Below the pieces are notes generated by a model. That model saw only the letters and a list, made by a program, of their open reading frames with translations, was not told the DNA's origin and did no database searches. DNA of 64,000 nucleotides from Natribaculum luteum (GTDB lineage Archaea > Halobacteriota > Halobacteria > Halobacteriales > Natrialbaceae), in NCBI RefSeq assembly GCF_023008545.1, contig NZ_CP095397.1:620001-684000 (forward strand), in the 5' to 3' direction. Shown one piece after another: positions 1-64,000 of this stretch; within the stretch, counting starts at the first letter, position 1; every line of letters starts with the position of its first letter. The translations under genes were made by a program, and so were the position numbers.

Positions 1-273
1 CAGGATCTCGTCGCGTTCCGCAGTGGAGACGTCGGCGTCGTGGGCGTCCAGCGCGTGCTGGAGGGCATCGCGGTTCATCTCGTAAAATGGCTGGTAGGCG
101 TCGAGATGGTTCGCCACCATCGTGTACTCGAGCGAGCGGGCGCGCCAGCGCCGCGAGACGGGTTCGGGGTCGTCGACGCGGTCGGCCAGCGCGCGTTCGG
201 CGGCGTCGACGTCGACGAGCGTGCTGTAGGAGTCGACCGTGATCGTCGAGACGCGATCGGGTTCGAAGCCCAT
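1..273 (-). CDS. HAD-family hydrolase (haloacid dehalogenase type II-like), partial
   Basis: This reading frame starts at an ATG (complement of 271-273), has no stop and runs off the left edge, leaving 91 N-terminal residues. The start MGFEPDRVSTITVDSY followed by STLVDV matches the opening of type II haloacid dehalogenases, in which the D of the DSYSTL block is the nucleophile, and the following helical region resembles the cap domain. HAD proteins hydrolyse carbon-halogen or phosphate ester bonds. The substrate cannot be named from this fragment. Confidence 0.75.
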   Translation of the reverse strand, partial: MGFEPDRVSTITVDSYSTLVDVDAAERALADRVDDPEPVSRRWRARSLEYTMVANHLDAYQPFYEMNRDALQHALDAHDADVSTAERDEIL

Positions 274-426
274 GTGTGTCGGTATCGCACACTACGACCG
301 TAATCGCTCCGGTACCGGCGACGGGTTACCGCGGGGTCGCCGTTTCGTACGGACTACTGTACGTCGTTTCCGGTGCAACCGCAGGGTGGTCGCGGTTGCA
401 CCGGTAAATCGGTACAGCAGACCGTA

Positions 427-1668
427 TCAGGCAGGCAGCTCCCAGTCTTCGACGGCGACCGTCTCGCCCGCCGGAATTCCCTCGCGGGACTCCTCGACGA
501 CCACCCAGCCGTCCGCGAGCGCGACGCTCGAGAGCACGCCCGACCCGCTTGCCCGCGTCGGGATCGCCACGCGCTCGCCGTCGCGCTCCTCGAGTCGGAC
601 CCGCGCGAACGTCCGGGTGCCGGGTTCGCTCGGAATCTTGCGCTCGAGGCGGGCCTGCGTCGTCGGGTGTGGTTCGAGGGGCGCACCCTCGAGCCACCGG
701 ATCGTGGGCCGGAGGAACTGGACGGCGTTGACGATGCAGGCGACGGGGTAGCCCGGCAGCGCGAGTACGGGCGTGTCCTCGACGATGCCCAGGCAGACGG
801 GGTGGCCGGGTTTCAACGCGACGCCGTGGACGAGCACCTCCCCGAGGTCGTCGATCACTTCGGGCATGAGGTCGCGTTTCCCGACGGACGAGCCGCCGGT
901 GGTGACGACGACGTCTTTCGTCAGGTCGCGCTCGATCGCGACCCGCAGCGCCTCCCTGTCGTCGGTCACGACGTCGCGGTAGGTCGCCGCCCCGCCCCAC
1001 CGCTCGACCAGTCGCGAGATCGTCAGTCCGTTGGTCTCGATCACCTCGCCCGGGTCCGGATCGTGGCTCACGAGCTCCTCGCCGGTCGGGATCACGCCGA
1101 CGGTCGGCCGTTCGGCGACGACCACGCGCTCGCGGCCGACCGACCGGAGGAGGCCGAGGTCGGACGGTCGCAGTCGGTGTCCCGGCTCGTACAGGTGCTG
1201 TCCCTCCTCGACGTCCTCGCCCGCAGGCGCGACGTTCTCCCCTTCGGCGACCGCGTCCGTGATCTCGACCTCGCCCGTCGCCTCGAGCGTCTCGGCGTGT
1301 TCGATCATCACGACGGCGTCGCCGCCCTCGGGGACTTCGCTGCCGGTGTGGACGCGAACCGCGGTCTCGGGCGCGACGTGGTCGCTCTCTGCGACGTGGA
1401 CGACAGCGGGGGAGCGATCGTTCGCGCCGAACGTGTCGCTGGCCCGGACGGCGTAGCCGTCCATCGCCGCCCGATCGTAGTGGGGGACGTTTCGGGCCGC
1501 CGTCACCGACTCGGCGAGCACCCGGCCGTCCGCTCGCTCGAGTGCGATCCGTTCCGTTCCCGGCCCCTCGACGGCCGTCACTGCCTCGCGGAGGATTTCG
1601 CGGGCGTCAGCGACCCGCGTTCGCTGTTTGAAGCCCGCTTCCGTTCGATCCCGGTCGGCTCCTTCCAT
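427..1668 (-). CDS. moeA: molybdopterin molybdenumtransferase MoeA
   Basis: This 413-residue protein inserts molybdenum into adenylylated molybdopterin in the last step of molybdenum cofactor synthesis in the cytoplasm. The block TGSEVPEGGDAVVMIE near residue 110 is the MoeA domain III/I signature. VTTGGSSVGKRDL and LPGYPVACIV further on are the MogA-like nucleotide/MPT-binding segments. The frame is open up to 1782, but I chose the ATG at 1668 because the protein-like sequence (MEGADRDRTEAGF) begins there. Length fits the single-domain archaeal MoeA. It stands alone; a molybdate/tungstate transporter lies 20 kb to the right. Confidence 0.93.
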   Translation of the reverse strand: MEGADRDRTEAGFKQRTRVADAREILREAVTAVEGPGTERIALERADGRVLAESVTAARNVPHYDRAAMDGYAVRASDTFGANDRSPAVVHVAESDHVAPETAVRVHTGSEVPEGGDAVVMIEHAETLEATGEVEITDAVAEGENVAPAGEDVEEGQHLYEPGHRLRPSDLGLLRSVGRERVVVAERPTVGVIPTGEELVSHDPDPGEVIETNGLTISRLVERWGGAATYRDVVTDDREALRVAIERDLTKDVVVTTGGSSVGKRDLMPEVIDDLGEVLVHGVALKPGHPVCLGIVEDTPVLALPGYPVACIVNAVQFLRPTIRWLEGAPLEPHPTTQARLERKIPSEPGTRTFARVRLEERDGERVAIPTRASGSGVLSSVALADGWVVVEESREGIPAGETVAVEDWELPA

Positions 1669-1810
1669 ACCGTATCTCGGGTGTGCCGACGGCAAAAACG
1701 TGCGGGACGTTCGGTGGCCGTTCGCCATCGTCGGCAGTGCGTCACGACCGGGCCGAACTCGAGATCTACTGGATGAATACACTTTTCACGAGAGCGTGCG
1801 ACGGCTGGGT

Positions 1811-2086
1811 ATGCGAGTCGGACGTGCCGTGGGGATCGTCCTGTTGAGCGTCGTCGACGCGTTCGTGCCAACGGCGGTCGTCACCGGTCTCGTCTTCGTT
1901 TTCGTGACCGAACCGTTCGTGAGCGTCGACCGTCCGGTGGTCGTGACGGCGCTCGTCGCCACCCTCGTCTTCGCAGTCACGATCGGCTTCGGACTCGCCA
2001 GCGCCGTCTTCCGGGATCGACCGTTCCCGGTGACGCGAGCCGTCAAACGGGTCGCAGACTGGTGGCCGTTGCGCGTGTGGCCGTGA
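1811..2086 (+). CDS. small membrane protein, function unknown
   Basis: The protein has 91 residues and two or three hydrophobic segments: VGIVLLSVVDAFVPTAVVTG, a second stretch rich in V and F, and VVVTALVATLVFAVTIGFGL. It ends with a short basic tail. The frame is open upstream, but the ATG at 1811 begins the hydrophobic sequence and leaves 142 bp to the divergent moeA. No family is recognised. It is probably an integral membrane protein of the haloarchaeal lineage. Confidence 0.6.
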   Translation: MRVGRAVGIVLLSVVDAFVPTAVVTGLVFVFVTEPFVSVDRPVVVTALVATLVFAVTIGFGLASAVFRDRPFPVTRAVKRVADWWPLRVWP

Positions 2087-2179
2087 CGGCTGCCACGGCG
2101 GCTTCGCTGCCACGGTGGCTTCGGCTCGCCGCCACGATCGCCCGCTACCGCGGCCTTTTTCGTATCGGCGACCCAATCT

Positions 2180-2551
2180 ATGCGTATGTCAGCACTCCGC
2201 GATGCCTTGCGGAACCTTTCGGACGCGGTGTTTTTCGATCTCCTCGAGAGCGACGACGCGTACCTCCTCGTCCTCGACCTGCCAGGTGTCTCCGCGGAGA
2301 CGCTCGACCTCACCGTCGAGGACGGACACATCTCGATCGAGGCCCAGCGCGAGAAAGACGTCCCCGGCGACTACCGCTACCTCGAGGAGAACCGGTCGAT
2401 GTTCCTCGAGGTCGACCTGCCGCTGCCGGCGGACGCGACCGAGACGGAGGCGGAGGCGTCGGTCTCCCGTGGCGTCCTCGAGTTGCAACTTCCGAAACGC
2501 GGTACTGCCGAGGAGACGACGATCGACGTCGTCGAGAGCGAGGACGCCTAA
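2180..2551 (+). CDS. Hsp20/alpha-crystallin family small heat shock protein
   Basis: The 123-residue protein has the alpha-crystallin fold signature: YLLVLDLPGVSAETLDLTVE, then EDGHISIEAQR, and a closing segment GVLELQLPK equivalent to the GVL motif. The tail has TTIDVVE, which may serve as the IXI anchor. Such proteins hold unfolding proteins in oligomers without ATP. ATGs at 2180 and 2186 are both possible. A T-rich TATA-like stretch at 2156-2165 lies about 20 nt before the start, which suggests a leaderless mRNA. Confidence 0.9.
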   Translation: MRMSALRDALRNLSDAVFFDLLESDDAYLLVLDLPGVSAETLDLTVEDGHISIEAQREKDVPGDYRYLEENRSMFLEVDLPLPADATETEAEASVSRGVLELQLPKRGTAEETTIDVVESEDA

Positions 2552-2625
2552 CGAGGTGAGTACGTCTGGCTCTCCTCCGCGCGTATCGACGGTTCGTCGT
2601 CGTCGCGTGGCACTTCCTCCCGCTG

Positions 2626-4230
2626 TTGCTGGCGTACGCCCGTGATCGCCGGCGGTTCCTGCTGTTCGGTCGACCGCGTCCGGTCGATCCCGAGACCCAC
2701 CGCCGTCGCGCCGAGGTGTTACTCGAATCACTGCTGACGCTCGGTCCGACGTTCATCAAACTCGGGCAGTTGCTCTCGACCCGGCCGGACGTCCTCCCGC
2801 CCGCGTACATCGACGTGCTCTCGGCGCTGCAAGACGAGGTGCCGCCGGCCGAGTGGTCGGCAGCGAAGGAAGTCCTCGAGGACGAACTCGGCCCCGTCGG
2901 GCAGCGATTCGACGAGTTCGACACCGACGCGATAAGCGGTGCGAGCCTCGGACAGGTCTACCGGGCGTCGATCGACGGCCGGGACGTCGCGGTCAAGATC
3001 CGCCGGCCGAACATCGAGGACCTTGTAGAGGCCGACCTCCTGGTGATCCGGTGGTCGATGCCGATCCTGATGTACTTCGTCGACGAGTCGCGCGCGTTCT
3101 CGCTGGAAAACCTGGCCGACGAGTTCGCCAAGACGATCCGCGAGGAGATGGACTACGAGCGCGAGGCGACGATGCTCACGGAGATCCGGGCGAACTTCGC
3201 CGACGACGACCGCTTTCTGATCCCCGAGGTGGTCGACTCTCACTCCGGGCCGCGCGTGCTCACGATGGAGTACGCCGGGGGGACGAAGATCAACGACGTC
3301 GAGACCCTAGACGAGAAAGGGATCGACCGCGGGCGCATCGCGGAGAACCTCCAGCGGTCGTACCTGCAGATGATCATCGACGACGGGGTCTTTCACGCCG
3401 ATCCCCACCCGGGAAACCTCGCGGTGACCGACGAGGGGCGGATCGTCTTCTACGACTTCGGGATGAGCGGCCGGGTCGACGAGTTCGTCCAGGAGAAGAT
3501 CGTCGAGTTCTACATCGCGGTCGCAAACCAGGACATCGACGCGATCCTCGACGCCCTCATCGAGATCGGCACGCTCAGCCCGGAGGCCGACCGGGCAGTG
3601 ATGGCCGAGGTGATGGAACTCGCCATCGCCGACGCTCGCGGCGAGGACATCGAACAGTACCGCGTTCAGCAGATCGTCGGCCAAATCGAGGACTCGATCT
3701 ACGAGTTTCCCTTCCGGCTGCCGGCGAACCTCGCGCTCGTCCTCCGGGTCGCCACGGTCGTCGAGGGCGTCTGCGTCACCCTCGATCCCGACTTCGACTT
3801 CATCGCGACCGCGACCGACTACCTCACCGAGCAGGGCTACCGCGAGGAGTCGATCCGTCGCATCCTCGAGGAGTCGGGCCAGCAGTTCCAGCGGTCCGCC
3901 GAGGCGCTCGTCCAGATTCCGCCGAAAGTCGACCGAACCCTCGGCCGGATCGACCGCGACGACTTCTACGTCCGCGTCGACGTCGAGGACTCGCAGGGGA
4001 ATTTCGACAAACTCGCGAAGCGGCTCATCTACGGCCTCTTGCTCACGATGGGGCTGTTCTCGATGGGTGTCCTCTACGCGCTCGAGGCGCCCGAGGCGTC
4101 GGTCGTCGCGGCGGTCTTCTCGGCCGTCCTCACCGTCTTGCTGTACCGGTCGTTTCGCAAGCCGCGGTCGATCCGCGCGAAACCGCAGTTCACCAGGCAG
4201 AACCTCCGGCAGCGACGCGAGGAAGAGTAG
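2626..4230 (+). CDS. AarF/ABC1/UbiB-type atypical protein kinase
   Basis: At least 534 residues of the ABC1/UbiB kinase-like family, which bind ATP and are tied to isoprenoid quinone metabolism in other organisms. Visible are the family motif KLGQLLSTRPDVLP near residue 45, an A-rich nucleotide loop SGASLGQVYRA, the lysine VAVKIRRPN, the catalytic HADPHPGNL and the metal-binding YDFGMSG. Two C-terminal membrane segments follow (LIYGLLLTMGLFSMGVLY and the next hydrophobic stretch). The TTG at 2626 is the first usual start codon, but convincing coding sequence continues upstream to about 2563 without ATG, GTG or TTG, so the true start is uncertain. Hsp20 ends just upstream. Confidence 0.93.
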   Translation: MLAYARDRRRFLLFGRPRPVDPETHRRRAEVLLESLLTLGPTFIKLGQLLSTRPDVLPPAYIDVLSALQDEVPPAEWSAAKEVLEDELGPVGQRFDEFDTDAISGASLGQVYRASIDGRDVAVKIRRPNIEDLVEADLLVIRWSMPILMYFVDESRAFSLENLADEFAKTIREEMDYEREATMLTEIRANFADDDRFLIPEVVDSHSGPRVLTMEYAGGTKINDVETLDEKGIDRGRIAENLQRSYLQMIIDDGVFHADPHPGNLAVTDEGRIVFYDFGMSGRVDEFVQEKIVEFYIAVANQDIDAILDALIEIGTLSPEADRAVMAEVMELAIADARGEDIEQYRVQQIVGQIEDSIYEFPFRLPANLALVLRVATVVEGVCVTLDPDFDFIATATDYLTEQGYREESIRRILEESGQQFQRSAEALVQIPPKVDRTLGRIDRDDFYVRVDVEDSQGNFDKLAKRLIYGLLLTMGLFSMGVLYALEAPEASVVAAVFSAVLTVLLYRSFRKPRSIRAKPQFTRQNLRQRREEE

Positions 4231-4304
4231 GTCACGACGCTCGTGGCGTGGGCGTGATCCGTCTGACTCGAGCACGCGGGAGAGCGTCGGGCCGGCCGCG
4301 TGAC

Positions 4305-5075
4305 TCACCGAACGCGAGCGACTAGCGAGGCACTTTTCACCCCGTACTTCTGGCACGCGTTCGTCGCCTGGTCTGAGGTGAACTCGTACTGGTCGTTGTT
4401 CCGGACCTCCTGGAGTTCGAACCCGGCGTCTTCGATCGTGGCCGTGTAGCGATCGATCTGTTCGGCTCCACCGATACACGCCGCCCAGAGATCCGCGTCG
4501 GTCTTGATGCTCTCTGGCAGTTGGCGCTCGCTGATGACGTCCGAGAGGACGAGTCGCCCATCCCCGGTGAGCACGCGACCGGCCTCTTCGAACACCCGCC
4601 GCTTGTTCGGCGAGAGGTTGATGACGCCGTTCGAGATCACGACGTCGAACGACCCGTCTTCGAACGGCAGTTCCTCGACGTACCCTCGCTCGAAGGAGAC
4701 GGTGGACATTCCCGCCTCGTCTCGCAACGCCCGGGCCTTCTCGAGCTGTTCGTCGGTCATGTCCAGCCCGATCACGCTCCCGGTCTCGCCCGCGTACAGC
4801 GCCGCGACGAAGGCGTCCGTCCCCGACCCGCTCCCCAGGTCGAGCACGTCGTCGCCCTCCTGGACGTCGGCGAGGTCGAAGTGGTAGCCGACGCCGGCGA
4901 ACGACGCCGTGGCGTCCGTCGGGACCCGGTCGAGTTCGGCCGGCTGATAGCCCAGCCGTTCTGCCAGCTCGCGTCCCGTCTCGAAGTGAAACTCCTCGGT
5001 CGGCGTCTCGGCGACGTCCCGGTAGATGTTCTTGACCTCCCGCTCGAGTTTCCTGGTGTCGAGTGAATCGTTCAT
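4305..5075 (-). CDS. SAM-dependent methyltransferase (ArsM/UbiE-like)
   Basis: A 256-residue class I methyltransferase with motif I VLDLGSGSGTDAF around residue 80, the acidic end of strand 2 in IGLDMTDEQL, and the post-motif DVVISNGVINLSPNKRRVF that is typical of the arsenite methyltransferase/UbiE group. It keeps only two cysteines (AACIGG and NACQKYG), so an arsenic substrate is not secured. The ATG at 5075 was chosen because upstream sequence is not protein-like. It lies 11 bp downstream of the OsmC gene on the same strand, so the two form an operon driven from about 5750. Confidence 0.85.
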   Translation of the reverse strand: MNDSLDTRKLEREVKNIYRDVAETPTEEFHFETGRELAERLGYQPAELDRVPTDATASFAGVGYHFDLADVQEGDDVLDLGSGSGTDAFVAALYAGETGSVIGLDMTDEQLEKARALRDEAGMSTVSFERGYVEELPFEDGSFDVVISNGVINLSPNKRRVFEEAGRVLTGDGRLVLSDVISERQLPESIKTDADLWAACIGGAEQIDRYTATIEDAGFELQEVRNNDQYEFTSDQATNACQKYGVKSASLVARVR

Positions 5076-5086
5076 CGGCACTCCGG

Positions 5087-5692
5087 TCAGTCGTCGCCCG
5101 CTACTTCCGCGGGCGTGTTCACGGTCAGGTGGACGTCCTGGTTGCGCGAGACGAGCGTGTAGACGGGGGCGCGTCGTGCCCACTCGTCGATCATGTCCGG
5201 GTCGAGTCCGTCGGCTTCGATTTCGACCTCCGCGGTCGTGTTCTCGAAGACGGTGCCGGCCTCCTCGAGGTCCGCGAGGCTGAAGAGGACGCCCGGGTCG
5301 AAGTCGGTCCGAACTCGCGTCTGGAGGTGCTCGACGTCGACGCCGCTGGCGACGGCGTTGACGGTGATGCCGACGTTGATGCAGGCCGCCAGCGCGGAGA
5401 GCGCGGCTTCGATCGGTTCCATTCGGTCGGTCGCGCCGACCCAGCCCCCGGCCTCCAGCACTTCCTTCCAGCCGCCGTACGGGATCGTGTACTCGCGGGT
5501 CTCGCGGTCGATCGTCTCGTCACCGAGCACGTAGCTGTCCACCTTCGCCAGACTGTGGGCACACGTCCCCTCGTAGGTCGCGGACGCTCCGAGTCCGAGC
5601 TGTACGTCTTCGGGGTGTTCGGCCGCGTGTTCGGCGAACCCCTCGAGCGTCTCGAGGTCGATACCGTGTTCGATCCGCTTGTCGTCGGTCAT
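5087..5692 (-). CDS. OsmC/Ohr-family peroxiredoxin-like protein
   Basis: The 201-residue protein resembles OsmC proteins, which reduce organic hydroperoxides with paired cysteines. The central helix PIEAALSALAACINVGITVN corresponds to the P-x-E..LA.C helix carrying one conserved cysteine; CAHSLAKVD holds another cysteine in the N-terminal half. It is first in an operon with the methyltransferase. Its promoter contains a palindrome shared with the DUF1059 gene at 7120. Confidence 0.85.
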   Translation of the reverse strand: MTDDKRIEHGIDLETLEGFAEHAAEHPEDVQLGLGASATYEGTCAHSLAKVDSYVLGDETIDRETREYTIPYGGWKEVLEAGGWVGATDRMEPIEAALSALAACINVGITVNAVASGVDVEHLQTRVRTDFDPGVLFSLADLEEAGTVFENTTAEVEIEADGLDPDMIDEWARRAPVYTLVSRNQDVHLTVNTPAEVAGDD

Positions 5693-5740
5693 GGTTCTGT
5701 GTCGCCTCCGGCGGGAGAGGGTACGAGAACGCGGATTGGA

Positions 5741-5774
5741 TAACTATCTAGTGACATTTCGGCAGCCACTGCCG
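5741..5774 (-). promoter_or_regulatory. Promoter of the OsmC-methyltransferase operon with palindromic operator
   Basis: Read on the minus strand, a TATA-like AGATAGTTA (complement of 5741-5749) lies about 45 nt before the OsmC start. Ten bases further upstream is the palindrome CGGCA-GTGGC-TGCCG (5760-5774). A further conserved stretch reaches to about 5820. The same arrangement with the same spacing occurs at 7165-7199. The position just upstream of TATA suggests an activator or repressor site; the regulator encoded at 5926-6750 is the nearest candidate. Confidence 0.55.
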
Positions 5775-5925
5775 TCCGTGCAACCGCTGGGAGGCCAGCC
5801 GTTGCCAGCCGGGTGCCGTCTACTCGGTGGCTCGGCAGCCGATCCACGCCGCCGACGGTACCCCACGGCGGGCGAGGCGGCCGAGATCGGCAGCGTCGTC
5901 GAGAATGCGGCCATGGCCAGTGTCG

Positions 5926-6750
5926 TCACCCCTCGATCGACTCGAGCGGGACGGTCGGCGTTTTACGACGGTAGGCCGTGTACGTCGACTCCGCCCACTC
6001 GCGAGCCTCCGCCGTATCGGTATCGACGACCACACGGACCATCACGCCGTCGGGATCGTAGCCGCTGACCACGACGCGACGGTCGAAGAGGCCGACCCCG
6101 AAAGAGGGCAAGTCGTCGTGTAATCGGACCGTAAGATTACCGCTCGCTAACGCCTCCGAGAAGAGTTCCGGGTGGGTCGACCGAATGTAGGTGGCGACTC
6201 GAGGCGGGTTGATGAGTTCCGTCTGCATGCCGTCGACGATCTGTCGACAGAGTTCGTCCTTACACGGCTCGAGCAGAGCCACGTCGAATCCGGCGAAGCG
6301 AAACCGGTCCGTCTCCTCGAACAGGGAGACGAATCGAGTCACCGGCCGATACGGGTCGTCCGACTCGGCGACCGTCACGACCGCGTCGGAACACATCTCG
6401 ATCGTGAACCCGCTATCCTCGCCGGGAAGCCAGTTCCAGACGTCACGAAGCCTTCGCTCGGTTTTGATCCGTTCGATCAGTTCCTCCATCGCGGACGCGA
6501 TGAACGTGCCGAGTTGCGTCGTCTCGTACTGGTATCCCTCCCTGCGGATCCAGTTTCGCTTCTCGAACTCTCGAAGCGTTCGACGGATCGTCGACGACGA
6601 CACTCCGGTCATCTCCCAGAGTTCGGACCGACTCCGCGGCCGGATACTCAGCGCGACGAGCGTCGGGACACGGTGTTCGGATCGGGTGAGGTACGCGATG
6701 TCGTCGAACGTCGACTCGGCAGTATCGTGTACCATGGTAACGTTGCCCAT
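5926..6750 (-). CDS. winged-helix transcriptional regulator, haloarchaeal type
   Basis: The 274-residue protein has an N-terminal winged helix: SRSELWEMTGVSSSTIRRTL is the helix-turn-helix, followed by the wing WIRREGYQYETTQLG. The remaining 180 residues form a mixed alpha/beta domain of a kind common in haloarchaea, likely for sensing or dimerisation. The start may be 6750 or the internal ATG at 6735. It is placed between two transcription units that share a palindromic promoter, which makes it their probable regulator. That link is inference. Confidence 0.8.
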   Translation of the reverse strand: MGNVTMVHDTAESTFDDIAYLTRSEHRVPTLVALSIRPRSRSELWEMTGVSSSTIRRTLREFEKRNWIRREGYQYETTQLGTFIASAMEELIERIKTERRLRDVWNWLPGEDSGFTIEMCSDAVVTVAESDDPYRPVTRFVSLFEETDRFRFAGFDVALLEPCKDELCRQIVDGMQTELINPPRVATYIRSTHPELFSEALASGNLTVRLHDDLPSFGVGLFDRRVVVSGYDPDGVMVRVVVDTDTAEAREWAESTYTAYRRKTPTVPLESIEG

Positions 6751-6946
6751 GGAAGACGTACGTCCACCGGTGGTATAGCTATTCGGTGCTCGGCCAGCGA
6801 TTACCGGTCTCCAGCCCGAAAATCGATCCGCTCGTCCGCGCAGCCGTCGACGTGCAGGCGACCCGGTGTCGGGGATCGCTCGTCCAGTCGACGCGACCGC
6901 TGCGACGAGACGAGGAGCCAGCTGGAAACCGCGCCGCCTGAGGCGT

Positions 6947-7120
6947 CTAGACGGTTTCCATGTACTCGGCTCTGAGTTCGTCGTCCGTGAAGTCCTGCCC
7001 GTGTACTTCTTTCATGTGACTTCTGGCCAGTTCGACGGCTTCAGATTCGTTTTCCGACTGGATAACGAACCGGCAGTCGGCGGCTTCTTTCTCACAGTCG
7101 AGACGGTGGGCTTTTGCCAT
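6947..7120 (-). CDS. DUF1059-like small protein
   Basis: A 57-residue protein: MAKAHRLDCEKEAADCRFVI begins it, and the tail has RSHMKEVHGQDFTDDEL. The spaced cysteines and the H..E.H pattern match DUF1059, a family of small, possibly metal-binding proteins of unknown function. The ATG at 7120 was preferred to 7129. Its promoter shares the palindrome found before the OsmC operon, suggesting co-regulation. Confidence 0.75.
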   Translation of the reverse strand: MAKAHRLDCEKEAADCRFVIQSENESEAVELARSHMKEVHGQDFTDDELRAEYMETV

Positions 7121-7164
7121 GAGGATCACCTTCCGCGAGAAACGCTACGAGGACGAGGAGTAGG

Positions 7165-7199
7165 TAACTATCTGATGAACGGCCGGCATTCACTGCCGG
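7165..7199 (-). promoter_or_regulatory. Promoter of the DUF1059 gene with the same palindromic operator
   Basis: On the minus strand a TATA-like AGATAGTTA (complement of 7165-7173) lies about 45 nt before the start at 7120, with the palindrome CCGGCA-GTGAA-TGCCGG at 7183-7199. The distance from TATA to palindrome is the same (19 bp between corresponding bases) as in the OsmC promoter. Similarity continues to about 7245 with a TGCACG block and a second palindrome. Confidence 0.55.
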
Positions 7200-7351
7200 T
7201 CGTGCAGCCGATGATCGGCGGTCACCGGTTGCCGGCCCGGTGCCATCCGTTCCGTCGGCCGCTCTCGTCCGAGCACGAGCACGTCGTCGGCCCACGGTCG
7301 AACGAGATAGCCAGGTGAAACGTTCATTTCTGTCGAGACCGAGAAGGTATC

Positions 7352-8404
7352 ATGAGCTTCGACCGGCTTGCAGACCTGCCGCTGTCGATCGACTCGGTGA
7401 CCCTCGAGCGACGCGAACGGGAGACCTCGAGTGACTTTACCCGCGTGACGACGCTCGTCTCGCTCGCTGGCGACGGCGCAGTCGGCAGAGGCGAAGACGT
7501 CACCTACGACGCCGACGAACACGACGCGCTCGCCGAAACCGGCCTTCCCGACCTCACAGGGGAGTACACCCTCGAGTCGTTCTCCGCGCACGTCGGCGAC
7601 TGCGACCTGTTCCCGGCGGGCGCGCCCGACCGCGAGGTGTTCCGCAACTACCGACGGTGGTCCCTCGAGAGCGCGGCGCTCGACCTGGCGCTCCGGCAGG
7701 CCGACACCGACCTCGCGACGGCACTCGGCCGGTCGCCCGATCCAGTGCGGTTCGTCGCCAGCACGCGCCTTGGCGACCCGCCGACGAGCGACCGCGTCGA
7801 CGCGTTACACGAGCGCGTGCCTGATCTCGAACTCAAACTCGATCCGACCCCGGAGTGGGACGACGCGCTCGTCGCCGACCTCGCGGCGACCGACGCGGTT
7901 CACATCCTCGACCTGAAAGGCCAGTACGAGGGCACCGAGGTCGACGTCCCCGCCGACCGCGACCTCTACGACCTCGTCCTCGAGTCGTTCCCCGACGCCG
8001 TCGTCGAAGACCCGGCGCTGACAGACGAGACGCGACCGCTGCTCGAGGATCCGGCCGTCCGCGAGCGGGTGTCGTGGGACGCGCCGATCCACGGGATCGA
8101 CGACCTCGAGGCCCTGCCGTGGGAGCCGTCGTGGTGCAACGTCAAACCCTCTCGCTTCGGCTCGCTCGAGTCGCTGCTCGAGACGATCGCCTACTGCGAG
8201 GAGCGCGAGATTGCCTGCTACGGCGGCGGACAGTTCGAACTCGACGTCGGTCGCGGCCAGAACCAGTTGCTGGCGTCGCTTTTCTACCCCGACGGTCCCA
8301 ACGACCTTGCACCGCGTCGGTACAACGAACCCGACCTCCCCGAGACGTTGCCGGCGAGCCCGCTCGAGCCGCCTGCCGAGCCGGTCGGTTTTCGCTGGTC
8401 CTGA
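7352..8404 (+). CDS. enolase-superfamily protein (MR/MLE-like)
   Basis: A 350-residue protein with the two-domain enolase-superfamily layout: an N-terminal capping domain (VTTLVSLAGDGAVGRGEDV) and a barrel with acidic residues at strand ends, ILDLKGQYEG near residue 190, VVEDPALTD near 220 and WDAPIHGIDDL near 245. These are where Mg ligands lie in the superfamily. CYGGGQFELDVGRGQ near the end is typical of haloarchaeal members. The usual catalytic lysine pair is not obvious, so the reaction is not assigned. An aminotransferase gene follows. Confidence 0.7.
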   Translation: MSFDRLADLPLSIDSVTLERRERETSSDFTRVTTLVSLAGDGAVGRGEDVTYDADEHDALAETGLPDLTGEYTLESFSAHVGDCDLFPAGAPDREVFRNYRRWSLESAALDLALRQADTDLATALGRSPDPVRFVASTRLGDPPTSDRVDALHERVPDLELKLDPTPEWDDALVADLAATDAVHILDLKGQYEGTEVDVPADRDLYDLVLESFPDAVVEDPALTDETRPLLEDPAVRERVSWDAPIHGIDDLEALPWEPSWCNVKPSRFGSLESLLETIAYCEEREIACYGGGQFELDVGRGQNQLLASLFYPDGPNDLAPRRYNEPDLPETLPASPLEPPAEPVGFRWS

Positions 8405-8524
8405 CGTCGGCGTTATCGGCCGTCGAGTTCGGGCGTCGACGCCCGTTCGCAGGACTCGTCGTCGACTCTCTGTCTCGGGCCGCCGACGGTGAGTATTTCC
8501 CTCCGCGCTCGCCTACGACCTGGC

Positions 8525-9592
8525 ATGCAGATCGAACCCTTCGGCCTCGAGCGGTGGTTCGCGAAGTACGAACACGAGGCGGACGTCATGCTCGCCGAGA
8601 GCGGAATCAGGAGCCTTCCCGCGAGTCGCTTCGACACGGACCCCGGCGACCTCGGCTACGTGATCCCGACGAACGGCGACCCCGACTTCCGTGCCGACGT
8701 CGCCGCGCGGTACGACCGCGAGGCCGACGAAGTCCTCTTCACCTGCGGGACCCAGGAGGCGAACTTCCTGGCGTTTCTGTCGCTTTTGACCGGCGAACGA
8801 GACCACGCGGTCGTCGTGACCCCGACCTACCAGGCGCTTCACGCCGTCCCGGAGGCCGTCGGCGACGTCACGCGAGTCGCACTCGAGCCCCCCGAGTGGG
8901 AACTCGACATCGACGCGGTCGCCGACGCGATCCGCCCCGAGACGAGCGTGATCGTGCTCAACAACCCGAACAACCCGACGGGACGGTACCACCCGCTCGA
9001 GAACGTCGAGGCGCTGTACGACCTCGCCGCGGACAACGACGCCTACCTGCTCTGTGACGAGGTCTACCGGCTGCTCGCCGAGGACCCCCTCCCGCCGGTC
9101 GCGAGCATGGGGCCACACGGCCTCTCGACGACCAGCCTCACGAAAGCCTACGGACTCGCCGGCCTCCGCTTTGGCTGGCTCGTCGGCGACCGCGAGGTGG
9201 TCGACGCCGCCTGGAACTGGAAGGACTACACGACCATCTCGCCCGGCCTGTTCGGCCAGCACGTCGCGAAACAGGCGCTGGGCGACCAGGAGGACGACGT
9301 CCTCGCGGAGAACCGTGCACTCGCCGCCGACCACCGCGACCGGGTTCGGGCGTTCCTCGAGGAACACGACCTCGAGTGGTACGATCCCGTCGGCGTCAAC
9401 GGCTTCGTCACCGTCCCCGAGGGGTTCGAGAACGGCCGGGAGTTCTGCCGGACCGTCGTCGAAGAAGAGAGCGTCGTCCTCGCGCCCGGCGACCTGTTCG
9501 GCTACCCTGGCTACTTCCGGATCGGCTTCGGCCTCCCGACCGACGAACTCGAGGTGGGACTCGAGCGGGTCGGGCGAGTGATCGCGGACTGA
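8525..9592 (+). CDS. PLP-dependent aminotransferase, class I/II
   Basis: 355 residues of fold-type I aminotransferase. NNPNNPTGRYHPLENV near residue 145 is the PLP-pocket motif, LCDEVYRLL holds the aspartate that bonds the pyridine nitrogen, and TTSLTKAYGLAGLRFGW near residue 205 contains the Schiff-base lysine. RIGFGLP near the C-terminus has the substrate-carboxylate arginine. The ATG at 8525 was chosen over the earlier in-frame one because protein-like sequence starts with MQIEPFGLERWF. The amino-acid substrate is not determined. Confidence 0.88.
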   Translation: MQIEPFGLERWFAKYEHEADVMLAESGIRSLPASRFDTDPGDLGYVIPTNGDPDFRADVAARYDREADEVLFTCGTQEANFLAFLSLLTGERDHAVVVTPTYQALHAVPEAVGDVTRVALEPPEWELDIDAVADAIRPETSVIVLNNPNNPTGRYHPLENVEALYDLAADNDAYLLCDEVYRLLAEDPLPPVASMGPHGLSTTSLTKAYGLAGLRFGWLVGDREVVDAAWNWKDYTTISPGLFGQHVAKQALGDQEDDVLAENRALAADHRDRVRAFLEEHDLEWYDPVGVNGFVTVPEGFENGREFCRTVVEEESVVLAPGDLFGYPGYFRIGFGLPTDELEVGLERVGRVIAD

Positions 9593-9814
9593 CACTACTG
9601 GACGACACGATTCACTCCACCGGTGGCGCGGTGTGCCTTTTCGTATCCCTGCCCCAGTACCTGTCGTGGCTTCACCTTCGCTGAGGGTGCCGGTCGTCTC
9701 TCGTCGCGGGTCGGTTCGGGGCGGTCGGCCGGGCCGTCCCAGTTCGTATTCGAGTGCCACGGACCGATCTGCAGAGACGTGTTAGCGAATCGAACCCGTA
9801 GAGGCGCTCAGTTT

Positions 9815-9830
9815 CAAACGGTTTATGCCC
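9815..9830 (+). promoter_or_regulatory. Putative promoter of eif5A-speB
   Basis: An A/T-rich box (TTTATG) preceded by a purine-rich BRE-like stretch (TTTCAAACGG) lies about 25-30 nt before the aIF5A start at 9852 in otherwise GC-rich DNA. The distance places the transcript start at or near the ATG, implying leaderless mRNA. Confidence 0.45.
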
Positions 9831-9851
9831 CTCGGTTGATTACCCCGGGAC

Positions 9852-10226
9852 ATGGCGAAACAGCAGCAAGAAGTTCGCGACCTCCAGGAAGGTAGCTACG
9901 TGATGATCGATGACGCCGCGTGCAAGATCAACGCCTACAGCACGGCCAAACCCGGCAAACACGGCAGCGCCAAGGCTCGCATCGAGGCCAAGGGCGTCTT
10001 CGACGGCAAGAAACGATCGCTCTCCCAGCCCGTCGACGCGAAGATCTGGGTCCCGATCATCGAACGCAAACAGGGCCAGGTCGTCTCCGTCGACGGCGAC
10101 GACATGCAGGTGATGGACCTCGAAACCTACGAGACGATGACGATGCGCGTCCCCGAGGACAAAGACGTCTCGCCCGACGACAACATCGAATTCCTCGAGA
10201 TGGAAGACCAGCGAAAGATCGTCTAA
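9852..10226 (+). CDS. eif5A: translation initiation factor aIF5A
   Basis: The 124-residue factor helps ribosomes through difficult peptide bonds. The loop [15 protein letters not shown] near residues 33-45 contains the lysine that becomes deoxyhypusine/hypusine. An SH3-like N-terminal domain and an OB-fold C-terminal domain ([20 protein letters not shown]) follow. Length is standard for archaea. The stop codon overlaps the next start (TAATG), so it is co-transcribed with agmatinase, an enzyme of the agmatine route needed for its own modification in haloarchaea. Confidence 0.97.
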
Positions 10227-11044
10227 TGTTTCCCGGGGCGACCGCCGACCGTGAGGGCGCGAACTTCGTGGTCGTCGGTGCGCCCCTGGACGTATCGACG
10301 ACCTTTCAGCCGGGAACCCGTTTTGGCCCCCGGCGAATCCGGACTTTTGGAGAGACGTACGACGACTACGACTACCGGACGGACCAGTACTTCTCGGAAC
10401 TGGGCGTCCACGACCACGGCGACGTCTACGCGTGGGACGACGCCGCCGAGTACCTCGAGTTCCTCGAGGGAACGCTGCGCGACGTCGTCTGGGACGACGC
10501 CGTCCCCCTCGCGCTCGGCGGCGAGCACGCGATCTCCGCCGCGGGCGTCCGCGCGGTCGACCCCGAGGTGTTCGTCTGCCTCGACGCCCACCTCGACTTG
10601 CGTGAGGAGTACGACGGCAACCCACTGAGCCACGCTGCCGTGACACGGCGGATCCTCGAGGAGGACGGCGTCGAGGAAGCGATCGTCCTCGGCGCACGGA
10701 CGGGCAGCGAAGAAGAGTGGAACCGCGCGGCCGAAGACGACGTGACCGTCGTTTCGCCCGAGGACGTCGCCGACGTCTCGCTCGGCGACCGACTCGCAGG
10801 CCGCGAGGTCTACCTCAGCGTCGACATCGATGGGGCGGACCCGGCCTACGCGCCGGGAACGGGGACGATGGAACCGTTCGGGCTGACCCCACGTGAGATG
10901 CGCGACGTCGTCCGCAAGGTCGCCCCGCACGCGACCGGCTTCGACGTGGTCGAGGTCAACGACCGCGACGACGGCCAGGCCGCGGCGCTCGCCGGGAAAC
11001 TCCTGCGGGAGTTCGTCTTCTCACACGCCGACGCGCGGTCGTAG
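10226..11044 (+). CDS. speB: agmatinase (ureohydrolase family)
   Basis: 272 residues of the arginase/agmatinase family, which hydrolyse agmatine to putrescine and urea with two Mn ions. Metal ligands are visible in GGEHAIS, CLDAHLDLR and SVDIDGADPAYAPGTG. The start ATG overlaps the aIF5A stop by one base. Established work in haloarchaea connects agmatine metabolism and agmatinase-type enzymes to deoxyhypusination of aIF5A, so the operon pairs a factor with an enzyme of its modification pathway. Guanidinobutyrase activity is an alternative. Confidence 0.9.
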   Translation: MFPGATADREGANFVVVGAPLDVSTTFQPGTRFGPRRIRTFGETYDDYDYRTDQYFSELGVHDHGDVYAWDDAAEYLEFLEGTLRDVVWDDAVPLALGGEHAISAAGVRAVDPEVFVCLDAHLDLREEYDGNPLSHAAVTRRILEEDGVEEAIVLGARTGSEEEWNRAAEDDVTVVSPEDVADVSLGDRLAGREVYLSVDIDGADPAYAPGTGTMEPFGLTPREMRDVVRKVAPHATGFDVVEVNDRDDGQAAALAGKLLREFVFSHADARS

Positions 11045-11131
11045 GCGATCTCGAGACGCCCGCCGTCGAACCGGCCTCGAGTCGGCTGCCGATCAGCCGG
11101 ATACAAGCCACTCGAGCCCGCACCGACGCCC

Positions 11132-11899
11132 ATGGAGCTTTCGGAGTTCGTCGACCGACTGGATGCGGAGCTGCGTACCGCCGACTACGCCGACCTCGAC
11201 GCGAGCGCCAACGGACTGCAGGTCGGCCCCGACGAGGGAACCGTCGAGCACGTCGCCGTCGCCGTCGACGGCGTCCTCGAGACGTTCGAGGCGGCAATCG
11301 AGGCGGACGCCGACGCCCTCGTCGTCCACCACGGCCTCTCCTGGGGTGGGTTCGATCGCGTCACCGGCCGAACCTACGACCGCCTCGAGCCGCTGTTTTC
11401 GAACGACCTCGCACTGTACGTCTCGCACCTTCCGCTGGACGGCCACCAGGAACTCGGCAACGCGGCTGGCGTCGCGGACGTGCTCGAACTCGAGAATCGC
11501 GCCCCGTTCGGCGAACTCGGCCCCGAATACGTCGGCCAGCGCGGGACCGCCGTCGACTCCTACGCGCCCGCGGAACTCTGCGAGCGCCTCGAGGCCGACC
11601 TCGACACGGGCGGTCGCCCGGTGCGAGTCCTCGACTTTGGCCCGGACGAGATCGAGGACGTAGCGATCGTCACCGGCAGCGGGGTCGACTGGCTCGACGA
11701 GGCGGTCGACGTGGGCGCAGACGCGCTCGTGACCGGCGAAGGGAAGGGGAAGGCCTACCACGAGGCGAAGGAAGCCGGGATCAACGTCTTCCTCGCCGGC
11801 CACTACGCGACCGAGACGTTCGGCGTCCGGGCGCTACAGGACCTGATCGAGGAGTGGGATCTCGAGACGACGTACCTCGACGTGCCGACCGGCCTCTAG
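11132..11899 (+). CDS. NIF3-family dinuclear metal-binding protein
   Basis: 255 residues of the NIF3/YbgI family, hexameric toroids with a dimetal site. ALVVHHGLSWGGFDR supplies the HH pair, SHLPLDGHQELGNAAG the next histidine motif, and FLAGHYATETFGV the C-terminal GH..E motif. N- and C-terminal halves carry the two conserved lobes. A TATA-like ATACAA lies about 30 nt upstream. The cellular role of the family is unsettled. Confidence 0.92.
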   Translation: MELSEFVDRLDAELRTADYADLDASANGLQVGPDEGTVEHVAVAVDGVLETFEAAIEADADALVVHHGLSWGGFDRVTGRTYDRLEPLFSNDLALYVSHLPLDGHQELGNAAGVADVLELENRAPFGELGPEYVGQRGTAVDSYAPAELCERLEADLDTGGRPVRVLDFGPDEIEDVAIVTGSGVDWLDEAVDVGADALVTGEGKGKAYHEAKEAGINVFLAGHYATETFGVRALQDLIEEWDLETTYLDVPTGL

Positions 11900-12181
11900 G
11901 GCGTATCGGTCTCGTTGTCGTGTCACACTGCTCGTCGCATCTGACGTGAGTCGACGCGTCCCGTCGGGTTACGCTCGACGAGCGAACGAGCGCGACACTG
12001 CCCACGAGTTCGGCCTCACTGTCGATTTCCAAGCAACTCCTGCTACTACCGGATAACAGTCAGTGCATACCCGATCGCGTCTCGACGGCTGTCGCCGTTG
12101 CCGAGGGCGTCTCGAGTGCGATCGACGTCCCAGCCGTGTTGTCCAGAAGTATAACCCTACGCTCACCGATGATTCTCGTGT

Positions 12182-12916
12182 ATGCCGAGCGACCTCGACA
12201 TCAGCATTCGTCTCGTACGGAACGCTACCCTCCTCGCGACCGTCGGTGAGACGACGTTCCTCGTCGATCCGATGTTCGCGTCTCCGGGCGACGTACCGCC
12301 CATCCCGGAGACGCCGAACGATCGTGAGAATCCGCTCGTTCCGATGCCCGACGTCGAACTGTCCTACGACGCCGTGGTCGTCACCCATCGTCACCTCGAT
12401 CACTTCGACGAGGCGGCGAAAGCCGAACTCGACGCGGACGTCCCCGTGTTCTGTCAGCCCGAAGAGGAAGGCGACTTCCTCGAGGAGGGCTTTTCCGACG
12501 TGCGACCCGTCGACGACGAGTCGTCGTTCGGCGACGTAACCATTCACCGGACGCCCGCCCGACACGGACACGGAGAGCTAGCCGAGGAGATGGGACCGGT
12601 CTCGGGGTTCGTCTTCGAAGCCGACGCGACGCTGTACCTCGCCGGGGATACGGTCTGGTACGACGGGGTCGAACGGACGCTCGAGCGCTTCGAGCCCGAT
12701 CTCGTCGTTCTCAACGGCGGCGAAGCACGATTCAATCGGGGCGACCCCATCACGATGGGCGTCTCTGACGTCGACGCCGTCCGCGACGCCACCGACGCCA
12801 CGGTCGTCGTCGTTCACATGGAGGCGATCAACCACTGCCTTCTCACGCGCGACGAACTGCGATCGGAGACGGAGGGCGTCCACGTTCCCGAAGACGGGGA
12901 ACGAATTACTCTGTGA
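12182..12916 (+). CDS. metallo-beta-lactamase-fold hydrolase (UlaG/L-ascorbate lactonase-like)
   Basis: A 244-residue MBL-fold protein. VVVTHRHLDHFDE contains the HxHxDH metal motif, TPARHGHGELA another histidine, and LYLAGDTVWYDG the bridging aspartate. EAINHCLLTRDEL near the end carries a late histidine. The arrangement resembles the UlaG-like group rather than beta-lactamases. A TATA-like GTATAAC about 30 nt upstream suggests a leaderless transcript. The substrate is unknown. Confidence 0.88.
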   Translation: MPSDLDISIRLVRNATLLATVGETTFLVDPMFASPGDVPPIPETPNDRENPLVPMPDVELSYDAVVVTHRHLDHFDEAAKAELDADVPVFCQPEEEGDFLEEGFSDVRPVDDESSFGDVTIHRTPARHGHGELAEEMGPVSGFVFEADATLYLAGDTVWYDGVERTLERFEPDLVVLNGGEARFNRGDPITMGVSDVDAVRDATDATVVVVHMEAINHCLLTRDELRSETEGVHVPEDGERITL

Positions 12917-12922
12917 CGTCGA

Positions 12923-13318
12923 TCAGTAGGTCCGGTACGTCCCGGAGCCGACGTCGATGCGAACGAGCGCGTTGTCCGCGTACGCGTCCGGCTCCGCCCC
13001 GTACTTCGCGTTGATACGACGGCGGGCTTCGCGGGTCGCCACCTCGTCCTCGACGACCGTCGCGGTGCCACGCAGCGTCACCATCCACCGGGCGTCGCCG
13101 CCCTCGTCTTTCTGAATCGAGAGGGCGACCCGCGGGTTCTCGCGGACGTTCTCGAGTTTTCGGCCCGTGGTCACGATCTCGACAGTCCCCGCGTCGTAGC
13201 GGTACCAGACCGGCGCGACGTGTGGCCGATCGTCGACGCTGGTCGCCAGGTGAGCCATCAGCGGTTCGCTCTCGAGCAGTCGTTCGGCCTCGGGCGGGAG
13301 CTCGGTCACGATCCACAT
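12923..13318 (-). CDS. pyridoxamine 5'-phosphate oxidase-family (PPOX) flavin/F420-binding protein
   Basis: 131 residues with the split-barrel pattern of PPOX-class proteins: LMAHLATSVDDRPHVAPVWY, VEIVTTGRKLENVRENPRVAL and WMVTLRGTATVVED. Such proteins bind FMN, F420 or heme. The gene is convergent with the MBL-fold gene, with six bases between the stops. The exact cofactor cannot be read from sequence. Confidence 0.85.
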   Translation of the reverse strand: MWIVTELPPEAERLLESEPLMAHLATSVDDRPHVAPVWYRYDAGTVEIVTTGRKLENVRENPRVALSIQKDEGGDARWMVTLRGTATVVEDEVATREARRRINAKYGAEPDAYADNALVRIDVGSGTYRTY

Positions 13319-13349
13319 AGGGCATCCGACGGCAAAGCTTTCACCGCCG

Positions 13350-14114
13350 TCACTCCGGGAACAGCTCCTCGGTGCGCTCGATCCCGTCGATCGACTCGAG
13401 ATCTCCAGTCTCGAGTTCCAGCTCCCGTGCGGCGAGGTTCGCCTCGAGGTGCGCCCGACTGCTCGCTTTCGGGATCACCACCACGTTCTCTTTCGCACAC
13501 AGCCACGCGATCACCACCGCCTCCGGCGTCGTCTCGTGTTTCTCCGCGACCGCGACCACTTCCTCGACCTCGCGGACGCGGCCGCCGGCCAGCGGCGAGT
13601 ACGCCACCAGCGGGTAGTCGTGCTCGCGGGCGTGCTCGAGCGCTCCGTCGGGCTGGAACAGCGGGTGGAACTCGACCTGGTGGGCGGCGATCGGCGACTC
13701 GAGGATCTCGCGGGCGGTCTCGAGGTCGGCGACCGAGAAGTTGCTCAGGCCGACGCTTCGAATCCGCCCCTCCCCGCGGAGCGCGTCGAACGCCGGCAGG
13801 GTCGCCGCCGGCTCGTAGGCCTCGATCGGTCGGTGGACGTACAGCAGGTCGACGGACTCGAGTCCCAGTCGGTCGCTGCTCTCGTCGATCGTCCGACGGA
13901 CGTCGTCGGGTGCGAGGCTGTCCGCCCACACTTTCGTCGCCACGACCAGCTCTTCGCGGGAGACGTCGCTGCGAGCGATTCCCTCGCCGACGACGGTTTC
14001 GTTCCCGTAGATCTGTGCCGTATCGAGGTGCCGGTAGCCGACCTCGAGTGCCGTCGTGATCGTGGCCGGGTCCTCGATCCCCATCGTCCCGAGCCCGACG
14101 GGTGGGAAGTCCAT
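13350..14114 (-). CDS. aldo/keto reductase
   Basis: 254 residues forming a complete AKR barrel. The catalytic tetrad is visible: Asp and Tyr in YRHLDTAQIYGNE, Lys in VVATKVWADS and His in DLLYVHRP. The NADP-binding end includes VVIPKASSRAHLEANL. The ATG at 14114 was chosen because the longer in-frame extension is not protein-like. It reduces carbonyl compounds with NADPH; the natural substrate is unknown. This is the last gene before the base composition drops. Confidence 0.92.
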   Translation of the reverse strand: MDFPPVGLGTMGIEDPATITTALEVGYRHLDTAQIYGNETVVGEGIARSDVSREELVVATKVWADSLAPDDVRRTIDESSDRLGLESVDLLYVHRPIEAYEPAATLPAFDALRGEGRIRSVGLSNFSVADLETAREILESPIAAHQVEFHPLFQPDGALEHAREHDYPLVAYSPLAGGRVREVEEVVAVAEKHETTPEAVVIAWLCAKENVVVIPKASSRAHLEANLAARELELETGDLESIDGIERTEELFPE

Positions 14115-14394
14115 GGGCGTACTCCCGGTGGCGTGGACAAGAAGCCTCGCGTTTCGACGCCGGTGTCGCGCGTCGCCGTCGACGGTTCGTAATTTTTGGC
14201 TAAGACGAACGGACACCCGAACTGTCTTCTGGAGCCCGTCCGTAGTTCCGCCCGGCCGATGACGATGCACCCGTTCCGAGCCGGACTCGGCATCCGGTGG
14301 TGACGAGCCCTATGAGTGCCGAGGCCGAACAATTACCGACCCTTCATTTCGCTCATCGATTACAAAATGATACCCCTGAATTCGAGCCTCTCTC
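14115..14394. other. Boundary between core chromosome and accessory DNA
   Basis: No gene is seen in these 280 bases. From about 14330 the sequence becomes clearly more A/T-rich than the preceding 14 kb. No attachment-site repeat or tRNA end could be recognised here. Confidence 0.5.
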
Positions 14395-15078
14395 TTATTG
14401 GAATTCTTGAATAGCGCTTTGGTCGTCCTGTTCGCCAGGGAATGTATCCTCCTCATCGAACTCTGCAAGCTCTCCCCTTAGAGTTTTATTTAATACAGAC
14501 TGTGGTAAAATCTCGATAATCTCTTCGAGACGTTCTTTTGCTTCTTTTGCATCCTCGATTTTCTCAAAGAGACTACCAAGGTTGTTCACGATACGTTCCT
14601 GCTCCTCAATCGGTGGGACCGGAATATTCATATCCAGAACATCCTTTTTTCTCAATTCGATTTGACCAGTGCTACCCGCTGCATTGATTTGGTCTTGTCC
14701 CGACTCAGAGCGGAGGAAATACCACAAGAATCGAGGAAGTAAGGTGTCAGATGTTCGCATAATCGTCACGTGCCCATCTACGACAAAGGGTTCATCACTA
14801 CCAGGGAATACCTGTGCTCTGCCCACCGTACCAACCCCTGTAGAGTTCACTAAAACATCCCCCTTCTGGAGATAACGATATTCCTGCCATTTTGGTCGAT
14901 GACTTTCTGCTAAACGTCGAGCGTTCTCCAGATAGATATCATCCCAGTAAATGCATTTCTGATTGATAATTTGTACTTCGCCATCCTCAGAATACTCCGG
15001 TTGCTTTCCTCGTTGAATGTAGTCGCAGACATCCTCCGCTTTCTCCCATCTCCAGTGCTCTGGTATTTCTTCAATCAT
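14395..15078 (-). CDS. hsdS: type I restriction specificity subunit HsdS, half-size
   Basis: 227 residues: one target-recognition domain (starting IPEHWRWEKAEDVCDYIQRG) followed by a conserved coiled-coil end (IEEQERIVNNLGSLFEKIED) and the closing motif QSVLNKTLRGELAEF. Normal HsdS has two such units in about 400 residues, so this is a half-length protein that could work as a dimer or be a remnant. The start at 15078 overlaps the hsdM stop (ATGATTGA). A/T content is high for the window. No hsdR is present and hsdM is cut by IS66. Confidence 0.8.
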   Translation of the reverse strand: MIEEIPEHWRWEKAEDVCDYIQRGKQPEYSEDGEVQIINQKCIYWDDIYLENARRLAESHRPKWQEYRYLQKGDVLVNSTGVGTVGRAQVFPGSDEPFVVDGHVTIMRTSDTLLPRFLWYFLRSESGQDQINAAGSTGQIELRKKDVLDMNIPVPPIEEQERIVNNLGSLFEKIEDAKEAKERLEEIIEILPQSVLNKTLRGELAEFDEEDTFPGEQDDQSAIQEFQ

Positions 15079-15280
15079 CCTGACCTCCATTTTCCTCAAT
15101 CTCAGTCATAACTTGCTCTGTACTTTCCATCATTAATTCCTGTAGAGACATCAGTTCTGTCAGCAATTCCTCTGGCTCAGGGAGTTCTTCTCCGTTGTCG
15201 AACTCAATGTAGTCCTTGTAATTTAGTGAGTACTCGGTGTCTTCAATTTCATCAAACGACACCGAGTGGTATCTTTCGCT
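15071..15280 (-). pseudogene. hsdM: C-terminal end of type I methylase HsdM, truncated by IS66
   Basis: About 70 residues (SVSFDEIEDTEYSLNYKDYI and a coiled-coil tail) match the end of N6-adenine methylase subunits. The frame continues for some codons into the IS66 end, but that part is transposon sequence. The catalytic part is absent from the window, so the restriction system is not functional here. Confidence 0.75.
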
Positions 15281-15355
15281 GTAGTTGGATAGCGATTTGC
15301 CGTCAGACCGATTTCGTAGCAGTCTCATGAATGGTCTCTCAATGGTGAATCAAGT

Positions 15356-16813
15356 GTGTCGCTGGGGGTTAGCGGATCGCTGGAATCGATAGATTCCACG
15401 ATCCGCACCGAGAACAGTACGCATCTCCGCCAGCAACTCGTCGTCAAAGAGCTTGAGAACCGACTTCTTCGTCGTCAGATCACTGCAAAACAACAGCAGA
15501 TCGAACAACTTGAGGCTCGCCTCAAGCGGTACGAAAACCCAAACACACCTCCCAGTAAGCAGGGTGGCGTGGCTGGATCACCTGGCAACGATGACAGCGA
15601 CGAGGAAGAGAACGAAGACCAAGGGGACGACGCTGGCGGCGACGCTGACGCCGCCAGCGGCTCCTCTCCAGGACGTGACGAAGGTCACGAAGGAACAACT
15701 CGACCGCCTCCGGAACCAGAGGAGACTATTCGAGTCGATCAGGGATATTGCCCAGACTGTGAGCAAATCCTCTCTAACCCGGACAGCTACATCTCACGGA
15801 CGATTATCGACATACCTCTCCCTATTCCAACCACTGTCGTCGAGTACGAACTCGGCAAACACCGCTGTTCCTGTGGAAACGAAGTCGTTGCTGAACATCC
15901 AGACTGCCCGGAAACCGGGCGGTTTGGGCCAAATATCATGGCCCAAACCGCCCTCGGTAGGTTCCATCAGCGACTTCCAAACCGTAAACAGGCGGAGCTG
16001 TTTGACTGGGAACTCGATACACCCATCTCTCATCGGACGATCTACAACCTGACCAAGCGGGTCGCAGACCGGCTGCGACCCGCGTATGACGATGTCAAAG
16101 CCCGTATTCAGGAAAGTGACGTCGTCTACTGCGATGAAACGGGATTTCCTGTTGACGGAGAGCAACACTGGGCGTGGACGTTCGTTACTGACGAAGAAGT
16201 GCTGTTCTGGGTTGATGAGAGTCGTGGAAGTCAGGTGTTAGAGGACGTCCTCGGCGAGGACTTCGCCGAGGACTCAACGCTCAGCTGTGACGGTTGGTCA
16301 GCGTATCCGAGCTATCACACGAAGCTCCAGCGGTGCTGGGCACATCTGTTGCGGGAGGCGGAGTACGTTGCTGAACGGTACGAGGAAGCAGAGAGGTTGT
16401 CTGAGGAGTTACACGCTCTCCATGACGATTTAACGGCGTTCGACGAGGAGGATCCGTCCGCCTCCGCCCGCGAGCAAAAGCGGGCGGAGGCGTCGTTACA
16501 TCTGGAAGGCCTGATCAGGGAAGACTACGAGGCACAGGAGGTCAAGAAGCTGATCGAGAAGATCAGGAACGGGTTAGGGCACTGGCTGACGTTCGTTACA
16601 GAGCCAGACGTCGATTCGACGAATAATCGCGCAGAGCGCGCTCTGCGCGAGCAAGTTGTGCTGCGGAAGATGTTCCGGACCCTCCGCTCAGCCGAAGGGG
16701 TCCAGATTCACGAGACGATTACGACCATGTTAGCCACGTGGAAACGACGAGGACTTGATCCGCCTGAACAGCTCCAGTCCATCCTCGGTGGGCAAGAACT
16801 CAGATTAGGATGA
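15356..16813 (+). CDS. IS66-family transposase
   Basis: 485 residues from a GTG start. An N-terminal leucine-rich coiled coil (LRQQLVVKELENRLLRRQI) is followed by a low-complexity acidic linker, a cysteine-rich zinc domain (GYCPDCEQ and HRCSCGNEV), and a DDE domain with D in VVYCDETGFP, D in LSCDGWSAYP and E in TNNRAERALRE. The gene looks intact. Its coding sequence holds at least eight strong hairpins (see the repeat entry). Confidence 0.93.
   Translation: MSLGVSGSLESIDSTIRTENSTHLRQQLVVKELENRLLRRQITAKQQQIEQLEARLKRYENPNTPPSKQGGVAGSPGNDDSDEEENEDQGDDAGGDADAASGSSPGRDEGHEGTTRPPPEPEETIRVDQGYCPDCEQILSNPDSYISRTIIDIPLPIPTTVVEYELGKHRCSCGNEVVAEHPDCPETGRFGPNIMAQTALGRFHQRLPNRKQAELFDWELDTPISHRTIYNLTKRVADRLRPAYDDVKARIQESDVVYCDETGFPVDGEQHWAWTFVTDEEVLFWVDESRGSQVLEDVLGEDFAEDSTLSCDGWSAYPSYHTKLQRCWAHLLREAEYVAERYEEAERLSEELHALHDDLTAFDEEDPSASAREQKRAEASLHLEGLIREDYEAQEVKKLIEKIRNGLGHWLTFVTEPDVDSTNNRAERALREQVVLRKMFRTLRSAEGVQIHETITTMLATWKRRGLDPPEQLQSILGGQELRLG
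15372..16649 (+). repeat. Series of eight hairpins inside the IS66 transposase gene
   Basis: Inverted repeats read directly: 15372-15406 (15-bp stem, one bulge), 15509-15526 (8 bp), 15631-15659 (11 bp), 15917-15953 (14 bp), 16057-16083 (11 bp), 16247-16273 (11 bp), 16459-16492 (13 bp) and 16628-16649 (22-nt perfect palindrome). All lie within the coding frame. They are also present in copy 2 at matching places. Hairpins of this kind also occur in the IS5, ISH3 and IS630 transposase genes of this window. Confidence 0.85.
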
Positions 16814-16857
16814 GAGGCATCACTGGCCGGTGAATCCTGGTCACGCTATCCAACTAC

Positions 16858-17811
16858 GAGTTCTTTAATCTCGTGGCGGTCGAGACGCTTCCGCTCTTCG
16901 AATACCTCGACTTTGACTTTCTCAGTGAGTATGACGTGTTCGTCCCCGCTCGCCGGGGGCGAACACGAGACCATCATCCGCCACAACTGTTCAGAGGGTT
17001 TCTTCACTGCTACTACAAGGGGATCTACGGCCCTCGTCCTGTCACCCGAGAACTCCAGAATACGGCCGTCTGGCTCAGCTGCGGGTTCGATCGACCGCGT
17101 CTCTCGACGGCGGTCGATCGCTTCCTCACCGATCTCGGACTTATCGTTGACGACGTGTTCAGCCGCCTCGTCGAGTAGGCCGCGGGCAGCGGCCTGCTCG
17201 ACTCTACCCTCCGTATCGATTTAACCGATCTCGAAGCTCTCGCGTCGAACGATGACGCTTCGTGGAATTACGATCCAACAGCTGAAGAGTACTACTACGG
17301 GTTCGGCCTCGCGATCGTTTCGGCAGGGCCAAAGATTCCGATTGCAGCGGAGTTTACGCAGGCGAAACAGGCCTCGAAGGAGACAGCGATGTGCGTCACG
17401 CGTGACGCGCTCGCTGTTAGCCATCCGACCTGGATGCTTGGGGGCAGTGCTTACGACATCCTCGACTGGCACGACTACCTGCTGGAAGCAGGAGTCGTGC
17501 CGATCGCCGCGTATAACTCACGGAACACAACTGATCCACTCGATATCGAATACCGCGTCGAAGATTGAATCAGCAAATTTACCGAGGATGTGACGCTCAA
17601 ACATTCGATCATTGATGAGACGTACAAGCGTCGAACACAAGTTGAGCGGACGTTTGGGGCGTGTTTAGACGGAGGCCTCGAGACGCTACGCTCCCGAGGC
17701 CACGTCCATGCGCGGGGAAAAGCGTATCTTGGACTGTGTCTCCGAATGATCGTCGCCATCACGAACTACGAACAGAGTGAAAATCCGGGTCGAACCAAGC
17801 TCGTGGCATGA
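16858..17811 (+). pseudogene. DDE transposase gene with two nonsense codons, 5' end lost
   Basis: One continuous frame from the IS66 end to a stop at 17811 encodes a haloarchaeal DDE transposase (LPLFEYLDFDFLSEYDVF, PVTRELQNTAVWLSCGFDRP, WMLGGSAYDILDWHDYLL, RTQVERTFGACLDGGLETL). It is interrupted by TAG at 17176 and TGA at 17566, and the first residues are missing at the IS66 junction. The family is close to haloarchaeal IS4/IS5-like elements; I do not assign a named IS. Confidence 0.8.
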
Positions 17812-18104
17812 GATGAATTGTAGGACACCCTCAATCGTAGCCTTTGTCCACAGCAAGGCTGCGCAACGAACACTTGTGCTCGTGTGTAGATGCAGCCTCG
17901 GGCACGTTTGCGCCCGAGACCGCTGTCCTTGCAAGTATCGTTGGCTTGCTCGACTCCTGTACGGCGATCGTATGTCACGTCTAAGATGGATTGCTTGAGC
18001 TGTACGTCCTCTCCATGTTCCTCAACACGGTCTTCGACCCTGTACTCGATGTCTTTCGGGTCGTTAGTGTTGCTCGGATTGTGTGTGATAGCTGTCACTA
18101 ACCT
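17812..18104 (-). pseudogene. C-terminal remnant of a second transposase of the same type, inverted
   Basis: The minus strand encodes NTNDPKDIEYRVEDRVEEHG and RTGVEQANDTCKDSGLGR, which match the C-terminal part of the transposase just to the left but in opposite orientation. Reading is degraded toward 17812. It has no start and no catalytic N-terminal half. Confidence 0.7.
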
Positions 18105-18114
18105 GCTGTGATGA

Positions 18115-18497
18115 TCAAGATAACTTTTGAAAGTCAAGAAAGTCCTTTGCCCACTTCTTGGCGAAGCTGACTCGTTGTATCACTTGTTTGTATATGTCTT
18201 GACAGATTCGTGGAACTCGTCTTCGTCCTGGACGATGATCGGTGACATCGTCTACATCAGGTGTTTCCAGACCTGTTCGATCGGGTTGAGCTGCGGTGAC
18301 TCAGATAGAAGGAACACGAGATCAATGCCAAGTTGATGGGCGCGTCTGCGCGTGTATTCACAAACATGTGATCCGTGCTTGTCCAAGACAAGCAGAATCC
18401 GCTTGCCGGGATTCTGCTCGCGGATCTTTTCTAACACGCCGCAAATCCGTTCTTTCGTCTCATCCTCAGTCCATTTCACCAGACTGTTACTATTCAT
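18115..18497 (-). pseudogene. IS630-type transposase C-terminal remnant
   Basis: The minus strand reads LLVLDKHGSHVCEYTRRRA and FLLSESPQLNPIEQVWKHLM, the last two catalytic blocks of an IS630 DDE domain. In-frame stops follow, and a frameshift is needed to reach the proper end (SFAKKWAKDFLDFQKLS, stop at 18115-18117). The 5' part is missing, replaced by another IS630 relic. Confidence 0.75.
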
Positions 18498-18498
18498 A

Positions 18499-18615
18499 GT
18501 GATTAGGATGGATCATTACCAGTAAGATACGGCCAGATGGATCGTCCCCGCACACGCACGAGACCGAACTGTCTCCGACAGTTTTGGTCTCGCGCTCACC
18601 ACTCACGTGTTCCTA
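18499..18615. mobile_element. Internally deleted relic of an IS630-type element
   Basis: From 18499 the sequence follows the left end of the IS630 element at 50994 (GTGATTAG, then GTAAGATACGGCCA) and then jumps to sequence matching 51187-51270 with the same hairpin around CGAGACCGAACTGTC. About 170 bp in between and the rest of the element are deleted. Confidence 0.65.
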
Positions 18616-18702
18616 TAGTAACCGTTAGAATTATTTACTCGTAAAGTGTTGCGACAGACAGTGGATCACCTCGACGAGATCTCGGTCGAAGAGTTGTAAG
18701 AT

Positions 18703-19813
18703 GCAGTGTTGAACGCAAGACAGCGCCGTCATAGAAATTTTGACATTCGCTTTTCCACCGGTAGCTACGCTCTATCGGTAGGTTCTGAGATCGGACGATT
18801 CGATTTCAGCCGACTTGTGCAGTGATCAAAACATCAGTTTCACAAGATGCTGCACGAAGTGTGAGATGGACGATGGCGATGCCTCTCTCGAATACGTCCG
18901 GAGAAGAGGAGCAGGCGGCGAGCCTTAACTCGCCGCCTGCGCGAGGTTATGGACGATGCACTTCCGTGTGAGCTCCCGGAACTGGCCATGCCAGCTCCGG
19001 GAGCGGAGCTCGTCGCCGTCGTCCTTCAGCATCGCAAATACGGTCTCACTCATTGACCGTTGATTGTAGACTTCGTCGTCAATTCTGGCGTTGTGAGCCT
19101 TCTTGAGTGCGTTTTGCTCACAGTGTTTGATCACTGGTCGCGTTGACGCTTCACGGCAGGCCTCCCGGAGATTGCTCCATGAGTACATCTTGTCAGCCAG
19201 AAGTGCCTGCAGGTCTTCGGCGTTGCGCCGAAAGACCTGCAGCCCAATGTGACCGTCATAGGCTTTCTTTGTGGTGAAATGAGCGTCCATGATAGCAAGT
19301 GACTCCGTATCGACGAGCAGCGTTGTCTTCATCGCATTGAACGAGTAGCCGACACGATTTCGGTAGTGCGAACTAGCCTGATCTCGCTGGAAGCCGCTGG
19401 CATCGATCGAGGCAGTTCCTGAGAGCCCCGCCTGCTCCGCTGACCGGCGGAGCAGGCGGCGCAACTCTTTCATCGGGAATTCTCCGTCCCACACGCTGAA
19501 AGACGTGTAATCAGGTGATTTCTCAAGGCCGAACACAGCAAGGATTCCCGGCATCTCGTTCAGATAGTCCTCGAACTGCCGGAGCGGCTTGTTGACTTCC
19601 TCTTTGAGCAAGAGCAACGCGATCTTCGTGGACTTGGCGTACCCGTCCGCGCCGTCCGGCGCGGCGGGTACGTCTGGTTCTTCTACGTGGGTCGTGGCGA
19701 ACTCGTGAAACGTCTGTTCGAGGTTCCTGAGACGTCCCATATCGCCAGACGGCGTCCAAATCCCCTGAAATCAGCGATACAATCCGCAGAGGGCGTCGGC
19801 GTTCAACAGAGCA
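18703..19813 (-). mobile_element. IS5-type (ISH1-like) insertion sequence
   Basis: 1111 bp flanked by a perfect 9-bp direct repeat TTGTAAGAT (18694-18702 and 19814-19822). The inverted ends share TGTTGAACGC. One intact transposase gene is inside. It has inserted into an IS630-type element. Confidence 0.88.
18925..19740 (-). CDS. IS5-family transposase (ISH1-like)
   Basis: 271 residues. The DDE domain starts near GTASIDASGFQRDQASSHYR, continues through IMDAHFTTKKAYDGH and ALLADKMYSWSNLREACRE, and ends RSMSETVFAMLKDDGDELRS with the likely catalytic glutamate. Length fits ISH1-type transposases. It appears intact. The gene contains five hairpins: 18911-18940, 18972-19004, 19207-19242, 19428-19459 (perfect 13-bp stem) and 19639-19671; the first spans its stop codon. 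Confidence 0.9.
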   Translation of the reverse strand: MGRLRNLEQTFHEFATTHVEEPDVPAAPDGADGYAKSTKIALLLLKEEVNKPLRQFEDYLNEMPGILAVFGLEKSPDYTSFSVWDGEFPMKELRRLLRRSAEQAGLSGTASIDASGFQRDQASSHYRNRVGYSFNAMKTTLLVDTESLAIMDAHFTTKKAYDGHIGLQVFRRNAEDLQALLADKMYSWSNLREACREASTRPVIKHCEQNALKKAHNARIDDEVYNQRSMSETVFAMLKDDGDELRSRSWHGQFRELTRKCIVHNLAQAAS

Positions 19814-20795
19814 TTGTAAGATACTCTCGACAACGTGGACGGAAAAAAGCCGACACAACGGCTCTTAGCCGCAATAGCGTACAAAAACGGCGTCACACAG
19901 ACTGAACTCGCCGAGTGGGACGGCGTGCAGCGACAGACGATCTATAGCTGGCTCAAGCGACTTGAAACTGATGAGTCGCTTGAGCAGACTGTTACTGATG
20001 TTCATCAATCTGGGAGAAAGAGGAAGTTCTCGGAAACTGAGCAAGAGCAGTTTGAAGCAACTGTCTATCAAAAACCACGCCGTACAGCCGCCGAATCCGA
20101 TGCTGACGAGCAAGAATCGTTCCGCGAAGAGTGTAAAAAAGCGGCGGGAGATGGACGCCACAGTAGTCTGTATCGATCAAACCAAGAAATTCGTGCAAGT
20201 CAAGCCGCGTGCCGCGTGGTTTCCCCGCGGCACGCGGCCGTCTGCCGAATTATCCGGCCAACGCGACTGGACGTGTCTTCTGGGCGCAATCACTGAAGAC
20301 GGTGATCGCTTTTTCGCTCAATTCAAAGAGTACGTAACTGCCGAACACGCCAAACATTTCATTCTTTCATTATGTAAGAGGTTCGGAATGATTTGCTCAT
20401 CGTACTGGATGGAGCGCCGTATTTCCAGGCGTCGGCCGTCACGGACCTGGCGGCCCGTGACGACCTCGCCTTCGTCACGTTACCGGCATACTCGCCAGAG
20501 TTAAATCCTGTCGAGGAGTGCTGGAGACAACTCCAAGCTGCTCTCAGCAACCGCTTCTTTGAGTCACTCGACGATCTTACAACGGCGCTTGATACAGTTC
20601 TTGACCAGATCACTATACCAAAAGCGAGTAATTGTTTCTAATTTCTACTATGGAACCCGACGCAATATGGTGATTTACCAGAGTCAGTGAGGGGAATCTT
20701 TTCGGGAGAGTGTTTCGCCGGTAGTATTGCGGCTAACAGTCCATGCAAGAACGGTCCCAAAGTTTTCAAGTATGCAGCATTAGTTGAGAAAATTA

Positions 20796-21569
20796 ATGGT
20801 CGAGAGCTTCGTCATTTCACTCAGTAGTCTCGTGTTCGTCGTGGTGGGGCTCATCACGGTGAACAAGGGTCGCGCGGAACGTGCAAAGAGCACTCGGATG
20901 GAGGAGACCGAGACGACGGCAATTCGCGATCTGGAACCAGGGCCGGTCGAGGTCAAGGGGACTGTACGCGGGACCGACGACGCGACCTTCCAGCAGTCGC
21001 CCATCGACGGGACGGAGGAATTAGCCGTCCACGTCGAGGTCAAGGAATTGCACTCGGACGGCAATGGTCCGGGCAACTGGCAGACCATCTTCGAGGACCA
21101 GACGGCCGAGCCCATGTTCATCGACGACGGCACCAGCGAGGTACTGGTCGACCTCCCGGAAGACGGCGGGTTGAACCTCGAGCAGACAGAATGGAAAGTC
21201 GAAGCCGGCGACGACCCACCAGAAAAGATCCGCACGTACGTCGGGAACGAGCCCGCACTCGACCTCCCGGATGGCATCGACATCGGCCCATTGAGCACCG
21301 GTGAGCGCCGGCGCTACCTCGAGGGCACACTCGAGCCGGGCGAGGACGTCTATCTCCTCGGGACCGCCAGGGAGACCGAGGCGGGCTGGGATAATCACAA
21401 GTACGTAATTGACGAGCCGACGCCCGACGGTGACTTCATCCTCTCGGATAAGTCGGAGGCCACGCTGATAGAGGAGGAACGGAGTAGTGGCCTCGTCCTC
21501 CTAGCCGCTGGCATACTCATGACCGTGATTGGACTGACTGGGGTCGTTTCTCCGTTCCTATCGATATAA
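20796..21569 (+). CDS. GIDE-domain membrane protein
   Basis: 257 residues with an N-terminal membrane segment (ISLSSLVFVVVGLITV), a soluble middle part with GPVEVKGTVRGT, FEDQTAEPMFIDDGTSEVLV and GTLEPGEDVYLLGTAR, and a C-terminal membrane segment (SGLVLLAAGILMTVIGLTG). This order matches the GIDE/MULAN membrane domain found, without the RING finger, in many haloarchaea. ATG at 20796 is preferred to TTG at 20784. It stands just right of the IS630 element and keeps core-like codon use. Confidence 0.75.
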   Translation: MVESFVISLSSLVFVVVGLITVNKGRAERAKSTRMEETETTAIRDLEPGPVEVKGTVRGTDDATFQQSPIDGTEELAVHVEVKELHSDGNGPGNWQTIFEDQTAEPMFIDDGTSEVLVDLPEDGGLNLEQTEWKVEAGDDPPEKIRTYVGNEPALDLPDGIDIGPLSTGERRRYLEGTLEPGEDVYLLGTARETEAGWDNHKYVIDEPTPDGDFILSDKSEATLIEEERSSGLVLLAAGILMTVIGLTGVVSPFLSI

Positions 21570-21829
21570 CAGGCTCTGTTAAAATCCTCTTCTTTGATAC
21601 CTAATAGAATGAAATTTCAACTCACTCTACGTGCCTATCGGTCACGATGGGCGAAGTCGAGGATGGCGATCATCTGACTCCAATTTTCCTATAGCATCTG
21701 TACAGATACACTACACCGAAGGGGATCGTAATCAATTAACCGGCTGAAAACACGTACAAGCCCAAGTGTAGTATAAGCGTGTCATAGAATCGGTGACAGG
21801 GCTATGAGACTCGTGGTTCCGAACCACTC
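21570..21829. other. Intergenic stretch, nothing recognised
   Basis: These 260 bases between convergent genes are A/T-rich. The start GGCTCTGTTAAAATCC resembles the ends of some IS elements, but no partner end or transposase piece was found. No open frame is convincing. Confidence 0.4.
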
Positions 21830-22264
21830 TCAGAGGTCCTCTGAAAAGACTCTCACCTCGCCCTCGTTGGTAATCCCGATATCAATCGACGCCATCAGTT
21901 CGTTCTGTTTCGTACACTCTTCAAGCACCCCGTAGAGGTGTGTATAGAGCTCCGGGCGACAGTACGCAATCTTAATGCCAGCCTCGTCTCCGTGTGAGTA
22001 CACACTGGCGACCAGATCGTCAAAACTCGTTCCTGGAGAAACAGAAAACTGAACCGGCGACCGAATCGTCCGGACGAGTTCTAATGTCCGACGAGCTTTC
22101 TCAACGTTCTGTTTAGCCGCGCGTTCGATAGCGCTCACGTTCGAGCCAGTCGTGTCGAATTCCTCGGCTACTTCCTGTTGTGTAAATCCTCGCTCTCGGA
22201 GCTCGAGCACCTCTATTTGGCGGTCAGTCAGGATCGTCGAGTCTGCAGAGATCATATTGGTCAA
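21830..22264 (-). CDS. Tfx-family transcriptional regulator
   Basis: 144 residues. The N-terminal HTH LTDRQIEVLELRERGFTQQE then VAEEFDTTGSNVSAIERAA is the Tfx signature. Tfx was first described in methanogens as a regulator of a molybdenum formylmethanofuran dehydrogenase operon. Here the gene diverges from a molybdate/tungstate transporter with only 50 bp between starts, so regulation of that transporter is very likely. The C-terminal half may sense ligand (KIAYCRPELYTHLYGVLEEC). Confidence 0.88.
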   Translation of the reverse strand: MTNMISADSTILTDRQIEVLELRERGFTQQEVAEEFDTTGSNVSAIERAAKQNVEKARRTLELVRTIRSPVQFSVSPGTSFDDLVASVYSHGDEAGIKIAYCRPELYTHLYGVLEECTKQNELMASIDIGITNEGEVRVFSEDL

Positions 22265-22314
22265 ACAGTAGTGTTTGAGATAAGCTTTTTTCCTAACTTC
22301 TTCTCTATTAGCAC
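22265..22314. promoter_or_regulatory. Divergent promoter region of tfx and the Mo/W transporter
   Basis: Fifty bases separate the two start codons. They are A/T-rich (AAGCTTTTTTCC, TTCTCTATTAG) and contain AGTAGTGTTTGAGATAAG near the tfx start. The Tfx operator is probably here, but no clear palindrome can be defined by eye. Confidence 0.4.
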
Positions 22315-23250
22315 GTGACGAATACGCGATCTAGTATCACCCGGAGGCAATTCCTCACTACAGTCGGTGCGACAACCGTCTTCGGGATTGCTGGCTGTAG
22401 CAGCAGTAACAGTACGGGTAAAATGGAGTTATTATCAGCGGGAAGTCTCTCGATAATTCTCGGGAACAAGGTAGGAGAGTCGTTTGAACAGGAAACGGGG
22501 ACAACGTTTCAGGGAGAATTCCATGGCTCGAATGCTGTCATGCGGTTCATCACGTCAGGGCAGAAGTCGCCAGACGTGGTCGCAAGTGCTGATGCCGGCC
22601 TACTCCGTGACGAACTCCAACCCGACTACACGACGTGGGATGTCGTCTTCGCCTCGAACTCCGTTGGTATAACGTACAACCCCGACACGCAGGTCGGACG
22701 GATGCTCGAAAACGGGACACCGTGGTACAGGGCATTACGTGAGGCGGATTCGGAGATAGCGATGAGCGACCCCGATCTCGATCCGCTCGGGTATCGGACG
22801 GTCCAGATGTTCAAGCTTGCCGAGGAGTACTATGATGTCGATGGTCTAGCACAGGACCTCATCAACCGACTCGAAATCGATCCACAGGAAGCACATCTGC
22901 TGGCAGGAATTGAGACGGGAGACCGGGCCGCTGCTGTCTGTTATAAGAATATGGCAGTCGACCACGGTCTCTCCTTTGTTTCGCTACCCGACGAACTCAA
23001 TTTCTCGAACCCAGAGTACGCAGATCATTACGCTCAAGCGACGTATACGACTGACGAGGGTACGACTATCGAAGGGACGCCGGTACTGTACAACGCGACC
23101 GTCCTCACCAGCGCTGACCATCCCGAGAACGGACGACGGTTCCTCAGCTACCTCCTGCAGAACCGGGATGTCCTCAGCGAGAACGGCCTCATAGTCGATG
23201 ATAGATTCCCCAGAACGAATGGAGATGTTCCGGAGGAAGTCCTTCCATGA
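22315..23250 (+). CDS. wtpA: molybdate/tungstate ABC transporter substrate-binding lipoprotein
   Basis: 311 residues from a GTG start. The Tat-type lipoprotein signal ITRRQFLTTVGATTVFGIAG followed by C targets it to the outer face of the membrane. The mature part starts with MELLSAGSLSIILG and continues FEQETGTTFQGEFHGSNAVMR, characteristic of the WtpA/ModA extracellular binding proteins. Its stop overlaps the permease start. It collects oxyanions of molybdenum or tungsten for the transporter. Which metal is preferred cannot be read from sequence. Confidence 0.88.
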   Translation: MTNTRSSITRRQFLTTVGATTVFGIAGCSSSNSTGKMELLSAGSLSIILGNKVGESFEQETGTTFQGEFHGSNAVMRFITSGQKSPDVVASADAGLLRDELQPDYTTWDVVFASNSVGITYNPDTQVGRMLENGTPWYRALREADSEIAMSDPDLDPLGYRTVQMFKLAEEYYDVDGLAQDLINRLEIDPQEAHLLAGIETGDRAAAVCYKNMAVDHGLSFVSLPDELNFSNPEYADHYAQATYTTDEGTTIEGTPVLYNATVLTSADHPENGRRFLSYLLQNRDVLSENGLIVDDRFPRTNGDVPEEVLP

Positions 23251-24074
23251 CTCGGATGCACGAAACCAAAAGTAACCGAACAGGATTCAACTCAGTCTTC
23301 GGTGGTGACTACACTGTCTTTGGTCTTCTCGGGGCTATTCTGGCCGTCTATCTGCTCTACCCGTTTGTGACCTTTTTCGCGGGCGCTCAGGGGAACGGAA
23401 TCTCTGTTGCTGACTTCACACGTCCAGAGATCATTTCGGCAGCTAGATATTCGCTCACGACAGCCCCTATCTCGACAGCTGTAGCCACAGCCTTCGGCGT
23501 ACCTCTGGCCTACTTTCTCTCGCGATCGGAGTTCAGGGGCAAACTCCTCGTTGACTCTCTGGTCATACTTCCGCTCGTGCTTCCGCCAGTCGTTGGCGGT
23601 GTGATGCTCCTCACGGGCTTCGGTAGCTTCACACCTGTTGGGCAGGTTGCCAACTCGCTGGGACTGACGCTCACCGATTCGTACATTGGTATCATCTTTG
23701 CACAGACCTTCGTGGCATCTCCGTTCGTCGTCATCACGTCACGTGCGGGTTTCGACTCCGTCGAGGAGTACGAGAGAGCGTCGAGAAGCTTGGGAAAGGG
23801 ACCTGTTGAAACGTTCTTCCGGGTCTCGTTGCCGCTCACCAGCGGACACATACTCGCGGGAGTCGCCCTCACGTTCGCGCGTTCGATCGGCGAGTTTGGT
23901 GCCACGATGATGACAGCGTACAATCCCCATACAATGCCGACGCAGATATGGGTGACCTTCATATCGAGAGGGGTCTACGCCACTCTCCCGATTGTCGCAG
24001 TGCTGGTGACTTTCGGATTGGCCGTAGTCGTCGGAATCCGCTATTCCGGAAAGAGCATAGGTGTCAAAGAATGA
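23247..24074 (+). CDS. wtpB: molybdate/tungstate ABC transporter permease
   Basis: 275 residues with about six membrane segments. The EAA-type coupling loop is EYERASRSLGKGPVETFFRV, followed by SLPLTSGHILAGVALTFARSI and GEFGATMM, typical of ModB/WtpB. ATGA overlaps link it to both neighbours, so wtpABC is one operon. Confidence 0.9.
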   Translation: MTRMHETKSNRTGFNSVFGGDYTVFGLLGAILAVYLLYPFVTFFAGAQGNGISVADFTRPEIISAARYSLTTAPISTAVATAFGVPLAYFLSRSEFRGKLLVDSLVILPLVLPPVVGGVMLLTGFGSFTPVGQVANSLGLTLTDSYIGIIFAQTFVASPFVVITSRAGFDSVEEYERASRSLGKGPVETFFRVSLPLTSGHILAGVALTFARSIGEFGATMMTAYNPHTMPTQIWVTFISRGVYATLPIVAVLVTFGLAVVVGIRYSGKSIGVKE

Positions 24075-25153
24075 TCCGTCTCGACGGGGTCACGAAGACC
24101 TACGGCGGCTTTGGGCTTGATGTTGACGTCGAACTCGGAAACGAGATTACTGCGGTCATTGGACCTAGCGGGAGCGGGAAGTCGACACTCCTCGAGATCA
24201 TCTCCGGCTTCGAGACTCCCGACTCGGGCTCCGTTTTTCTCAATGATCAACCGCTCGATGGTGTCTCCCCCGAGCGGAGAAATATCGGGATGGTCTTTCA
24301 GCGACCGACGCTCTTTCCTCACCTCTCTGTGCGTGAGAACATCGAGTACGGGGCTGCGATCACCGACGACGAGATACGCGACCTGTGTAAGCTGCTGGAA
24401 ATCGACGGATTGCTCGAAGCTGACAGATCGCCGGAGACGCTCTCGGGGGGCGAAAAACGCCGCGTCTCGGTGGCCAGAGCGATCGTTACAGAACCCGACG
24501 CATTACTCCTTGACGAGCCCACGACGGGACTCGACGAACCCATCCGCCGGCGTCTCAAGTACGAACTCCGGCGCGTACTCGCCGACCTCGACATTCCCTG
24601 CATCTATGTCACACACGACCAGAACGAGGCGTCAGTCGTCGCCGACTCGGTCGTCGTGATGCGGGATGGCACTGTACTCCAGCAAGGTAGTTATGAGGAG
24701 ATGCTTGAATCGCCACGGAACGAGTTCGTCGCCGACTTCGTGGGCATCGAGAATCTCATACGCGGTGAGATACGTGAGACTGAGTCCGGCCGAACAGTCG
24801 TGGATACCGGTGTCGCGTGGGTCGAGCCGGAACAAACGGTTCTCGATGACGGTAACGTATCGAAATCTGATGTCTGCATCGGTATTGTCCCCGAATCCGT
24901 GACGATCACAGAGAACACGAGAGGCGACGGCGGTCGTCGTACCCAGACCCAACCACACCGGTCTGATGGCACGTCTATCAACAGTATCGACTGCACCATA
25001 GAGAGGGTCATATCCGAGAGAGGATCGAAGACGATCTTCCTCGACTGCGGCCTCTCAGAGACGTTCAAAGCAGTCGTCAACTCCAGTGTCACTGTCAACG
25101 AAGGGGATGACGTTGCCGTCGAATTCGACGGTTCGGATGTTGTAGTCGTATGA
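24071..25153 (+). CDS. wtpC: molybdate/tungstate ABC transporter ATP-binding protein
   Basis: 360 residues. Walker A is GPSGSGKST near residue 33, the Q-loop MVFQRPTLFP, the signature LSGGEKRRVSVARA (E instead of the common Q), Walker B ALLLDEPTTGLDE and the H-loop VTHDQNEA. The last 100 residues form the regulatory TOBE-like domain, where bound oxyanion can inhibit transport in relatives. The ATG at 24071 overlaps the permease stop. Confidence 0.92.
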   Translation: MIRLDGVTKTYGGFGLDVDVELGNEITAVIGPSGSGKSTLLEIISGFETPDSGSVFLNDQPLDGVSPERRNIGMVFQRPTLFPHLSVRENIEYGAAITDDEIRDLCKLLEIDGLLEADRSPETLSGGEKRRVSVARAIVTEPDALLLDEPTTGLDEPIRRRLKYELRRVLADLDIPCIYVTHDQNEASVVADSVVVMRDGTVLQQGSYEEMLESPRNEFVADFVGIENLIRGEIRETESGRTVVDTGVAWVEPEQTVLDDGNVSKSDVCIGIVPESVTITENTRGDGGRRTQTQPHRSDGTSINSIDCTIERVISERGSKTIFLDCGLSETFKAVVNSSVTVNEGDDVAVEFDGSDVVVV

Positions 25154-25422
25154 ACTGTTGCGAGGTCGATACGAGTGACGCATACACATTCACAGAAGTA
25201 GAGATCAGTGAGTTGCGTTTTCATCTCGATGTTAACCGAGTAGGATGTTGAGCGAGTGTTCCGAGAGACGCTCTGAACTCCATAGGCAGTAAATATGGAT
25301 TGGTGATCATGTTCAATGCTCGAGCATTGGGAACTTCAGTCTCAACTTCTGGATCAAAGAGTTTCGTCATCACAAAAGAGCGGAGCCCTTTCGAACGACA
25401 ACGGTCACTGACCGTGAACAGC
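25154..25422. other. Intergenic stretch, nothing firm
   Basis: A weak minus-strand frame (25221-25463) carries sequence such as FVMTKLFDPEVETEVPNARA, which may be decayed coding DNA, but no family is recognised. Confidence 0.3.
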
Positions 25423-25990
25423 CTAGACCGTGGAGGTGGCGATGATTGCGCGAACACCAGCAAAAAAGGTGCTTAGGCCTGGCGATTCCCACCAACGGCA
25501 GAGTTCGAGGAAGTGGATCGTCGTCCATCCGGTCACGGCCAATGAGACACGGCCCTCGTGCCAGTACCGGGCAACCTTGTGAATGCACACCTGCTTGCCT
25601 TCCTCGATCCACAGAGCGTCTGATGACTTCCAGATCGTCACGCGTGTCTGGCCACTGCCATCCGCAATGACATCAACCTGCGCGATGCTCGCACGTGAGG
25701 GATCCCACAGAATTTCGACACGCCATTCGATGCTCACCTCTTCGATTCACCCTCTCGAGTTTTCCAATGGGGATGACGTGCCCGGATGCCGTCTGCAGTT
25801 CCTCGAGTACGTTGACGAGCGCACTTGTCAGGTCCAGGCCACCGACGACGGCTTCACTCAACCGTCGACTGATCGCTGCTCGAGACCAGCCATCCAACTG
25901 CTCTGCCAGTCGCATCGACTGCTTGTTCACAGTCGCCAACTGCTTCTGGGTAACGGTTTTAGGGATTGCACAGAGCTTGCCCATCACCAT
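25423..25990 (-). pseudogene. Frameshifted OB-fold (RPA-like) single-stranded DNA-binding protein
   Basis: Two overlapping minus-strand frames, 25990-25673 and 25737-25423, read as one protein if a frameshift near 25745 is corrected: TASGHVIPIGKLERV, then VSIEWRVEILWDPSRASI and SGQTRVTIWKSSDALWIEEG, VSLAVTGWTTIHF. The second part is an RPA-type OB fold as in haloarchaeal plasmid DNA-binding proteins. More decayed coding sequence continues beyond 26000. Assignment is by pattern only. Confidence 0.5.
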
Positions 25991-26154
25991 CCTGGCGACC
26001 GGAATTGCTCACGTCAGTTTCAGCCGTCGTGCTGCGCGTTCAGTTCTCCGAGGAACCTGCCTGCCGTCGTCCCGATACGAACGCCGTCGATATCGCACAT
26101 CTCGAGATCGTGCGTGGCAGTCCGAAAGGGGTATGGTCGACGAGGATGCGGTGG

Positions 26155-26202
26155 TTGACATCCTCCTCCGCGTGAACGCGGAGGAATCCCGAGGTTGGGA
26201 TA
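26155..26202 (-). mobile_element. Right end of the IS200/IS605-type tnpB element
   Basis: Beyond the tnpB stop lies the hairpin CCTCCGCG-TGAA-CGCGGAGG preceded by GACATCCT and followed by GGAATCC. This palindromic end is repeated in decayed form at several places in the window (34835, 49845, 50320, 53765, 53930, 60330). Confidence 0.65.
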
Positions 26203-27325
26203 TTACGGTTTGCAGTCTACCACCTCTGCCCGAGGTTGGAATCCTCGGGAAAGGTCGTGAAGGTAGACTCCGGGCTGTGCCAACCAGCCGGTACTCCTAT
26301 CCCCACCCAAATCGGGTGCAGATTCGGAGTTACTTTCATTCAGGTCGAGACGGATATTCTCCGCCCCGTTTACGTCTGCATTGAACGCCACATCACACGC
26401 CTCACACACGTACAAGCCACGCTCGACGCGCTGACCATCGTCTTCCCTACCGCATACGCAACACGTCTTGCTCGTATCGCGTTCGGACACTTCCACGACC
26501 GTGATTCCCTCAACTTTCGCCTTGTATTCGAGGATGTTGGTGAAGCGGTCGAACGCCCACCCTTGCAAGTCGAGGTTGCCGTGCTTGCCCCAGTTTTTTG
26601 CTTCCCCGTCATCGTCCTCTCGGACGCCTTCCAAGTCACCGACGTTGATGCGTCCAACCCTCTTCTCAACACACCGTTCAACGATGTGCTTGGCGAGACT
26701 GTGGAAAAAGTGGGTGCGGCGCTCCGACCACGTCTGGTGAAGCCTTGTCGCTCGTTCACCACCGCTATCGTCGCATGTGGCGATTTCCTTCGGGAAGTAG
26801 TAGCCGTCTTGCTTCAGGCGGTTGCCGGGGTAGAGGTCGGCGTCTTCGGTGCTGTACGCAACAGCCGCGAAGTTACTGATACCGAGGTCGATACCGGCAG
26901 TTTCGTTGCCGGGTGCGGTAGGTGTCTCGATTTCGTCTTTACAGACGAGGTGGAGTTCCCACCGCTCTCTCTGCTGGTCGTAGACGGCGCGAACCTGTTG
27001 CAGGTTCTCGACTGTGACGCCGGGACGGGTTTCGTATTCGACAAGGATATATTCCCACGCTCGGGGATGTTCCTTGTGATTCGCACCTTTCGATAGCCGG
27101 ACGCGGTTGTTCTTCGTATCGTGACGGATACCGTTTTGCTTCCACGTCACTGTGCTGCGCGGGTGCTCTTCGTGGACGCGGCGGCCTTCGTCATCGTAGT
27201 AATTGCGTTTGCGGTAGCCGGGCGGATTGTCCCGGTCGTCGTCCGAGGAGTACCACGAGTTGAAGGCTTCAGCGAGTTCCTCCAGAACCCGCTGACTGGA
27301 CTGAGAATGGAGTCCCTTGTATTTT

Positions 27326-28825
27326 CGCTAGTTGTCCACTCTGGCTAAGCGGCCAGCTGGCTAACACGTAGTGATGAAGGAAGCGGGTGAATCAGAAATC
27401 TGATTCATCCGCTGTCCGGATCCGCACCTGATGAACCTTCCAAAACTCAAGCAGGTGCTTACTGATCCAGACGAGTTCATTTCGAACCGGCAACTCAAGG
27501 CTCTTTCTCTGGAGCTCCTCCTGTTGATTCCGATGCCGGGAATCGAGGGCTCGCCCCTCGATCCCGGCGATATCATGGAAGTCGTTCTTCGAGCCGCCGC
27601 TGGGACAACCTCTGTCAACGGCGTCACGACCAATACAGAGGAAACGCCCAATAGAGAACCCGTCATGGATTGGCTCCACACGCTCCAAAAAGACCCGATG
27701 CTAGACGCCGTCAACGATATTCTCGCTACGCTGGCGATGACGGTTCTCGACCGCCACAGGTCGAGAACCGTCTGTATCGACTTCATGGACAACCCCTTCC
27801 ACGGAAATCCCAGCAGTGACGGCGAGATCAGACGGATGTCTGCTCGGGACGGGACTACCCAGTGTCATCGCTACTGCACAGCGTTCGTGATTGCGCAGGG
27901 AAAGCCGCTGACACTCGCGGTTGAACCGGTTGCTGGCGAAGATAGCAAGGCCGACGCGGTCGAGCGCCTGCTCGCCCGCGTCGAGACGTATCCATTCGAG
28001 ATCGACCGAATTCTCATGGATCGAGACGCCTACGTCGGGAAGCTGATTGGCGTCCTTCGAGAAAGTGCACCGCCAGTCTTCCCGGTCAAGACCGGGAAGG
28101 CGTCGATCCGAAAGAAGCTCTCCGTAACGGCGTCATACATGACCGAAGAGACGATTTGTGAGGGGAAAGAGCACGAACAGACGTTTCCGATGGCAGTGAA
28201 CGTTACCTACCAGAACGGTGACCGTGGAAAGTCTGGCGTGAAGACGACCGGATACGCGGCGTACGGTCTGGAAGACCGGACGCCGACGCAGGTTGCGACG
28301 ATCTACAACAAGCGGTCACAGATCGAAAAGAGCTACGAGAAGTTCCGTGAAGCGCGTGCAGTGACGACAACACCGTCAACGACGATTCGCCTCTTCTACG
28401 TGGGTGTCGGGTTCTTGTTAGAGCAGTTGTGGCTGGTATTACAGTGGGCCGTGCTCGCCCGGCCACGCCGTGGCGGGCGAGCACTTCCCGTTGAGTTCAC
28501 GTTCGGAGATGCGTTTCTCCACGGAGTCGTCCGGGAGTTAGACCGCGATCTGGGATGGAAAGAGAAGCATCGGACGAACGGTACCGGATTGCCACCTGGA
28601 TGTGATCACGGACTCGGCTAAGCCGCCTCGCTTCTGACGAAGCGAGGTCGGCTACTAGCGTCAGCTATCTTTCTCGTCGTCAGAATCTCTGCCAAAGTGA
28701 GCGTAGTGAGACAGATTCTCAACTGTGTGCTGTCTCCTCGTCAGGTTACACACTGATTCTGCCTCACGTCTCGTCTATTTCCTCGGATCTGTCCGTGGCG
28801 TGATTGACGCAGTGGACAACTAGCG
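27326..28825 (+). mobile_element. ISH3-family insertion sequence
   Basis: 1500 bp with perfect 15-bp inverted ends CGCTAGTTGTCCACT and a perfect 5-bp target duplication ATTTT (27321-27325 and 28826-28830). It sits in tnpB. One intact transposase gene is inside. The region after the gene (28621-28653) holds a 14-bp stem hairpin. Confidence 0.92.
27431..28621 (+). CDS. ISH3-family transposase
   Basis: 396 residues, length typical for ISH3-type transposases. Likely catalytic residues: D in VCIDFMDNPFHG, D in RILMDRDAYVGK and E in NKRSQIEKSYEKFREAR. The gene appears intact. It contains hairpins at 27542-27562, 27740-27771 (perfect 13-bp stem), 28078-28099 and 28451-28484 (11-bp stem), and one just upstream at 27383-27412. 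Confidence 0.88.
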   Translation: MNLPKLKQVLTDPDEFISNRQLKALSLELLLLIPMPGIEGSPLDPGDIMEVVLRAAAGTTSVNGVTTNTEETPNREPVMDWLHTLQKDPMLDAVNDILATLAMTVLDRHRSRTVCIDFMDNPFHGNPSSDGEIRRMSARDGTTQCHRYCTAFVIAQGKPLTLAVEPVAGEDSKADAVERLLARVETYPFEIDRILMDRDAYVGKLIGVLRESAPPVFPVKTGKASIRKKLSVTASYMTEETICEGKEHEQTFPMAVNVTYQNGDRGKSGVKTTGYAAYGLEDRTPTQVATIYNKRSQIEKSYEKFREARAVTTTPSTTIRLFYVGVGFLLEQLWLVLQWAVLARPRRGGRALPVEFTFGDAFLHGVVRELDRDLGWKEKHRTNGTGLPPGCDHGLG

Positions 28826-29021
28826 ATTTTGGATGTGTCTTCAATTCGTCTTTCAACTCCTCGTGGTCGGGAATCTCGCCCGTTTCCGCCCACACTTCTC
28901 GGGAATGGTAGTTGGCGACGTTCCACAACTTGCTGGCACTCCACCCGTGCCGGTCGAGCGACTCCGCGACCTGTGAGTGGTTGCGGATTTTCGCTCGATG
29001 GGTGCGGTGGACTTCCAGCAT

Positions 29022-29272
29022 CGTGAAACGCCTCTATAATCGCTTATATTCGTTTCTTTTGTAAAGATTTGGATTGAGAACGGTGGAATATCCGGCTCTG
29101 TCGGAGTCGGTAGAATGGGTCACTGAGTGACGGCGCGTATCCATGGCCTGAAGGCCGTGGTATTGCGCCTGTTCAGCATATAATAGCTCTACTGAATGCA
29201 TGGATCTATGATTTAAGTGAGATGATGGCGTATTCGATAGGTAGAAGTTGCTTCTTTGACCAGTATAGTTGT
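29022..29272. other. Left end region of the tnpB element and spacer
   Basis: No gene. Palindromic pieces such as TCACTGAGTGA and CCATGGCCTGAAGGCCGTGG near 29125-29160 may belong to the left end of the IS200/IS605-type element. The exact border was not defined. Confidence 0.35.
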
Positions 29273-30052
29273 ATGACTAAACCGGGCGAAGAAAAAGCAA
29301 ATGAGTGGGATACTGACGCCTATGACGAAGAGCATTCCTTCGTCTTTGAGTATGGCGAGGGTGTGGTTGATCTTCTAGAGCCGGCAAAGGACGAACGAAT
29401 ACTCGATCTCGGATGTGGGACTGGCCACCTGACAGCGCAAATTTCCAACTCGGGAGCAAACGTTGTTGGTCTCGATAGCTCCGAAGAGATGGTTGCGAAG
29501 GCACGCAAAACTTATCCAGAGTGTGAGTTTGTACATGCTGATGCTCGGAACTTCGCATTCGAGGACCCATTCGACGCGGTATTCTCTAACGCGGCGCTCC
29601 ACTGGATTCCCGAGCAAGACGCCGTTCTCGATTCGGTTGCTGACGCTCTCGTTCCTGAAGGACGATTCGTCGCCGAACTCGGTGGCGCAGGAAACGTCGC
29701 CGCTATCGTCAACGCAGTCCGTAAAGAAGCGGCTGAGCATGGCTATGAAGTCGAGAGCCCATGGTACTTCCCGAGTATCGGCGAATACGCCACGAAGCTC
29801 GAATCACATGGCTTTGAGACGCGACATGCGACACTCTTCGACCGCCCGACGGAACTCGATAATGGGCCAGACGGACTTGCAGAATGGCTCAGCATGTTCG
29901 GCGATAGCCTGCTATCCGTCGTTCCTGATGAGGACCAATCAACAATCATCTCTGCTGTCGAAGATCGTCTTCGCGATGACCTGCTTCAAAACGGAACGTG
30001 GATCGCTGATTACCGGCGACTCCGCGTCGTCGCCATTCAAACCCGCAAATAG
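29273..30052 (+). CDS. SAM-dependent methyltransferase (trans-aconitate methyltransferase-like)
   Basis: 259 residues from the ATG at 29273 (an earlier in-frame ATG at 29222 adds non-conserved sequence). Motif I is ILDLGCGTGHLTAQI near residue 45, motif II VVGLDSSEEMVAKAR, motif III FDAVFSNAALHWIPEQ. The NAALHW block is typical of trans-aconitate 2-methyltransferases. The substrate in this organism is not known. It is a complete gene in a region of relics. Confidence 0.82.
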   Translation: MTKPGEEKANEWDTDAYDEEHSFVFEYGEGVVDLLEPAKDERILDLGCGTGHLTAQISNSGANVVGLDSSEEMVAKARKTYPECEFVHADARNFAFEDPFDAVFSNAALHWIPEQDAVLDSVADALVPEGRFVAELGGAGNVAAIVNAVRKEAAEHGYEVESPWYFPSIGEYATKLESHGFETRHATLFDRPTELDNGPDGLAEWLSMFGDSLLSVVPDEDQSTIISAVEDRLRDDLLQNGTWIADYRRLRVVAIQTRK

Positions 30053-30053
30053 C

Positions 30054-30110
30054 GTGAACCGCCTCGGGGTCACGCCTCAAGGCACTTGCCTTGCTCATCT
30101 GTAGACTGGC
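30054..30110. repeat. Relic of a tnpB-element end
   Basis: GTGAACCGCCTCGGGGTCA and the following CTCAAGGCA resemble 39220-39285 (GTGAACTGCCTCGGGGTCA). Both look like conserved ends of an IS200/IS605-type element without its gene. Confidence 0.45.
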
Positions 30111-30241
30111 GGTCAGTTCGCACGACCTTCGTATCGATTAGTTCGCCGAAATGGAGATGCAACCAACTCCATGAGTATAATCCTATGATCCCCTCCTGTG
30201 AGAACTAGTATTCGCTCCACGACCGATCTATCTGTGAACGA

Positions 30242-30520
30242 TTATTTTCCGTTCTCAGCGGTAGTTGGATCCAGGTTTCGGACATCTAGCTCGCCATCGA
30301 GATACTGCTGGCCTGCATCAGTAATGTCGTAGACACCATTCCCGAGGTGAACGAGTAATCCGTAGACAACAAGCTTCTTACAGCGCTGATTGATATGCTG
30401 TCGGGAGAATCGCACACGACCACTGTCAGCCATCGACTTTGGCGTATCTGGCCCGCGTTCAGAGAGATGTTCCAAAATCCGATCATCGGCACGTGACATC
30501 CAGTCAGCATCGAAACGCAT
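30242..30520 (-). CDS. winged-helix DNA-binding protein (PhiH1 repressor-like)
   Basis: 92 residues: MRFDADWMSRADDRILEHLS, then DTPKSMADSGRVRFSRQHIN as the helix-turn-helix, and a wing VYGLLVHLGNGVYDITDAG. This matches the small MarR/phage PhiH1-repressor-like proteins common in haloarchaea. Start 30520 (MRFDADWM) is preferred to 30526. The target is unknown. Confidence 0.8.
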   Translation of the reverse strand: MRFDADWMSRADDRILEHLSERGPDTPKSMADSGRVRFSRQHINQRCKKLVVYGLLVHLGNGVYDITDAGQQYLDGELDVRNLDPTTAENGK

Positions 30521-30633
30521 ACTCAACGCTGGTTGCTACACGAGTATCCAAGCCGCGTTCCGTCAACCAGAGATGCGGTAAGATTCTATAGGTGACCAAC
30601 ATCTCTTTAAACTACGAAAAACGACAAAGAGAC

Positions 30634-30897
30634 ATGAGTGATACACAGGATCGACCAACGCAAGATGGATATGACGACCTCCTCCTCGCAATTGTGGATG
30701 CACTCGAGGCCGAAGGGTTCGACCTCGAGTCCAATCGTCTCTATGACTTCATCGATCCAGATGTCCTCGAACAACTTCTCGAGTCAGCAACCGGGCCAGT
30801 GACGGTCACGTTTACGGCAGACGAGTATCAGGTGACCGTCACACCCACGACAGTAATCGTTTCTGAGCAGGCCAGTACAACTACAGACAGCCAGTGA
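30634..30897 (+). CDS. HalOD1 output domain protein
   Basis: 87 residues. DDLLLAIVDALEAEGFDLES, LYDFIDPDVLEQLLES and a beta-rich end VTVTFTADEYQVTVTPT give the haloarchaeal output domain 1 pattern. The role of stand-alone copies is unknown. Two shorter relatives occur at 41971 and 45574. ATG at 30634 is preferred to the upstream in-frame start. Confidence 0.75.
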   Translation: MSDTQDRPTQDGYDDLLLAIVDALEAEGFDLESNRLYDFIDPDVLEQLLESATGPVTVTFTADEYQVTVTPTTVIVSEQASTTTDSQ

Positions 30898-31345
30898 ACT
30901 GCCCACCGTATTCGCTCGTTCCTTGAGGGTGGAACCTCCTGCTTCCAAGACGCACCTTGCAGAAACCGAATCGGTTTCCGTAGGAAGCGCTGTCTCCACA
31001 GGCGTTGATTCGGAGCGTCCGGCTCCTACCTGTTTGATCCCGCGAGAAAGAACATTCCAGGTTGCATCCCAATCCCCATCCGTTGTGAAACCGCACGACG
31101 GGCAAGAGTGTTCGCGAACCCAGAGCGGCTTGTCGGTCGAGACACCACACGCCGCACACTCTTTGGCCGTCCCGGCCGAATCGACGGTCACGAAGTAGTC
31201 CTTTCGCGTTCACACTTGTACTCAAGCGTTCGGAGGAACGCTCTCCCCACTGCTCCGGCATGTTTTCGAGAGTTGTCATCAAGTTCGACCAGACCTTTTG
31301 CGTCAAGGTCTTCGACCGCAACGAGATCGTCTCTCAAACTCTGGT
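30895..31345 (-). pseudogene. tnpB: TnpB C-terminal remnant, frameshifted
   Basis: The minus strand reads SLRDDLVAVEDLDAKGLVEL and AVGRAFLRTLEYKCERE in one frame, then after a frameshift near 31205 YFVTVDSAGTAKECAACGVS, REHSCPSCGFTTDGDWDATW. These are the RuvC-II, zinc-ribbon and RuvC-III parts of an IS1341-type TnpB. The N-terminal half is missing. Confidence 0.8.
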
Positions 31346-31346
31346 T

Positions 31347-31515
31347 CTTGTCGTACTAACAGGCTTCCTGGAGTACGATTTCATGAGCTATGTACTCTGC
31401 CGGTTGACCTTCATTCGACTGCTCGATGAGACCTGCAGCTTCTAAGCAGTCAACGCACTGGACGAAAGCCAAGTAGGGGCGCTTCTGTCCGTACAGCAAG
31501 GAGTTCGTACCTCTC
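31347..31515 (-). pseudogene. Remnant of an unidentified gene
   Basis: The minus strand encodes RPYLAFVQCVDCLEAAGLIE followed by GQPAEYIAHEIVLQEAC and a stop, preceded in another frame by FAFLERYELL. It looks like the end of a small protein that has been frameshifted. No family recognised. Confidence 0.4.
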
Positions 31516-31539
31516 GAGGAATGCGAATGATGGACATTG

Positions 31540-32901
31540 CTATGGGATATCTATCACGCCTGTCTCCTCCTCGATATGGATAGTAGTCCCGAACGCCGCG
31601 GAACGTTCAGCGACAGTGTTGAGGATGTCACGGGCCTCGTCACCAGTTGCGAGAGTTGGTGTCCCTTGCGGCGAATGGGGTGACTGGGGGTGGAGGGTAC
31701 ATGGATGTAGTGTTATGTCTACAAGCGTCCCTGACGGTGCGAATTCGCATCGTGGGACGATAGACATCCAGTTCTCCGCATCGTGTGCGACTGTCGAGTC
31801 CGACTCCGAAGAGGCATCTTCCCCACGCACGTCCGGCACAGTGGAGTCGACTGTCTGGTCGAGGGAATCTGGAACCCGATGAATGACGTCCTCGTGGAAG
31901 AAGAAGTTCCCCAAGGAATAGAAGATCGGTCTTTCCCGATGGATTTCCACCCCACGGAGCGCGTGTGGTCCGGTCACGACGACTGTGTCGGCGCCTGTCT
32001 CGACACATTCGTGGGCAAACTGCTGGAGGAACTGAGGTATCTCCTTTGTATTTCGGTTCCCAGCTCTGGCCTGATGAGAGTGAAGGGCTACAACAACCCA
32101 GTCAGCAGTGGCAGTTGCCTCCTCGATACCCAAAAGGAGTGTCTTGCGATCGCGTTCGTGAAGAGAATGATAGATACCTGGTGGCTGCGCCTCCGTCGTT
32201 GGGGCACACCGCATCTGCATGAAGTAGTACGCATCGTCGGTCTGCCAGTCGGAGTTTTCGCGCCGGAGCCACTCTCCTTTGACCTGATCGATCCCGGTGT
32301 GGGAAGCGATTGTCCGTAGTTGTTCGAGATGTTCGGGTGACATTCGATACGTCCACTCCACGTGAAGCGGATTGACGCCGCACGTACCGTCGAATCCGGG
32401 CGTTGAGACACGTGCCTCCCCACCAGGAGGGATACTCGTCGTCGCATTAAGGAGGCCGACGCGGCCAGCGTCGGTGTCCAGATAGCTGGGAGAACTCGCC
32501 TCTGTTAGGTCCCGTCCGATCCCTGCAAACGTTACGTCCCGCGTGCGCATCGCAGAGAAGGTCGTTCGAAGTCCTCGTTCCCCGAAATCAAGGGAGTGAT
32601 TCGACGCAGCTGTGAACAGGTTGAGGCCCATTTCGGTTAGTTCGTCAAGGACGTCAGGGCTAGTTCCTATGAGAGCGCCTGGGAATGGTGCAAGGTACTG
32701 GTACTGATCGGTCACCTGTCGTAAGGCTGCGTGAGGGGTCTCCTGGTTCAATAGGACAGGTTCCACTTGAGTGACTGCAGCATCGGCAGTACGGAGCACG
32801 TTGAGAAGATCGTCAAATCGCTCCACGTTTTCCGGTTTGGAGACCGACGGTGCGATAATCGCGTCTCCCGTTGCAGCGAAGGTGAACGAATCAGATGCCA
32901 T
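31540..32901 (-). CDS. CapA-family protein (poly-gamma-glutamate synthesis type)
   Basis: 453 residues with the metallophosphatase-like CapA pattern: FAATGDAIIAPSVSK at the start, TQVEPVLLN, NLFTAASNHSLDFGERGL, WVVVALHSHQARAGN, DTVVVTGPHALRGVEIH and RPIFYSLGNFFFHED. In Bacillus CapA/PgsA acts in poly-gamma-glutamate export; poly-glutamate occurs in some haloarchaea. No signal peptide is seen and no CapB/C partner is nearby, so another hydrolase role is possible. Confidence 0.85.
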   Translation of the reverse strand: MASDSFTFAATGDAIIAPSVSKPENVERFDDLLNVLRTADAAVTQVEPVLLNQETPHAALRQVTDQYQYLAPFPGALIGTSPDVLDELTEMGLNLFTAASNHSLDFGERGLRTTFSAMRTRDVTFAGIGRDLTEASSPSYLDTDAGRVGLLNATTSIPPGGEARVSTPGFDGTCGVNPLHVEWTYRMSPEHLEQLRTIASHTGIDQVKGEWLRRENSDWQTDDAYYFMQMRCAPTTEAQPPGIYHSLHERDRKTLLLGIEEATATADWVVVALHSHQARAGNRNTKEIPQFLQQFAHECVETGADTVVVTGPHALRGVEIHRERPIFYSLGNFFFHEDVIHRVPDSLDQTVDSTVPDVRGEDASSESDSTVAHDAENWMSIVPRCEFAPSGTLVDITLHPCTLHPQSPHSPQGTPTLATGDEARDILNTVAERSAAFGTTIHIEEETGVIDIP

Positions 32902-32975
32902 GACTATTACTGATATACAGTGTACTTGAATTCTACTGATCTAGTCATCCTTCGTACAAATAGAGATACTTCCTA

Positions 32976-33129
32976 CGCTCTTGTGGCGGAGATTGTTGAT
33001 ACAGTTTCCTGTCGTCGGCTCGAGTCAAGACTTATCCACCAGAGCCACTGAGATGCAAGTTCGCGATCTACTACACTCGCTGCAGAATCGCGGGACGGCT
33101 CCGCATCAACAATGTGCTACACAAGAGCG
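32976..33129. mobile_element. 154-bp MITE, copy 1
   Basis: The ends CGCTCTTGTG and CACAAGAGCG are inverted, with imperfect pairing continuing through an inner ATTGTTGAT block. The element is flanked by a 7-bp direct repeat CTTCCTA (32969-32975 and 33130-33136). A second copy of exactly the same length is at 61516-61669. A frame through it is open but is not a gene. Confidence 0.8.
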
Positions 33130-33136
33130 CTTCCTA

Positions 33137-33536
33137 AGTCCCCACCAGGATATGTGTGTGTACAGACTCAAATAGACATACGAACGGTGAGTTCACGGTC
33201 TAGATGCGGGGTGCACGCCCTTTGTAGACTGAATGGCAAGTTGCCAGAGAAGGCGAGTCGGTTTGCACTTCGATACCTCGCGGTGCTTGTCAATCGTGGC
33301 CGCGGCGTCGCCGGGAGCGTCCGATAGGACGACGAAATCCGGTTCGGCCGACATCTCGGTCAACGCTTCCTCGAGCGTCGAATTTCACATCTATCTGTAA
33401 GTCGATTGCCTTGACTATCACTGTCGATGCCACTACCGATCCGAATCGCACTACTCCGTGAGACAGACGCGTTCCTGCAGTGATTTTCTGCGCCGGTGAT
33501 GGGTGCCAGCGCACTCACGCCGGAGAGGAGAGATCG
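33137..33536. other. Stretch without an intact gene
   Basis: The minus strand around 33290-33380 reads TLEEALTEMSAEPDFVVLSD, which looks like a fragment of a signalling or receiver-like protein, without a start. Nothing else is recognised. Confidence 0.3.
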
Positions 33537-34190
33537 ATGTCAACCTCGAGTCAACTCTGATTCGTCCACCGAAACGAGTCTGCAGCAGAACAGGGCTCAA
33601 CCAATCGCATCGCACAGGTCTACCGGCATTCCGACGGTTATCCGGAATGCGTTCTCCGAGACTTCGCTCGACTCAAGCAGTTGCTCGATGAGACACGAAC
33701 AGAACGTTGTCTCAGCTACGCCGCCGTGCAGTTCACCTTCCTCGAGACGCTCTCGAGTATGAGCCACTACGTGGACGAAGGGCGTGAGCGAAGCATTCAT
33801 GCAGACCAGCTGGATGACTTGCTAGCCCTGTCGAACATGGTACATCTCGAGCAACCGTTGTTCTTGCTCGGCCACGGTGTCGAAAATCCCGTTAACAGCT
33901 TCCATGGCGATGAGGAGTATCTCTACATCGTTGGACTTCTGACGCAACACCCCTCCGATGCACCGGCTGAGTGGACCGTCAAGGTGAGCAACCATGCTGG
34001 CTTTCCCCAGTGGAACAGGCCAACGGACGAGACATTCGAGCGAGCATCCTGGCAACTTCATGAATCGCTGGAAGCCGGTCTCAAGGCGTTGAGTCACGTC
34101 CGTGTAACGACGCTCGAATCAGATCCTGTTACCAACAGCGAGAGGTTCAACAACGGTGAGATCACCAGTATCAGTGTTCCCGTAATTTAA
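33537..34190 (+). pseudogene. Hypothetical protein with an in-frame TGA at codon 8
   Basis: The frame MSTSSQL-stop-FVHRNESAAEQGS continues open for 209 codons (IAQVYRHSDGYPECVLRDFA, LEQPLFLLGHGVENPVNSFH, EEYLYIVGLL, EWTVKVSNHAGFPQWNRPTD). Coding quality upstream of the first internal start (TTG at 33681) shows that the natural start was the ATG at 33537. No function is recognised. A shorter product from a downstream start remains possible. Confidence 0.6.
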
Positions 34191-34276
34191 GCTCTCGACT
34201 AGCCAAGCTGTATCCACCACGCGTCTCGGCCACACAATCTTTCAAATAGATACCACGTACAGATACTAGCCCACGC

Positions 34277-34669
34277 ATGAATGAGCGACGAAATCGTCAA
34301 ATGAGTGCCATCGTTGGTGCGTTTCTTGTCCTCATCGCTGGTGGTGTCGTCCTACTTGTTGAGAATCTGTTCAAAACACCACTCCTACTCAGCCAGGTGA
34401 CGTTGCTAGGACTGGCAGGCATCTTCGATATCGTAGCAGCGACCGACACGCAACTAACTGCCCGCTGGGCATGGTATCAATGGAGCGGCCTCGGAAACAT
34501 CTTTCTCGGACTGTCACTCCCACTTGGGTTCGTGGGAAGTAAACACAGCCTCTTTTTCCTTCTAGTGGCCGCCATCGGTGGACTTTCGCTAGCGGCAATG
34601 GGCATTGACATGCTCGTCTACCATGGAAAGTATACCCGTGGTGAGAGACTCGATCGAAATGGTACATAA
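34277..34669 (+). CDS. membrane protein, four predicted segments
   Basis: 130 residues with four hydrophobic segments: IVGAFLVLIAGGVVLLVENL, LSQVTLLGLAGIFDIVAA, GLGNIFLGLSLPLGFVG and FFLLVAAIGGLSLAAMGIDM. No known family. The frame begins with an ATG at 34277, with A/T-rich DNA before it. Confidence 0.6.
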   Translation: MNERRNRQMSAIVGAFLVLIAGGVVLLVENLFKTPLLLSQVTLLGLAGIFDIVAATDTQLTARWAWYQWSGLGNIFLGLSLPLGFVGSKHSLFFLLVAAIGGLSLAAMGIDMLVYHGKYTRGERLDRNGT

Positions 34670-35038
34670 AGTGAACGACCACTCCAGCTTTCTTCGGTAG
34701 GGCGGTCCAACGGACACGGTATTCGAGCAAGAATCATGACAGTTCAATAACTAACTTCCGAGAAGCTGTCGATTGAGTCTGCAGGACGACTGTCAATTCA
34801 GATCACCAGCAAGCTTTGGCGAACAGCCCTGTGACTACTCTCACGACTGCAGTCGTGGGTGTTCTCCTCGAATATCTGTAATCACCAACTGTCGGTACTC
34901 CAGCCTGTTGGTGAATATAGGTACTGCCTCCAGTACGCATCACCGAGTATCTTCTACTCGACTGTGCTTCAAGCAGCGATTTTCTTGGCGCCATGAGGCA
35001 GGAGGCGCACTCAACAGTGAGCCGTCATGTGGTTTACA
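34670..35038. other. Stretch with decayed repeats
   Basis: Around 34690-34730 the sequence resembles part of 34015-34060 (CCAACGGACACGGTATTCGA compared with CCAACGGACGAGACATTCGA). At 34837-34862 the hairpin CACGACTGCAGTCGTGGG followed by TTCTCCTCG is a relic of an IS200/IS605-type right end. No intact gene. Confidence 0.4.
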
Positions 35039-35329
35039 ATGACTGATCCAAATCCGATTGACAACACTGCAGACGATCACAGCCGGTTCGAAGCCAGACT
35101 CGTTGCCCATGATCGAGATGCAACTTGCGTCGTGACAGCAGATATCGGCGATACAACCGCCCGACAGCTCGTTACGGAACTCATCGATAACGGTGTGGTA
35201 ACGCCGGTACCTGGCAAACGGGTGTTCGTCCACGAGCCAAGTGGGACTGCCTTTGACTCGAGCACTCAGCTTGCTGTTTTCCATCGTGGCTGGACGGCTG
35301 CTCACAACGCCAACACGGAGAGTGAGTGA
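35039..35329 (+). CDS. small haloarchaeal protein of unknown function (module protein A)
   Basis: 96 residues (MTDPNPIDNTADDHSRFEAR, DIGDTTARQLVTELIDNGVV, GKRVFVHEPSGTAFDSSTQL). Its stop overlaps the next start (TGATG). A close paralogue is at 52719-53009 and a fragment at 50418-50490. It is always followed by, or close to, a cysteine-rich small protein and an HTH gene. No family recognised. Confidence 0.6.
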   Translation: MTDPNPIDNTADDHSRFEARLVAHDRDATCVVTADIGDTTARQLVTELIDNGVVTPVPGKRVFVHEPSGTAFDSSTQLAVFHRGWTAAHNANTESE

Positions 35330-35716
35330 TGTGGCAGACGCTCGCTGACTGTACCTTCTGCGATGCCCTGTCCGGCACCGGGTCTGGCAAGGCGCATACG
35401 TGGGGCCAAGACGAGCAGGTCACCAACCCAATCTGTGTCGACTGCGTTATCAAGGCGGAGCCGGGCCCTGGCGAGCGCGATCACTGCACCTGTGACGGCT
35501 GCTGTAGGCTCGTCGTCGACATGATCGCGGCGTCGCCGGCGTTTCACGCCGGCTTCCAGCGGGGCCTTCGGTCCCGCCCGGCTCACACGGTTCCGCGTCG
35601 AACTCGGCCATCTCGAGAGATCGTTACAGCTGTGTGCGAGGTGTAGCCCCGGTGGGCCAGCTACCGACTGGACGCGTGACCTCAAGGAGCCCCTCGTCAC
35701 GACGCCGATAGAGTGA
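35329..35716 (+). pseudogene. Cysteine-rich (zinc ribbon-like) small protein, copy 1, with hairpin insertion
   Basis: It starts MWQTLADCTFCDALSGTGSG, then NPICVDCVIK and DHCTCDGCCRLVVD. After about 35525 some 50 extra bases forming two hairpins (GCCGGCGT-TTC-ACGCCGGC and GGGGCC-TTCG-GTCCC) shift the frame. The proper end is found in another frame (FRVELGHLERSLQLCARC, TRDLKEPLVTTPIE, stop at 35714). Compared with copy 3 at 53009 the insertion is clear. Confidence 0.6.
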
Positions 35717-35808
35717 ATGATAGAGGTAAACCGACCTTCGGACGTGAGTGTACTCTTCCTGTAACAAACACCCAAATAGCTATGCACCCACGGTACCAAC
35801 AATAATCT

Positions 35809-36168
35809 ATGTCGAGCGGCACCATCGATATCGACGAGTTCGAGAACGCCGACGACGATGAATTTGAGGAACGAAACGACACCGAACGGATCGTGCTGTT
35901 CCTCGACAAGAACGACGACCGGGCGTGGAAGGCGGCGACGATTGCTGACCAACTCGAACTGGATACGGACGCCGTTAGTGCCATCCTCTCGCGACTGAAG
36001 GAACGAGGTCTTGTGCGGCACAAGCGCCCGTACTGGGCGATCACAGACAACGAGGACCGACTTCGAGCTGCCTACCAACTTCACCAGCACCATCAGACTG
36101 CAGACGAACAGTACGGCGAAGAGCATCTCGAGAAGTTGAAGACTGACGAAATGGAGGAAGTGCGGTGA
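35809..36168 (+). CDS. winged-helix antitoxin (MarR-like) of a MazF/PemK pair
   Basis: 119 residues: a very acidic N-terminus (IDIDEFENADDDEFEERNDT) followed by a helix-turn-helix WKAATIADQLELDTDAVSAI, wing RLKERGLVRHKRPYWAITD and a glutamate-rich tail. The stop overlaps the start of the PemK-like toxin (GTGA). The acidic arm probably covers the toxin and the HTH represses the operon; this is inference from toxin-antitoxin systems. A near-identical orphan is at 53381. Confidence 0.78.
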   Translation: MSSGTIDIDEFENADDDEFEERNDTERIVLFLDKNDDRAWKAATIADQLELDTDAVSAILSRLKERGLVRHKRPYWAITDNEDRLRAAYQLHQHHQTADEQYGEEHLEKLKTDEMEEVR

Positions 36169-36506
36169 CCGCGTTCGATGAACTGGAACGCGGCGACATT
36201 ATTTGGGGGACCGATCCACTCTCGGACAAAGGTCGTCCGATGCTTGTTCTGGGAACACCTCGGTTCCCGAACCACGGCGTACAGCTGATCACTGTCCTGA
36301 TCTCCACGAAAGGTTATCATGAAGAATCGCTCACGCTCCGCGATGACGACTACAAAGGCGAGCCACTCGGGGAACGAAGTCACGTTCTTCCGTGGTCGCT
36401 CGCGACCCTCAACGGTGTGTCAGAGGTGGAATTCCATATGACCTCTCTCGTCGGCGAACGCACCGAGAACGTGGCCACACAGTTAATCAGCTACATTTCC
36501 TCCTGA
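36165..36506 (+). CDS. PemK/MazF-like endoribonuclease toxin
   Basis: 113 residues from a GTG start. LERGDIIWGTDPLSDKGRPM and LVLGTPRFPNHGVQLITVLI match the start of MazF/PemK toxins (GDI..V...P..G.E..K.RP.LV), and LPWSLATLNGVSEVEFHMTS corresponds to the later conserved strand. It would cleave mRNA when free of antitoxin. The 3' end is close to an interrupted copy of the cysteine-rich gene. Confidence 0.75.
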   Translation: MTAFDELERGDIIWGTDPLSDKGRPMLVLGTPRFPNHGVQLITVLISTKGYHEESLTLRDDDYKGEPLGERSHVLPWSLATLNGVSEVEFHMTSLVGERTENVATQLISYISS

Positions 36507-36600
36507 GCGAACCGTGCTATTGTCAACGGCGACACCGGGCAATCGACATCGGGGCCAGTAACACGAATGCGTGGTGGCAGGACAACCGAGTCACCGTTCC
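36507..36600 (+). pseudogene. 5' fragment of a cysteine-rich module gene at the IS607 border
   Basis: The frame CYCQRRHRAIDIGASNTNAW followed by WQDNRVTVP resembles CTFCDALSG and HTWGQDEQVTNP of the gene at 35329. The matching downstream part (VTNPICVDCAIQPNRIPIS) lies on the other side of IS607 at 39051. The similarity is moderate. Confidence 0.4.
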
Positions 36601-36605
36601 TATTT

Positions 36606-38381
36606 TCAGCAGTGTTCAGCAGTAACCCGTTGGAATTGGGTGTACTGACGGGTGGCTGGGCCACACCCATCACCGCCATCCGCATTCGACTCTGACAGGG
36701 CGACAGCGGGCGTTATGACAGCCGACCCACCACCAGCGGTCGCCCCTGTCCGTTCGGGCTCGTAGGCAACAACGCCACGCCCGAACGCGAGCCGCGTGCC
36801 AACGGAACGGCGAGCTGGCACGGTTTCCGAATCCCCCGTATAGGAGGACATGAAACCGTGATCCAGTCCATCCGTCTCGCTGAAGAACACGCGAGCCACG
36901 TTCACCGCCGCGATGTAATCTCGATCACCTTCAAACCCGCACCGAGCGTTGTCGCAGCGGAAGTGCCCACCCCACCACACCTCCTCCGTGTGGTCGGGAG
37001 ACTTGCACGTATGGCCAGTCGAACCACAACGCGGACACGACCGACTCGTCCCCTGCGGGTACACCCGATCCACGTCCACGCCAACGTACTCGCAGCGGTA
37101 CTCGATCTTCTCGATAATCTCGCGCCGCGCCCAACTCGACAGCTCCCACGACAACCCACCTTCACCAGACGGTGGGGACAGCGACCGCAAATCCTCGTGA
37201 ACCACGGCGTCCACGTCGTACACCAAGGCGAGCGCGACGACCTGATTCGCCACATCATGTGTCAACTGCTCGCGCTTGTGCTGGATTTTGGTGTTCACTC
37301 GTTCGTACTCTGCCTGCACTGTTTTGAACGCTGCCGTGTGATCCCGCCCACTCCGGCGAAGTTCCGCCAACTGATCGTTCAACCGCTGTCGCTCCCGGTG
37401 CAGTCGGCGCATCCCGTCACGATCAGTAACTCGAACGAAATGCGGCCGCGACACCTGTTCGCCAGTCTCCTCAACGACGACCGCGGTCACGTCCTTCCGC
37501 ATCCCGGCGTCGAGCGCCAACACGCGTTCTGCATCACCGTCTGTGTCGGCGTTATCGACTTCGACAGGAAACGAGAGTTCGTGGATGTGGTCGCCGTTCT
37601 TCCGCCACGTGGATTGGAACTCTGGGGCTGACAGAGAGCCGTGCTGGGTGAGCGTGTAGAAGGCGTCGTACCCGGCGAGGTCGTGTTCGTGCCACGACCA
37701 GTCCCCACGACGTTCGGGAGTCACAGTGTCAGGGGTTTTCACCTTCACCGTCACCGACTGCTCGTTTTCGTCGTAGTGGTAGTTGACGGCTTGGCCGCTC
37801 GTGGGGCCGTCGTCCGCCGAGTACGGCAACGCGCCGTTGCTGTACTCCGGCGGGTCTTGCAACTCGAAATACGTGTCCGGATACCTTCCGTGGCGGTCGT
37901 AGTACGTGTTGAGTTGGTCGATGAGAACATCAACGTAGCCCCCGGAGAGGTACTCGCCGTCCTCCCACAGTTGTTCTTTGATGCGGCGACGGTGTATTCG
38001 GCGGATTTTGTGCGTGGGGAGGACGCGCTGGATGGCGTAGAAGGCGTCGCGGCGATCGGCGTGGCTCCGCAGGGTTTCTCCGACTTTCTGTAGGATGCAT
38101 CGCCGGATACGTGACGGTACGTACAGTTCGAAATCCGCCGGCGGATCTTCACCGTGGATGGAGTGGTAGAGGGCGTGGTCGTCGAGTTCTTCGAATGGTT
38201 GGTGTTCGTCGAAGTACGTCCACGCCTGATAGTCGGCGTCGTGGATGTCGTCGAGGTATTCCGGCGTCCAGCGGAGGTGGAGGATGCGGGTGGCGACGTG
38301 TTGGACGAACTCGTCTAACCGTTCGTGTGCGTCGTGGTGTGTCTCCGGCAGTCGGAGGGGCAGCGAGAGGTGGTCAGTCAT
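36606..38381 (-). CDS. tnpB: TnpB of IS607 type (RNA-guided nuclease)
   Basis: 591 residues, longer than usual. RuvC residues: D in VLALDAGMRKDVTAVVVEE, E in AVVHEDLRSLSPPSG and D in EGDRDYIAAVNVARV. The zinc ribbon is CPRCGSTGHTCK..FRCDNARCG. About 90 extra residues follow the RuvC-III motif. ATG at 38381 overlaps the tnpA stop. It appears intact. TnpB proteins cut DNA at sites specified by an RNA from the element end; here that RNA would come from the region left of 36700. Confidence 0.88.
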   Translation of the reverse strand: MTDHLSLPLRLPETHHDAHERLDEFVQHVATRILHLRWTPEYLDDIHDADYQAWTYFDEHQPFEELDDHALYHSIHGEDPPADFELYVPSRIRRCILQKVGETLRSHADRRDAFYAIQRVLPTHKIRRIHRRRIKEQLWEDGEYLSGGYVDVLIDQLNTYYDRHGRYPDTYFELQDPPEYSNGALPYSADDGPTSGQAVNYHYDENEQSVTVKVKTPDTVTPERRGDWSWHEHDLAGYDAFYTLTQHGSLSAPEFQSTWRKNGDHIHELSFPVEVDNADTDGDAERVLALDAGMRKDVTAVVVEETGEQVSRPHFVRVTDRDGMRRLHRERQRLNDQLAELRRSGRDHTAAFKTVQAEYERVNTKIQHKREQLTHDVANQVVALALVYDVDAVVHEDLRSLSPPSGEGGLSWELSSWARREIIEKIEYRCEYVGVDVDRVYPQGTSRSCPRCGSTGHTCKSPDHTEEVWWGGHFRCDNARCGFEGDRDYIAAVNVARVFFSETDGLDHGFMSSYTGDSETVPARRSVGTRLAFGRGVVAYEPERTGATAGGGSAVITPAVALSESNADGGDGCGPATRQYTQFQRVTAEHC

Positions 38382-39000
38382 CGGGGTTCACCTCGGATTC
38401 GACGGCGTTGACGACCTGTTGTTTTTTGCTGGATCGCATTCCGTAGAGCTTGCCGGAGAAGCTGGCGACGAGCTTGATGAGGTCGTCGACGAGTTCTTCC
38501 TGTGCGGTTTTGTCCGTCTCGTCTTCGATGACGGTGATGGTGACGCCGTGGTGGTCGAGAAGGCGTTCGAGGTAGGAGAAGCCAAAGCGGGTGAGTCTGT
38601 CCTCGTAGGTGACGAGGACGCGGCCGTAGTCGCTGTCTTGTACGTCGTCGAGGAGTTGGTTGAGCCCGCGACGGTCTTCGTTGAGACCGCTGCCGACGTC
38701 TGTGTAGGTGGTTTCGACCGTCCATCCGTTGTCGTGAGCGTGGTCTCGAAGACGGTCGAGTTGCCGATCCAGGTCGCCGTTGTCTTTCTGTCCGTGACTG
38801 GAGACGCGGGCGTAGAGCGCGACGTGGTCGCGGGGGCGAGCACCACCAGCGAGGCGGAGGAGTTCGCGGTGTGGGATGCGTCGGTCGCCGCCGGGCGTGC
38901 GTGTGTAGTCAAGGTCGCCGTTTCGACACCACCGTTTGACAGTTTCGGGGTGGACGCCAAGTTCCTCCGCGAACTCGCCGATGGCGTACGACCGTGGCAT
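38374..39000 (-). CDS. tnpA: IS607-family serine recombinase TnpA
   Basis: 208 residues from MPRSYAIGEFAEEL. The N-terminal MerR-like helix YAIGEFAEELGVHPETVKRW with GDLDYTRTPGGDRRIPH is followed by the resolvase domain: HVALYARVSSHGQKDNGDLD holds the catalytic serine, and ADVGSG-like TYTDVGSGLNEDRRGLNQL with YEDRLTRFGF the arginines. Length and order match IS607 transposases. It appears intact. Confidence 0.92.
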   Translation of the reverse strand: MPRSYAIGEFAEELGVHPETVKRWCRNGDLDYTRTPGGDRRIPHRELLRLAGGARPRDHVALYARVSSHGQKDNGDLDRQLDRLRDHAHDNGWTVETTYTDVGSGLNEDRRGLNQLLDDVQDSDYGRVLVTYEDRLTRFGFSYLERLLDHHGVTITVIEDETDKTAQEELVDDLIKLVASFSGKLYGMRSSKKQQVVNAVESEVNPDD

Positions 39001-39050
39001 CGTGTTGTTGCTAATCACTGTTTATTACTGCTTAAAGATTCGGAATTCAG

Positions 39051-39220
39051 AAACAGTTACGAACCCCATTTGTGTCGACTGTGCCATCCAGCCGAACCGA
39101 ATCCCAATAAGCTTGACCACCACGCCTGAGACGAAGGCGTCCTCGTCGTCGATACGCTCGCACCACTCACGCAGTTTCACGTCGAACTTGGCCATCTCGA
39201 AGGCACGTTGTAGCGGTTAA
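39051..39220 (+). pseudogene. 3' fragment of the cysteine-rich module gene
   Basis: VTNPICVDCAIQPNRIPIS is nearly the same as VTNPICVDCVIKAEPGPG in the gene at 35329; further sequence (GLDHHA and CTHHSRSFTSNLAIS in shifted frames) is decayed. It begins exactly where IS607 ends. Confidence 0.5.
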
Positions 39221-39317
39221 GTGAACTGCCTCGGGGTCAAACTCCAAGGAACTCGGCCTGCCTGTAGAGGGTGGGAAGCAACATTGCAGAGGAGCGGAAG
39301 AACCGAGCTGAATCGTT
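39221..39317. repeat. Relic of a tnpB-element end
   Basis: GTGAACTGCCTCGGGGTCA and CTCCAAGGAACTCGGCCTG are similar to 30054-30110. Only the end of the element is left. Confidence 0.45.
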
Positions 39318-40541
39318 TCAGTCTTCTTCGGGAGGAAGATCTCCAAGGGCGGTAATCCCAGATCGCTTATTGCTCATCGCAAAGACAGCACCGTCGGCGA
39401 TGACCGGTGGAGCACTAATTGCCGGATCAAAAGTGTCATCTATGGTATAATACCACCGCGTCGTTCCATCGCTCCGGTCAAAGGCGGCGATACACGGCCA
39501 CGACGTGTCGAGATCGAAGGCGTCAGAGGAAATCGGTGCCACGACAGTATTTCGACCGACTGCAAGTCCGTCCGCCTGCGGGTCTCCCTTGACAGACCAG
39601 TGTTCCGAGCCGTCTGAAATCGACAACGCGATCAGCCCATCGTAAGAAAGAACGAATGCCATCCCGTCGGCGATGGCGATCGCTCTGATCTCGCGGTCCG
39701 TGACATCTATTGAAGCCAGACGCTCGCCCTCGGCTGGGTCGTAGACGATGAGACTCCCGCCGTCTCCAACTATGATCCCGTCTTCGGTGGCGACTGGTTG
39801 GGTCGCTGGGTCGTCCAGTTCCCGTTCCCACACGAGTTCGCCACTATCGGCATCCAAACAGCGGATAATCGGCGTCTCATCGCGTGTATACCCTCCGGTA
39901 TAGACCCGGCTGTCAAATATCGCTGGCGGCGTCGTTCGAACGGACACAAGAAGTGGAGCCGTCCACTCGGTCTCGCCCGACGAGACGGCAAACGCCACGA
40001 GTTCGATGACGGAATCGCCCTTCTCCGGACGCTCGAACGGGACGATCCCGATCTGATTGTCTGGACCGACTGTTATCGGTCCGATCGGGGCACCGTCGAT
40101 CTTCCGTACCCACTGCTCGCTGCCATCCTCGAGATCGAACGAGCGCAGCTGTCCCTTAGAGCCAAGCAGGATGTTCCCGTCAGCAACAGACGGCTGTGTG
40201 AGGGATGCGCTTGATGGGTCACTGTCGAGATCGGTTTGCCATTTCTGGTTGCCGGTCTCTGCGTCTAACGCCGTCAGGCCGTCGTCGACCGAAACCACCG
40301 TCTCTCCAGCAATCAGCGGCGAGATCGTTGTAGCACCGCCGCTGTTCCAAACAGGCGTCCCGCGGTCGGGCACAGTGACATCGGACATAAATGTGTTTCG
40401 GGCATCGTGACCTGATTGATGCCATGTTCCCGTTGGGGGTTCCGGGAGCGAACGATCGTTGTCTCCGAAGAAGTCCAGACAACCCGACAGCGCGGTTATA
40501 CTGCCGACCCCGACAAGTAGTTGACGACGACACCAACTCAT
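39318..40541 (-). CDS. PQQ-like beta-propeller lipoprotein
   Basis: 407 residues from MSWCRRQLLVGVGSI, with a lipobox near LSGCLDFFG, so the protein is membrane-anchored outside. Repeated blade motifs follow: GLTALDAETGNQKWQTDLD, LRSFDLEDGSEQWVRKIDG, IRCLDADSGELVWERELDD, LIALSISDGSEHWSVKGD. These are the W-docking repeats of PQQ/YncE-like propellers, as in BamB-type scaffolds. No enzyme function is implied. Start 40541 is preferred to 40592. Confidence 0.85.
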   Translation of the reverse strand: MSWCRRQLLVGVGSITALSGCLDFFGDNDRSLPEPPTGTWHQSGHDARNTFMSDVTVPDRGTPVWNSGGATTISPLIAGETVVSVDDGLTALDAETGNQKWQTDLDSDPSSASLTQPSVADGNILLGSKGQLRSFDLEDGSEQWVRKIDGAPIGPITVGPDNQIGIVPFERPEKGDSVIELVAFAVSSGETEWTAPLLVSVRTTPPAIFDSRVYTGGYTRDETPIIRCLDADSGELVWERELDDPATQPVATEDGIIVGDGGSLIVYDPAEGERLASIDVTDREIRAIAIADGMAFVLSYDGLIALSISDGSEHWSVKGDPQADGLAVGRNTVVAPISSDAFDLDTSWPCIAAFDRSDGTTRWYYTIDDTFDPAISAPPVIADGAVFAMSNKRSGITALGDLPPEED

Positions 40542-40592
40542 ATGAATCACTCTTTGGTGGGTTGTCTTAGTCTCTACTATGTATTTTGACAT

Positions 40593-41045
40593 AAAGAGTT
40601 ACTGAACATTCAAATTAGCGTTTAAGCTACCTACTTAGTGTGTCAGATATCATGATTGTACAGGCACTTGTTGGCGAGGACGAACGCAAACTGCACTGGG
40701 TTGAGGCACTCTTGAGACCGGGTCATGAACGTTGTCCCAGCAGACGTACTGGGTCCATGCCTGGAACAGTACAGAAGACAGCAGTCGATACGGAACACCC
40801 GCAACCCTCGCAGAGGTTGAACCACTACTGATCGGGGCAGCGTACGATGCATATCCAGCATCGCTCTTGAACAAGAGCGAAACACCAGACGACGCGCCAA
40901 TCAAAGCAGAGGCGCCGACGTCTGCTGACTAACGACTCTCCAACTGCTCGAATCTGGTGTATTTTGTGAGACCCCCTGAAGGGCGGAGGTCTTCTCGAGT
41001 TCAGTCCGATTCGGTCTGATTCGACTCGAGAAGCACTGATCAAGC
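40593..41045. other. Stretch with gene fragments
   Basis: A short frame from a TTG at 40732 (QQTYWVHAWNSTEDSSRYGT, PATLAEVEPLLIGAAYDAYP) looks like the N-terminal part of a real protein cut short, without an ATG. Around 40640-40730 the minus strand reads ECLNPVQFAFVLANKCLYN, another possible fragment. Neither is assigned. Confidence 0.35.
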
Positions 41046-41978
41046 ATGGCTACGAGCAGCAGCACTCAGGAAACGTTCGACAATTCGGACACCCGGCACG
41101 ACGAGATGCACAGGACGATCGAAGCATGGATCCAGGACCTGGTCGACGAGGTCGATGACGCCGTCTCGAGCGAGCAGTTCACAGAGTGGTTAGACGTTCA
41201 TAGTCGCTTCCACGACTACTCGCACCGAAACACGCTGTTGATCAAACTCCAATGTCCAGAGGCAACACGCGTTGCTGGCTACCGAACGTGGCAAAACGAG
41301 TTCGACCGGCATGTAAAAGAAGGAGAAACAGCGATCTGGATCTGGGCACCCATCATCGCGAAGCAGTGTCCCGACTGCGGAAACTCGCCGTCGTATCACG
41401 AGCGCAGTGACTGTGAATACGATGAGACACCGCCGGGCAGCTGGGAGAAAGGACTCGTGGGCTTTCGACCAGCGCCCGTCTTCGACATCTCACAGACTGA
41501 CGGCGAGCCACTGCCCGACCTCGAGACAGAAGCAAGGGGACAGACTGATGAATTGATCCCCGCACTCCTCGAGGCAGCAGACGCACTCGAGGTAGACGTA
41601 GAGGTCGTGCCACCCCAGGACTGGTCGCATGGGAACGCCAAGGGCATCTGTGAGTACCGCCCTCAAGAGCAGCCACGCGTCGCTGTCCGTGATCGCGAGA
41701 ACGACGCTGACCTCGCCGTCACGCTCGTTCACGAGTACGCACATGCGCTGTTGCACAGCGTCGATGACGAGGCTGAGCGATCGAAACGTGAACTCGAGGC
41801 CGAAGCGGTCGGCTACATTGTCGGTCGGTATTTCGAACTGGACACGAGTGGGTCGGCGTTCTACCTCGCTGCATGGGAGGGTGACGAACCCGAGACGATC
41901 CTCGATCGCCTCGAGCGAATCAGTTCGACCGCCCAAGAGATCATCGACGTCGTCGACGGGGTGATGGCCGATGAGTGA
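41046..41978 (+). CDS. ArdC-like N-domain with ImmA/IrrE-type zinc metallopeptidase
   Basis: 310 residues. The N-terminal part (FTEWLDVHSRFHDYSHRNTL, ATRVAGYRTWQNEFDRHVKE, GETAIWIWAPI) is the ssDNA-binding domain of ArdC antirestriction proteins. A short cysteine insert (CPDCGNSPSYHERSDC) follows, then the peptidase motif TLVHEYAHALLH (HEXXH) near residue 225 with ERELEAEAVGYIVG-like downstream glutamate (KRELEAEAVGYIVGRYFEL). ArdC proteins on plasmids protect incoming DNA from restriction. The stop overlaps the HalOD1 start. Confidence 0.85.
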   Translation: MATSSSTQETFDNSDTRHDEMHRTIEAWIQDLVDEVDDAVSSEQFTEWLDVHSRFHDYSHRNTLLIKLQCPEATRVAGYRTWQNEFDRHVKEGETAIWIWAPIIAKQCPDCGNSPSYHERSDCEYDETPPGSWEKGLVGFRPAPVFDISQTDGEPLPDLETEARGQTDELIPALLEAADALEVDVEVVPPQDWSHGNAKGICEYRPQEQPRVAVRDRENDADLAVTLVHEYAHALLHSVDDEAERSKRELEAEAVGYIVGRYFELDTSGSAFYLAAWEGDEPETILDRLERISSTAQEIIDVVDGVMADE

Positions 41979-42186
41979 TGGACCGCTTCTGTTCGAGATC
42001 GTCGAGGCACTCGAGAACCAGGGACTCGGCCGTGATGAGTACCAACTGCAGCGGGTGATCGACGTCGAAGCACTCGAGCAACTTGTGGACTCAGCAGATC
42101 CTCACACAGATCTCGGAATCCAATTCACGGTTAGTGAGTTCCGTGTGCTAGTTACAGACTCTGAGGTGACTGTCGATAGAATATAA
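41971..42186 (+). CDS. short HalOD1-like protein
   Basis: 71 residues (LFEIVEALENQGLGRDEYQL, RVIDVEALEQLVDSADPHTD, QFTVSEFRVLVTDSEV). It overlaps the ArdC-like stop by 8 bases, so the two are translated together. Nearly identical to the gene at 45574. Confidence 0.72.
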   Translation: MSDGPLLFEIVEALENQGLGRDEYQLQRVIDVEALEQLVDSADPHTDLGIQFTVSEFRVLVTDSEVTVDRI

Positions 42187-42357
42187 ATCCACGCTTCCAG
42201 GGCGTTTTTAAGGATTTCAGACATCTCCTCTCCGATATCCAGAGGCGTATTCAAATCTGTTTCTTTCGTGAACCGGTTAGTCTGCTGTATACGAGGCATA
42301 TTCGGAGTAGTGTGGAGACACACTAGGTTTTTCAGGACCAGCCTCGTATCGATAGAT

Positions 42358-42609
42358 ATGAGCAGTGAACGGATCGACGCCGAAAGTAAGGTGTCAGGGA
42401 ATCAGGCGAACATCCCAGCTCGAATTCGGCGTGAACTCGGTATCGACGACGGTGATCAGCTTCGGTGGCATATCGAAGACGATGGGAGCGTCCGCGTCCA
42501 AGTCATTCAACAGCAAACGGGAACGTTTGCCGAGTTCGATGGCTACGAGGGCGAGACGGATACCAACGTTACGACCGATCATGACGCTTGGGGCGTCGAT
42601 GTAGAGTAA
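42358..42609 (+). CDS. vapB: AbrB/SpoVT-type antitoxin (VapB-like)
   Basis: 83 residues: ERIDAESKVSGNQANIPARI then RRELGIDDGDQLRWHIEDDG form the swapped-hairpin AbrB DNA-binding domain, followed by an acidic toxin-binding tail. It is followed without gap by the PIN toxin, so it is VapB-like. ATG at 42358 was chosen because the fold starts there. Confidence 0.82.
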   Translation: MSSERIDAESKVSGNQANIPARIRRELGIDDGDQLRWHIEDDGSVRVQVIQQQTGTFAEFDGYEGETDTNVTTDHDAWGVDVE

Positions 42610-43044
42610 ATGCCACGCGCGCTCATCGATACGACAGTTCTCTTCGCAGCAGCATACCGACGGGACAGTTCTCACGAAGTCGCGCTTCCGGTACTCCGTG
42701 GCATCGACAGCGGGGACCTTCCAGAGGCGGTGGTCCTTGACTACGTCCTCGCGGAAACGCTCAACGGGCTCGTTACCCATGCCGGCCACGACGCAGCTGT
42801 TGATCTCCTCAATCGTATTGAGGAAAACGCTCGCTTCCATATCGACTCGCTCACTGCCGACGCCCTTGCAACGGGAAAAGCACTGTTCCGACAGCATGAG
42901 CCGCTGTCTTTTGTCGATAGCTGCATTATTGCGTACATGCAGACCGAGGGGCTCGGCTATCTGTATGCATTCGACGATGACTTCGATGCAGCAGAAGATG
43001 TCTACCGACTCGACACAGCCACGAACCCCTACGATCCTAATTGA
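42610..43044 (+). CDS. vapC: PIN-domain ribonuclease toxin (VapC-like)
   Basis: 144 residues with PIN acidic residues: D in RALIDTTVLFAAAYRRD, E in YVLAETLNGLV, D in LSFVDSCIIAYMQ and D in YAFDDDFDAAEDV. It starts one base after the antitoxin stop. VapC toxins cleave RNA such as initiator tRNA or rRNA in studied cases. Confidence 0.85.
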   Translation: MPRALIDTTVLFAAAYRRDSSHEVALPVLRGIDSGDLPEAVVLDYVLAETLNGLVTHAGHDAAVDLLNRIEENARFHIDSLTADALATGKALFRQHEPLSFVDSCIIAYMQTEGLGYLYAFDDDFDAAEDVYRLDTATNPYDPN

Positions 43045-43131
43045 CGCCGACAGACAATATGCACATTACTCGCCACGTAATGACTTCACTGAACGGGAAG
43101 ATTTAGGATCAAGTGCTTCGTTCTGGGCGAC

Positions 43132-45390
43132 ATGTCTCTCCTCTTCGAGAGTGCGATCGGCAATTTTGACCTCTCGAGTGCTGCCCTCCATTCACCGGCA
43201 GACGAGACGTTCGAACCGGTGCGAGATGATCCCATTCCAATCGATGGGATCGTCGAATATGCGAGCTACCACGACCAACTCGTACATCCCGAGAAAGACG
43301 ACTGGATCGTAATTCCGCTCCATACACGCAATAGCGCAGCACTCTCGGGCGAATATCTCGCCTTCACAGAACACACACTCCATGGCGATGTTTTCATCTA
43401 CGATGATGGCGGCGACTATGCTTCGGTCGATCAAGACACGTTTGCCGTCTCATCGCTAGCCAACCGGGTACGCTTCTGGCACTCCGATTACGCGCCTGAC
43501 GATCCGCCGTCGTACTTCGACTCTCCCATTGCAGAGCGGGAACCACCGCGAAATCCGCTTTCTGACGACAACGACACAGACACCTTCTTTGACGAACTCG
43601 AGTCGTTCGTTCGGGCAGAGATGGACGCCCAACGTGACCAAAACCGAGCGAAAGCAGCCGCGTCAACACCCGAGGCACTCCGTGCCGAGGGATTCGGTGC
43701 GATTCCATCGCTTGCATCCCTCGGCCACCCAGAAGATGGTATCTACCGATTCAGAATCGACGATGGACAAGTCGATCGGCAGCATGACACGCATAGAGTC
43801 GTCCAGAGTGAATTCCGGATCTTCGAAGGAAACGAAGTGCTCCTCCACCCACCAAGCAAAGAGCACTCACCAGATGCGTTCCCGATTCCAGCGACAGTCG
43901 ATACGATCGAGGGACTAACCGTCAGTCTCGCTATCGACTGGTATACGATCGAGAACCGGTCGACTGTCGGTGCGTTCCTCCGCCAGAAGCGACGGAGATT
44001 TGCACTCACCCAACTGTTGAATCCCGTTCCGTACGAGCGCGAACTTGCTGCGATTGCGCGCGTTCGCGACCGTGATGATCAACGCGCGCTCTTGACAGGC
44101 GACACAGCAGTCACCTTCGGGGACACGGCTGGTGTCAAGAGTAGCCAGCAAGACGTCGAACTGAACCAGGAACAGGAGCTTGCAGTGTCCTGTGCCCTCC
44201 TTGCTGATCACCTCTTTTGCATTCACGGGCCGCCAGGCACAGGCAAGACGCGAACGCTCGTCGAAGTCGTCAGGCGCTCAGTCGAGGCTGGGGACGACGT
44301 CCTCGTCTGTGCCGATTCAAACCAAGCCGTCGACAATCTCATTGCTGGCTCGAGCACGGCGACTGAGACCGACGACCGATCACTGCACGCCCATGCACAA
44401 CACGGTGCCGGCGAGTTCGTACTCCGACGCGTGAACGCCAGCAGATCCTCGAACGAGGTCGTCAGCACCAAGTATGCCACCTGCGACGGACTGGCCGATG
44501 TCGTCGCAGCGACGAACAGCAGCGCAGCGACCCTCGAGCGAGAGTTCGATGTCCTCGTCCTCGATGAGGCGACACAGGCGACATGCACCGCCTCGTGTAT
44601 CCCGCTTTCGCGAGCGGACAAAGTGATCCTCGCAGGCGACCACAAGCAGTTGCCGCCATTCAGTGCAACCGAAGAGCCACCGGAGTCTGCAGCCGGTCTC
44701 TCCCTGTTCGAGCACCTCTACGCCGACGGCGGCGTTTACGAGGGTGTTGGCGTCCAGCTCCGAACGCAGTACCGGATGCATCGCGACATCGCCTGGTTTC
44801 CGAACCGCCGCTTCTACGACCGGGCCCTGCGGCAAGGGCGTGACGTTACCGCACTCGAGGACCGGCCTGCATTCGTCGGATATGATATCGGTGGGAGCGA
44901 GGAAACGATCGATCACTCCAAGCGCAACGACGCAGAGGTGCGACTCGTTGCCCATATCGTCGGCGAACTGCTCGCCGATGCAGATCTCAGCCCATCCGAA
45001 ATCGGCGTCATTACGCCATACACGGCTCAGGCTAACGCGATTCAAAAGAAGCTAGCGAGACATCTTGATTCTGGAAGAAACATCACGGTCGACACGATCG
45101 ATTCCTTCCAAGGGAGCGAAAAAGTCGCAATCGTAATTTCGTTAGTTCGGAGTAACACAACTGGCGAGACAGGCTTCCTCGGGCGTCCACTTGATGGTCC
45201 CCGACGGTTGAACGTCGCGATGACTCGTGCCCAACAGTTCTGTGCGATCGTCGGCGACTGGTACACGTTACGCTCATCTCCAGACGGCACCGACGAAAAC
45301 ACTGGCCTGTACGATGACCTCTACTCATTCCTCGAGAGCACCGGGAGACTACGTCAGGTCGAACCGGAGTTCATTCCCGTCCCCAAGTAA
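43132..45390 (+). CDS. superfamily 1 helicase (DNA2/UPF1-like)
   Basis: 752 residues. About 330 N-terminal residues are of unknown fold. The helicase core has Walker A FCIHGPPGTGKTRT, motif Ia VLVCADSNQAVDNL, Walker B DVLVLDEATQATC, motif III ILAGDHKQLPPF, motif IV QLRTQYRMHRDIAWFPNRRF, motif V VDTIDSFQGSEKVAIV and motif VI LNVAMTRAQQFCAIVGD. This is the SF1B DNA2/NAM7 group. Its place among plasmid-type genes suggests a role in replication or defence; not established. Confidence 0.88.
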   Translation: MSLLFESAIGNFDLSSAALHSPADETFEPVRDDPIPIDGIVEYASYHDQLVHPEKDDWIVIPLHTRNSAALSGEYLAFTEHTLHGDVFIYDDGGDYASVDQDTFAVSSLANRVRFWHSDYAPDDPPSYFDSPIAEREPPRNPLSDDNDTDTFFDELESFVRAEMDAQRDQNRAKAAASTPEALRAEGFGAIPSLASLGHPEDGIYRFRIDDGQVDRQHDTHRVVQSEFRIFEGNEVLLHPPSKEHSPDAFPIPATVDTIEGLTVSLAIDWYTIENRSTVGAFLRQKRRRFALTQLLNPVPYERELAAIARVRDRDDQRALLTGDTAVTFGDTAGVKSSQQDVELNQEQELAVSCALLADHLFCIHGPPGTGKTRTLVEVVRRSVEAGDDVLVCADSNQAVDNLIAGSSTATETDDRSLHAHAQHGAGEFVLRRVNASRSSNEVVSTKYATCDGLADVVAATNSSAATLEREFDVLVLDEATQATCTASCIPLSRADKVILAGDHKQLPPFSATEEPPESAAGLSLFEHLYADGGVYEGVGVQLRTQYRMHRDIAWFPNRRFYDRALRQGRDVTALEDRPAFVGYDIGGSEETIDHSKRNDAEVRLVAHIVGELLADADLSPSEIGVITPYTAQANAIQKKLARHLDSGRNITVDTIDSFQGSEKVAIVISLVRSNTTGETGFLGRPLDGPRRLNVAMTRAQQFCAIVGDWYTLRSSPDGTDENTGLYDDLYSFLESTGRLRQVEPEFIPVPK

Positions 45391-45581
45391 CCGTTCGGTT
45401 CGGTTTCTGTGGTGCCAGATGGGTGGACACCATGATAAAACATCCAACGTCAGCAGAGTTCACCACGAACGAGACAACTGACTCGAGGCCAAAGCGATCG
45501 GCTACATCGTTGGGAGATGCTTCGAGTTCGACCGCCCGGGAGATTATCGACGTCGTCGACGGGGTGATGGCCGATGAGTGA
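45391..45581 (+). pseudogene. Chimeric remnant: start of the GHKL gene joined to the end of the ArdC-like gene
   Basis: Positions 45395-45485 match the upstream region and first codons of the gene at 47458 (TTTCTGTGGTGCCA..GGTGGACACCATG, then TNETTDSR). After that the sequence matches the end of the ArdC-like gene at 41046 (RSATSLGD.., STAREIIDVVDGVMADE). The join lies near ACTCGAGGC. It is a deletion chimera and leads into a second HalOD1 copy. Confidence 0.65.
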
Positions 45582-45789
45582 TGGAACGCTTCTGTTCGAG
45601 ATCGTCGAGGCACTCGAGAAGCAGGGACTCGGCCGCAATGAATACCAACTGCAGCGGGTGATCGACGTCGAAGCACTCGAGCAACTTGTGGACTCAGCAG
45701 ATCCACACACTGATCTCGGAATTCAATTCACGGATAGTGAGTTCCGCGTGTTGGTTACAGACTCCAGAGTAACTGTCACTAGAATGTGA
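45574..45789 (+). CDS. short HalOD1-like protein, second copy
   Basis: 71 residues, differing from 41971-42186 at only a few positions (NQGLGRDE versus KQGLGRNE; TVSEF versus TDSEF). It is preceded by the remnant end of an ArdC-like gene, showing that ArdC-HalOD1 was once duplicated as a unit. Confidence 0.72.
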   Translation: MSDGTLLFEIVEALEKQGLGRNEYQLQRVIDVEALEQLVDSADPHTDLGIQFTDSEFRVLVTDSRVTVTRM

Positions 45790-45795
45790 TTTCTG

Positions 45796-46245
45796 TCAGA
45801 CACCACTGATATCGTCTGGAACAACGGTGAAATCGAGAGTGCGGAAATCACGTCGGTCAAATGTGAAAACGTGCTCGATGCCACAATCGGCAGCGAGGAC
45901 AGCACTCGAGTGATCAACAAACGAAATCTGCTGATCATCGTATTCGGCAAATTGTTCGCAGCTTCGATCAAAGGCGTTCCCACCAACTGAAAGAACGTTG
46001 AAGCTACTGGCTTTTCGAATGGTCTCAAGTGCGTTTACCGCTGCTCGGTGGCTGACTTTTCGAAGCATGAGGGTCGCAAGTTCAGAGAGAACGTACCGGC
46101 TCGTGAACAACGGATCAAATCGGAGGTCGCCTGAACGGATTCCATCGAAGACGGCAGTTGCACGCTCGTGCTCCGCAGCCCGCTCGTTGAACCGAGCGAA
46201 GAATGCGGCAGTATCGATGAACAATGGCTCTGGTGCAGTTGTCAT
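45796..46245 (-). CDS. PIN-domain toxin (VapC-like)
   Basis: 149 residues with acidic PIN residues: D in PLFIDTAAFFARFNERA, E in YVLSELATLML, D in QISFVDHSSAVLA and D in HVFTFDRRDFRTLDF. It lies nine bases after the HTH antitoxin gene on the minus strand, forming a pair. Confidence 0.85.
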   Translation of the reverse strand: MTTAPEPLFIDTAAFFARFNERAAEHERATAVFDGIRSGDLRFDPLFTSRYVLSELATLMLRKVSHRAAVNALETIRKASSFNVLSVGGNAFDRSCEQFAEYDDQQISFVDHSSAVLAADCGIEHVFTFDRRDFRTLDFTVVPDDISGV

Positions 46246-46254
46246 TTGATACCG

Positions 46255-46590
46255 CTAGCTGTAGAGGATGTCGTCGATATCCTCAGCACTCATCTCTTCG
46301 CCGGCATAGGTTTCCGCCTCCCAGAAAGTATCGTCTGGATCAACATGCTGGACGATGTATGTGTCCTCTTCTAGGCTCCAGACTAACGACGTCCCAATCT
46401 TCTTGCAGCTGACTTTCCCCTGATCCTCGAGTCGGCGTAGGCGACGGTCGGCGTTCTGCCGTGTCACACCAACTGCCTCAGCAATCTCCGATGTGCCAGC
46501 CGGCTCCCGCTCAGCGACGGCTGCAAGATACTCCCGGTCGGTATGCTCGGCCTGGAAGTGACCACGGTCGTCGCGATTATTTCCGCTCAT
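46255..46590 (-). CDS. winged-helix antitoxin of the PIN pair
   Basis: 111 residues: HTDREYLAAVAEREPAGTSE then IAEAVGVTRQNADRRLRRLE is the helix-turn-helix; CKKIGTSLVWSLEEDTYIVQ is the wing, and the tail AETYAGEEMSAEDIDDILYS is the likely toxin-binding arm. ATG at 46590 was chosen. The gene precedes the PIN toxin. Confidence 0.78.
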   Translation of the reverse strand: MSGNNRDDRGHFQAEHTDREYLAAVAEREPAGTSEIAEAVGVTRQNADRRLRRLEDQGKVSCKKIGTSLVWSLEEDTYIVQHVDPDDTFWEAETYAGEEMSAEDIDDILYS

Positions 46591-46754
46591 ACCTACGGAT
46601 ATTCTCTCTAGCGTCTTAACGGTTTGCTCGGGAGCAACCCGAAACGATTCGAGCCATGCGTAGTGTTGACTGACTTGCCAATAATACCGGCTTCTAACGA
46701 TGAAGGCTCCTGCTCCAAGGCGATAATTCGATAGATTACTAATCCTAGAGGGCG

Positions 46755-46850
46755 TCACAGAAGTCTTCTCACGGCATTGATTACAACTCCCCCTACGGTG
46801 AATAACACGATAGGTGAGTATGCAAATATCTCGTATAGGACCCCTTCCAA
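46755..46850 (-). CDS. possible 31-residue membrane peptide
   Basis: A minus-strand frame from a TTG at 46850 reads EGVLYEIFAYSPIVLFTVGG then VVINAVRRLL and stops at 46755. It has one hydrophobic segment and follows the membrane protein at 46861 with almost no gap. Too short for certainty. Confidence 0.25.
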   Translation of the reverse strand: MEGVLYEIFAYSPIVLFTVGGVVINAVRRLL

Positions 46851-46860
46851 GAATGTGATA

Positions 46861-47169
46861 TCACTCCGAGGAAATGGAAGATTCTCGTTCTTTCCACACG
46901 GCAAAGAGCCCGCGGAAGAACAATCCAATGAATCCGATCAACAGCAGAATTGCACTAATCAGCCCGATTGAGTGGGGAAATGCGATGAGAGTTCCTTCTT
47001 CAAGTCCGATCAGTACTTGGTAGCTAAGCCAGAAGATGAATGCTGGAACAAAATATCGTCTACTACGGCCGGTTTCGGTTATTTTTGGGGCGATCAAGAG
47101 AGCACAAATCCCGAACAGTGGAATGAGGATCTCGATAACGTTCTGTTCTCCACCGAACCACTCGATCAT
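46861..47169 (-). CDS. membrane protein, three segments
   Basis: 102 residues from MIEWFGGEQNVIEIL, with hydrophobic segments ILIPLFGICALLIAP, YFVPAFIFWLSYQVLIGLEE and SIGLISAILLLIGFIGLFF. A/T-rich compared with neighbours. No family recognised. Confidence 0.55.
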   Translation of the reverse strand: MIEWFGGEQNVIEILIPLFGICALLIAPKITETGRSRRYFVPAFIFWLSYQVLIGLEEGTLIAFPHSIGLISAILLLIGFIGLFFRGLFAVWKERESSISSE

Positions 47170-47457
47170 TGTTATAGAACGTATATCACAAGAACTTATT
47201 TTCACTCATTCACCCTCAAGTAGGGATAACTGCACAACCTGTACTTATTGAATCTGGGTACGGCATAGTAGATGAGAGACCTATTCTATGACACTCTCAT
47301 CCTAGGTTACTAATCCAGCATTGTATTCCAGAGTACAGACAGGACGAAGCAGGCAGCCATTGTCCGAATCCATCTACCAGTTCCAGCAGCAACCGCGACT
47401 AGCGAAAGCGCTCGAGTTCCGCCGTTCGGTTTCTGTGGTGCCACATGGGCGGACACC

Positions 47458-49167
47458 ATGACAGAACATCTAACACTCTCGGAGTTCGCCACGAATGAGA
47501 CAACTGACTCGAGGCAGGCCAGTCAGCGATCGACTGACGAGACCGTGACGATGACGGCCGACGAGCGGGTCGCAACGTACCTCATCGAAGACCAGATGGC
47601 AGATCTCACAGACGCAATCCGCGAAGCCGTCCAAAACGGCATCGACAGTCCCGGGTCATCCCGTGTGCTGGTTAGCGTCTCGCCCGGGCAATCGCTCATC
47701 CTCGATGACGGCGCTGGCGTCGATCTCGAGTCGACAGAGGGGCGACGCAATCTCTCAGTGCTTGGCGCAGGAAACAAGCAACGATCAGACGACGAGACAA
47801 TTGGTGAGTGGGGCATCGGCAAGGGTGCGATCATCGCAAAGGGTGCCGTTCGTATCTGGAGTCACGACACCGCACTGTGTTTCGACTACCGCGATCAACG
47901 CGACTCGGGACCGTGGGCAGACATCAGCGGTCGCGACGGCCAACTTGTAGAGGTCGACCACCACCTCGAGGGGATGCTCGTCGAGATCGATCACTACGAA
48001 GACGAAGTGCCCGATCCAGACAGCTACCGGTGGCGGCGCTACGTTCGCAATCTTCGCAAACGCTTCGCGTACGTGCAATCCCGGACAGGCGTCTCGGTCG
48101 TGATCAACGGTGAACCGGTCGATCAGGGGGATCCACTCGAGGCAGTGGCCGACTCGCCACACCCATCACTTGTTCGCGAAACCGAGGAGGCGATCCTCGC
48201 ACTCGAGTACACGCCTCACGAGGGACTCGACATCTACAGCAACGGGCTCTACGTCACGACGAAGCGCGAGTACGGACTTGGTGGGCTCGTCGTCTCGAAG
48301 GGGAATCTGACGCTGAACTTTGCGCGTAACGACATCCAGTCCGGCTGTGACCGCTGGCAGCGGATCGACCACGCACTCGAGCAGGCGCGTGATGACCTGT
48401 ACGCAAATGTCTCAGACGACCGGCTGACTGCCGAGAGCCGTGAAGTGATGGTCGAAGCGATGGCGTCCGAGTCATCGGACGAGCAGTGGACCGATCGCAA
48501 ACTGTTCCAGCTGGCAACCGAATCCCGCATCAGCCTCGAGGAGATCCAAGCGGCCCCAAAGATCGGGTGGGTCGACGGCGCTCAGAAAGGCGCAGATAAA
48601 CTCGTCGAGCGTGGCTACGTCGTCCTTGATACGAGCGATGCGGCAACTCAACGACTTCACGACCTTGCCACCGACGAGAACACATCGATAGCGGTGCCGG
48701 AAACGTTCGATGTCGGTGAGCAGGCAACATCAGAGGGCGTTTGGACGGGCTATCATCGCATCGAGGACGAATCGCAGTTGAACGCTGACCAGCGGCGGTA
48801 TCTGCTCTTTGCTCGAGTGTTGGCCTCGGAGCTTGGGATCGATCGGGATGTGCACTATGGTGAAGCGAGTGCCGATGCCTGGACTGACGGCAGAACGTAC
48901 ATCGTGATCACTGACTCCGCTGTAACGAGCCGGCAGCGTGCGGTCTGGATGCACGACCTGTATCTCGTGGTGTTGCACGAAGCAGCCCACGAGACCTCGA
49001 GTACGGATCAACCGTCACACGGACACCATTTCGAGAGCACGTTTCGCTCACTGATCGAGGATCCAGCGAACCGCGAAACGTTTGCGACACTTGTCCAGGC
49101 GGTTGTTGATAATGGGTTCGAGGCTGTGTTCGACGATGCTGAGGTGCAACTGCAGATGGGTGACTGA
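47458..49167 (+). CDS. GHKL-type ATPase with C-terminal HEXXH motif
   Basis: 569 residues. The N-terminal half has the Bergerat-fold motifs: N-box DAIREAVQNGIDS near residue 55, DDGAGVD near 84 and GEWGIGKGAIIAKG near 118, as in Hsp90/MutL/MORC-like ATPases. The C-terminal part contains LYLVVLHEAAHETSSTDQP near residue 500 and GHHFESTF after it, resembling a zinc peptidase site. The two activities in one chain are unusual. It is followed by a small acidic protein on the opposite strand. Function unknown; a plasmid or defence role is possible. Confidence 0.72.
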   Translation: MTEHLTLSEFATNETTDSRQASQRSTDETVTMTADERVATYLIEDQMADLTDAIREAVQNGIDSPGSSRVLVSVSPGQSLILDDGAGVDLESTEGRRNLSVLGAGNKQRSDDETIGEWGIGKGAIIAKGAVRIWSHDTALCFDYRDQRDSGPWADISGRDGQLVEVDHHLEGMLVEIDHYEDEVPDPDSYRWRRYVRNLRKRFAYVQSRTGVSVVINGEPVDQGDPLEAVADSPHPSLVRETEEAILALEYTPHEGLDIYSNGLYVTTKREYGLGGLVVSKGNLTLNFARNDIQSGCDRWQRIDHALEQARDDLYANVSDDRLTAESREVMVEAMASESSDEQWTDRKLFQLATESRISLEEIQAAPKIGWVDGAQKGADKLVERGYVVLDTSDAATQRLHDLATDENTSIAVPETFDVGEQATSEGVWTGYHRIEDESQLNADQRRYLLFARVLASELGIDRDVHYGEASADAWTDGRTYIVITDSAVTSRQRAVWMHDLYLVVLHEAAHETSSTDQPSHGHHFESTFRSLIEDPANRETFATLVQAVVDNGFEAVFDDAEVQLQMGD

Positions 49168-49482
49168 GTGACAGAAGCCGATTTTCGATGGTTGGACCAA
49201 ATACATTATTGCTCACTACCTATCAGCATCGGACGGCGGGAGGGGAGATTCGAACGGTCTTCCACCTCTCTCGCTGGGACATCTTCGGGGGCTCCACAGT
49301 CGACCCATCCGCAAGTCCACCACCACCACCATCACTATCGCCCCCCGTTTCCCTCTCTGAACGTCGATTGTTGCCGCTTGAGCCGCCAATGAGCAGATAC
49401 TGCTCTGCTAGGTTCGAAGCGTTCAAGCAACTTGTCGTGTCTCGAGGCTGATTTGGATCGGCAGGTCTCGAGCGGAACAGGG
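49168..49482. other. Intergenic stretch, nothing firm
   Basis: No open frame of quality. The run CCACCACCACCACCATCACT at 49319-49338 is low-complexity. A tRNA-like T-loop sequence was checked and rejected. Confidence 0.4.
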
Positions 49483-49734
49483 TTATTTTTCTGGAGTCGT
49501 TATTCGAAACTCGCCATCGACTTCGTAGACGTAGCCGCGCTCGAGGAGCCGAGTAAGTGCATACGTGGCATCTTCAGGCTCAAGTGCCAGACCGTCAGCG
49601 TCGAGAAGGATCTCGACGGCTTGGTCTCGAGAAAAGGAGTGATCGTCACTGTCGGCCGTCTGTGCACAGAGACGGTCGTAGCACTCGAGAATCCACTCCG
49701 CCAACGGCGGGCGTGGGTCGCTGGAATCAGCCAT
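49483..49734 (-). CDS. small acidic protein of unknown function
   Basis: 83 residues from MADSSDPRPPLAEWILECYD, with RDQAVEILLDADGLALEPED and RLLERGYVYEVDGEFRITTP. The end looks like a winged-helix (LLERGYVYEVDGEFRIT). It may be a small DNA-binding protein. ATGs at 49734 and 49737 are both possible. Confidence 0.6.
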   Translation of the reverse strand: MADSSDPRPPLAEWILECYDRLCAQTADSDDHSFSRDQAVEILLDADGLALEPEDATYALTRLLERGYVYEVDGEFRITTPEK

Positions 49735-49841
49735 CATTGCTCTGTATAGGGAACTGAAACCATTAAACCACCTGACTGCGGCGTCGCTAATTCCAATACT
49801 CGCTCTTATGTCGCCTTTATGGAGAACTGCGGAAAGCCCCA

Positions 49842-50255
49842 TTGACATCCTCCTCCGCGTAAACGCAGAGGAATCCTGAGCGTTGGAGATTTCAGGTTTG
49901 CAGTCCCACCGAACCCCGACGCGGTGAGAATCCGTGTGGGGTTCACGGACTGTGGCGAGTAGGACTGCTGGGAGTGCCAAGCCCCCGGTACTCCTATCCT
50001 CCGTCGTGTTCGGACTCCCGGAGTTGTTTTTGCCTCGGGGAGTCCGGCAGACTTCGGCGGACTTGGAGTTACTTTCTGTGGTGCTTTCAAGCAGTCGGGA
50101 ACTGCATCGGTTCAGTATAGGAACCGACCGTTCACCTAACTGGTTCCGATTACTGTCTCATTGCTTGGGGCGGACAGGCCGCCATCGTAGGACTGACGGG
50201 AATCGCTCCGTTCCCAGCCTGAGTCCTATCCATACGTAGGATTTCTATCACTTTA
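49842..50255. mobile_element. tnpB-less IS200/IS605-derived relic (PATE-like)
   Basis: It starts with TTGACATCCTCCTCCGCG and the hairpin CCTCCGCG-TAAA-CGCAGAGG, then GTTTGCAGTC and GGTACTCCTATCC, GGAGTTACTTTCTGTGG, which parallel 26155-26345 of the complete element. The tnpB body is gone. The remainder is rich in small palindromes, for example CGGACTCCCGGAG and CGGGAATCGCTCCGTTCCC. Confidence 0.55.
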
Positions 50256-50309
50256 AGCTACGGATTGCCAAATCTCAGAGTGGCTATTGCAGCGTAGATT
50301 GACTCCGGG

Positions 50310-50365
50310 TTGTCGGATTCATCCTGCGGCTTCAGCCGCAGGTATTCTCCTTGACCTCTATAACG
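50310..50365. repeat. Second relic of an IS200/IS605-type end
   Basis: The hairpin CTGCGGCTTCAGCCGCAG at 50323-50340 lies between GGATTCATC and GTATTCTCCTTGACCTC, the layout of the element ends seen at 60330 and 62040. Confidence 0.5.
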
Positions 50366-50417
50366 AGGCAATCGATGGTAGTTTCGAGGGATTCGCTCGG
50401 AGGTTCAGCAAGCGTTA

Positions 50418-50490
50418 TCATGACCGATCCAGACATCCTCGACGGCCGGTCAGCCGATCAGGAGCGATTTGAAACCGAACTTCTCGCCTG
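50418..50490 (+). pseudogene. Fragment of module protein A
   Basis: MTDPDILDGRSADQERFETE then LLA and a stop. It matches the first residues of the genes at 52719 (MTGPDILDDTGDDHERLETE) and 35039, and is then cut off. Confidence 0.6.
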
Positions 50491-50618
50491 AATTCTGATC
50501 TTGCTGCAGGAGATGACCCTGACGACACCAGTCGTTCGGTGATATGATACTCCAGACCGTCCATGGATAGGCTTATACTCCATGAATTCTAATTTATTCA
50601 TGAACAGGGTGAGTTCCG

Positions 50619-50924
50619 ATGAGTGAGTCCACATACGTCCAGACCGAACTGTCGGACGAAGAATACCGTCACTTCAAATCGCTCGCCCAAGAGCGGGGCC
50701 TCTCGCTCACGGCGGCCTTACATGAAGCGGCCGAAGTCTGGATGGAACAACAGGACCAGGTCGATCCAGACGATCCACTGTTCGCGATTCTCGACCAGCT
50801 CGATCAAGAGCCAGTGCCCGAGACACCACGGACGAACGCCGCCACAGAAGATGATCTGGTTGAGGAGTGGCGTGGAGACACGGCTGGGATCCGATTCTCG
50901 GGGACTCCCGACAGCGAGGAGTGA
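50619..50924 (+). CDS. ribbon-helix-helix-like antitoxin
   Basis: 101 residues: TYVQTELSDEEYRHFKSLAQ then ERGLSLTAALHEAAEVWMEQ fits a CopG/RHH or similar small DNA-binding domain; an acidic tail follows. In haloarchaea this type precedes a PIN toxin. The PIN gene is found at 52125, but an IS630 element lies between. Confidence 0.72.
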   Translation: MSESTYVQTELSDEEYRHFKSLAQERGLSLTAALHEAAEVWMEQQDQVDPDDPLFAILDQLDQEPVPETPRTNAATEDDLVEEWRGDTAGIRFSGTPDSEE

Positions 50925-50997
50925 ATGGGCCGTTCGATTGATACCGACACTGGGCCGGTGTCCGCGGGGGACTTCGAGCCTGAACGACTCATAGTGA

Positions 50998-51566
50998 TTA
51001 GTTCGAATCTTTACCGGTAAGATACGGCCAAATGCTGGGTTCGCTGATTGTTTTTACACCTCGTGAGATGTAGTCTTTCAGCGACGAGAGATCAGGGACG
51101 AGTCGATACTTGAACCACTCTTGCAGCTGGTCCCAACACCCTTCGACGGCGTTCAATTCGGGGAGTTTTGACGGGAAGTACCAGACTTCGAGATCGTCTC
51201 CGCGCACGCACGAGACCGAACTGTCTCCGACAGTTTCGGTCTCGCGCTCACCACTCACGTGCTCCCAGAGATCCCTCGCATAGAAGTAGCCCGCTCGATC
51301 CAGAAACACCACTAACTCCTCACCGAACCGCTCGGTTAACGCCTCTAACAGCCGAATCCCATGGTTCCGTGTGAGATTCTCTTCTGTCCAGCAGAAGAAG
51401 CTGTCACCGTCGTCGGTGACAGCGCCCAGCACGGTCACTGAATCCCACGACGTTGCAACCTCTATTGTCGGATTTGAGCCAATCGGGTAGAAGCCACGTC
51501 GTTGGACAGTTCCGACGTGTTTGGTGAACTGATCGACAACAACGACGGTTTTGTCGGTTAGTTCGG
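50998..51566 (-). CDS. IS630 transposase, second frame (DDE domain)
   Basis: About 187 residues beginning inside the first frame at a run of seven A. DKTVVVVDQFTKHVGTVQRR has the first aspartate, LVVFLDRAGYFYARDLWEHV the second, and LPELNAVEGCWDQLQEWF the glutamate. The first usual start codon (51438) lies after the first aspartate, so a functional product needs fusion with the upstream frame by ribosomal frameshift. Confidence 0.75.
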
Positions 51567-52073
51567 GTCGTTTTTTTCGACTGTTTCTTGGAACTCGGCT
51601 TTCTCTTCAGGGTCGGCTTCATGATGTTGAGGCCGTGCTGTCCGCAAGGACAGCCCGGCCTCTTTCAGCAAGTCGTACGCGTAGGTTTCGTGGTATTCGA
51701 CGCCGTATTCCTCTTTGGCGTGATGGAGCAACAGTTTCGCTGACCACGCTTGCTGGTCGTAGCCGAGTTCGGTCGGCGGCTGTTGCAGTTGTTCGAACAG
51801 TTGCTCACGGTCTTCGCCCTCGATTTTTGCTGGACCTCCTGGTCGAGGAGCGTCGTACGGTGCCTGCTCGATCGGTTCTTCCTCGAACCGATCGAGCCAG
51901 TTGCGAATCGTTTTCTCGACAACACCGTGGCGATCAGCTAGTGTCTCCAGTTGATCGCCCTGCTTACGCCCAATCGCCGCGAGAACACGTTCTCGCGGCT
52001 TCCCTTTGTCGATCTGGTCCTTTAGATCATAGAGTTCTTCGAGCGTGATGTCGTCGAGCCGACCCATTACCAA
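51558..52073 (-). CDS. IS630 transposase, first frame (HTH domain)
   Basis: 171 residues: LEELYDLKDQIDKGKPRERV, then an HTH LETLADRHGVVEKTIRNWLD, and a linker AWSAKLLLHHAKEEYGVEYH that completes the DNA-binding half. It ends ETVEKNDPN at a stop just after GTCGAAAAAAACGACC. Hairpins inside: 51629-51662, 51867-51896 (perfect 12-bp stem) and 51976-51999 (perfect 11-bp stem). Confidence 0.78.
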   Translation of the reverse strand: MVMGRLDDITLEELYDLKDQIDKGKPRERVLAAIGRKQGDQLETLADRHGVVEKTIRNWLDRFEEEPIEQAPYDAPRPGGPAKIEGEDREQLFEQLQQPPTELGYDQQAWSAKLLLHHAKEEYGVEYHETYAYDLLKEAGLSLRTARPQHHEADPEEKAEFQETVEKNDPN

Positions 52074-52124
52074 TACCAGTGTCTCTATAGGTAAAACATT
52101 TCCCTAGACACTATCACCCATCGG

Positions 52125-52547
52125 GTGTTTCTTGGGCCGAAGTTCCTGTTCGCGTTTTTCAATCCGAACGACGAACTGCACGGCGCATCGCGAGCGCTCG
52201 CCGAGTTCGCACGCAGCGGGGATCTTCCATATCGACAGTTTATCGTTAACGAGCACGCGCTCGACGAGGCGGCAACGCGACTGAAAAAGCGTGCGTTGCT
52301 TCGATACGCCGAGTTGCTATTCAAAGCGGTCGATGAAAGTGGGCTGTTTCGCTTCGAGCGTGTTCCCGATGAGGCATTCGAGCAGGGTCGCGATAGATTC
52401 ATCGAGTGGGACGGCAACGACGCCTCATTCACGGACTTTGTCATTTCGAGTCACATGGAGGAACTGGGTGTCGACCACATTGCGACGTACGATCGACACT
52501 ACCAGCTATTCGATGTCGTGACGATTCCGCACATCGATCTGGGATAG
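52125..52547 (+). CDS. PIN-domain toxin, 5' end altered by IS630
   Basis: 140 residues from a GTG. FLGPKFLFAFFNPNDELHGA, IVNEHALDEAATRLKKRALL, DGNDASFTDFVISSHMEELG and IATYDRHYQLFDVV follow the VapC plan, but the first motif reads FLGP instead of the usual FLD, so a key aspartate appears missing. The nearest upstream stop lies just beyond the IS630 border, and no ATG exists. The antitoxin gene at 50619 is on the other side of the IS. Confidence 0.68.
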   Translation: MFLGPKFLFAFFNPNDELHGASRALAEFARSGDLPYRQFIVNEHALDEAATRLKKRALLRYAELLFKAVDESGLFRFERVPDEAFEQGRDRFIEWDGNDASFTDFVISSHMEELGVDHIATYDRHYQLFDVVTIPHIDLG

Positions 52548-52718
52548 TAGCCTCGCTGAGGTGGTGGTGGTCGCCAGTAGCCTCGTGGTCGGGGGGCGTG
52601 TCCTCGCTACCCGGGGTGTGTTGAGAGAGCGTATTCGGTCACGTCTGTGTCATCGGGATGTTTGTCAACGCCAGGAAGCGCGAAGCGCGCTCAACGACCG
52701 TGCCTCAAGTGAGTTCCC

Positions 52719-53009
52719 ATGACTGGTCCAGATATACTCGACGACACTGGAGATGATCACGAGCGGCTCGAAACCGAACTCCTCGCACAGGACCGGGATA
52801 TTGCTCAGGTATCGACGGCGGACGTTGATGAGACGACCGCACGACACCTTGTGAATGACCTCGTCGACGACAGTGTCGTGACGGCGGTCGCCGAACAGCG
52901 AATCCTCGTGCACGAACCGAGTGGCGAAGCCTTCGACTCGATTCAGCAGGTCGCCGTCTTCCATCGTGGCTGGTCGGCTGCCCGTGACGCTGGTGAGGCA
53001 GACAAGTGA
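52719..53009 (+). CDS. module protein A, second copy
   Basis: 96 residues (MTGPDILDDTGDDHERLETE, DVDETTARHLVNDLVDDSVV, QRILVHEPSGEAFDSIQQVA). Clearly homologous to 35039-35329 over its whole length, with the same overlap (TGATG) into a cysteine-rich gene. Function unknown. Confidence 0.62.
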   Translation: MTGPDILDDTGDDHERLETELLAQDRDIAQVSTADVDETTARHLVNDLVDDSVVTAVAEQRILVHEPSGEAFDSIQQVAVFHRGWSAARDAGEADK

Positions 53010-53283
53010 TGCAGCAGACGCTTTCGGACTGTACCTTCTGTAATACAGTATTCTAATCTGCGACAGGAGTAGCGTATTCCGGGAGAAAGACAAGCGGGAT
53101 CACCACGCCTGCGACGGCTGTGGCCTCGTCGTCGACACACTTGCCGCATTCACGCGGTTTTCGTGTCGAATTTGGATATCTCGAAGGCACGCTCCAACTC
53201 TGCACCAGCTGTAGTTTCGATGGCCCCGTGCCGTACTGGACGCGTGACCTCGAGGAGTATCTCGTCACTCTGTCGGCGGAGTG
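53009..53283 (+). pseudogene. Cysteine-rich module gene, copy 3, broken
   Basis: It starts MQQTLSDCTFCNTVF and stops; later frames give DHHACDGCGLVVDTLAAFTR and RVEFGYLEGTLQLCTSCSF, WTRDLEEYLVTLSAEC. At least one deletion and one frameshift separate the parts. No copy of this gene in the window is intact. Confidence 0.6.
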
Positions 53284-53380
53284 TGCCGTTAGAGCCATAT
53301 CGTACCCACATGCAGGAACTCCCCTTCGTGATCCAACAAACACTCCAAACAGCTATGGTCCAACGGAATCCACACTATCC

Positions 53381-53740
53381 ATGTCGAGCGGCACCATCGA
53401 TATCGACGAGTTCGAGAACGCCGACGACGATAAATTCGAGGAACGAAACGACACCGAGCGGATCGTGCTGTTCCTCGACGAGAACGACGACCGGGCGTGG
53501 AAGGCAGCGGCGATCGCCGAGCAACTCGAGCTGGATACGGATGCTGTCAGTGCGATCCTCTCGCGACTGAAGGAACGAGGTCTCGTGCGGCACAAGCGGC
53601 CGTACTGGGCGATTACTGACGATGAGGAACGGCTCCAGGCCGCCTACCGGCTTCACCAGCACCACCAGACTGCAGACGAGCAGTACGGCGAGGAGCATCT
53701 CGAGAAGTTGAAGACAGACGAGATGGAGGAGGTGCGGTGA
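53381..53740 (+). CDS. orphan winged-helix antitoxin, paralogue of 35809
   Basis: 119 residues, differing from the gene at 35809 at only a few positions (DDEFEERN versus DDKFEERN; AATIADQ versus AAAIAEQ). It ends with the same overlap into a toxin start (GTGACAGCGTTCG), but the toxin gene is cut after about five codons by an IS200/IS605-type end relic. Confidence 0.75.
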   Translation: MSSGTIDIDEFENADDDKFEERNDTERIVLFLDENDDRAWKAAAIAEQLELDTDAVSAILSRLKERGLVRHKRPYWAITDDEERLQAAYRLHQHHQTADEQYGEEHLEKLKTDEMEEVR

Positions 53741-54597
53741 CAGCGTTCGGTCAGGTACCCACTGCCTTCAGTCGTGGGAGGAGGTCAATGACCGCTAAGC
53801 TCGTTCCGAGATCGGAGAATGTTCCTCCGAAGTCGAGGTAACTAGTGAGCTAAATTAGTTGTTGTCAAAATCCCCACGATCTCATCATCATCAACGACTG
53901 GGAGGTGTTGAACCGAATGCTCTCTCTTGACCTCCTCCACGCCCTAAAGAGCGTGGAATCCGACCATTGGATTTCCGCCGGATGTGGCGTTCGAGGTTCC
54001 AACCCGCACTCAGAGGGAACCGGCGACACACCGGGGGAACTCTCGTTTCCTCCTTCATATAGGGCTGTGGCCCGGTCAATGAGGCCCCATCGAATACCAT
54101 GTCATCGCCGTGCTAACCACCGCTGGCTCGCTTCCCCTTGTGGTTCGGGGACGGCATCTCACGGTATTCGTAGCAGTTCATGTTACTCGGGACTACAGCA
54201 AAACGATTCTGGTCGAAATCCGCCCCCGCTCACTGACTGCGGGTGGTTCGCTGGGCCTACCGCTTGCCCTCCACCTAAAGTCGGAGGTATGCGCTATCGG
54301 TCTGTATCACTCACAACGGTCGTACAATTGAGTTTCCCCATGGATCCACAGGTGACGACGGCGTTCCAAGAGATCAAACAGAACATCAAGCGGACCGTCA
54401 ACCAGTGAAATCCAACGCTGTATGGCGATTCAACACAGCCGACAGTTGCGTCGGTGTACTCGGTCTTTCTAGCGCACTGATTTGGGTTCAACTCGGTGAT
54501 GTTGAGGCGACAACGAGAGCTCGAGTTGATTCCGAAGTTGCGAATAGCCCCGTTGAGGAGAACATATTAGTACTTGCTTGTATAAGCTAGTGCTGAT
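53741..54597. other. Stretch of decayed IS200/IS605-type ends, no intact gene
   Basis: At 53755-53795 CCCACTGCCTTCAGTCGTGGG followed by AGGAGGTCAATGACC is an element end that replaces the toxin gene. At 53925-54330 CTTGACCTCCTCC with the hairpin CACGCCCTAAAGAGCGTGG starts a second, tnpB-less derivative, similar in layout to 49842-50255. The rest up to 54597 has no recognisable gene. Confidence 0.45.
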
Positions 54598-54957
54598 ATG
54601 GCAGAGGATGCGATCGCTGACGGAACCACGGAAGAAGCTGAGACCTGCTGTGCACCGCCCGGCGATGTCGACTCAGACGCAATGACGACGGACCTCCAAG
54701 TGCTAACCGCGATGGGGAACGACACGCGATACGAACTGCTTCGCCGAATCGCGAACGCGGATGACGGCGTTTGCGTCTGCGATCTCGAAGCCGCAGTCGG
54801 CGTCAGTCAGAGTGCCGTCAGCCAAGCGCTCTCCCGCTTGTACACCGCAGGGCTGGTCACGCGCCGCAAGGAGGGGTCATGGCGGTACTACGAACCGACT
54901 GAGACGACCGCGGCCCTCCTCGAAACACTCGACGACCTGCGAGGTACCCATGAATAA
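54598..54957 (+). CDS. arsR: ArsR-family repressor
   Basis: 119 residues: TDLQVLTAMGNDTRYELLRR then DDGVCVCDLEAAVGVSQSAV and SQALSRLYTAGLVTRRKEGS form the ArsR winged helix. The pair in VCVCDLE matches the arsenic-sensing CxC site of ArsR, and an N-terminal ETCCAPP adds two more cysteines. The stop overlaps the start of arsM, so it represses and senses for arsenite methylation. Confidence 0.9.
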   Translation: MAEDAIADGTTEEAETCCAPPGDVDSDAMTTDLQVLTAMGNDTRYELLRRIANADDGVCVCDLEAAVGVSQSAVSQALSRLYTAGLVTRRKEGSWRYYEPTETTAALLETLDDLRGTHE

Positions 54958-55795
54958 CGATACTGATACGGTGGCCGGTGACCGTGACCCCGAGGAGACC
55001 CGTGAGATGGTGCGCGAACGCTACGGGACTATCGCTTCGGACGGGCAGGACTGCTGTGGCGATGTCGGCATCGATGTCACCGACGACGGTGGGTGCTGTG
55101 GCGGCAACGCGGACGTGACCGGGAGTGAACGCCTCGGCTACGACGCAGACGATGTCGCGTCGGTCGCCGACGGTGCAGACCTCGGCCTCGGGTGTGGAAA
55201 TCCGAAGGCGTTTGCCGAGATGACGGCCGGCGAGACAGTGCTCGACCTTGGCTCCGGTGCCGGCTTCGACTGCTTCCTCGCTGCACAGGAGGTCGGCCCA
55301 GACGGCGACGTCATCGGTGTCGACATGACACCAGAGATGGTCTCGAAAGCGAGGGAAAACGTCACGAAGAACGACACCGACAACGTCGAGTTCCGCCTTG
55401 GCGAGATCAGTCACCTTCCCGTTGCCGACGCGACCGTCGATGTCGTCATCTCGAACTGCGTCGTCAACCTCGCCCCCGAAAAACAACGCGTGTTCGACGA
55501 CGCCTACCGTGTCCTCAAGCCTGGCGGCCGTGTCGCCATCTCAGACGTCGTTCAAACCGCACCGTTCCCCGACGACATCAGGATGGACCCGGACTCGCTA
55601 ACTGGCTGCGTCGCCGGGGCGTCAACCATCGACGCCCTTGAAGCGATGCTCGACAGTGCTGGCTTCGAAGCAATCGAGATAGCGCCCAAGGACGAGAGCA
55701 CTGAGTTCATCAGCGACTGGGACGCTGATCGCGACCTCGGTGACTACCTCGTTTCCGCCACTATCGAGGCCCGAAAACCAGCATACGACACATGA
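54950..55795 (+). CDS. arsM: arsenite S-adenosylmethionine methyltransferase ArsM
   Basis: 281 residues. Motif I is VLDLGSGAGFDCFLAAQEVG, then IGVDMTPEMVSKARENV and VVISNCVVNLAPEKQRVFDD. Cysteines match ArsM: a CC pair in GQDCCGDVG, GGCCGG, LGLGCGNP, SNCVVNL and LTGCVAGA. The reaction turns As(III) into methylated forms. The start overlaps arsR by 8 bases (ATGAATAA). Base composition is closer to the core than to the surrounding relics. Confidence 0.9.
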   Translation: MNNDTDTVAGDRDPEETREMVRERYGTIASDGQDCCGDVGIDVTDDGGCCGGNADVTGSERLGYDADDVASVADGADLGLGCGNPKAFAEMTAGETVLDLGSGAGFDCFLAAQEVGPDGDVIGVDMTPEMVSKARENVTKNDTDNVEFRLGEISHLPVADATVDVVISNCVVNLAPEKQRVFDDAYRVLKPGGRVAISDVVQTAPFPDDIRMDPDSLTGCVAGASTIDALEAMLDSAGFEAIEIAPKDESTEFISDWDADRDLGDYLVSATIEARKPAYDT

Positions 55796-56069
55796 CCGAC
55801 CAGCAGGTACGGACGGTCCTGACCACTTCACCACTCCTACAGACACGTTAAACGTAATCCTACAAATTGAGGAGGAGTAAATGAGACTGGTGCTCTCAAT
55901 GACATATGATGTAGCTATCGAGAGCGGCGCTCAGGTTACCGCTCGTCCGAGCGCATGATGCCGATTGCGCCTGCGCTACGGTTTGTCTTGATGGAACTCG
56001 TCAAACAGACCCTCGACGCGCCGCTCCGCGTCGAAAGCAAGGCGTAGGCTCGCGGAAGCCTACGAGGAC

Positions 56070-56489
56070 TTGCGTAACAAGTTCAAAGACTTCCGTGAGA
56101 AACTCGCCCGCGCATACACTCGAGAGTACGACGCTGTATTTCTCGAAGACTTGAACACTCGCGGCCTGCTCCGCTTGTCGTCGAACGAGCGGAACATCGC
56201 GTTGATGTCGTGGTTCGAGACGATTCAAACGTTCGAACGCCACGGGCGGAAGCACGGTTGCCACGTCGAAACCGTACCGCCGGAGGGAACGACGAAGCGG
56301 TGCGCGGTGTGTGACGTGGAAACGGCGAAGCCATTGTGGGTTCGTGAGCATTCATGTCCCGCGTGTGGGTTTGAAGCAGATAGGGACAAGAACGCGGCGT
56401 ACAACGTTCAAAAGCTTGGGTTGGACGAGTTGGGTGCCGACTATTCGCTTTCTGAAGTAGGTCTGGGAGAGACGGCACTGATGGGATGA
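56070..56489 (+). pseudogene. tnpB: TnpB C-terminal remnant
   Basis: 139 residues: FLEDLNTRGLLRLSSNERNI is the RuvC-II region, CAVCDVETAKPLWVREHSCP and CGFEADRDKNAAYNVQKLG are the zinc ribbon and RuvC-III. The RuvC-I part is missing. Decayed sequence before 56070 (55940-56069) probably belongs to the same element. Confidence 0.75.
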
Positions 56490-57021
56490 AAGCCTGTAAG
56501 CCCCCACGCATGGATGAAAGACCGGGGTGGTAAAGGCTAACAACTAGACAGCGCGTAGTATGGCGATTCACCAGAGCCCCAGAGTTTATTTTCCCCTCAA
56601 TGGGTGAGGGGTTCGCCGTGCTGGCGAATCTCCAGAGAACTGGTGACGAAACATGGCGACGAGAGACATCTACGAAACGAACTTCGACGAGGACGTCCAG
56701 ACAAACTCCAGCCCGAATCCGTGTCCGGAATGCGATGGCCGGGTCACGACCAATTCGGTCGAAACAATCTGCGAGGACTGTGGGCTCGTTGTTGACGAGC
56801 AACAGATCGACCACGGCCCTGAATGGAGAACTCACGATCGGGACCAGCGAAAGCGGACGGGTGCCCCACTCACCGCGGCACGTCATGACCGAGGGCTCTC
56901 AACTGAAATCGGTCACGGGAAAGATGCGAACGGTAACGAACTCTCCGGGCAAAAGCGCCAGCGGTTATCCCGAATGCGGCGTGAACAGATTCGTGGTCGG
57001 TTTCAGTCGAAAGCCGAGCGA

Positions 57022-58597
57022 GTAGTTGGATAGCGATTTGCCGTCAGACCGATTTCGTAGCAGTCTCATGAATGGTCTCTCAATGGTGAATCAAGTGTGT
57101 CGCTGGGGGTTAGCGGATCGCTGGAATCGATAGATTCCACGATCCGCACCGAGAACAGTACGCATCTCCGCCAGCAACTCGTCGTCAAAGAGCTTGAGAA
57201 CCGACTTCTTCGTCGTCAGATCACTGCAAAACAACAGCAGATCGAACAACTTGAGGCTCGCCTCAAGCGGTACGAAAACCCAAACACACCTCCCAGTAAG
57301 CAGGGTGGCGTGGCTGGATCACCTGGCAACGATGACAGCGACGAGGAAGAGAACGAAGACCAAGGGGACGACGCTGGCGGCGACGCTGACGCCGCCAGCG
57401 GCTCCTCTCCAGGACGTGACGAAGGTCACGAAGGAACAACTCGACCGCCTCCGGAACCAGAGGAGACTATTCGAGTCGATCAGGGATATTGCCCAGACTG
57501 TGAGCAAATCCTCTCTAACCCGGACAGCTACATCTCACGGACGATTATCGACATACCTCTCCCTATTCCAACCACTGTCGTCGAGTACGAACTCGGCAAA
57601 CACCGCTGTTCCTGTGGAAACGAAGTCGTTGCTGAACATCCAGACTGCCCGGAAACCGGGCGGTTTGGGCCAAATATCATGGCCCAAACCGCCCTCGGTA
57701 GGTTCCATCAGCGACTTCCAAACCGTAAACAGGCGGAGCTGTTTGACTGGGAACTCGATACACCCATCTCTCATCGGACGATCTACAACCTGACCAAGCG
57801 GGTCGCAGACCGGCTGCGACCCGCGTATGACGATGTCAAAGCCCGTATTCAGGAAAGTGACGTCGTCTACTGCGATGAAACGGGATTTCCTGTTGACGGA
57901 GAGCAACACTGGGCGTGGACGTTCGTTACTGACGAAGAAGTGCTGTTCTGGGTTGATGAGAGTCGTGGAAGTCAGGTGTTAGAGGACGTCCTCGGCGAGG
58001 ACTTCGCCGAGGACTCAACGCTCAGCTGTGACGGTTGGTCAGCGTATCCGAGCTATCACTCGAAGCTCAGCGGTGCTGGGCACATCTGTTGCGGGAGGCG
58101 GAGTACGTTGCTGAACGGTACGAGGAAGCAGAGAGGTTGTCTGAGGAGTTACACGCTCTCCATGACGATTTAACGGCGTTCGACGAGGAGGATCCGTCCG
58201 CCTCCGCCCGCGAGCAAAAGCGGGCGGAGGCGTCGTTACATCTGGAAGGCCTGATCAGGGAAGACTACGAGGCACAGGAGGTCAAGAAGCTGATCGAGAA
58301 GATCAGGAACGGGTTAGGGCACTGGCTGACGTTCGTTACAGAGCCAGACGTCGATTCGACGAATAATCGCGCAGAGCGCGCTCTGCGCGAGCAAGTTGTG
58401 CTGCGGAAGATGTTCCGGACCCTCCGCTCAGCCGAAGGGGTCCAGATTCACGAGACGATTACGACCATGTTAGCCACGTGGAAACGACGAGGACTTGATC
58501 CGCCTGAACAGCTCCAGTCCATCCTCGGTGGGCAAGAACTCAGATTAGGATGAGAGGCATCACTGGCCGGTGAATCCTGGTCACGCTATCCAACTAC
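57022..58597 (+). mobile_element. IS66-type insertion sequence, copy 2
   Basis: 1576 bp, one base shorter than copy 1. Flanked by a perfect 8-bp duplication CCGAGCGA (57014-57021 and 58598-58605), the expected size for IS66. Ends GTAGTTGGATAGCG/CGCTATCCAACTAC. Confidence 0.95.
57097..58553 (+). pseudogene. IS66 transposase with one-base deletion
   Basis: Same as the gene at 15356 until about 58065, where CTCCAGCGG of copy 1 has become CTCAGCGG. The shift truncates the protein at 358 codons, before the catalytic glutamate; the remaining DDE part is in another frame (58035-58553). A nearby A-to-T change is the only other difference noticed. Confidence 0.92.
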
Positions 58598-59240
58598 CCG
58601 AGCGAAACCTCGCACACGGCCTGGGTGACGTTCGAAGAATCGCGAGTGTCCTCGAACTCTCCGACTCGGTGCGCGACCAGGCGTGTCAGCTCTTCCGAAG
58701 TGCCCAGAACGAGGATCTGCTTCGTGGCAGATCCATCGAGGCCATCGCCGCGGCCAGCGTGTACGGGGCCTGTCGATGTAACGGGTTCTCGCGGTTACTG
58801 GGCGAGGTCAGCGAGATGGCCCGCGTAGAGGAGTCTCGAGTCACAAACGCGTACAAAACGCTGAACGAAGAACTTGGTCTTCCTGCCCAGCCTGTCTCCC
58901 CCAGTATGTTCGTGCCGCGACTCGCCTCGGACCTCGAGTGTCCGGACGAGATCCGACAGCGGGCCCGAACACTCGCGAAGCAGGCTGAAGAACTGGGGGT
59001 GACGACGGGTGTCCATCCGGCCGGGTTCGCAGCGGCCTGCCTCTACAAAGCGGGACAGGAACAGGGAACGTGGGTGACACAAAGTGACGTCGCGGAGATC
59101 GGGAACGTCACGCCAACGACGGTCCGGGCGCATCGAGAGACGTTAGAGGAACAGGTAGCCTGACAATACTCGGCTACAAGCACTGTCGTTAGATAGTTTT
59201 TTCAGGAAACTATTTGTTCCTGGGCCGCGTAGCACCCAGT

Positions 59241-59753
59241 ATGACCGAGACGTGGGACGACGTCAACGAGCAGGTCAAAGCGGACTGGAAAGAGGAGACT
59301 ACGCCATTCGAGCGGGTATACGAAATCGTCGAACAGACCCACGATGGGCAGTCGGCGGCCGAGATCGCCAATCGAGCGCTCGTGAGCGAGCCGACGGCGC
59401 GCCGACACTGCAAGACGCTCGTGAACACCGGGTTCGCCGAGACGGAACAGGACGGCCAAACGACGCTGTACAAGCGAAACAGCGACCGGGTTTTGATGTC
59501 CCGGATCCGAGAACTGCGTGAGGAGGTCACTCGGCCGGAGTTGCTTGACAGTATCCAGGAGATGAAGGCCGAGATCCGGCGCTACGAGGACCGTTACGGC
59601 GTGGTGTCCCCGGAAGAACTCGCTCAGCAACTTGAGGCCGGCGAGACGGAGGGCTGGGACGACCTGACGGCGTGGCGCACGACCCGGCAGAATCTCGCCG
59701 TCGCGCAAGCCGCACTTGCCTACGACGAGGCCAGCCACCAGCTCGCTGTATGA
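59241..59753 (+). CDS. winged-helix regulator-like protein
   Basis: 170 residues from MTETWDDVNEQVKADWKEET. HTH region SAAEIANRALVSEPTARRHC, wing GFAETEQDGQTTLYKRNSDR, then a coiled-coil-like helical half ending LAVAQAALAYDEASHQLAV. A paralogous gene, broken, is at 60209-62517. The stop overlaps the next start (ATGAGC). Typical pair in haloarchaeal accessory regions. Confidence 0.75.
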   Translation: MTETWDDVNEQVKADWKEETTPFERVYEIVEQTHDGQSAAEIANRALVSEPTARRHCKTLVNTGFAETEQDGQTTLYKRNSDRVLMSRIRELREEVTRPELLDSIQEMKAEIRRYEDRYGVVSPEELAQQLEAGETEGWDDLTAWRTTRQNLAVAQAALAYDEASHQLAV

Positions 59754-60202
59754 GCGAGGACGACCGAGCCGGCGAGTTCGGACCGATCTATCTCCCGGCG
59801 CTTCAGCGGATTCGTGACCTCTGGCTCGAGCTTGAGCCGTTAGTCGACGCAACCTCGTACGACGACGTCGTCGCCCCCACGGAACTGCAGATCAGTCTCA
59901 GCGATGGGCTCGGCGACGCCGACGCTGCGCGACTCGATATCCAGTGGAGCGAACTGGGGATGTACTCGTTTCACTACGTCGATAGCGACGACGTCAACTG
60001 GCGCTTCGATCGCCACCCGAATACACACTCCCCCGAGATCCATTTCCACCCTCCGCCCGACGCCACGACGACAGCCGCCGAGCCGTCCTGTATCGACGTG
60101 ACCGAGGTCTCACTCGTGACGCGTGCCGTCCATGCGATGTGGCGGGCAGCCTACGAGGACGACGACATAGAGCAGCTGAATAGCGCCTCAAACCCGCCGT
60201 GA
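59750..60202 (+). CDS. hypothetical protein paired with the HTH gene
   Basis: 150 residues: FGPIYLPALQRIRDLWLELE, SELGMYSFHYVDSDDVNWRF, DRHPNTHSPEIHFHPPPDAT. The histidine-rich HFHPPPD resembles small haloarchaeal proteins that always follow the HTH gene, possibly toxin-like. Start at 59750 overlaps the HTH stop. Confidence 0.65.
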   Translation: MSEDDRAGEFGPIYLPALQRIRDLWLELEPLVDATSYDDVVAPTELQISLSDGLGDADAARLDIQWSELGMYSFHYVDSDDVNWRFDRHPNTHSPEIHFHPPPDATTTAAEPSCIDVTEVSLVTRAVHAMWRAAYEDDDIEQLNSASNPP

Positions 60203-60386
60203 GCGGCATTAGCGCATCGTTCGGTCACCCACGTCGATCATCTGCTCGCGAGCGGCTTCGACATCCGAGTAGAGCGCCAACGCGTGCTTGATGAGGCGGC
60301 GGTCTTCCAGGTTTTCCTCCCAGCGCTTGACATCCTCCACACGGCTGAAGCCGTGGGATTCCTCCGTGGGCAATCCGGCCAGCAGA

Positions 60387-61950
60387 CTACCCCGGCTGTG
60401 AACTTACGGGTTTGCCGACGCTGGTTTGGTCACCTGGACATGACTGTTCCCCAAAACTCGCGGGTATCCAGTCATGCCCATTCCACTCCCAGTACGCCCC
60501 TGATTCGGGTGCGTCCCTATCGCGTTCAGCGGAGAGGGCGGCAGGCCGTGCCATCGGCCCAACTTCCGACCGCAATACGTTCCACGCCCCTACTACGTCA
60601 CTATGTGCATCTAATTCGCAGTCATGGCACCGGAACGAGTCACCATCCCGACCCACATCACTACTTCCACACTCAGGACACTGACTGCTTGAATCAGCCT
60701 CACTTACTTCTTCGACAGTGATACCGACATCACCGAACGTGAGTTCGATTCGGTCTACAAGTTGGCGATGGGACCAGAACGAATGCGTCTTCTCATTCAC
60801 CTCTGCCGACCAATGTGTGTCCAATACGTCAGTTAGATCGCCAACGTACACTGTATCAACGTGCCGTTCTAATAGCCAGTCAGCCGCATGTTTCACCGCA
60901 GCATCACGACTATGATCACGCTTCTCCCCACGCTCATCGTACACACGCTGAATGCGTTTGCTCGTGTATTGATCGTCAGGGAGTTGTGATTGTAGTTCAG
61001 CGATTACTTCGGTGACGGTGTGGAACCGTTCAAACTCTGGACGGGCATGATACACGGCGGTTTCGCCGGTAGTGGTGACGATGGTAAGCGTGTTGTTTGC
61101 ACCTATGTCGATAGCGGCTTCATGTGTCATGTTCTCGGAATCGAGTGTATGAGTGAATGCATCCAGTCGCTGTTTCTGTATGTTGTCTGGCCGAATGCGA
61201 ACCGGATGCGTGACACGAAGCACGTCTGCCGCTTCGTCATAGACGAGTTCTAACCGTGCATCGTCACCGCTCCATTGTGGGTTGCCTCGGACTTCAAGCG
61301 TGAGACGCTCTCGTCCTCCAAGGCCGTATTTTTCTTTGAGTGCTTTGCCGACGCCGAACTCTAGTGTACTTTGTTTTTCGTTCCAGTCGAACGTGTAGAG
61401 GTCGTTTCTGACGAGGCCGTGAAGTTCGTAGCCGTTTTCTCGATTACCCCAGTATCCGGGTGGACTGGGTTTCTCCGTGATGGTGGTGCTGGTTTTGTCG
61501 TGGTATTTGTTGAGACGCTCTTGTGTAGCACATTGTTGATGCGGAGCCGTCCCGCGATTCTGCAGCGAGTGCAGTAGATCGCGAACTTGCATCTCAGTGG
61601 CTCTGGCGGACAAGTCTTGACTCGAGCCGACGACGGGAAACTGTATCAACAATCTCCGCCACAAGAGCGTTGTTGAGAAGTCGGAAGTGGCTTCGCCATG
61701 CTTCACTGTTTTTACGGGCGAGTTGCTGGCAACTTGCTTTGCCGAGTATGGGAGCGTAGTCATCGTAAAGATCGGTGTATTCTGCGTCCCATACATCGCC
61801 GTTTTCAGTGAAGTATTGTTGTCGGCGTCGGTAGGTGATTTGGTTCCACAATGAGGCGTGGGCGGCCAACCACCCGAATAGACATTGCCGATACCGTTCG
61901 GTGGTGGGTTCGGCAATGTATTCGTTAGTGCGTTGTGGTCGGCTGCTCAC
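60387..61950 (-). pseudogene. tnpB: TnpB interrupted by a MITE
   Basis: The true N-terminus is read from 61950 (MSSRPQRTNEYIAEPTTERY, GKASCQQLARKNSEAWRSHF), then the MITE at 61516-61669 intervenes, then the body continues in another frame (KYHDKTSTTITEKPSPPGYW, AIDIGANNTLTIVTTTGE, DTVYVGDLTDVLDTHW, CPECGSSDVGRD, DAHSDVVGAWNVLRS). Insert plus duplication is 163 bases, so the frame is lost. The 509-codon open frame that spans the insertion reads MITE sequence and the wrong upstream frame. Confidence 0.85.
61516..61669. mobile_element. 154-bp MITE, copy 2
   Basis: Same length and nearly the same sequence as 32976-33129, in opposite orientation. Ends CGCTCTTGTG and CACAAGAGCG. Flanked by a perfect 9-bp duplication TTGTTGAGA (61507-61515 and 61670-61678). 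No coding capacity; the transposase that moves it was not identified in the window. Confidence 0.85.
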
Positions 61951-62641
61951 GTGTGGCTGTATAGTTAGTGTATTGGTTTGTAAAGGTCAGGATTGCAGGA
62001 GGGCTGTAGAGTTGTGGTTGGTTTCAGAAGTGACGGATTCATCCACACGGCTAAAGCCGTGGGCCTTCTCCTGCATTTCTGTAATCACGTCACGGCGTTC
62101 GTGAAGTTCGTCACTTGTGAGGTCGCCATCGGCGAGCGACTGTTCGAGCTCCTCCCACGTCTCGACGTCGTAGGTCGCCTGCCACTCCTCGATCTCTTCG
62201 GTAATCGCGGCCAATTCGCTCCGCAGCTCCTCGTGGGTGTTTTCCTCGATGAGCGTGCGGATCTCCTCGAAGAGCAGTCGCGTGTAGTCCGGCTGGTAGC
62301 GCGTCGTCTCGCCGGCCTCAACGCGACGCAGCTGGCCCTGGGCGACGAGCGCTTGGAGTTCCTCGTTGGTCGTGCTCCAGGCAGCGTCGGCCTGCTCGCT
62401 GATCCAGTTGACCGACCGCGGTTCACGAAGCGTCTCGGCGACCGCTCGAATACGGTCGCGGGCGCTCATCATCGACTCAGCCCACGACTGGACCCCATCT
62501 CGCGAGGATTCGGACATACTTGGCACCGCTTACGACAGTGTTTGCGCTGAACTCCCATATATGGTTAGATACTCTCGTATAATCGAGAGGGTATTGCGAG
62601 CGAGGGCGTACGGACGTTGAAATGTGAGACCGACAGAAGCT

Positions 62642-63547
62642 ATGAGCCAACCGATGCACAACCGATACTCTGACTTCGAGGAACTGCGGCCGACCGGCGA
62701 GGCGTCCCACATCCCGGACACGAGGCTGGACGACGACTGTGAGGGTGATCCCCGGCGGCAACGCGTCGCGACGAGCTCGGGGGGCTACCCCGATGCGCCG
62801 ACGGCCACCGACGGCGAGTGCCGGCCTTGTTGGGTGTCAGTCCCAGACGGGCAAATGAAATGCCGGTTTTGTCTCGCCAACCATCTCGGTGGTGAGGCCA
62901 CCAGCACGGACGAGTCAGCGTCGACGACGTTCCTCGGCATCGTCCACTTGCTCGTCGAGTCGACCACGTTCTACGGGGCCGTCGTGAAGGGCGGCGCCGC
63001 GGCGAACCACCTCTCTGCCAACGAGGCGGAGCCGGACGTCGACGACTACACGCTCATCTACGACCTCGACGAGGCGCCGGCGCGCCAGCTGGCCGATCAA
63101 TGGCCCTCACTCCCTGACGCGGTACAGGTGTTGTCAGGAGAGGGAGAGCGGCTTCTCAGTGCCGCCCGTGACCAGACAGGCTGGAACGGGCAGGGAACGG
63201 CGGAGCGTCAGGAGCAGGCCCCGACGCGGCTCTACGACCAGCGGGGGAACGGCATCCGCGATGCGTCACAGCTCACTGAGGTCCTTGACGACGCCGACGA
63301 CGCGGTGTGGCTGGTTCCAGCGATGGCGCTGATTGAATCCGCTGGCGAGGCTGCGGCTGAGAGCCAGGTATCGTCGGTACCGACGACTCAGGAACTCGAC
63401 TGTCAGAACTGTGGGCGGGCGACCGACCACCGGTTCAAGACCCACGAGTCGGCCCCGGATGAGGCGTGGACTGGACAACCGATCTGGGAGTGCCAGGTGT
63501 GTGGCTCGGCTCGCTACGGACCCAGTCTCGAGCAGCTCCAGTGCTGA
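62642..63547 (+). CDS. zinc-ribbon hypothetical protein
   Basis: 301 residues from MSQPMHNRYSDFEEL. Two cysteine clusters: CRPCWVSVPDGQMKCRFC near residue 60 and CQNCGRATDHRF..WECQVCG near the end. The middle part includes YTLIYDLDEAPARQLADQWP. No enzyme motif. It resembles haloarchaeal plasmid-borne zinc-ribbon proteins of unknown function. Confidence 0.65.
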   Translation: MSQPMHNRYSDFEELRPTGEASHIPDTRLDDDCEGDPRRQRVATSSGGYPDAPTATDGECRPCWVSVPDGQMKCRFCLANHLGGEATSTDESASTTFLGIVHLLVESTTFYGAVVKGGAAANHLSANEAEPDVDDYTLIYDLDEAPARQLADQWPSLPDAVQVLSGEGERLLSAARDQTGWNGQGTAERQEQAPTRLYDQRGNGIRDASQLTEVLDDADDAVWLVPAMALIESAGEAAAESQVSSVPTTQELDCQNCGRATDHRFKTHESAPDEAWTGQPIWECQVCGSARYGPSLEQLQC

Positions 63548-63673
63548 GCGTCGATTAACCAACAGACTGAACGTAGCTCCGAGGTTCGTTGGTTAAGGCC
63601 GTGATCTCCTGCAAGCCCGACGCCAGTCTCAATGGGGAGTCTTTCCGCGCCGGCGAGCGGTGAGGCGCTTCCG

Positions 63674-63862
63674 ATGGAGCAAGAATTCAAACAGGGCTAC
63701 CGGATGCATCGTGTACTCAGCAATCTCAAACGGCTCGACGTCGACCGGTTGGACGACGCGGATCGAGAGCGAGTCGAGACCGTGAGAGACCTCTTGGAAG
63801 AGGTGAGCCTTCTCACGCGGCCGGGCGACGGAGCCGGGGCGGACGCCCACGCAGACTCCTAA
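63674..63862 (+). CDS. small acidic hypothetical protein
   Basis: 62 residues from MEQEFKQGYRMHRVLSNLKR with LDDADRERVETVRDLLEEVS, mostly helical. The frame is open upstream to 63632, but the ATG at 63674 begins the conserved-looking part. Function unknown. Confidence 0.5.
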   Translation: MEQEFKQGYRMHRVLSNLKRLDVDRLDDADRERVETVRDLLEEVSLLTRPGDGAGADAHADS

Positions 63863-63953
63863 CTGGAGTCCCCGGCCACGCCTCGGGAGCCACCTCTCGC
63901 GTCGGTTTATCGCCCCCGACAGGGGTGCGGGGGCGACCCCGTGAAGTCCAGAC

Positions 63954-64000
63954 ATGGCGACACTGCAAGCTGCGACGACGTCGACCGGCGCGATCGTGTC
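63954..64000 (+). CDS. start of an unidentified gene, cut by the window edge
   Basis: ATG at 63954 opens a frame (MATLQAATTSTGAIV) that runs off the right end. Too short to identify. Confidence 0.35.
   Translation, partial: MATLQAATTSTGAIV

Follow-up and report, generated by a model that had tools for sequence, protein, structure and literature searches.

A GHKL ATPase–zincin-like fusion protein carried on mobile DNA of haloarchaea and bacteria

RIIA orthologues are described as GHKL ATPases with highly variable C-terminal domains that take part in phage counter-defence (PMC7824862), and the paraMORC proteins are further GHKL ATPases whose C-terminal domains vary (PMC2292703). Zincins are common in the polyvalent proteins of plasmids and phages (PMC5512222). 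The antirestriction protein ArdC contains a Spartan-like metalloprotease domain whose protease site is dispensable for antirestriction (PMC7213743). GHKL ATPases with differing C-termini, such as RIIA and paraMORC, recur in conflicts between hosts and mobile elements; a GHKL ATPase joined to a recognisable protease offers a direct handle on the clients of such proteins. Such a protein was analysed here in a 64,000-nucleotide stretch of DNA (the window; C1:620001–684000) from the 4.6-Mb genome of the haloarchaeon Natribaculum luteum. Although GHKL ATPases with variable C-terminal domains are already known (RIIA, paraMORC), this zincin fusion is apparently undescribed: no description of it was found in open-access papers, subscription literature not being covered.

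The gene was intact from ATG to stop and encoded a protein of 569 aa (P0001), as shown in Table 1. The sequence-only reading had recognized the motifs of a GHKL or Bergerat-fold ATPase, and these were present and invariant in an alignment of eight archaeal and bacterial relatives: E56, N60, and D63 of the N-box; D83, G85, and G87 of the DDGAG motif; and the second glycine motif, G116..G121. K281, N287, and A289-R290-N291 of the S5 region were also invariant in this alignment, as were R463 and T476. The P0001 family possesses the N-box, the DxGxG and second glycine motifs, and the S5-type middle domain of the GHKL ATPase superfamily, and K281 may be the basic catalytic residue contributed by the S5-type middle domain. 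P0001 alone matched no Pfam model, and HATPase_c_3 (PF13589) scored above the cut-off in its bacterial and Halobaculum relatives (P0002–P0008). The full-length AlphaFold model had a mean pLDDT of 79, with residues 103–121, the region of the second glycine motif, modelled at low confidence. According to Foldseek analysis, the best solved matches of the N-terminal and middle part were Hsp90 and TRAP1 (E value, ∼1e-16), and the matches of the full-length model among viral models included RIIA proteins and phage topoisomerases. The best matches at the profile level were HtpG and MutL. Comparison among haloarchaeal copies gave a dN/dS of 0.03–0.18 in every domain; all domains of the protein are under strong purifying selection.

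Table 1. Features of the GHKL–zincin gene and its surroundings, in window positions.
Feature	Position	Strand	Evidence
ArdC-like protein (ArdC-N ssDNA-binding + M78-type HExxH domain)	41046..41978	+	PF08401, PF06114, synteny
71-aa HalOD1-type ORF overlapping ardC end	41971..42186	+	ORF list; annotated homologue beside ardC
MazE-like antitoxin and PIN toxin pair, variable cargo	42268..43044	+	Pfam; absent from most copies
SF1 helicase (AAA_11/AAA_12, Upf1-like)	43132..45390	+	Pfam, synteny
Second GHKL gene remnant: upstream bases and first ~20 codons	45398..45489	+	86% identical to 47424-47515
Second copy of ardC 3' end and HalOD1 ORF	45525..45785	+	92% identical to 41922-42182
GHKL ATPase-zincin fusion protein	47458..49167	+	ORF and homologues
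GHKL (Bergerat) ATP-binding domain, residues ~34-150	47557..47907	+	Invariant columns, HATPase_c_3 in relatives, Hsp90 fold match
S5/transducer-like middle domain, residues ~151-316, with K281 and A289-R290-N291	47908..48405	+	Invariance, secondary structure, Foldseek Hsp90/TRAP1 match
C-terminal zincin-like domain, residues 424-569 (alpha-beta-beta-beta-active-site helix-helix), conserved G-x(6)-WT strand	48727..49164	+	AF2, Foldseek, TIGR04338
HExxH motif H507-E508-A-A-H511	48976..48990	+	Sequence and alignments
H521-x3-F525, predicted third zinc ligand and packing residue	49018..49032	+	Invariance, spacing table
Convergent small ORF, ~85-90 aa, conserved downstream of GHKL gene	49483..49740	-	ORF and synteny

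A zinc peptidase site had been read from HEAAH together with GHHFESTF 25 residues further on. The HEAAH part of this claim stood, but the second part was wrong: G522 lies only 11 residues after H511, and the conserved residues are H521, at a spacing of x9 after H511, and F525. H507, E508, H511, H521, and F525 were invariant across the eight aligned archaeal and bacterial proteins, and the zinc signature of the family is HExxH-x(7-10)-H-x3-F. HExxH by itself occurred in approximately 4% of shuffled P0001 sequences and is therefore weak evidence; a C-terminal HExxH-x(5-14)-H-x3-F occurred in approximately 0.05% of shuffles (99/200,000). The family signature was kept in 62 of 69 full-length entries, which include some duplicate records of one locus, and the seven exceptions were records of four viral contigs. 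Judged by this conservation, the longer signature is real, and the motif is retained in homologues, so that the sequence-only reading was not refuted on this point. H521, ten residues after H511, is likely the third zinc ligand; among the complete relatives examined, it is missing only from two viral lineages. The clan MA signature, an HExxH helix with a downstream third ligand, was thus recognized, H507, E508, H511, and H521 being invariant among the zincin-bearing members. The viral-contig relatives L074, L075, L076, and L077 keep the ATPase part and have lost the HExxH site. In a maximum-likelihood tree, the HExxH-less viral relatives formed two separate groups nested among HExxH-bearing relatives, which makes HExxH the ancestral state there, with at least two losses.

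When modelled alone (AF2), the C-terminal domain reached a pLDDT of 87 and a pTM of 0.83. The model comprises a helix, then three strands, then the active-site helix, which ends at the HExxH, and finally a helix from F525. HEAAH lies on the predicted active-site helix and H521 just before the next helix, and the sequence-only reading was not refuted by this arrangement. The best solved Foldseek matches of the domain were the zincins proabylysin, projannalysin, and selecase, with a best E value of only 0.04; lower matches included Ste24, BlaR1, PprI, archaemetzincin, and Spartan. These fold matches are individually weak and none is significant, yet the list appears consistent, consisting mostly of zincins. 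NCBIfam TIGR04338 (HEXXH) was weakly matched in the C-terminal domain of 9 of 16 members, and none of the models searched describes the family as a whole. The earlier suggestion of a Bergerat ATPase fused to a zincin-like domain is supported by the motifs, the models, Foldseek, and TIGR04338; as a whole, the earlier interpretation is partly supported.

Like T4 RIIA and RIIA-like proteins, the fusion has a GHKL domain at its N-terminus and a middle domain after it; it matches many RIIA models in Foldseek and likewise resides on mobile or viral DNA. The C-terminus of RIIA also differs from lineage to lineage (PMC7824862). However, HExxH is absent from T4 RIIA (P0009). The PHROG RIIA models match P0002 in the ATPase domain only, and membership of the RIIA family was rejected, the hhalign probability with T4 RIIA being 6%, which is not significant. 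Hsp90/TRAP1, MutL, MORC, and paraMORC share the GHKL motifs and the S5-type middle domain but carry a C-terminal dimerisation, nuclease, or other domain in place of the zincin-like domain. The restriction endonuclease operon that is a trait of MORC and paraMORC was absent around the haloarchaeal copies; methyltransferase genes lie near some bacterial relatives.

Among metallopeptidases, the minigluzincins (abylysin, jannalysin, and selecase) have a small zincin core with an HExxH helix and gave the best C-terminal fold matches, whereas the matched chains are approximately 105 aa alone, without a fused ATPase. The third ligand of gluzincins is Glu. Minigluzincin membership was rejected because the invariant downstream candidate ligand, H521, is His and not Glu. 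SPRTN carries an HExxH...H-x3-F pattern, and the SprT/Spartan proteins resemble the fusion in this pattern and in weak profile and fold matches; membership was rejected, with a best value of 0.051 for Pfam PF10263 in 1 of 16 members. ArdC is plasmid-borne, has a zincin-type C-terminal domain, and is a genetic neighbour in haloarchaea, but in a profile comparison the alignment between its zincin domain and that of the fusion is confined to the region of the HExxH helix. Membership of ArdC was also rejected, since Pfam analysis placed ArdC-N in the separate neighbour (41046–41978) and not in P0001. The TIGR04338 HEXXH_Rv0185 metallohydrolases match the C-terminal domain at 7e-6, but the score is 26 bits against a cut-off of 90 and the model describes a 161-position protein without an ATPase part. 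None of the PADLOC defence models matched over the length of the protein, and the weak matches were confined to the ATPase domain.

Copies with 84–98% identity were found on plasmids and contigs of Natrinema, Natronorubrum, Natribaculum, Haloterrigena, and Natrialba, and several copies per haloarchaeal genome are common. The genome of the window itself has a second copy with 90% identity (C3:34704–36410) and a broken copy on C2. Degenerate second GHKL fragments near intact copies or on the same contigs (L030:19061–19864, L014:19202–19794, L032, and L034) suggest frequent duplication and decay. Full-length distant relatives with 20–34% identity, reached via tblastn of plasmids, are located on proteobacterial and Deinococcus plasmids and on IMG/VR contigs; the plasmid relatives include those of Halobaculum (34%), Methylibium, Photobacterium, Pseudomonas, Bosea, Thioalkalivibrio, and Variovorax. 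A bacterial query matched 197 plasmid records, 91 of them predicted to be conjugative and 41 mobilizable, with pAB3-type Acinetobacter plasmids among the matches, including pAB3 of Acinetobacter ATCC 17978. Searches of Pfam, PDB sequences, and INPHARED phages with P0001 alone returned nothing useful, and a viral-contig scan with P0001 alone gave no matches. A terminase (one Pfam family) was detected in only 2 of 18 IMG/VR contigs carrying relatives and no tail-sheath match above the cut-off was obtained in 14; therefore, the contigs cannot all be called phages. The family profile was matched (E value, 1e-20) by four of 393 sampled genomes of the archaeal phylum. The gene is patchily present and tied to mobile DNA, and its products form a real protein family that is apparently undescribed.

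The sequence-only reading had described a plasmid-like block with an ArdC-like protein, a helicase, and toxin–antitoxin genes. All of these are present in the window, where the ArdC-like gene, the 71-aa HalOD1-type ORF, the MazE/PIN pair, the SF1 helicase, and the GHKL–zincin gene follow one another, but the ArdC linkage is specific to haloarchaea. The toxin–antitoxin genes vary from copy to copy, and the PIN toxin–antitoxin was accordingly rejected as part of the unit. In counts made by hand over 25 intact haloarchaeal copies, not including the window copy, ardC lies upstream on the same strand in 22 and a helicase is present in 8, in several of them some 40 bp upstream of the GHKL gene. A small convergent ORF (∼90 aa) is near the gene in 23, normally just downstream. 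The window copy arose by recombination between two ardC–GHKL operons, the joining of which would be expected to leave the observed repeats of the ardC end and of the GHKL start. ArdC was rejected as an obligate partner because ardC occurs without the GHKL–zincin gene in 8 of 10 relatives carrying ardC and ArdC-N was absent from all 24 replicons with distant relatives; only in haloarchaea does ArdC regularly accompany the gene.

Around the copies on bacterial plasmids, gene content differs widely among the records examined. Genes near the bacterial relatives include those for DNA cytosine methyltransferases, SSB, Y-family polymerase, ParAB, topoisomerase III, ERCC4-domain proteins, and PAPS-reductase/DndB, and methyltransferase, SSB, or replication genes are often nearby. 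In Acinetobacter pAB3 (L111:7099–10115), the gene lies directly downstream of, and in the same orientation as, a gene for an M48 lipoprotein-type metallopeptidase, which looks like a separate lipoprotein-type YfgC protein.

The protein combines two conserved active sites, is under selection, and is carried on mobile DNA. We propose, with a probability of roughly 0.4, that it is an ATP-gated clamp-protease of mobile elements that acts on host or DNA-bound proteins during establishment. The protein would dimerise, and ATP binding would close its N-domains around a client or DNA, as in the GHKL proteins Hsp90 and MutL. The closed clamp would hand the client to the zinc site, where E508 is predicted to activate water for zinc-dependent peptide cleavage. 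In its working it would resemble RIIA or Hsp90 combined with SprT, although it is not a member of the RIIA or SprT families in the strict sense. Less certainly, the client may belong to the host or be bound to DNA and stand in the way of a plasmid or virus that has just entered; a component of restriction or of another defence, or a protein jammed on DNA, would be an example. The gene would then serve establishment or counter-defence, beside ArdC in haloarchaea, and on some bacterial plasmids the protein may work beside SSB, methyltransferase, and replication genes. This role is suggested by the company kept (ArdC, SSB, and methyltransferases) and by analogy with RIIA (PMC7824862). The retention of both active sites across archaea and bacteria at 20–34% identity argues for the clamp-protease, as do the purifying selection on every domain, the Hsp90/TRAP1 and RIIA matches, the zincins among the C-terminal fold matches, the tie to mobile DNA, the ardC upstream of most haloarchaeal copies, and the genes found nearby on bacterial plasmids. 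The absence of ArdC from the distant replicons tested, the varied bacterial neighbours, the individual weakness of the zincin fold matches, the non-significant comparison with T4 RIIA, and the low-confidence modelling of residues 103–121 argue against it. Proteolysis would not always be needed, since two viral lineages lost HExxH and kept the rest. Moreover, because the metalloprotease site of ArdC is dispensable, proximity to ArdC alone does not make proteolysis the antirestriction activity.

Plasmid housekeeping would be another role for such a protein, in which a SPRTN-like protease clears proteins crosslinked or stalled on the DNA of the element, the ATPase serves as a DNA clamp, and replication or transfer intermediates are protected. 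The local HExxH...H-x3-F pattern is shared with SPRTN, Spartan chains were weakly matched (E value of ∼0.7 in the profile search and rank 28 in the fold search), an SF1 helicase adjoins the gene in several haloarchaeal copies, and SSB, Y-family polymerase, topoisomerase, or ERCC4 genes lie near bacterial copies. Nevertheless, this role is unlikely: the distribution on plasmids is patchy, unlike that of a general replication gene, a DNA-binding module was not identified in the protein, and the zinc sites were lost in two viral lineages. The sequence-only reading had inferred a putative defence or plasmid-maintenance function. Element-borne defence or exclusion, in which the ATPase would detect an incoming element and activate the protease, harming the cell or blocking the rival, is somewhat less probable than housekeeping. 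The anticipated linkage of homologues with defence genes did not emerge from the neighbourhood survey, a conserved defence partner was absent from the neighbourhoods examined, and the carrier elements are themselves targets of defence. GHKL ATPases do occur in restriction-linked systems, namely MORC and paraMORC (PMC2292703), and the N-domain is weakly similar to PADLOC TmtA, MzaB, and a type II restriction enzyme family, but the PADLOC similarity is limited to the ATPase domain.

Regulatory self-processing seems improbable. Here, the zincin would cut its own protein or a plasmid repressor, like proteases of the IrrE/ImmA type, and host proteins would not be targeted. The minigluzincins, whose folds are the closest, occur in latent form according to the titles of 4jiu and 4jix, and HTH genes lie near several copies; these genes differ between copies, however, and bacteria and archaea have no conserved repressor partner in common. 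Least probable of all is that the HExxH domain only holds a structural zinc or binds clients and cleaves nothing, leaving the ATPase as the working part. Such a domain is consistent with the two viral lineages without HExxH, which keep the ATPase part and, in one case, also the AWTDG strand, but the general-base glutamate, needless in a structural zinc site, was invariant in every HExxH-bearing member aligned.

The fusion may help mobile DNA to cope with host proteins. It is possible, though a more tentative proposal, that it represents a widespread and so far unnamed class of ATP-gated clamp-proteases, Hsp90/RIIA-like machines with a built-in zinc protease that archaeal and bacterial plasmids and viruses would use during their establishment to remove proteins of host defence or proteins bound to DNA. 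The presence of the gene on large conjugative plasmids, including pAB3, and on Pseudomonas plasmids makes a role in plasmid spread testable in laboratory strains.

The G + C content of the window drops near position 14000 from approximately 0.66 to 0.53–0.60, and the GHKL–zincin gene is inside this low-G + C island. The island spans positions 14000–62000 against a background of approximately 0.66, and an IS66-type transposase is encoded at 57097–58173. TnpB-like proteins with a Cas12f1-like TNB domain are encoded on the minus strand at 36606–38381 and 60387–61916, and the plus strand at 54598–55795 carries genes for an ArsR-like regulator and an ArsM-like methyltransferase, whose listed frames overlap.
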